From a virus: 22,135 nucleotides of DNA. Under the pieces are notes generated by a model. That model was not told the DNA's origin, searched no databases, and saw nothing but the letters and a program-made list of their open reading frames with translations. The position numbers and the translations under genes are program-made. Location of the stretch: the IMG/VR virus record IMGVR_UViG_3300025326_000774, positions 1-22,135 of that record; one strand, written 5' to 3'. This document shows, one piece after another, positions 1-22,135 of the stretch. Position 1 is the stretch's first letter; every line of letters starts with the position of its first letter.

Positions 1-96
1 AGATGGTTGTTCAGACTGTAATGGAATTAAATCCAAAGGTTCTAGATCTAATTCTTCTTGATCTAGAGGAATTAAATTTAAAATGCCACTACCCAT
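1..96 (-). CDS. Start of an unidentified late gene (partial, runs off window)
   Basis: An ATG at 96-94 overlaps the stop codon of the preceding gene as TAATG, and the frame stays open to the window edge, giving 32 residues (begins MGSGILNLIPLD). The purine-rich AAGAGGGG about 12 bases upstream could serve as ribosome binding site, and translational coupling is likely. The visible part is acidic and leucine-rich with a repetitive LIPLD / LDLEPLD / LIPL pattern. Its place after a run of probable internal virion proteins would fit the N-terminus of a further ejection protein, possibly the large one (T7 gp16 position), but that is inference from position only. Confidence 0.6.
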   Translation of the reverse strand, partial: MGSGILNLIPLDQEELDLEPLDLIPLQSEQPS

Positions 97-554
97 TACC
101 TTATTTCCCCTCTTAAATAGGCCTCTTCAATTAGCCTTCTAACTCTTTCTAATTCCTGCGCGCGAGGATTATCAGGCACATCATATCCAAATCTTGTTCT
201 TTCTTCAATTCTAAGAGGATGTAATCCAGATGTTCCACCTCTAGGTTGCCAAGCAGCATTCTCTGCGGCTAATCCTCTAATAGGTTCATCTGTTCCTTGT
301 AACGCCCTCTTTAATTTTCCTACTTTCATCATTCTTTGTATAGCAGGATTAACCCCAGCAGCACTCATTAATAATGATGCAGGAGAAGTAGCACCAGAAA
401 CTAAATCTCCTGCGCCTTCTAATGCTCCTGCCATGAAAGGTCTAACAAAACCTCTATCCCCCTGCATAGGATCTATAGTATTTGCTAAACCCCGCGCAGC
501 CCTAGATGGAGCGTCCGTAAGGGGATCCATTAACATTCGTAGGAAATTAGGCAT
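96..554 (-). CDS. Unidentified 152-residue late protein, possible ejection protein
   Basis: A 152-residue protein I do not recognise. The N-terminal half is Ala/Gly-rich and moderately hydrophobic around residues 40-70 (FMAGALEGAGDLVSGA, then SPASLLMSAAG), which could form an amphipathic or membrane-interacting helix. The C-terminal 25 residues are a charged helix (RAQELERVRRLIEEAY). The start codon follows the upstream stop by one base, with AGGA six bases before the ATG, so translation is probably coupled. It sits among probable internal virion proteins and may be one of them; no family assignment can be supported. Confidence 0.7.
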   Translation of the reverse strand: MPNFLRMLMDPLTDAPSRAARGLANTIDPMQGDRGFVRPFMAGALEGAGDLVSGATSPASLLMSAAGVNPAIQRMMKVGKLKRALQGTDEPIRGLAAENAAWQPRGGTSGLHPLRIEERTRFGYDVPDNPRAQELERVRRLIEEAYLRGEIR

Positions 555-555
555 A

Positions 556-1740
556 CTATCCTACTTTTTTATAGCCTTGCGCGATAGCCTGTTGAAGCTG
601 ACGCGCTGGTAAACTGAACCTTTCCATTTTACCCGTTTTAGGATTTATTCTTTCAACAGTAATCCTGTCCTCTTTAGTAGGAGTCGCTATTTCTTGATTA
701 GATGGAGGATTTTCCCTATATATTTTCTTATATAATGTATTATAATCTTCTACTGATATTCCACCTGGTAATAATCTATTAGGCCGTTGAATGCCTTCAA
801 ATCTACCAGATTTAATCTGGATATATTTACTTAATTTAGGATCCTGTGCTTTAACTCGTAATGCTTCTGCTGTAATTCTTCTATCCTTGTTAGACTGAGT
901 TTCAGTTTTAGTTACAACTGGCGTTTCTTCTTCTCCTAGGGTAATAGGAATTGCTTTTCCAGTTACTCTATTAACTCTCAGAGAACCTATTGGTAATCCT
1001 TGTGCATTATATTGGGGAACAATCTGCCAATCACTAGCATCAGACGCTTCTTCTTTAGTTTTTCTAGTTTGCTCCCCCTGTGTTTCAATTCTTTCTAAAG
1101 CATATTTTTGTTTGAGTGCTTCTTTTTCCTGAGCAGTAAATAAATCAGCATCTATTTTTTTAACAGTTCCATCTTTATAAACAATTTGATTTGAACCCCA
1201 ATCTATTGTTCCTCCTTTAGCAGTAGCCTCTGCTATTTCTAATCTAGTGTCAGCCTGTTTAATACGTTTTTCAGATTGGTCAATTCTAGCCTGACCCTGC
1301 TTTTCTAATGTTTTATCTCTACCAATTTGTCTTTCTAATGTTCTATCTCTTTGCTCTTGGGATACTATTTGATTAGCTAACATTCTTTCATTAACATTAC
1401 CCTGTCTCTCAAAGTTAGCCGCCTGAATCGACGGTCCTACCCTAGCATTCCAATCTTCTAATTCTCTAAGATAGGGCTGATAGAGCATATTCTCAACTCT
1501 GTTAGGATCGCCAGTAAGACCTGCAATACTAGCCAATACTTTCCTACCTATACCAGGTTCCTCTCGTTGAGGCATATTTGTAATTAAATCCATTAAATTA
1601 TTGGACGCTTTATTGTCTGGAGTATACATTTGATTCATCCTGCCAATAGGATCATAGTCTTGTTCTGGAGAATCTTGCTGAAATCCAGACATAAATGGAT
1701 TTAATAATTGGCTGAGTCTAAAGAATTCTGGGGTAATCAT
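556..1740 (-). CDS. Probable internal virion / ejection protein with long coiled coil
   Basis: A 394-residue protein. Residues about 80-175 and 195-232 are rich in charged residues and glutamine with heptad-like spacing (for example ERQIGRDKTLEKQG) and are predicted by eye to be long helices. Between and after them are short beta-like segments (WGSNQIVYKDGTVKK, then GSLRVNRVTGKAIPI). The C-terminus is basic with a short helix. No enzymatic motif is visible. The gene follows the 329-residue Gln/Asn-rich gene by three bases and precedes two more late genes. In T7-type phages this position is held by internal core proteins (gp14-gp16) that are ejected into the cell. That role is inferred from composition and order, not from a recognised domain. 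Confidence 0.75.
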   Translation of the reverse strand: MITPEFFRLSQLLNPFMSGFQQDSPEQDYDPIGRMNQMYTPDNKASNNLMDLITNMPQREEPGIGRKVLASIAGLTGDPNRVENMLYQPYLRELEDWNARVGPSIQAANFERQGNVNERMLANQIVSQEQRDRTLERQIGRDKTLEKQGQARIDQSEKRIKQADTRLEIAEATAKGGTIDWGSNQIVYKDGTVKKIDADLFTAQEKEALKQKYALERIETQGEQTRKTKEEASDASDWQIVPQYNAQGLPIGSLRVNRVTGKAIPITLGEEETPVVTKTETQSNKDRRITAEALRVKAQDPKLSKYIQIKSGRFEGIQRPNRLLPGGISVEDYNTLYKKIYRENPPSNQEIATPTKEDRITVERINPKTGKMERFSLPARQLQQAIAQGYKKVG

Positions 1741-1743
1741 TGT

Positions 1744-2733
1744 CTAAAATCCTGGAAATTGATTAAAAGTCTGATTAGCTCCTGGTATCCTACCAGATGG
1801 TATCATTCCTCCACCCCCTCCCATTCCTCCCATCCAAGGAGCAGCAACATTAGAAACCATACCACCAATTTGTCCTGCTCTACCCAATCCAACTTCAAAA
1901 TTGGATGGAATCTGAGCAGCGTTTAATTGACCAGTAATGGCCATATTGGCCAGATTTTGCTGTTGTCCCTGTTGATTTAATAATTGATTACCAGAATTTA
2001 ACAATTGGTTACCAAACATGCCCGCCATTCCAGGCTGAGTTCCAAATAATTGAGCCTGTCCTTGAATAGCGTTCAATCTCATGGGATCAATATTCTGAGA
2101 ATTAAACATTCCAGCGCGTAATTGATTTTCCGCATTAGCCATAGCCATTTGATTGGCCATTTGAGAATCAGATAATGCAGTTCCAGAAAGCCCACTTAAT
2201 CCAGCTAATCTACCTTGTTGTTGCATTTGTGCTAAATTAGCATTGATATCTTGCATTGCATCAGACATCATGCCTGCTCTTTGTCCTGTCATTTTAGAAA
2301 GAGCAGCAGTATAATTCGGAGAATATCCACCTTGTAATGCTCTTTGTCTAGTTAATTCATTTTGAGAATTAGCATATGCAGCTCTAATTGGGCTAACTCC
2401 GCGCGCGCGCATATCCTGAATTGCTTCTGGACTAAATCCTCCAGTATCAGCAAATCCTTGATACCCACGTAATGCAGACTCAACCTCAGGAGTTCTACTA
2501 TATGCTAATCGTTCTGCATTTATTCTATCAGGAGTAGTAGCCTGGAATTGTCTATATTGGTTCATGATGTCGCGATAATCATTCATCGCTTCACCACTAG
2601 CCTGTTGATATTGATTTTGAAACACTTGATTCTGAGGAACAAGAGTATCCCTCAGATTATTTTGTAAATTTTGAGCTTGTCCTACTTGCTCATTAACAGT
2701 ATTACGAACTCTAGATTTATCTCCCTTAGCCAT
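1744..2733 (-). CDS. Probable internal virion protein (Gln/Asn/Ala/Gly-rich)
   Basis: A 329-residue low-complexity protein: glutamine-, asparagine-, alanine- and methionine-rich helices through residues 1-280, then a Gly/Met-rich tail (WMGGMGGGGGMIPSG) ending in NQFPGF. An imperfect internal repeat, FGNQLLNSGNQLLN, lies near residue 240. The basic N-terminus (MAKGDKSRVRN) is not a signal peptide. Composition and position directly after a GNAT-like gene recall the T7 gp13-gp14 pair, where gp14 is an ejected membrane-pore protein. Sequence similarity cannot be claimed from here. The Gln/Gly-rich segments resemble those of the 166-residue protein upstream of the portal. Confidence 0.75.
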   Translation of the reverse strand: MAKGDKSRVRNTVNEQVGQAQNLQNNLRDTLVPQNQVFQNQYQQASGEAMNDYRDIMNQYRQFQATTPDRINAERLAYSRTPEVESALRGYQGFADTGGFSPEAIQDMRARGVSPIRAAYANSQNELTRQRALQGGYSPNYTAALSKMTGQRAGMMSDAMQDINANLAQMQQQGRLAGLSGLSGTALSDSQMANQMAMANAENQLRAGMFNSQNIDPMRLNAIQGQAQLFGTQPGMAGMFGNQLLNSGNQLLNQQGQQQNLANMAITGQLNAAQIPSNFEVGLGRAGQIGGMVSNVAAPWMGGMGGGGGMIPSGRIPGANQTFNQFPGF

Positions 2734-2745
2734 GATAAAATCCTT

Positions 2746-3120
2746 TTAGATATCACAGACCAATGATTTGCCCTTAGTTTCTCTAAAACTAAATTTTAAT
2801 AAATGCTCTATAAAATCTACGTCCTGCACAAATGCATGGATTTGATCGTATTTAAAATTAGCCCCTGTATAAAGACAAAATTGCAAATATTTAATGAGTG
2901 CCTCTCGTCTTTCTCTTACACTAACATCTTTATTTGTAATTGCAACAGTCTCTGCAATAGGTCTAATTCCTCCAACTAATATTACTTTTCCTTCATTTTC
3001 AACAGTAACTGCTCCATGCATTTTCATGAAAATTGGAAATTCAAACTCGTCTATGAAAAATTTAGTATGCAGATAACGAGCAATTGATTCATCTAAAGGA
3101 TTAAATGAACGTATTTGCAT
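2746..3120 (-). CDS. GNAT-fold-like late protein (T7 gp13 position)
   Basis: A 124-residue protein whose strand/helix order fits a GNAT acyltransferase core: N-terminal strand MQIRSF, helix, paired strands GAVTVEN and KVILVGGIRP, helix with VRERREALIKYLQFCL, strand IHAFV, helix FIEHLLKFSF and terminal strand KSLVCDI. The usual acetyl-CoA pyrophosphate loop (R/QxxGxG/A) before the central helix is absent; the equivalent stretch reads KDVSVRERR. That suggests a structural rather than catalytic role. GNAT-like folds without catalysis are known among podovirus virion proteins in this gene position. A genuine acetyltransferase that modifies a virion or host protein cannot be excluded. Confidence 0.6.
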   Translation of the reverse strand: MQIRSFNPLDESIARYLHTKFFIDEFEFPIFMKMHGAVTVENEGKVILVGGIRPIAETVAITNKDVSVRERREALIKYLQFCLYTGANFKYDQIHAFVQDVDFIEHLLKFSFRETKGKSLVCDI

Positions 3121-3125
3121 ATAAT

Positions 3126-3428
3126 TTACTTAGGATCATATTCGATATGAAAATGCTCGTTAGCAGTTCCTTCGTCTTCTATAAATCCTTCATATCCAAT
3201 TCCTAGTCTAGTCATTACTTTAGCTAAAAAGGAATATTTTATTTCAGGTTTCATATCTTTAGAACGAATATCTAATGCATTACCATCATAATGTTTAGAG
3301 CCTTTCATATGTTTACCATTATTGCCTACAGTAATAGTAGTAGTAATATTCATAATTTCAGCTACATTAGCGCATGCAGCCGCTATTACTAAATTTTTAG
3401 GACGGACTGTTGCTAGAACTTTTATCAT
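3126..3428 (-). CDS. M15-type zinc peptidase, probable endolysin
   Basis: A 100-residue protein with the M15/VanY-like metal site. KHYDGNALDIRS holds ligands H46 and D53, and the C-terminal EHFHIEYD holds the general-base candidate E91 and third ligand H94; the E-to-H spacing of three matches the family. M15 enzymes cleave peptide bonds in peptidoglycan stem peptides (D-Ala-D-Ala or L-Ala-D-Glu). At about 100 residues it is a bare catalytic domain with no wall-binding module and no signal peptide, so export needs a holin or another route. The ATG at 3428 is preceded by AGAGG at good spacing and lies inside the end of the upstream coiled-coil gene. It most likely acts in lysis; a virion-borne wall-opening role is the alternative. 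Confidence 0.85.
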   Translation of the reverse strand: MIKVLATVRPKNLVIAAACANVAEIMNITTTITVGNNGKHMKGSKHYDGNALDIRSKDMKPEIKYSFLAKVMTRLGIGYEGFIEDEGTANEHFHIEYDPK

Positions 3429-3612
3429 TAATTTCCTCTATTTCATACTTATCATCATTCCACTTATAAATTTTATCCGTCTGGAATCCATTTGCTTTCA
3501 TTACTTCCTTTTTTCTATTATTTAATTCTATTAATCTACTAGACAAACTCATTTCTTCCACACTTATAGTTGCCATTTCCGCTTTCAATTTCCAATATTG
3601 TAATTCATCCAT
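3397..3612 (-). CDS. Small coiled-coil protein of unknown function
   Basis: I place the start at the ATG at 3612 (71 residues, MDELQYWKLKAE), two bases after the stop of the fibre gene. The frame can be extended upstream only to a TTG. Residues 1-45 form a charged helix; the C-terminus is acidic and ends in a Ser/Asn-rich tail. No membrane segment or catalytic motif is visible. The last 32 bases overlap the start of the M15 peptidase gene and carry its ribosome binding site. Position between fibre and endolysin might suggest a lysis or fibre accessory role, but nothing in the sequence decides this. Confidence 0.7.
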   Translation of the reverse strand: MDELQYWKLKAEMATISVEEMSLSSRLIELNNRKKEVMKANGFQTDKIYKWNDDKYEIEEINDKSSSNSPS

Positions 3613-3614
3613 TT

Positions 3615-5150
3615 TTATGTCCAAGTTGGAATATAACGAGTTGTCCCATTATCATCAATTGGAATCCATTTTGTGGGATCCCCTGCTGTAGGCGCATTAT
3701 TTAAAGTTCCTACATTTGCTCCTGCTCCATCATTCCATGCAACAGAATTTCTCATCAAAAAATCTGCTCTACCCATCATATATTCTAATGCTCTATGTTG
3801 TGCATACGCGCTATCATCAGCTAATTTAGTTTCTAATACTGCTGCATTTCTTTTAAGAGCTGGAAAAGAAGAAGATGTGCCTCCAAATAATAACATATCA
3901 AAATTATCACCAGCATTATTTGTAAGTAATAAATCAGAGTCAGCCGGAGATGATATTTTACTTCTTCCTGTGAAAGTAAGTAGCCCACCCGCAAGAGTTT
4001 GAAATTCACCAGTCGCCAAAAACCTGTATATGCGTGCCAATGCAGCAGCACTATTAACAAGATAAATATCAATAGCAGCAGTTCTAGTTGCATGAGTAAC
4101 ATCAGTCCAAACTATATCAAACGCGCCTGCATCCTGGTCTACAGTAGTAGAACTTTGTAATTGAATTAATTGCCTAATTCCAAACCCAGCAGCGGGAGCA
4201 CCAAATGATAATCCTCTATGTCTGATATTTACTACAGGAGTTGCAGAAGATTGGTCAATACCTCTAATCTGCAACATGGGATTAACACCTGGACCAAATC
4301 CTGTATTATTTCCTTCTATATAAACAAAATCATTAACTGTATCAATAGTTATTCTATTAGTAGCCGCATTTCCAATAATAGAACAACTAGATGAACTAAC
4401 ATCAGTCATTCCATTAGGAATCCATAAAATACCCCTATTACTAGAAAATATAATATTAACTCCAGTCCCCATTCTCCATGCAAATTGTCCAACATCTCCA
4501 TCAATAGAGCCAAATAATAACTGATCTACCCAGCTTCCTGCTATATTAGTAGCAAAATAAAATCCCGGAAATGGAACTGAATCACTAGATGGTTTATTAT
4601 ATAAAGCTACTCGCACACTCCTATTAACTAAATCATTAGTATCCCAAGCATTAGCAGACCATTCTAAACCAGGAGATATTTGCTTAGGAACTGCTAATGT
4701 AGCAGCAGTTGAATTATGTAATCTATGACCAATAGTTGTGGTAGTAATTAATCCAGACTCAAACAAATCAAAAGTTACAGTTGGAACATTAGTTTTTAAT
4801 CCTAATCGATTATTAGGATTATCCCAGAAAAAATTAACATTATCTTCTGCTAATAAAGATGCCCCATCAGAAAATATAACAGAACCAGATGTAAATCCAG
4901 TTAAATTAGTTTGTTTAGAATTAGGAAATGTAACAGTCTCATCATTAACCATCAAAAAGCTAGCAGAAGTTATAATTGCTGCACTACTTGCAATACTAGT
5001 GTTAATTTTAGATTGAATTACTTTAGTAGCAGCAATTAACTGGTCAATTACTTGCCATAATGGATTATCTTTATTTTGCAGACCTGTAGTTAATAATTGA
5101 CTCCTAAGTCTATCTAAATTTGGCTGAGGATCTGTGAATCTAGTTACCAC
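3615..5150 (-). CDS. Tail fibre protein
   Basis: A 511-residue fibre-type protein. It begins at GTG (5150), the first possible start after an in-frame TAA six bases upstream; no Shine-Dalgarno is visible. Residues 1-60 form a helical N-terminus (LDRLRSQLL, then AATKVIQSKINT), probably the virion attachment or trimerisation part. Around residues 85-130 is a motif common in phage fibres (WDNPNNRLGLKTN followed by PTVTFDLFESG). The remainder is Ser/Thr/Asn/Gly-rich beta structure. The C-terminus ends with a typical fibre closing segment, GDPTKWIPIDDNGTTRYIP. It probably recognises the host surface. No chaperone (endosialidase-type) domain is visible. Confidence 0.8.
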   Translation of the reverse strand: MVTRFTDPQPNLDRLRSQLLTTGLQNKDNPLWQVIDQLIAATKVIQSKINTSIASSAAIITSASFLMVNDETVTFPNSKQTNLTGFTSGSVIFSDGASLLAEDNVNFFWDNPNNRLGLKTNVPTVTFDLFESGLITTTTIGHRLHNSTAATLAVPKQISPGLEWSANAWDTNDLVNRSVRVALYNKPSSDSVPFPGFYFATNIAGSWVDQLLFGSIDGDVGQFAWRMGTGVNIIFSSNRGILWIPNGMTDVSSSSCSIIGNAATNRITIDTVNDFVYIEGNNTGFGPGVNPMLQIRGIDQSSATPVVNIRHRGLSFGAPAAGFGIRQLIQLQSSTTVDQDAGAFDIVWTDVTHATRTAAIDIYLVNSAAALARIYRFLATGEFQTLAGGLLTFTGRSKISSPADSDLLLTNNAGDNFDMLLFGGTSSSFPALKRNAAVLETKLADDSAYAQHRALEYMMGRADFLMRNSVAWNDGAGANVGTLNNAPTAGDPTKWIPIDDNGTTRYIPTWT

Positions 5151-5161
5151 TGTTTATCAAA

Positions 5162-5473
5162 TTAACCTGGAAAATTAACTGCAACAGGTCTAGCAAATAT
5201 TACCAATCTGTTAATTTTAATAATCTCGTTGATTTCTAAAGTCTTAATTTCTAACTGAGCGCGCTGTGTTGTAATATTAGTTTTTTTCAAAGGCTCTCTT
5301 TGCTGATTTAGAGTATTTAAATCCAAATCTACTAGATTTACTTCTTTTTTTATTCCCAAGTTATTTGGAAGAGTAAGAAATTTCAATTTTACACTACCAG
5401 TTCCTAAAATTCTAAGACGAACTCCAGCAAAATGGTTTATATTTTCACCTTTGCTAGGAAATCCTGCTGGCAT
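5162..5473 (-). CDS. Small beta-rich virion-associated protein, unknown
   Basis: A 103-residue protein between two tail appendage genes. Predicted by eye to be mostly beta: strands RLRILGTG, KLKFLTLP, LEIKTLEI and RLVIFARPV. The pattern of alternating hydrophobic residues with Thr/Asn loops suggests a jelly-roll or Ig-like sandwich. It lies 6 bases after the 314-residue tail protein and 11 bases before the fibre start, so it is probably part of the same appendage as a fibre cap, connector or minor tail protein. I do not recognise the family. Confidence 0.65.
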   Translation of the reverse strand: MPAGFPSKGENINHFAGVRLRILGTGSVKLKFLTLPNNLGIKKEVNLVDLDLNTLNQQREPLKKTNITTQRAQLEIKTLEINEIIKINRLVIFARPVAVNFPG

Positions 5474-5479
5474 AATAAA

Positions 5480-6424
5480 CTAGCCTCCTAAATACGCAGT
5501 TCTAACTACAGGTTCTGGAATTGCTACATCTATAGTGTCTTCTACATCTTCTCTTTGATAAAGAGTATCATTAGTTTTACCCGGAACTAATTTATATAAT
5601 CCTGATGCATCTGCACTATATACAGTAATAGGATCCAATTCAACTTCTAATGATAAATCTCCTATTATAGAATTAATATCGGAAAATGGACTATCAATTC
5701 CAGCATTAGCTTGTAAATCACCAACAATATAGTTATCCGCAATTAGTGAATCCAATTCAACTTCTAATGATAAATCTCCTATTATTGATTCTGGAGACAC
5801 TAGAGAATCTAATTCGGCATTTATATGTAAATTTCCAATAATTGCCATGTCAAAATCAGCATCAGGAACCTCCAATTGAATGAAAGCAACATCAATTAAT
5901 AGAGAACTAATTACAGTATTACCTGGAGTTCCTATTGCATTTATTGATGCAAATATTTCTACTGTGCTACCTGCATATCCTCCATTTAATCTAAATGCTA
6001 TTACTTCTGCTTCGCTAAGGGGAATTACAAACTCTGTAAAATTTACAGGAACTTCAATAGAACTATAGGGTATAGAAATTCCAGCTTGAATAAAACTAAA
6101 TAGAAAATTCCAAGTTATTATATCAGGACCAATCTCATCATTTACTATAGCCCCTCTAAAAACAATTCTTAATGTATGACCAGTATTAATTAATGGATCA
6201 TTAACAGGCTGCATTCCAAAATCAAAATAAGCCTGAGGATAATCTAAAGGAGGAATTATAACAGTTGAGGTTTCTATAGTTGCATAACTAGATTCAGCAG
6301 GATTAGATACTGCTTGCCATGCTGTAGCTGCCCCGGCAAAAGAAATTGCACCATTATTACCTACACCATCTCCATCCTGAGAAAACTGATCAGTAATAGA
6401 AGATGGAACAGAGAACTGACTCAT
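5480..6424 (-). CDS. Tail appendage protein with four tandem GDL-type repeats
   Basis: A 314-residue beta-rich protein. Residues about 20-190 look like a jelly-roll or carbohydrate-binding-type sandwich (strands such as LRIVFRGAIV and VEIFASIN). They are followed by four repeats of roughly 20 residues, each starting II/IVG(D/N)L and containing an acidic EVELDS-like core (residues about 193-270). Repeats 2 and 4 are nearly identical at DNA level. The C-terminal 40 residues contain a charged linker. The start overlaps the stop of the upstream gene as TAATG. The repeats would suit an extended stalk or spacer in a fibre or tailspike; function is inferred from composition and the neighbouring fibre genes. 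Confidence 0.7.
   Translation of the reverse strand: MSQFSVPSSITDQFSQDGDGVGNNGAISFAGAATAWQAVSNPAESSYATIETSTVIIPPLDYPQAYFDFGMQPVNDPLINTGHTLRIVFRGAIVNDEIGPDIITWNFLFSFIQAGISIPYSSIEVPVNFTEFVIPLSEAEVIAFRLNGGYAGSTVEIFASINAIGTPGNTVISSLLIDVAFIQLEVPDADFDMAIIGNLHINAELDSLVSPESIIGDLSLEVELDSLIADNYIVGDLQANAGIDSPFSDINSIIGDLSLEVELDPITVYSADASGLYKLVPGKTNDTLYQREDVEDTIDVAIPEPVVRTAYLGG
5633..5785. repeat. 36-bp exact direct repeat pair inside tail protein gene
   Basis: The 36 bases at 5633-5668 recur exactly at 5750-5785, 117 bases (39 codons) apart, so the copies are in the same reading frame and encode the same IGDLSLEVELD peptide. Identity at silent positions points to recent duplication or gene conversion rather than old divergent repeats. 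Confidence 0.9.
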
Positions 6425-6849
6425 TAGCTAGCATTTCCCATCTTAAGAATAGGAAGAACTTTAACAAGAGAACCATTGGCGATAGTAAGTCCAGTAGGAG
6501 CCGAACCTCTCTGAGCGCCTAATAGAACATTATTATCATCAACAATAAAATATCCAAATACTTTACCAGAACCTCCTGTAGTTCCTGTAAATAAAAAATC
6601 AATGAAATCTACATATTCTGCTTGAGAAGGATCTGCTGCTGTTACGGTAAAATCTACTCCATTAGCAATATCTACATCAGCATAACCTCCACCAGTTACT
6701 TCAGTATAGGTAGCAGCAGTATCAGTAGTTGATGGGGTTACATCATTACTAAACAGTTTAACATGAATAGGAAATGTTGTAACAGGAGTCTTACTTAAAA
6801 TCTGATTTAAGAAGAGAACCTGTGCTTCTTGCGGAACTACTCCAGGCAT
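6424..6849 (-). CDS. Probable tail/fibre-associated structural protein
   Basis: A 141-residue beta-rich protein with an N-terminal helix (EAQVLFLNQILSK) followed by strands and Gly/Thr-rich turns (HVKLFSNDVTP, EVTGGGYADVDI, GKVFGYFIVDD). This layout is one I associate with small virion proteins near the fibre genes of environmental short-tailed phages, but I can give no functional name. AAAAGGAAAATAAA precedes the ATG as a good ribosome binding site, and the stop is fused with the next start (TAATG). It lies directly downstream of the nozzle-like gene, suggesting a distal tail or appendage component. Confidence 0.7.
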   Translation of the reverse strand: MPGVVPQEAQVLFLNQILSKTPVTTFPIHVKLFSNDVTPSTTDTAATYTEVTGGGYADVDIANGVDFTVTAADPSQAEYVDFIDFLFTGTTGGSGKVFGYFIVDDNNVLLGAQRGSAPTGLTIANGSLVKVLPILKMGNAS

Positions 6850-6861
6850 TTTATTTTCCTT

Positions 6862-8370
6862 TTAAAAAGCTCTTCCATCAGAGCCGATTACAACTGTTTT
6901 GGTATTTATCAAAGCGACCGTGGAGACTCTTATTAGAAATCTGTATATAGTCCAACGAATCTTTCTAGAATCTAAACCATTAAAATAATTTCCAGTTAAT
7001 AGTCGGCCATCTGGTAATACACAATATAGGATTTTATCTACTGTATTATCTACAAATTGAATTCTTCTAAATTCAGTAACATCTTGTTCTTCCCATAAAT
7101 CATTAATTTTCCAAGATAACTCAGGATCTATGTATTTTCCATTAAATAAATGAATTCCACCATATGTAGCAATTTTAATATAATCTACATTAGCAGAACC
7201 AGAATCTACTACTGTAGCTATACCATGAACAGGGCATCCTAGTCCTTGGTCTATAACTGTTAATGGCCAGGAACTAGGAACATCCCCATTATCCACATAG
7301 GAAACTGTGCGATTCTTTTTATTAATATATAATACATCTCTTAACTCAAAACCATTAGTAACAGGGTTACCATCCAAAGGAACAATAAGTAAACCATCAA
7401 TTTGGGAAATTGCCTCTGGTTCTCCCTGGGATGATACAAGGACCAGACTAATATCATCAAAAGTAGTATAAAGACATAACCGCTGATGATAAAGAGTAAG
7501 TCCAACCCCTGCCGGAATTTCAGCATAATTATCTATAAGATGAGAGGCATCTTCTAGCAAGTCTGCATCAAATACTGTTATATTGTTTAATACAGTAGCA
7601 GTATTATTAGGTATCCTACCATCGGGAATAAAAAAATATTGATAACCAGTAACATCTCCATTATAATTGGTAATTTTCTTTGTCATTACTAATCTTCTAG
7701 CAACAACAAAGGAGTCGGGACTCACTGGAATAACAGAAAAATCAAAACCCGTTCCATTACTATTAAATAATACAAATCTAGCGGGGGCTGTCAGAAAACC
7801 AGTGTCTGTTTCGTATAACACACCAAATAGATGATCTCCGGAATCTGATAATTGCGCTCCATCATTAGCTACCGTAATAGCTCCTGCTGTTGGAGGACTT
7901 CCAGCCGCTTTTCTAGCCGCTAAACCTGTTCCAAGATAAACATATAAAAATTCATTATCCAACCCTTTTTCTAATCTATCCTCTCCCACTCCAAATGAAG
8001 TAAAAGGAGTGATATAAGCACGTCCAGCAAATGGAATAAAACCAAAATCCGTCATAGCCGGAATTGACAGAATTGGCCCTAATACTGTAATACCATTATT
8101 AATTACATGATAAATATAACCACCCTCTCTCAAAATTAAATAGGTATTTTCATCTTGAGTAACAAAATTATAAACTCTAATAATTCTTCCAATTGGCCCT
8201 GAAATATTTTGTCCTATACCAAGTCCATCTCTAGTTTGAATAGCATTGGAACCAACAAACTTAAAATTTTCTATTTCTGGTTGATGATCTGGAGGACACG
8301 AATCTTCTTCTCCATTTCTCCATAAACCATTAAACTGGTCAATTACTATAGGTGCGTGGTCTGAATACAT
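6862..8370 (-). CDS. Probable tail nozzle / tubular protein B-like
   Basis: A 502-residue protein with repeating four-stranded-sheet character (for example RIIRVYNFVTQDENTYLILREGG and similar blade-like segments), as in the beta-propeller nozzle proteins of podoviruses (T7 gp12, P22 gp10). The N-terminus (IDQFNGLWRNGEEDSCPPDHQPEIENFKF) resembles the start of this class, with a motif announcing a list of points on the fold (residues about 10-40). It would sit at the tip of the short tail below the adaptor. Gene order, after an adaptor-like gene and before fibre genes, agrees. The start at 8370 has no close Shine-Dalgarno; the only candidate, TAAGG, lies 12 bases away and is buried in the hairpin described at 8375-8459. 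Confidence 0.7.
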   Translation of the reverse strand: MYSDHAPIVIDQFNGLWRNGEEDSCPPDHQPEIENFKFVGSNAIQTRDGLGIGQNISGPIGRIIRVYNFVTQDENTYLILREGGYIYHVINNGITVLGPILSIPAMTDFGFIPFAGRAYITPFTSFGVGEDRLEKGLDNEFLYVYLGTGLAARKAAGSPPTAGAITVANDGAQLSDSGDHLFGVLYETDTGFLTAPARFVLFNSNGTGFDFSVIPVSPDSFVVARRLVMTKKITNYNGDVTGYQYFFIPDGRIPNNTATVLNNITVFDADLLEDASHLIDNYAEIPAGVGLTLYHQRLCLYTTFDDISLVLVSSQGEPEAISQIDGLLIVPLDGNPVTNGFELRDVLYINKKNRTVSYVDNGDVPSSWPLTVIDQGLGCPVHGIATVVDSGSANVDYIKIATYGGIHLFNGKYIDPELSWKINDLWEEQDVTEFRRIQFVDNTVDKILYCVLPDGRLLTGNYFNGLDSRKIRWTIYRFLIRVSTVALINTKTVVIGSDGRAF

Positions 8371-8374
8371 TTTT

Positions 8375-8459
8375 TGGACTAGCCTTACTTGTCTACTCTA
8401 TTACCCCTTACTTTGCTTCTTCGCAAGTTTATAGAGCTTAGTATCGTAAGGCTAGTCCA
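8375..8459 (-). promoter_or_regulatory. Long nested intercistronic RNA hairpin before the nozzle gene
   Basis: The arms TGGACTAGCCTTAC (8375-8388) and GTAAGGCTAGTCCA (8446-8459) are perfect 14-base inverse complements with 57 bases between them. Inside, 8393-8395 pairs with 8439-8441, 8396-8401 pairs with 8431-8436, and 8412-8416 pairs with 8423-8427 around a six-base loop, so three helices nest in line. On the minus-strand transcript the 3-prime arm carries TAAGG, the only Shine-Dalgarno-like sequence before the ATG at 8370. No T-run follows in either direction, so it is not a classical terminator. Possible roles are translational control of the nozzle gene, an RNase III processing site or mRNA stabilisation. 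Confidence 0.8.
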
Positions 8460-8467
8460 TCCCTTTA

Positions 8468-8656
8468 TTACTTGTCTTCAATTACCTGAATAGAATCCAA
8501 TGGCCCAACACTATCAGTAGCGCCATTAAATCCAGGATATTTAGTTGTCAATGTTACTGTAGGTTCAGTAGTTGTTCCACCAATTGCAGTAACTTCACAT
8601 GGGACATTAACAATATCCCCAACTTCAAATGCACTTTGCAATCTATCTGTAGGCAT
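8468..8656 (-). CDS. Small beta-rich protein of unknown function
   Basis: A 62-residue protein with strand-like segments (VGDIVNVPCEVTAIGG, TVTLTTKYPG and IQVIEDK), which might form a small SH3-like barrel. Length, ATG start and position between the beta-helix and nozzle genes support a real gene. It ends nine bases before the long hairpin at 8375-8459. No family recognised. It may be a minor tail component or a cap for the neighbouring beta-helix. Confidence 0.65.
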   Translation of the reverse strand: MPTDRLQSAFEVGDIVNVPCEVTAIGGTTTEPTVTLTTKYPGFNGATDSVGPLDSIQVIEDK

Positions 8657-8674
8657 CTTAGTCTCCCACTATTA

Positions 8675-9520
8675 CTATGCTGGACGAGCAGTTGACCAAC
8701 CAGCTTCAGTTCCATTTGGATTATAGATTAATCCCGTTCCAATGGTAATAAAGCCAGTTCCATTGGTTGCACGAGGGAATCTATTACCCGTAATTAAGCC
8801 AGTATTACCATTATCAGCAAGTAGGATATCATCAGTTCCTACAGTTCCATCCTCTTGCCTAGCAAACACATTATCTATCAACCAAAGATCGTTAACTTGC
8901 TGAGCCGCGGCAAATTGACCTAATCCAACCGTAACGTAATTATGGAATAGAGAGTTTTTGATTCTAATCTGAGTATTAAATCCAATATCATTACTCTCTA
9001 AAATCAAAGCACTCCCACACCAGCAAAACTCACAATCATCCATGATAACATCACCAGCACCTTGTAAATGTGCAGCAATGCCATCTCCTTCGATCTTGCA
9101 TCCATATGCTCTAAACCTATCTGGGGAGATTGTTTGACTACCTACCTTAAGAGCAAAATCAGCAGTAGATTCCTTTGCACAGCCAACATTGACTAAGGTA
9201 ACTCCATCAGCAAGAATTTGAAGTCCATTACCTCCAACTGCCGATGGAGCAATTCCAATTTGTCCTCTATTACCAGCACCTATAATAGTGACATTTGGAG
9301 TATCGATGACTAAATCTTCCTCATCATATGAACCAGGACCAATAAACGCAATATCGCCTGATACCAGACGATCAAATAATGCTTGAAGATTATCTACTCT
9401 AACACCAAAAACGGGAGAGTTTGCTCCAACAAAGTATTGATTTCTAGCAAAGGGATAACCTCCCATCAATACTCCATTGGACGCTCCCAACTTTAGAGCA
9501 GGCCATAAACCAGTTGCCAT
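8675..9520 (-). CDS. Right-handed parallel beta-helix virion protein
   Basis: A 281-residue protein with repeating short-strand/turn rungs typical of parallel beta-helices of the pectate-lyase type: LVIDTPNVTIIGAGNR, LQILADGVTLVNVGC, FRAYGCKIEGDG, VIMDDCEFCWCGSALILESN, IRIKNSLFHN, LWLIDNVFAR and GLITGNRFPR. The N-terminal 50 residues are a separate, less repetitive segment that may anchor it to the particle. The GGAG box eight bases before the ATG supports this start. Such proteins serve as tailspikes (binding or cleaving polysaccharide) or as structural decorations; no catalytic residues can be assigned by eye. Its position between adaptor and nozzle genes is unusual for a tailspike. Confidence 0.75.
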   Translation of the reverse strand: MATGLWPALKLGASNGVLMGGYPFARNQYFVGANSPVFGVRVDNLQALFDRLVSGDIAFIGPGSYDEEDLVIDTPNVTIIGAGNRGQIGIAPSAVGGNGLQILADGVTLVNVGCAKESTADFALKVGSQTISPDRFRAYGCKIEGDGIAAHLQGAGDVIMDDCEFCWCGSALILESNDIGFNTQIRIKNSLFHNYVTVGLGQFAAAQQVNDLWLIDNVFARQEDGTVGTDDILLADNGNTGLITGNRFPRATNGTGFITIGTGLIYNPNGTEAGWSTARPA

Positions 9521-9559
9521 TTTATATTCTCCATCATAGACGGGCCAAAGCCCAGAGAA

Positions 9560-10273
9560 TTACCAAGTATTTCCAGTCAATTTGAAAGCTGCTCTAAATG
9601 GCCTCCTTCTTTTTACAACACCTTGTTTACCCTTGATAGAAATTCCCATAGAACGCTCTCCAGCTAAAACAGCATTATTATTTAGATTGCCTGCTCTAGT
9701 AGGATTTTCCATGATAAATTCTGCACAGAGACCTGCTGTCCTATATTGCAAAAATGAACGGGCATTTATAATACCAATAACAGTATTTTCATTTACATCA
9801 TCGGTATCTGGAAAAATAGCTTTAATATAATCTAGTTTAACCTCTCTATCCGTAGTAGCTCCAATAAATTTAATCTTCTGATCTTCCCATACCCAAAAAA
9901 CTAAAGAATTTACAGGCTGGTCTGCTAAATAATGAGGAAGATAATTACGCTTAGTTAATGGAATATAAGGATCAGTAGAACCTTGCAAACGCTCCCATAA
10001 TTGTTCTATCTCAATTAAATCTGAAGGATAATTGGGTGCTACACCTTCTATAGGATTAATTTCAGTTTCTCCAATATCAACATCTATAGGGGGAGAAGTA
10101 GTCTTCATAGTTACTGGAATATTATTTAATTCAAAAGCTTCCTGTAATTCATCTAAAGCCATTTGAAAATATGGTAACTGCGCTTCATAAGTATATACCT
10201 CTTTAGCAGTATCATTAAGAAGCGAAGCAGACTTATTCATTAACTGCGCAGCTACCAAACCTGTAGTTGACAT
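9560..10273 (-). CDS. Head-tail adaptor-like protein (T7 gp11-like position)
   Basis: A 237-residue protein. Its N-terminal half is helical (SASLLNDTAKEVYTYEAQLP, then FQMALDELQEAFELNNIP), a layout that recalls podovirus adaptor (tail tubular A) proteins, followed by beta segments and a conserved-looking WVWEDQKIKFIG strand pair. A further helix (FLQYRTAGLCAEFIMEN) and a basic C-terminal tail (GVVKRRRPFRAAFK) follow. The adaptor ring joins the portal to the nozzle. Order after the capsid block and before the nozzle-like gene agrees with this. The assignment is by fold pattern and position, so moderate. A GC-only hairpin (GGGC, loop, GCCC) lies in the 39-base gap after the gene. Confidence 0.6.
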   Translation of the reverse strand: MSTTGLVAAQLMNKSASLLNDTAKEVYTYEAQLPYFQMALDELQEAFELNNIPVTMKTTSPPIDVDIGETEINPIEGVAPNYPSDLIEIEQLWERLQGSTDPYIPLTKRNYLPHYLADQPVNSLVFWVWEDQKIKFIGATTDREVKLDYIKAIFPDTDDVNENTVIGIINARSFLQYRTAGLCAEFIMENPTRAGNLNNNAVLAGERSMGISIKGKQGVVKRRRPFRAAFKLTGNTW

Positions 10274-10281
10274 ATTACAAC

Positions 10282-10965
10282 CTAAGCAGAAATCCCAATT
10301 TTCTTCGCAAGATCAATATCAACTACCCTATTACAATTCATGCAAACGGGGAATAAGGGATTCCTAAGATGTCCACAGGCAGAGCATGGAATAAGCTCAG
10401 TTAACTGGAAGTCCTTAATCCATACTTTATCACGCTTCAAAGCTCTAGCTGCCATTCTCATACGATCATCAATAGCCAATGGATTACCACTGTGGCGCGC
10501 CCATAAGGAATCTGCTAATTTTATTAAAGCTTCATACCATCTGGTTTGAAGAACATTATGAAATAATATCAATGATTTCTTTTCTTTGAGAAAATATTCT
10601 GCTGACCATTCACCGGGAAGGAAGAATATTCCAGGTTGCTGAACACCCATCTTAACTTCTAATAATCCAGAACAATAATCTTTAACAATGGAATCTGCTA
10701 TGTTTACAGAGCCTACTGGAATTTCTAAGCAAGCTTGTCCCTCATCAGTATCTTTCCACCATGATGATGCAGAAACAACTAAAACAGAGGGTTTCTCTAA
10801 ACTACCAGCCTCTATATGAAATTGTCCCGGTTGAATCGTAGGCTTAACCTCATTAATCTCAAATGGATAAATTGAGCAAATAGTACTTTTATCCATTGGA
10901 TTAGGTGGAGTCCTAATAGCCCTATTTGCTTTACCGAAAGGAAACTCTCCAACTACGTTTGTCAT
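10282..10965 (-). CDS. Unknown virion-region protein with C-terminal zinc ribbon
   Basis: A 227-residue protein I do not recognise. The central part is mixed alpha/beta (GIFFLPGEWSAEYFLKEKK, then a helical ARHSGNPLAIDDRMRMAARAL). The C-terminus has a zinc ribbon: C194-x2-C197 in CSACGH and C208-x2-C211 in CMNCN, a spacing typical of rubredoxin-knuckle pairs. The ATG overlaps the previous stop as TAATG, with GGAG well placed. It sits between the decoration/unknown genes and the adaptor-like gene, so a head-completion or minor structural role is possible, as is a non-virion assembly factor. Confidence 0.75.
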   Translation of the reverse strand: MTNVVGEFPFGKANRAIRTPPNPMDKSTICSIYPFEINEVKPTIQPGQFHIEAGSLEKPSVLVVSASSWWKDTDEGQACLEIPVGSVNIADSIVKDYCSGLLEVKMGVQQPGIFFLPGEWSAEYFLKEKKSLILFHNVLQTRWYEALIKLADSLWARHSGNPLAIDDRMRMAARALKRDKVWIKDFQLTELIPCSACGHLRNPLFPVCMNCNRVVDIDLAKKIGISA

Positions 10966-11564
10966 TATTTATCTCCTAAGACTATCTTAGCATTTGGCTT
11001 GGGTATTGATGTATTAGGTAACAGAATTTTACTAGTAGTAAAACCTACCCCATGTTCATGAGCTAATGCATCTCCAATTTTGGTTTCATCTCCATAGAGA
11101 TAATCATACATTTCTTGGACTTCTGCATCTCTTTTTTCTATTGCTTGTTTATCAGTTAAACCTTCATATGGATGCTTATACTTTTTATAACTACTACCAG
11201 CACGAGCCTGATTTAGTACAGTCTCTACTAGTAATCTAACGGGCGCCCAACAAATCGGCTTATCTTTATCAAACGTCCAAATAGGTTCGTATGATAATGC
11301 TATATCTGGTAAATCCTTCATATTGATAATTGGAACTTCGGATAATCTTTCTAAAATCCAATGATCCCAGCGCCATTTCTCATATTTATGAACCTTACGA
11401 AATTCTGGATGAATTAATTGAAAACCTTCTGGAGTATAATTTACCTTTCTAATCTCAAATTCATCATTAGGCCAAGTTAGCCTAAAATATGGCCTCTCGG
11501 CGCGGAGGCCGAAGTATTCCCTCAAACGTCTATTGATAACTGGAATAGGCTCTGAGATGAACAC
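10965..11564 (-). CDS. Unknown 199-residue late protein
   Basis: Starts at GTG (11564), the first possible start after an in-frame TAA; AAAAAGAAG upstream is a weak ribosome binding site. The N-terminal half is rich in Trp, Arg and Tyr (YFRLTWPNDEFEIRKVNYTP, YEKWRWDHWILERL). The C-terminal part has a charged helix (KQAIEKRDAEVQEMYDYL) and a loop with HEHGVGF. AHEHG resembles a metal-binding cluster but is not a full HExxH motif. No family recognised. It is coupled to the zinc-ribbon gene by TAATG, which suggests the two act together. Confidence 0.75.
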   Translation of the reverse strand: MFISEPIPVINRRLREYFGLRAERPYFRLTWPNDEFEIRKVNYTPEGFQLIHPEFRKVHKYEKWRWDHWILERLSEVPIINMKDLPDIALSYEPIWTFDKDKPICWAPVRLLVETVLNQARAGSSYKKYKHPYEGLTDKQAIEKRDAEVQEMYDYLYGDETKIGDALAHEHGVGFTTSKILLPNTSIPKPNAKIVLGDK

Positions 11565-11580
11565 TTCGGCTTCTTTTTAC

Positions 11581-11892
11581 CTAGTTAACGACATACCACT
11601 TAGAACTAGCTGGATCCCAGCAAAGCAAAACAAGTTCATTCTGTGCTGGGTCTTTAGTTGACTGGATATTACCACTATTCAAAAAAGCACCTGGATTAGC
11701 ATTAGTAAATACCAATGCAATCAAAGTTAAACCCCCATGAATAGGTGGAGTAATAGTAGCTACCTGAACAGTGCCAGTAAGAAATGTTAGAAATCCTACT
11801 GTAGTAATAGTAGCCGCAGAGGCAATGGTTCTTGGCGTATCCATTGCCTCATCCTGAATTGTGCTAAATTTCTGGAAATCAAGGCTTGACAT
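11581..11892 (-). CDS. Probable capsid decoration or head-fibre protein
   Basis: A 103-residue, Thr/Ala/Gly-rich beta protein directly downstream of the major capsid gene. Segments such as TTVGFLTFLTGTVQVATITPP, LTLIALVFTNANPG and LVLLCWDPASSKWYVV look like the small beta-sandwich seen at the end of many phage fibre and decoration proteins. AAGGAG eight bases before the ATG gives strong translation, consistent with a virion protein made in quantity. The position right after the capsid gene makes decoration the likeliest job; an adaptor for a head fibre is an alternative. Confidence 0.6.
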   Translation of the reverse strand: MSSLDFQKFSTIQDEAMDTPRTIASAATITTVGFLTFLTGTVQVATITPPIHGGLTLIALVFTNANPGAFLNSGNIQSTKDPAQNELVLLCWDPASSKWYVVN

Positions 11893-11903
11893 TGATATTC
11901 TCC

Positions 11904-13157
11904 TTAATAACCAGATGGAACAGCCAATAGGTCTATATACGACGTGGCAGCAGGATTGTTCACAAAGAACTGCGTGCCAACAACCATATAAAAGATTTCT
12001 GATGTTGCTATACCACCAGATGGCCCTCTAATCTCGAATATTTTCCTTCCATCTGTAGTATAGAAACCAATTGGCAGAATTTCGCCGCGCCCCCATACTT
12101 CAGGAGAAACGAAATCTATTCGACTAGTATCCCAATTAAAGGAAATTTTTACTGGAGCACCAGCCATCTGCATGTTGTTACCATTAAAATACAGATTCAA
12201 GCCTTCTTCTTTAGCTTGCTTCTGAATAATAGTAACAGCCTGACCAATTTGCTCGTATGCATCTTGTTGCGCAGGATGCATCCAGGCATCTGGACGGAAA
12301 TTGTTATCGATGCCTACACGATTTCCAATCGCATTAATAGCCAACCTAGGAAGAGGCATAGTCAATGCTGAACTTCCACCGTTGACTCTATTTGACCGGA
12401 TTTCGGGAGTTGTTGCTCTGTTAAACCCTAACCATGTTCCAGTTGATGCATTGGAATGTTGATAGGGAATACCATACAACGCGGGTAGAGAATTAGGTGA
12501 TGCGATACCTCTAGTAACTAGTCTATCAGTAGCAACTGCACCTGCTATTGCGGGAGTGACTGAAATGGACTTACCAACAACATCATAGCTGGTAATCGTA
12601 GTGATACCGCGATTAGTTGTTAATGTAGCATCAAACACTTGCACTCTTTGCTTTGGACGCATTAAACGGACGCCAAATCCATCTGTAGTGCAAGTATAAG
12701 TATCTACACCTGCAGCAGTAGCAACCGTAGTAATGACTCCAATTACACCATTACCAGGCTGCATCATCTGAGAATCTAACTGACGGCGCAATTCATCGAT
12801 AGCACCAGCTGTTAGACGTCTAACGTTATTTTCAATGGCTTTACGAGCATCATTAGTGGACCACTGTGTTAATTTAGTGTATTCAATATTCTCAGAAATG
12901 AATACTGAATTTAACACTGCCTTATCATACGTAGGACCACTGCCGCGCCCTAAATCGCCACCATCGGGATCAAAATATCCAAAGTCTCCACCAGTTTGTA
13001 AATCAAGTGGAATACGCATCTGCCGATTAGAAATCTTTTCGACATCGCGTTTCTGGATATGTGCAAAGAACTTGTCGTCCATGTCGTAAACACGACGAAC
13101 TTTAGGAAGAACCCTTTCTAGTTCTAATGCAGCTACTTGGGATTCTGTCTGTGCCAT
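11904..13157 (-). CDS. Major capsid protein (HK97-fold, inferred)
   Basis: A 417-residue protein with the length, position (scaffold before, decoration after) and sequence character of a podovirus major capsid protein. The N-terminal arm is helical (ESQVAALELERVLPKVRRVY), then comes a P-loop/E-loop-like region with GGDFGYFDPDGGDLGRGSGP, a long helix (NDARKAIENNVRRLTAGAIDELRRQ) and several beta segments, and a late segment with GQAVTIIQKQAKEEG followed by the C-terminal strands GTQFFVNNPAATSYIDLL. The Shine-Dalgarno GAGGGT precedes the ATG closely. No protease site or N-terminal delta domain can be called from sequence. HK97 fold is inferred from family knowledge. Confidence 0.85.
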   Translation of the reverse strand: MAQTESQVAALELERVLPKVRRVYDMDDKFFAHIQKRDVEKISNRQMRIPLDLQTGGDFGYFDPDGGDLGRGSGPTYDKAVLNSVFISENIEYTKLTQWSTNDARKAIENNVRRLTAGAIDELRRQLDSQMMQPGNGVIGVITTVATAAGVDTYTCTTDGFGVRLMRPKQRVQVFDATLTTNRGITTITSYDVVGKSISVTPAIAGAVATDRLVTRGIASPNSLPALYGIPYQHSNASTGTWLGFNRATTPEIRSNRVNGGSSALTMPLPRLAINAIGNRVGIDNNFRPDAWMHPAQQDAYEQIGQAVTIIQKQAKEEGLNLYFNGNNMQMAGAPVKISFNWDTSRIDFVSPEVWGRGEILPIGFYTTDGRKIFEIRGPSGGIATSEIFYMVVGTQFFVNNPAATSYIDLLAVPSGY

Positions 13158-13190
13158 TTAACCCTCATCGTAAATCTGCATGCAATTTCC

Positions 13191-14474
13191 TTATCTGTTA
13201 AAGAAATCATATGTAGATTCTCCAGCTTTTTTGCTTTCCTTCTTATCCTCTTTATCTCTATTTCCGCCAGAGGAATGACGGTTAACTGGCAAATGTCCCT
13301 TACGATCGACTTCTTCGTCGTCGTCAGAGGATTTCTTTCTGCCCTTACCACCTAAAGCTTCATTTCTAGCCTGTTTAATGGCAGCTTTTAAAACAGACTT
13401 GGCTTTTCCTAAATATGTTCTTCTAATATTATCCGCGGCGGAACGGTTATAATTATTTTGAATTACCGCCTTCCATAATCTATCCATCTGTGCCATGAAA
13501 CTCTTATCAGCTAACATTGCTCTTTCTGCCAATTGAAAGGCTTCATTTGCAGCGTGTTTCTTTTCAAACTTGGACATTGAGTTTTTAGGGTCAATATTTG
13601 TAATAATGGTAGACATTACAATATTATCTACTTTACCTTGTAATTCCCCTTGAAATGTTGTAAACTTCTCCATCTGAAATTCGCGACGTTCCTCAGAAAT
13701 TTTATCAACTTCTTTAGGATCTTCCTTAGATAACCTACTAGGTGGAGTCCACTCAACACCAGGAAAAAGAAACTGGTATATAAGAGTAGCAGCTTTTTCT
13801 ACATCCTCATTTTTATTGTCCTTAGCATGCTTAAACATAGCCGCGATTGCGTTCTTATATACATTAGCGACAATATGCTGAGCCGCACCCTGGTCAACTC
13901 TATATAATGCTGGGAGATAATCATCTACTAGTTTAGCAAAGACTTTATCGTTACTTTTAACTGCCTTTAAAACATCTTCAGTAGTCCCACCCATTACTGA
14001 ATGTTCAAATTTAGAGAATGCAGAAACCGCATCCTGAGCTTCTTTAGCATCATCAACAGTAGGAAATACTTCTACATACTGTTGATAACCATAATAAGAT
14101 TGCTCAAGATATGGAAACTTTTTAAATAGAGTAGGAAATTCCTTTAAAATATCCTTCTTTTTATGTGGAGCAACCAGGTCAAGTTCTTTTTCAAGATCCT
14201 TATCCTCGTCCTCTTCTTCGTCTTCCTTATCCTCTTTATCCTTTTCTTCGTCTTCATCATTGTCTAATTTTAAATCTTTATCTTCGTCCTTATCTCCACG
14301 TTTATCTTCTTCCTCATCCTTATCTTTGTCTTCATCTTTACTTTTCTTATCATCATCCTCATCATCATCTTCACTAAGTAAATTAATTATACCTTCTTCC
14401 GATAATCCTTTATTTTCTATAGGACCGTCAATTTCAGAGTCAAAACGTCCCCATAATTTTATTTCATGCTGCAT
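13191..14474 (-). CDS. Scaffolding protein (highly acidic)
   Basis: I place the start at the ATG at 14474 (427 residues, MQHEIKLWGRF), with GATAAGG upstream and an 11-base overlap with the portal stop. The longer frame would need a TTG and overlap the portal by 71 bases. Residues about 34-100 are an almost uninterrupted run of Asp, Glu and Lys. The rest is helical and charged, with a central helical domain (QMEKFTTFQGELQGKVDNI) and a basic C-terminal region (KQARNEALGGKGRKK) ending YDFFNR. Position between portal and capsid, helical content and charge fit a scaffold that binds capsid through its C-terminus and leaves the head at maturation. A fused protease is not visible. Confidence 0.8.
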   Translation of the reverse strand: MQHEIKLWGRFDSEIDGPIENKGLSEEGIINLLSEDDDEDDDKKSKDEDKDKDEEEDKRGDKDEDKDLKLDNDEDEEKDKEDKEDEEEDEDKDLEKELDLVAPHKKKDILKEFPTLFKKFPYLEQSYYGYQQYVEVFPTVDDAKEAQDAVSAFSKFEHSVMGGTTEDVLKAVKSNDKVFAKLVDDYLPALYRVDQGAAQHIVANVYKNAIAAMFKHAKDNKNEDVEKAATLIYQFLFPGVEWTPPSRLSKEDPKEVDKISEERREFQMEKFTTFQGELQGKVDNIVMSTIITNIDPKNSMSKFEKKHAANEAFQLAERAMLADKSFMAQMDRLWKAVIQNNYNRSAADNIRRTYLGKAKSVLKAAIKQARNEALGGKGRKKSSDDDEEVDRKGHLPVNRHSSGGNRDKEDKKESKKAGESTYDFFNR

Positions 14475-16776
14475 TTTTCTCAACCTTATCTTTTGGCGTT
14501 TTTGGCTTCTTTTCAGCTGGAACTTCACCATCAATTCCAGCAGCCATTTGTTGCTGTTGCATTTGTAATTTCATAATTTCCATTTTATGTTCTCTAAAAT
14601 GCAGTAAACAATTCATATAACCGGGATTATTTTGCTCTTTTGCTAATCTACCAGCATCACTTACTAAAAAGGATCTCAATATTTCTGCTTCTATAAAATG
14701 ATTATCAAGTTCCGCATCTACTCTAATAGAAGGCACTTCCATTTCCTGGCCCGTCATTGGGTCTATATCCATTAATGGTTGAGAAGATAATAGTTCCTTA
14801 ATTTCATCGTGTTGTTTAGTTCTATCATCTTCTCCAGGCATTTTAAATGAAGGAATGCCAATTGCTTCAGTAATCAAGGATAAATTTTCTGGAGAAGTAA
14901 TAGCCTGCAATATCTCAGGATTACCTAGTTCAATCAATCGCATAATTGTATCTTTAATCTGTGCCCAACTAGTTGGCAATTGTTCACTAGTTTCTAATTC
15001 AATATCTCCAATTTTACCTTCTGTTTCAGCTTTTCGTATGAAAACATTTATGTAGTTACCCTGTTTATCTTTCTCAACAAGGCGCTCATCTCCTGCCATT
15101 TCCTTAATATAAGATGTGATAACCTTGGAGAATATATCTTTCCACCAAATGGATAACATTTTCCATGGAGTTTGTAGTCTCTGAAGAGCCTGAGCGCGAC
15201 TCATTGAATATTCGGAAGCTGTTTTGCTTCCTCCTAATTCCCCTCCAAAGATACTAGGTTGAGCACCAACTACTAATTGTCCTAGCTGCTGAACAACATT
15301 CATAAAGGGTAATACTTCGTCGGATAATGCAGCAGCTTTAAAAGTAAAGAAAGCATCGGCAATTCTTTTTGAATTTCCTACCGCCTTTGTTGGATATAAT
15401 CCTCCAGGAGTTGCTTCTGTGGTGCCATATAATTCTGTATCTACAACTGCGGGGTCAACAAATGTCTGCGGTATTCCTTGTTCAATTGTCTGGACAATGA
15501 GAGAAATAAGATCATTAATAATATCTTGAATTGACACCAAAAATAAACCAAGAGGATCATGATGAAGATAATCACTGAGAGGATTATGTGTAAGAGTCCA
15601 ACAATCATCTAATGCCTCATTACATGCATCAGCAAATAAATCATTAATCATTACTACTTTAGAGCCATTTGGATACATTTCCTTTAATTTATCTGTTTCT
15701 TCCTCCTGCCCACAAACATTAAATGCCGCTGGTCTTAACCAAGTATTTCTAACAGTAACATTATTAATTGGAATTTCCCCTTTATATTGTGGATTTAGAC
15801 GACCCCAACGTTCATAAGGATCCCCTATTCCAGTGCTGGCATAATAAGCGCCTCCCTTATCAATCTTTCCTCTGAGTTCCGGATACATTTCTAATGCATT
15901 AGCATAATGAGTCTCATAAGCAAACTGTAAATATGGCATATCAGTTTGCTTCATAGCATAATTGGGGACTTTTACATACAATCCTCCATAAACTTCTAAA
16001 CATTGTCTACTCTTAATTTTATGAGTAACACCAGTTAATTTAGTAACAATCATAGGAACTTTTTGAAGTTCCGGATCAACCTGGCTAGCACAATTAGGAC
16101 AAATAACTATATGCTCATTAACTATTAAATTTTGCAACTCAACATCAGTATCATCAACCCCAAATTCATCTTCTACATTTTGACTAAATAATTCATCAGG
16201 TAATTGCATCTGACAAAATGGACAAACGTATGTTTCACTTTCCTCTTCAGAATACTTCTTGTCTTCATAACTACCATATGAAGGATCTTCTTTCGGATAA
16301 CCATAACAACAAATTAAACCTTCAGTACAAAAAATATATAATGCATGCAACCATAGAAATTGAACATTATTATGTTTCTCAATTAATCTAGCGATTTTAT
16401 CTCCTGCTTTGGCTGTAATAATGTCCAAAGCATCATCAGCATCATCAGGGACACAACGGACAGAAGGAATAGTGATGCTAAGAGCAGCGATAATGGACTC
16501 AAGATAAGCTTTAAATATATTAACAGGCTTATCATAAAAAGCATTATCATTAATGTTTTCATCCAGCGCAACATTATCCCAAACTCTCCAATCGTGTGCT
16601 ACTTCTGAATACCAAATACGGGAGAATCCAGACCAATAGAGTTTTAATTTCCTCCATTGCCTAATTTGAGTCTCCCTAACAGATTTATCTTCTTCTGTAA
16701 AATGATCTACTACGTGCTTAAGAAGAAGTTTAATATCCTCAGGGACTTCCCGTCTCTTATTATTTTCGAGCGCCAT
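14464..16776 (-). CDS. Portal protein with putative zinc-ribbon insertion
   Basis: A 770-residue protein, in the size range of P22-like portals. The N-terminal region (WRKLKLYWSGF, then YDKPVNIFKAYLESIIAALSITIPSVRC) is characteristic of podovirus portals. Residues about 165-235 carry C185-x2-C188 and C226-x2-C229, likely a zinc ribbon inserted in the wing region. A long helical stem/crown region (AQALQRLQTPWKMLSIWWKDIF and after) and a Gln/Met-rich C-terminus (MKLQMQQQQMAAG) with a basic tail complete it. The start overlaps the upstream stop as TAATG. The portal forms the dodecameric channel for DNA packaging and ejection. Confidence 0.85.
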   Translation of the reverse strand: MALENNKRREVPEDIKLLLKHVVDHFTEEDKSVRETQIRQWRKLKLYWSGFSRIWYSEVAHDWRVWDNVALDENINDNAFYDKPVNIFKAYLESIIAALSITIPSVRCVPDDADDALDIITAKAGDKIARLIEKHNNVQFLWLHALYIFCTEGLICCYGYPKEDPSYGSYEDKKYSEEESETYVCPFCQMQLPDELFSQNVEDEFGVDDTDVELQNLIVNEHIVICPNCASQVDPELQKVPMIVTKLTGVTHKIKSRQCLEVYGGLYVKVPNYAMKQTDMPYLQFAYETHYANALEMYPELRGKIDKGGAYYASTGIGDPYERWGRLNPQYKGEIPINNVTVRNTWLRPAAFNVCGQEEETDKLKEMYPNGSKVVMINDLFADACNEALDDCWTLTHNPLSDYLHHDPLGLFLVSIQDIINDLISLIVQTIEQGIPQTFVDPAVVDTELYGTTEATPGGLYPTKAVGNSKRIADAFFTFKAAALSDEVLPFMNVVQQLGQLVVGAQPSIFGGELGGSKTASEYSMSRAQALQRLQTPWKMLSIWWKDIFSKVITSYIKEMAGDERLVEKDKQGNYINVFIRKAETEGKIGDIELETSEQLPTSWAQIKDTIMRLIELGNPEILQAITSPENLSLITEAIGIPSFKMPGEDDRTKQHDEIKELLSSQPLMDIDPMTGQEMEVPSIRVDAELDNHFIEAEILRSFLVSDAGRLAKEQNNPGYMNCLLHFREHKMEIMKLQMQQQQMAAGIDGEVPAEKKPKTPKDKVEKNAA

Positions 16777-17276
16777 TAATACGATCGTCCACCAAAATAA
16801 TTAGATAACATTCCGCCGCCCATTCCCCCACCAAATCCGCCACCCATAGTTTGAAATCTACCTTGACGATACATATCCCCCATTGGACTTTGCATTCCAC
16901 TTAAATCCCCAGATCGCTGCATATAATCTGGAAGTTGCATTTGCTGTTGCTGCTGTGGCTGTTGCATCATAAATTGAGAAGGATTAAAGGAAGGCATCAT
17001 CGGTCTCTGTGCCATTCCCATATTTCCTCCAATCATACCTCCCCCCATACCCATAGAAAAAGGACTATTATTTCCAGGTGTAGATTGAGCAGGAGCTCCA
17101 GAAGGTCTACCTAACATAGATGAGAAATTATTAGGAGAACCAAAATTCCCTTGATAATTTCCCCCGTAATTAGGCTTATAGGAATCTCCTGAGGCAAAGT
17201 TACCAGAATCATAAACATTCTTAGACCTCTTACCTCCACCCCCACCAAAGGCACGCATAAGATTTGATGATGCCAT
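16776..17276 (-). CDS. Gly/Met/Gln/Asn-rich low-complexity protein upstream of portal
   Basis: A 166-residue, apparently disordered protein: N-terminal basic segment (MRAFGGGGGKRSKNVY), Gly/Asn/Tyr-rich middle (NYGGNYQGNFGSPNNF), a Met/Gln/Pro block (MMQQPQQQQQMQ) and a C-terminal run of GGG-M repeats ending FGGRSY. It is stop/start fused at both ends (TAATG). I recognise no family. In head clusters such a protein could be a minor internal or portal-associated component, or a packaging accessory. The reading frame is real: it is open for 166 codons, with typical AT-rich third positions and flush junctions. Confidence 0.75.
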   Translation of the reverse strand: MASSNLMRAFGGGGGKRSKNVYDSGNFASGDSYKPNYGGNYQGNFGSPNNFSSMLGRPSGAPAQSTPGNNSPFSMGMGGGMIGGNMGMAQRPMMPSFNPSQFMMQQPQQQQQMQLPDYMQRSGDLSGMQSPMGDMYRQGRFQTMGGGFGGGMGGGMLSNYFGGRSY

Positions 17277-17443
17277 TATTTCTTACTCCTTATATTACGC
17301 ATAAACTCAGAACGTTTCTTAGGTGGAGTCTTTTCAATAAATTCTCTAGCAACTTCTTTTGAAGGACTAAGAGCGCGCTTCTTATTTTTACCAAACGCTA
17401 TTGCTGCCATCATTCCGTATTGTTTAGAAGATTGAGCTGGCAT
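17276..17443 (-). CDS. 55-residue basic protein, DUF3008-like pattern
   Basis: An ATG at 17443 gives 55 codons ending in TAA fused to the next start (TAATG). The product starts MPAQSSKQYGMMAAIAFGK, then a Lys/Arg-rich linker, PSKEVAREFIEKTP and a basic tail. The layout (MPAxSxxQ...M, PSKEVxxxF, basic helical end) resembles the small DUF3008-type proteins found in phage structural gene clusters, whose role is not established to my knowledge. It fills what would otherwise be a 167-base gap between the metallopeptidase-like gene and the Gly-rich gene. Confidence 0.75.
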   Translation of the reverse strand: MPAQSSKQYGMMAAIAFGKNKKRALSPSKEVAREFIEKTPPKKRSEFMRNIRSKK

Positions 17444-17446
17444 ATA

Positions 17447-18190
17447 TTACCTATCAAAAATAGAAAGCAAATATTCTTTAACTTTTTTATTACGAGGCAA
17501 ATCTGCCATAGCTTCAGTAACACCTTTAGCACTAATTGGAGATAATGCTCTTCCGCCAGGTAATGCATATCTATTAGCCGCATGGCGCGCGGACATCTCA
17601 AATGGATTTAAATCATAACCTAATATACCCTCTGCTTTTCTATATGCAGGTTCCATTCTTTCTCCCATGCCTAATCTCTGTGCAACATGAGTTGCTTCAT
17701 GAGCCATAGTAGAATCTAAATTATCCGCCGCCTTACTAAGAGCAACTGGAACCGTTCTTTCATTACCATATTTAAAACCATGTCCTATAAATGCCCTTCC
17801 TTGAACTTCTGCATTACCTTCCATTTGACCCGGGGGAACTAATCCAGCTTTAATATGAGCTGCTACTCGTGGATAGCGCGCAGCAAATCTGGCTCCCACT
17901 TCCCCCATACCCAAATCAGACATTTTATTTTTAAAAGTCTCAGTTCCAATCATTCTACCTAATCTATCAGGAATACCCGCGCTTTTTAAATATTTGGTAA
18001 CTCCCATTGCAGGACTCATACCTGCCATATCTTCTAATTCGAAAGGTCTTAAACCAGCCTTTTTAATCTCTTCATTAAATCTACGTTGTTTAATGGACGA
18101 AGCTAGCCTATCCTGTTCCGTTCCAAATATATTTTCATATAAAGTAGAACTAGGCTGTAAAGCTCTTTTAGAGGCTAATAATTTAGGCAC
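17447..18190 (-). CDS. Zinc-metallopeptidase-like protein (HEATH gluzincin)
   Basis: A 247-residue protein starting at GTG (18190) with GAGGAAG eight bases upstream. Residues 161-172 (TMAHEATHVAQR) match HExxH with H164, E165 and H168. About 30 residues later NPFEMSARHAAN offers E198 as third zinc ligand, the layout of gluzincins such as DUF4157-like proteins (HExxHxxQ with a later NPxExxA). The N-terminal 150 residues are helical and unassigned. No signal peptide or membrane segment, so it acts inside the cell or in the particle. It overlaps the upstream gene by 8 bases. Candidate roles are head maturation (no S14, S49, U35 or S78-type protease is visible in this window) or cleavage of host protein. 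Function is inference. Confidence 0.75.
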   Translation of the reverse strand: MPKLLASKRALQPSSTLYENIFGTEQDRLASSIKQRRFNEEIKKAGLRPFELEDMAGMSPAMGVTKYLKSAGIPDRLGRMIGTETFKNKMSDLGMGEVGARFAARYPRVAAHIKAGLVPPGQMEGNAEVQGRAFIGHGFKYGNERTVPVALSKAADNLDSTMAHEATHVAQRLGMGERMEPAYRKAEGILGYDLNPFEMSARHAANRYALPGGRALSPISAKGVTEAMADLPRNKKVKEYLLSIFDR

Positions 18191-18557
18191 TCTTATCTTC
18201 CTCTTTATTAATCTCTAATTCTTTTTCTAAATCAGCAATATCCTTTAATGTCTTACTAGTAATTCTATCCTGAGCCTCTAATTCTTTTCTTTGCAAATCC
18301 CAAGTCTTTGCTTTAGGTTTGGCAGGGGTAAATGTTGTATTAACTGGAATTACTTCAGGTTCTGATAATCTTAATAGTCTATCAAATAATTGCTGGTTTT
18401 GAGATTCTAATCTCGCTATTTGCAGTTTAAGAATATTACACGATTCACATTCTTTACTTTCTCTAACTTCAGCTTTAATTAACTCTTCCCGTAAAGTAAT
18501 ACAATTCAAACAAGGCTCATAATCACGATTAAACAATTTTGCTATCCAACGTAACAT
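18183..18557 (-). CDS. Small protein with two CxxC pairs and coiled coil
   Basis: A 124-residue protein: an N-terminal CxxC at C16-C19 and another at C37-C40 flanking a helix (REELIKAEVRESK), a knuckle arrangement that could bind zinc or link two helices. After it a heptad-like helix (LQIARLESQNQQLFDRLLRL), a Pro/Lys linker and a charged C-terminal helix (LKDIADLEKELEINKEED). It overlaps the start of the metallopeptidase-like gene by 8 bases. No known family; terminase or portal accessory is a possibility given its position between terminase and portal. Confidence 0.7.
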   Translation of the reverse strand: MLRWIAKLFNRDYEPCLNCITLREELIKAEVRESKECESCNILKLQIARLESQNQQLFDRLLRLSEPEVIPVNTTFTPAKPKAKTWDLQRKELEAQDRITSKTLKDIADLEKELEINKEEDKSA

Positions 18558-18560
18558 AAA

Positions 18561-18812
18561 TCACTTTTCAAAATGAAATTCGCCATTAGGATTAACAATG
18601 AAACAACAATATTTTCCATTATCTTTATCAGAAAGATATTTGCTTCTTAATTCAAATTTTTTCCTTTCGGCAACTGTATACCAGAGTAAGGGAGATTTCA
18701 AATCAACTTTTAGTAATTCATCTATATACTCTTCAGTATCAATAAAACAATAATATGCTCCCTCTCCTAGATCCAATAATTTTTCAACAATCGGATCAAC
18801 TATATTATGCAT
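18561..18812 (-). CDS. Unknown 83-residue protein after terminase
   Basis: An 83-residue acidic, alpha/beta protein (VEKLLDLGEGAYYCFIDTEEYIDELL, then KYLSDKDNGKYCCFIVNPNGEFHFEK). The two strands YYCFI and YCCFIV resemble each other. The ATG at 18812 has a strong Shine-Dalgarno (AGGAGG, nine bases away), unlike most neighbours, so it may be made in higher amount than the terminase before it. It lies 3 bases after the terminase stop. No family recognised. Confidence 0.7.
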   Translation of the reverse strand: MHNIVDPIVEKLLDLGEGAYYCFIDTEEYIDELLKVDLKSPLLWYTVAERKKFELRSKYLSDKDNGKYCCFIVNPNGEFHFEK

Positions 18813-18815
18813 AAA

Positions 18816-20444
18816 TCAATGCCTCCTACTAAACCTAGACTTTCTAGTAACCATTCCACTTTGTCTCTTTGATTCAATTCTTTCCATTTGTCTATAAAAG
18901 CCTGTTTGGTCATTAGTGAGATTTAATCGCTCTACCGCAGCCTGAACCAATCTTTGCGTTTCCATTTCATCTGTAGCACCATCTAAATATCTCTGAGCTG
19001 CTTTACAAAGATATCTAAAATTATCCAATGGATCATCACCATTAAATTCTTTGATGTCTTCTTTCTTTTTTTCATCATATACGGCTATTGGAATTGTATC
19101 AATAATGATTTCACAATGACTAAAAAATTGAATCTTAGGAAGATTAGTTTCTTCCGGCTCATCCATAAATTGACTTCTATAACGAGCTAAAGCATCTTGA
19201 CCATGATTACGAAAAATATAATTGGCTTTATCAAGATCGTAGAATTCTCCATCAGCTATTAATTTTTCCGTTTGCTGCCATCTCAAGAAATCGTGACATA
19301 ACTGAAGACCAGCAATTCTAGAACCTGGACTATTATCACTACTAGACGGAACTAATCCAGAGTATCTCTGAAATTGATCTGCAATTGTTTCAACTCCCCT
19401 ATCTTGCATTGCTGAACCACAGATTGTTGTATTAACAATATTTTCACCATGACTAACTTCTTTTACTTCCGAAGCCCAAAATGGAAGATCTTTACCTAAC
19501 CAACTTCTTTCCCTATAGACATATAATCTTTTAGTGGGTGCAATTGCTCCCCACATAGCATGACACATTGCCCTTTTGCCCCAGTCAATAGATAATATTC
19601 TAGGCCACCATTCTGGAATGGTAAAAGGTTCAATGACATGAAGTGCATTCTCAGGCTCTCCGGGAAAACGTATTGGTCTATATTCGGGAAACACACTTCC
19701 TTCAAAGGCATGCCAATCTCCATACTTTTTAGCATTCTTTTCTGCCTCTGGTAATATCTCTAACTTCTGTAAGTATTGTGGGTCATATGCCATACCATAA
19801 GGATTATCCTGAGGTAGACATGGAATATAAGTTCGATAGAGACCCGTTTTAGTGTCACGAAGAATCTTATATCCTTTTTCGTCTGGTTTTACGAATCTAT
19901 TGTAAACAAATGTCTGGCCAATTCCGCCAGGATTAGTCCCACTCCTAGCAATAGCAATATTAAACGATGATCCTGGCCGGACACGGCTGCCGACCATATA
20001 GATATACATTTGTTCTTCAAAGTGCGTAAGCTCGTCGAACGCACAATAGTTATACTGAGCTGTGTCGTATTGCCTTTTGACGTCAGCCATATGCTGGATA
20101 TGTCCGAAATCGAAATACGACCCATACTCAGGCCAAGTCCAACTATGTTTGGTTTCATTGTATATTGCGCCTGTTAATGGATAATATTCCTTTGAGAGTC
20201 GTATAACTTCTCGTTCAAGGTCATTGTAATTTCTTCTAAGTAATATTCCCTTAAATCCTCTAAACTTGTAAAACCCGCGTATAAGAGGAAGAACTGTAAG
20301 TATGAAAGATTTTCCTCCGTAGGCGGCTCCACCATATAAGGCTTCAAATACTTCATCAGGAATACTTAAAAAATCTTCTTGCCTTAGATGGGGGGTTATC
20401 TCTCGTATAAAACCATTACCGGGGTCAGAAAGTGATACTTGCAC
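18816..20444 (-). CDS. terL: Terminase large subunit
   Basis: A 542-residue DNA-packaging motor. ATPase domain: Walker A GGAAYGGKS at residues 38-46; Walker B with CAFDELT (D137, catalytic E138); coupling motif SGTNPGG at 168-174. Nuclease domain (RNase H fold): D287 in LSIDWGK, a middle acidic QDRGVETIADQF segment, and D471/D474 in DDPLDNFRY. It cuts and pumps concatemeric DNA into the prohead through the portal. The start is GTG at 20444, fused with the upstream stop as TAGTG, and has no evident Shine-Dalgarno, so translation is probably coupled. The length is typical. No small terminase gene is recognisable nearby. Confidence 0.95.
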   Translation of the reverse strand: MQVSLSDPGNGFIREITPHLRQEDFLSIPDEVFEALYGGAAYGGKSFILTVLPLIRGFYKFRGFKGILLRRNYNDLEREVIRLSKEYYPLTGAIYNETKHSWTWPEYGSYFDFGHIQHMADVKRQYDTAQYNYCAFDELTHFEEQMYIYMVGSRVRPGSSFNIAIARSGTNPGGIGQTFVYNRFVKPDEKGYKILRDTKTGLYRTYIPCLPQDNPYGMAYDPQYLQKLEILPEAEKNAKKYGDWHAFEGSVFPEYRPIRFPGEPENALHVIEPFTIPEWWPRILSIDWGKRAMCHAMWGAIAPTKRLYVYRERSWLGKDLPFWASEVKEVSHGENIVNTTICGSAMQDRGVETIADQFQRYSGLVPSSSDNSPGSRIAGLQLCHDFLRWQQTEKLIADGEFYDLDKANYIFRNHGQDALARYRSQFMDEPEETNLPKIQFFSHCEIIIDTIPIAVYDEKKKEDIKEFNGDDPLDNFRYLCKAAQRYLDGATDEMETQRLVQAAVERLNLTNDQTGFYRQMERIESKRQSGMVTRKSRFSRRH

Positions 20445-20644
20445 TATTTATTTGGCTGAGATGAACCACTCTCATAACGGCGCTCACATAATGTAGTAAT
20501 AGGATAACTTAATCCCTTACTAGCTCCAGCATAGGATGTTCTAATTATATTAAATATTGGTAATGGTTTAAGTATTAAAGTTAATCTTTCTTCATGGGAC
20601 ATTATACCAAATCTATTAAGATTGACTTTGTTCTTCATTTCCAT
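20444..20644 (-). CDS. Small unknown protein upstream of terminase
   Basis: I choose the ATG at 20644 (66 residues, MEMKNKVNLNRFG) because AAAGGG lies six bases before it; the frame extends further up only by overlapping 74 bases of the holin-like gene. The product is basic at the N-terminus, with a helix (SHEERLTLILKPLPIFNIIR) and a Ser/Gly-rich C-terminus. Too short for a usual small terminase subunit and with no helix-turn-helix visible. Stop and terminase GTG overlap (TAGTG). It could be a packaging accessory or a spanin-like remnant; nothing decides it. Confidence 0.55.
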   Translation of the reverse strand: MEMKNKVNLNRFGIMSHEERLTLILKPLPIFNIIRTSYAGASKGLSYPITTLCERRYESGSSQPNK

Positions 20645-20810
20645 ATAATACCCTTTTGTGATTAGGGACTGTTCTAATAACATACTCACCCCATAAAATA
20701 TCTACTTTTAATTCCATACGGGCCATAAATCTACTAATGCGCCATCCAACGCCTAATACTGCTACTAGATTAACTAATGCGCCGATGACAATTAAAGTAG
20801 TCTGGTCCAT
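20616..20810 (-). CDS. Single-span membrane protein, holin-like
   Basis: A 64-residue protein with a short N-terminal segment, one hydrophobic span (residues about 4-24, LIVIGALVNLVAVLGVGW), then a basic amphipathic helix (RISRFMARMELKVDIL) and a charged tail with VPNHKRVLYG. This is the layout of small class III-type holins or holin-associated proteins. In T7-like genomes the holin gene lies upstream of the terminase genes, as here. No Shine-Dalgarno is visible before the ATG. The endolysin lies 17 kb further downstream, so the lysis genes would be separated. A non-lytic membrane protein cannot be excluded. Confidence 0.55.
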   Translation of the reverse strand: MDQTTLIVIGALVNLVAVLGVGWRISRFMARMELKVDILWGEYVIRTVPNHKRVLYGNEEQSQS

Positions 20811-20819
20811 TAATATAAT

Positions 20820-21023
20820 TTAAGGAATAAGAACAATAGGTCCAGCATAGCTTTCCAATTGCACTTTATTAACTACAGAAGTTGGAAAGTTTGCATCTCT
20901 AAATGCCTCTGCCCTACTTTTAGCTATAGCATCTCCTTGTTCACTATTTACTACAATGAAAGCATGAACGCGCGCGCTATTAGGTGGAGTAGCCGCGGCC
21001 AAAACTGCATATGCATCAACCAT
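20820..21023 (-). CDS. Small unknown protein
   Basis: A 67-residue protein with an Ala-rich N-terminus (MVDAYAVLAAATPP) and alternating strand/helix segments (HAFIVVNSEQGDAIAKSRAEAFRDA, KVQLESYAGPIVLIP). AAAGGAAAAATAAA supports the ATG. Mixed beta-alpha-beta character; no family recognised. It lies between an 81-residue structural-type gene and the holin-like gene. Confidence 0.65.
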   Translation of the reverse strand: MVDAYAVLAAATPPNSARVHAFIVVNSEQGDAIAKSRAEAFRDANFPTSVVNKVQLESYAGPIVLIP

Positions 21024-21036
21024 TTTATTTTTCCTT

Positions 21037-21062
21037 TGTTATTTAAATTACTGTTATTTAAA
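21037..21062. repeat. 11-bp direct repeat in AT-rich gene junction
   Basis: TGTTATTTAAA at 21037-21047 recurs exactly at 21052-21062, 15 bases apart, spanning the 34-base gap between two small genes and the end of the upstream one. It might be a regulator or promoter element, but AT-rich sequence makes chance repeats likely. Confidence 0.6.
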
Positions 21063-21303
21063 CTGCCTGCAATCTAATTTCAACGTCCGCCGAAGTAGTT
21101 CTAATAAAGGGAGCACGTGTAGAAAAAGAACCATCTGCTGCAATTGTAATAGTTTCAGCACTAGCAAACGTAATTTCATCTGCCGCTTGTAATGTGGCGC
21201 CTGTATCAGATGTATATCCTAAAGTTTGTCTAGCTGGCATTGCATAGGCTAGATTTTGAACAAGTGCATGGAGGGGACCAATTGTTAATAGTTCAGTTGG
21301 CAT
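21058..21303 (-). CDS. Small probable virion protein
   Basis: An 81-residue protein: N-terminal LHALVQNLAYAMPARQTLGY, then beta segments and a closing APFIRTTSADVEIRLQAV. A final FIR(C/T)TSAxxxxxLxx-type strand is common in small structural proteins near phage head genes, and I take it as a likely virion or decoration component. GAGGA at proper spacing supports the ATG. It follows the frame-disrupted region at 21307-21583. Confidence 0.6.
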   Translation of the reverse strand: MPTELLTIGPLHALVQNLAYAMPARQTLGYTSDTGATLQAADEITFASAETITIAADGSFSTRAPFIRTTSADVEIRLQAV

Positions 21304-21306
21304 TTG

Positions 21307-21583
21307 TTATTCCTCATTAATCTTTTCCGTAAAACCAATCTTCCTATAAAAATAACCTCCTTTAGGATCGTAAATTTTAATCTTTGGTTCCTCAGAATAA
21401 ATAACAGTTGGAATAATAACAAAATTACTATCGTAATCAGTCTGATTCTTAATAACTTTTATTTCTAATTAAATGACATGATGCAAATACTCTCATTCTA
21501 GTTCCAACTGGAAATACCGATATTATCTGCCAATTGGCTTGAACCAAGGTTTGGATGAGGTTGTTGATAGCACTTTGTCCCAC
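21307..21583 (-). pseudogene. Frame-disrupted small gene (needs a shift to be read through)
   Basis: Two open stretches look protein-coding but no single frame joins them. One (frame A) runs from 21658 to its stop at 21449; its possible starts are GTG 21583 or ATG 21496, and it contains NWQIISVFPVGTRMRVFAS. The other (21307-21468, 53 codons, contains NFVIIPTVIYSEEPKIKIYD and ends FTEKINEE) contains no ATG, GTG or TTG, so cannot start by itself. A +1 step at AAATAAAAG (around 21457-21460), where Lys-tRNA can re-pair on AAAA, would fuse them. The cause may be a programmed shift, a decayed gene or a one-base assembly error. The second stretch lies in the frame of the 177-residue gene upstream. 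Confidence 0.55.
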
Positions 21584-22056
21584 ATTTTCGATAACATATT
21601 GATTATTGCCAACCGTAAACTGACTGGTGCGCTGGGGGCACCTTGTAGAAAAAAACCATTACTACTAACCCTAGCCTCTCCAAATACATTGTTACGCCCG
21701 GCTCGTAAAGCAACTTGATATGCCTGATTCTCATTAATTGGTTGTGTAATAGAAGGGAAAGTAAATTTATAACAATTAGCTGGCGTGCCCGTTTGAACAA
21801 TGAAAGAACTTTTAGATAAAATAAAAGACTGGACTATTGTAGTTCCATTTCTAACTTCAAATTGAAATTCAGTAACTAAGGGCTGCTTATTAGGATCGGT
21901 TAAATTAAATTCAGGTAATAAAGTTGATAATTCTTTAGGGTTGGCTACATTACCTATCGGCTCAGCACCAGAACAAGAATTATTTTGAGCATAGGCTAGT
22001 CTTGGATAACAGAGCGCGCTCAGAACAAAAATCAAACTAAACATCAATGATTTCAT
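21523..22056 (-). CDS. Secreted protein with signal peptide and fibronectin-like domain
   Basis: A 177-residue protein with a clear Sec signal: basic MKS, a hydrophobic core (MFSLIFVLSALC) and a probable signal-peptidase I site after AYA at residue 23. No good lipobox. The mature part is beta-rich; residues about 55-145 (EFQFEVRNGTTIVQSFIL, then YQVALRAGRNNVFGEARVS and GAPSAPVSLRL) resemble a fibronectin III-like sandwich. AAGAAGG eight bases before the ATG supports the start, and 20 bases overlap the preceding gene. Exported phage proteins often act in the periplasm or at the surface (superinfection exclusion, lysis), but no role can be fixed. The last 40 residues overlap another open frame (see 21307-21583). 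Confidence 0.7.
   Translation of the reverse strand: MKSLMFSLIFVLSALCYPRLAYAQNNSCSGAEPIGNVANPKELSTLLPEFNLTDPNKQPLVTEFQFEVRNGTTIVQSFILSKSSFIVQTGTPANCYKFTFPSITQPINENQAYQVALRAGRNNVFGEARVSSNGFFLQGAPSAPVSLRLAIINMLSKMWDKVLSTTSSKPWFKPIGR
21649..21655 (-). other. Candidate -1 slippery heptamer (T TTT TTT)
   Basis: Seven T in the minus-strand message lie exactly in X XXY YYZ register of the 177-residue gene (codons GGT TTT TTT CTA, residues 134-137). A -1 slip here would lead into frame A, giving a 202-residue product ending at 21449. The zero-frame continuation (LQGAPSAPVSLRL) looks like a natural domain end, which argues that the run is not the true site, or not used. Confidence 0.35.
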
Positions 22057-22135
22057 ATTGGCTTACCTTCTTTTGAAGAGGAGCATATAGATGCAATTCA
22101 ACCCTATTACCTTTTGTATCCTTACCCTCTAGTCT
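22037..22135 (-). CDS. C-terminal end of an unidentified gene (partial)
   Basis: A frame open from the window edge to TAG at 22039-22037, 32 residues (begins RLEGKDTKGNRVELHLYAPL, ends YEIIDV). The alternating hydrophobic pattern VELHLYAPL suggests a strand. It overlaps the start of the secreted-protein gene by 20 bases and contains that gene's ribosome binding site. Nothing more can be said from the visible part. Confidence 0.6.
   Translation of the reverse strand, partial: RLEGKDTKGNRVELHLYAPLQKKVSQYEIIDV

Follow-up and report, generated by a model that had tools for sequence, protein, structure and literature searches.

A predicted small gluzincin from a variable locus next to the portal gene of uncultured podophage-like phages

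Zincin-like metallopeptidase (MPTase) domains are the commonest domain of the packaged or injected “polyvalent” proteins of phages (PMC5512222), and DUF4157 (eCIS_core; PF13699), which bears an HExxH motif, marks the cargo of phage-tail-derived injection systems (PMC11297309). HExxH and a glutamate are also combined in the minigluzincins and the SprT, Spartan, and Wss1 proteases, such as proabylysin (4jiu) and gp46 of phage XM1. The Spartan-like metalloprotease gp46 has been put forward as a possible prohead protease (PMC10457771), and thus a metalloprotease in that role is not new as an idea. Two families of phage proteins whose function is not known, PHROG 10499 and PHROG 16532, are strongly matched by some of the proteins described below.

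The protein studied here shares features with several of these systems. It is encoded in a 22,135-base virus fragment (the window). A sequence-only reading of this DNA had placed HEATH and the glutamate E198 of NPFE in a gene between terminase and portal. These positions were confirmed, with the correction that the gene lies on the minus strand; the plus-strand frame at 17447-18190 is filled with stops. The gene, its motifs, and its neighbors are as follows:

17447..18190, minus strand: predicted small gluzincin (zincin) gene, based on the open reading frame (ORF), motif positions, start context, relatives, and model
17855..17878, minus strand: codons of RYPRVAAH (residues 105 to 112), a motif conserved in the alignment of the window family (A2)
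17687..17701, minus strand: codons of HEATH (residues 164 to 168), with predicted zinc ligands H164 and H168 and predicted general base E165; found in the relatives except L066
17597..17608, minus strand: codons of NPFE (residues 195 to 198), with predicted third zinc ligand E198; found in all relatives spanning it
18816..20444, minus strand: TerL, the terminase large subunit (PHROG 979, E = 3e-30; phage matches)
18183..18557, minus strand: g124, a conserved small gene upstream of the zincin gene and the left border of the variable slot
16776..17276, minus strand: Gly/Met-rich 166-aa protein between zincin and portal, with a homologue only in L133
14464..16776, minus strand: portal protein, the right border of the variable slot, assigned from its location and size, with family searches giving no significant match
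13191..14534, minus strand: putative scaffold, 447 aa and acidic, found in relatives with or without the zincin
11904..13157, minus strand: major capsid protein (MCP; PHROG 14242, E = 1.5e-8), conserved in relatives from its start codon onward

The order is thus TerL, two small genes, the zincin gene, the Gly/Met-rich gene, and the portal gene. The zincin ORF encodes 247 aa, in which Pfam found no second domain. Its GTG start codon at 18190 is preceded by a Shine-Dalgarno-like AGAGGA, and the start of the gene overlaps the end of g124 by 8 nt, which together suggest coupled translation within a late operon. A second HExxH among the ORFs of the window occurs in a 65-aa plus-strand frame. The 166-aa protein is Gly/Met/Gln-rich and of low complexity, and contig L083 is without both it and the zincin.

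Uncultured viral contigs, the longest being 41 to 50 kb, contain relatives of the portal, MCP, and scaffold proteins, and no relative of the portal or MCP was found among cultured phage records. The window terminase shares ~30% identity with the terminases of several phage types, including N4-like and HTVC-like phages, and the Pfam scan gave a weak SU10-adaptor-like match; from these matches, the window phage is likely a podophage. A small protein elsewhere in the window (3126-3428, minus strand) contains SKHYDGNALDIR...HFHIEY, the layout of a D-Ala-D-Ala (M15-like) endolysin, and its Pfam match is a Hedgehog signaling domain.

Scans with neighboring genes and a search of viral contigs with the family alignment yielded five homologues of the zincin, all from uncultured phages and in the same slot (L132, L082/L133, L135, L066, and L134). 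The L132 protein is 45% identical to that of the window over the alignment, and the L134 homologue runs past the contig end. All five follow a g124-like gene and precede the portal gene wherever the contig extends that far. No relative was recovered by a single-sequence scan of the viral contigs or by a scan of genome contigs with the family alignment, and cultured phages gave none at a meaningful level, the only hit being a weak one to jumbo phage phiEaH2 (E = 0.03).

The glutamate at the position of E198 is kept in every relative that spans NPxE, and a second conserved motif of the window family, FAxRYPRxAAH, lies ~55 residues ahead of HEATH. Loss of HExxH in close relatives, which the earlier reading had named as a point that would count against it, is confined to a single relative among the four in which the motif is covered: L132, L082/L133, and L135 keep HE[AG]TH together with NPxE, with the third-position variants NP[FLW]E, whereas L066 reads EEGAH and has lost the first zinc ligand while keeping NPFE. 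The L066 homologue (337-1083) is possibly an inactive zincin, and because of this loss, proteolytic activity may not always be needed.

Other relatives encode a second set of small zincins (A3/A4) with the pattern HExxHxxQ ... Y..RPxExEA ... DIxLP, whose genes are mostly found in the same slot and overlap the end of g124. HExxH is present in all 38 distinct A3-type proteins, and the distal PxE is invariant in the 36 of them that were aligned. A3-type zincins are also found at two further sites in relatives, upstream of TerL and downstream of MCP; examples are L022:2927-3463, L060:2470-3030, and L090:8185-8670. About half of the 40 aligned proteins of this set match PHROG 10499/16532, with E-values reaching 3.5e-24 and 6e-18, respectively. 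The set also weakly reaches the gluzincin-type Pfam families DUF3810, eCIS_core, DUF6782, and SprT-like, and its A4 profile gives weak matches to M48 and proabylysin chains.

When the window family was compared with this set (A2 against A4), the profile match was 96.3% (E = 1.7e-9); reversed or column-shuffled profiles gave ≤0.4%. The match falls to 5.5% after masking of the HExxH region, and thus the homology signal comes from around the active site. In the joint alignment, E165, H168, Q171, P196, E198, and A201 are invariant and H164 is nearly so, with E198 of NPxE aligned to the glutamate of RPxE in A4.

Searched by itself, the window zincin reached no family in Pfam, NCBIfam, PHROG, PADLOC, or PDB. 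Neither PHROG 10499 nor PHROG 16532 was reached, and L082 and L066 match these profiles weakly (E = 0.0045 and 0.023). Sequence and fold searches of the PDB gave no meaningful match. An AlphaFold model built on a six-row alignment (pLDDT, 41) was replaced by one built on 40 rows, in which residues 70 to 247 have a pLDDT of 68.5. Two helices, a long one with HExxH and another with NPFE, reach a pLDDT of about 85. E198 sits on the next predicted helix after the HExxH helix. Foldseek ranks a DUF4157 protein of a phage first among the viral matches of this model (E = 0.37; probability, 1.00; rmsd, 0.5 Å over 47 columns) and a SprT-like protein second; the E-values are not significant. The beta-sheet is poorly resolved, with low confidence at model residues 47 to 86 (protein residues about 116 to 155). 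Structure prediction, which had been proposed as a check, thus supports a DUF4157/SprT-like pairing of the HExxH and glutamate helices at the local level, short of a full zincin fold. The proposed gluzincin layout is therefore backed by its conservation among relatives, by the profile match to another family of small HExxH proteins, and by the predicted geometry of the helix pair, and we consider it probable, with good confidence, that the protein is a gluzincin-like accessory protein.

With eCIS_core/DUF4157, the window zincin shares the signature AHE.TH.aQ, but it scores below the Pfam cutoff for that family (13.1 bits against 22). As in polyvalent MPTase domains, the HExxH helix is followed by a glutamate in the next helix and the gene lies among late and structural genes, although those are domains of multidomain proteins (PMC5512222) and the window zincin is a single protein. 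Compared with PHROG 10499/16532, it has an extra N-terminal region, which carries FAxRYPRxAAH, and NPxE instead of RPxE. It is small and has HExxH plus a glutamate, like the minigluzincins and the SprT, Spartan, and Wss1 proteases, but no significant match to these was obtained, and the SprT domain of these phages sits in another protein, where, in the single case scanned, it is joined to an SNF2 helicase.

That conserved protein of ~700 aa is encoded outside the head cluster, in L159 (5080-7140, plus strand) and, as equivalents, in the majority of the 23 long relatives that were scanned. In the copy searched with Pfam, the SprT-like domain (HEVAHALCPGHGHD) is N-terminal and fused to the SNF2 helicase (E = 1.3e-9 and 2.9e-22); the protein is possibly a phage Spartan-like DNA-protein crosslink enzyme. 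Giant proteins of 1500 to 2000 aa with an HExxH of their own (mostly HE.AHIG-like) are encoded in L157 (11447-16810, minus strand), G004, G006, G014, G016, G017, and G021, and one of them also has a HATPase_c domain. They are likely to be polyvalent proteins or proteins that are ejected; the window fragment apparently stops short of the gene for such a protein.

Across relatives, ORFs with HExxH are more frequent in the TerL-portal interval than expected (18 observed against 3.0; maximum of 200 shuffles, 12). One is present in only 14 of the 81 distinct intervals of a first sample, and a zincin in only 24 of the 94 distinct slots of a larger one, a fraction that is inflated because that sample includes loci fetched by zincin search. 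On the portal tree, the pattern of zincin presence requires at least 9 changes. Among 32 long records, 9 have such a zincin, and scanning of the remaining 23 yielded no HExxH ORF of this layout. The zincin is thus not present wherever scaffold and capsid are. The nearest portal sister without it is L083, which branches beside the window and L082 in the portal tree and whose portal is 64% identical to that of the window. Its portal gene directly follows g124, leaving the slot empty, and its 31-kb record has no other small zincin of this layout; its only HExxH ORFs are a 101-aa frame and the SprT-type protein of ~700 aa. The start of the MCP has identical conserved residues in relatives with and without a zincin, and scaffold lengths are alike in both. 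Because the MCP is conserved from its start codon regardless of the zincin, it is unlikely to have a propeptide that is cleaved off.

A short GPSW/GPSF motif near the N terminus is shared by slot and pre-portal proteins that are unrelated in other respects (in L003, L075, L002, L041, L088, and L094). It is ~2.6-fold enriched in the TerL-portal interval and may be a shared tag. As a packaging signal it was dropped; it is not universal and is missing from the window zincin.

Variable loci of this type are a frequent home of phage virion cargo and anti-host enzymes. The reading that we favor, with about as much doubt as conviction, is that of an accessory small gluzincin, expressed late from a variable locus between g124 and the portal gene in an uncultured podophage-like group, that would serve as virion cargo or be directed at the host. 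It is preferred because the portal-side locus is variable, zincins occur at several positions, and HExxH domains are known from packaged or injected phage proteins and from injection-system cargo. H164, H168, and E198 would hold Zn2+, and E165 would activate water. The protein would be made together with the head genes, i.e., late, and would either enter the virion as cargo or work late inside the infected cell. Its target would be a host, competitor, or co-packaged protein rather than the scaffold or capsid of the phage itself. The alternatives already raised from the sequence, a target in the host or delivery with the virion, fit better than head maturation.

It is possible, although we hold it only tentatively, that the peptidase, instead of being packaged, acts late against the host or its defenses within the cell that produces the phage. 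Such a role would suit a small single-domain protein whose accessory, patchy distribution is typical of host-interaction genes and whose HExxH is kept in every distinct A3-type protein. However, the position of the gene in a late structural cluster suggests that it would be expressed too late for early counterdefense, and no PADLOC-type or other family was matched. Improbable in our judgment is a noncatalytic or chaperone-like zincin fold that would help in virion structure or loading, with proteolysis dispensable. L066, with EEGAH, is consistent with this, as is one DUF4157 injection-system effector whose toxicity is reportedly independent of its metalloprotease motif and for which a chaperone role has been proposed (PMC11297309), but the window zincin, those of L132, L082, and L135, and all A3-type proteins read retain HExxH and the distal glutamate.

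Less credence still is given to a prohead maturation protease with the scaffold, capsid, or portal as its substrate while the head is assembled, which the sequence-only reading had entertained as a new type of head-maturation enzyme. The gene does lie within the packaging and head cluster near the portal gene, overlapping g124; the proposal for XM1 gp46 offers a precedent; and, as had been remarked, no serine or other prohead protease is visible by a Pfam scan of the 17 larger proteins of the window, itself a 22-kb fragment from a phage with long relatives of 41 to 50 kb. The window zincin had no Pfam match to the prohead-protease families S14, S49, S77, S78, and U35. However, most relatives with the same portal, scaffold, and capsid lack the zincin, the slot of L083 is empty, and neither the MCP start nor scaffold length changes with the zincin. 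In P22 and phi29, which have a separate scaffold, this is released without cleavage (PMC3185693), so there is nothing unusual in a scaffold that has no protease; the argument that the zincin fills a vacant protease position was dismissed on these grounds. The zincin is unlikely to be the head-maturation protease of these phages because it is optional and comes and goes across the phage family. A slimmer chance is that it matures the head or portal in its carriers only, as a lineage-specific protease gained by phages whose relatives release scaffold uncleaved; if so, a gluzincin would have been recruited to prohead processing. Least probable is a chance motif with no active site: HExxH alone arises in 0.57% of shuffles of the protein by composition, which is not extreme, but HExxH with a later [NR]PxE arises in 0.0085%, and the pair is conserved across divergent relatives, matches another HExxH family by profile, and falls on a modeled helix pair.

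These results remove a false lead on a new class of prohead protease. They also identify a variable locus beside the portal gene that is repeatedly filled by small zincins in a widely sampled uncultured phage group. With the zincin present in some members, absent in others, and degenerate in one EExxH copy, the group offers natural comparisons for the function of a solo phage minigluzincin.
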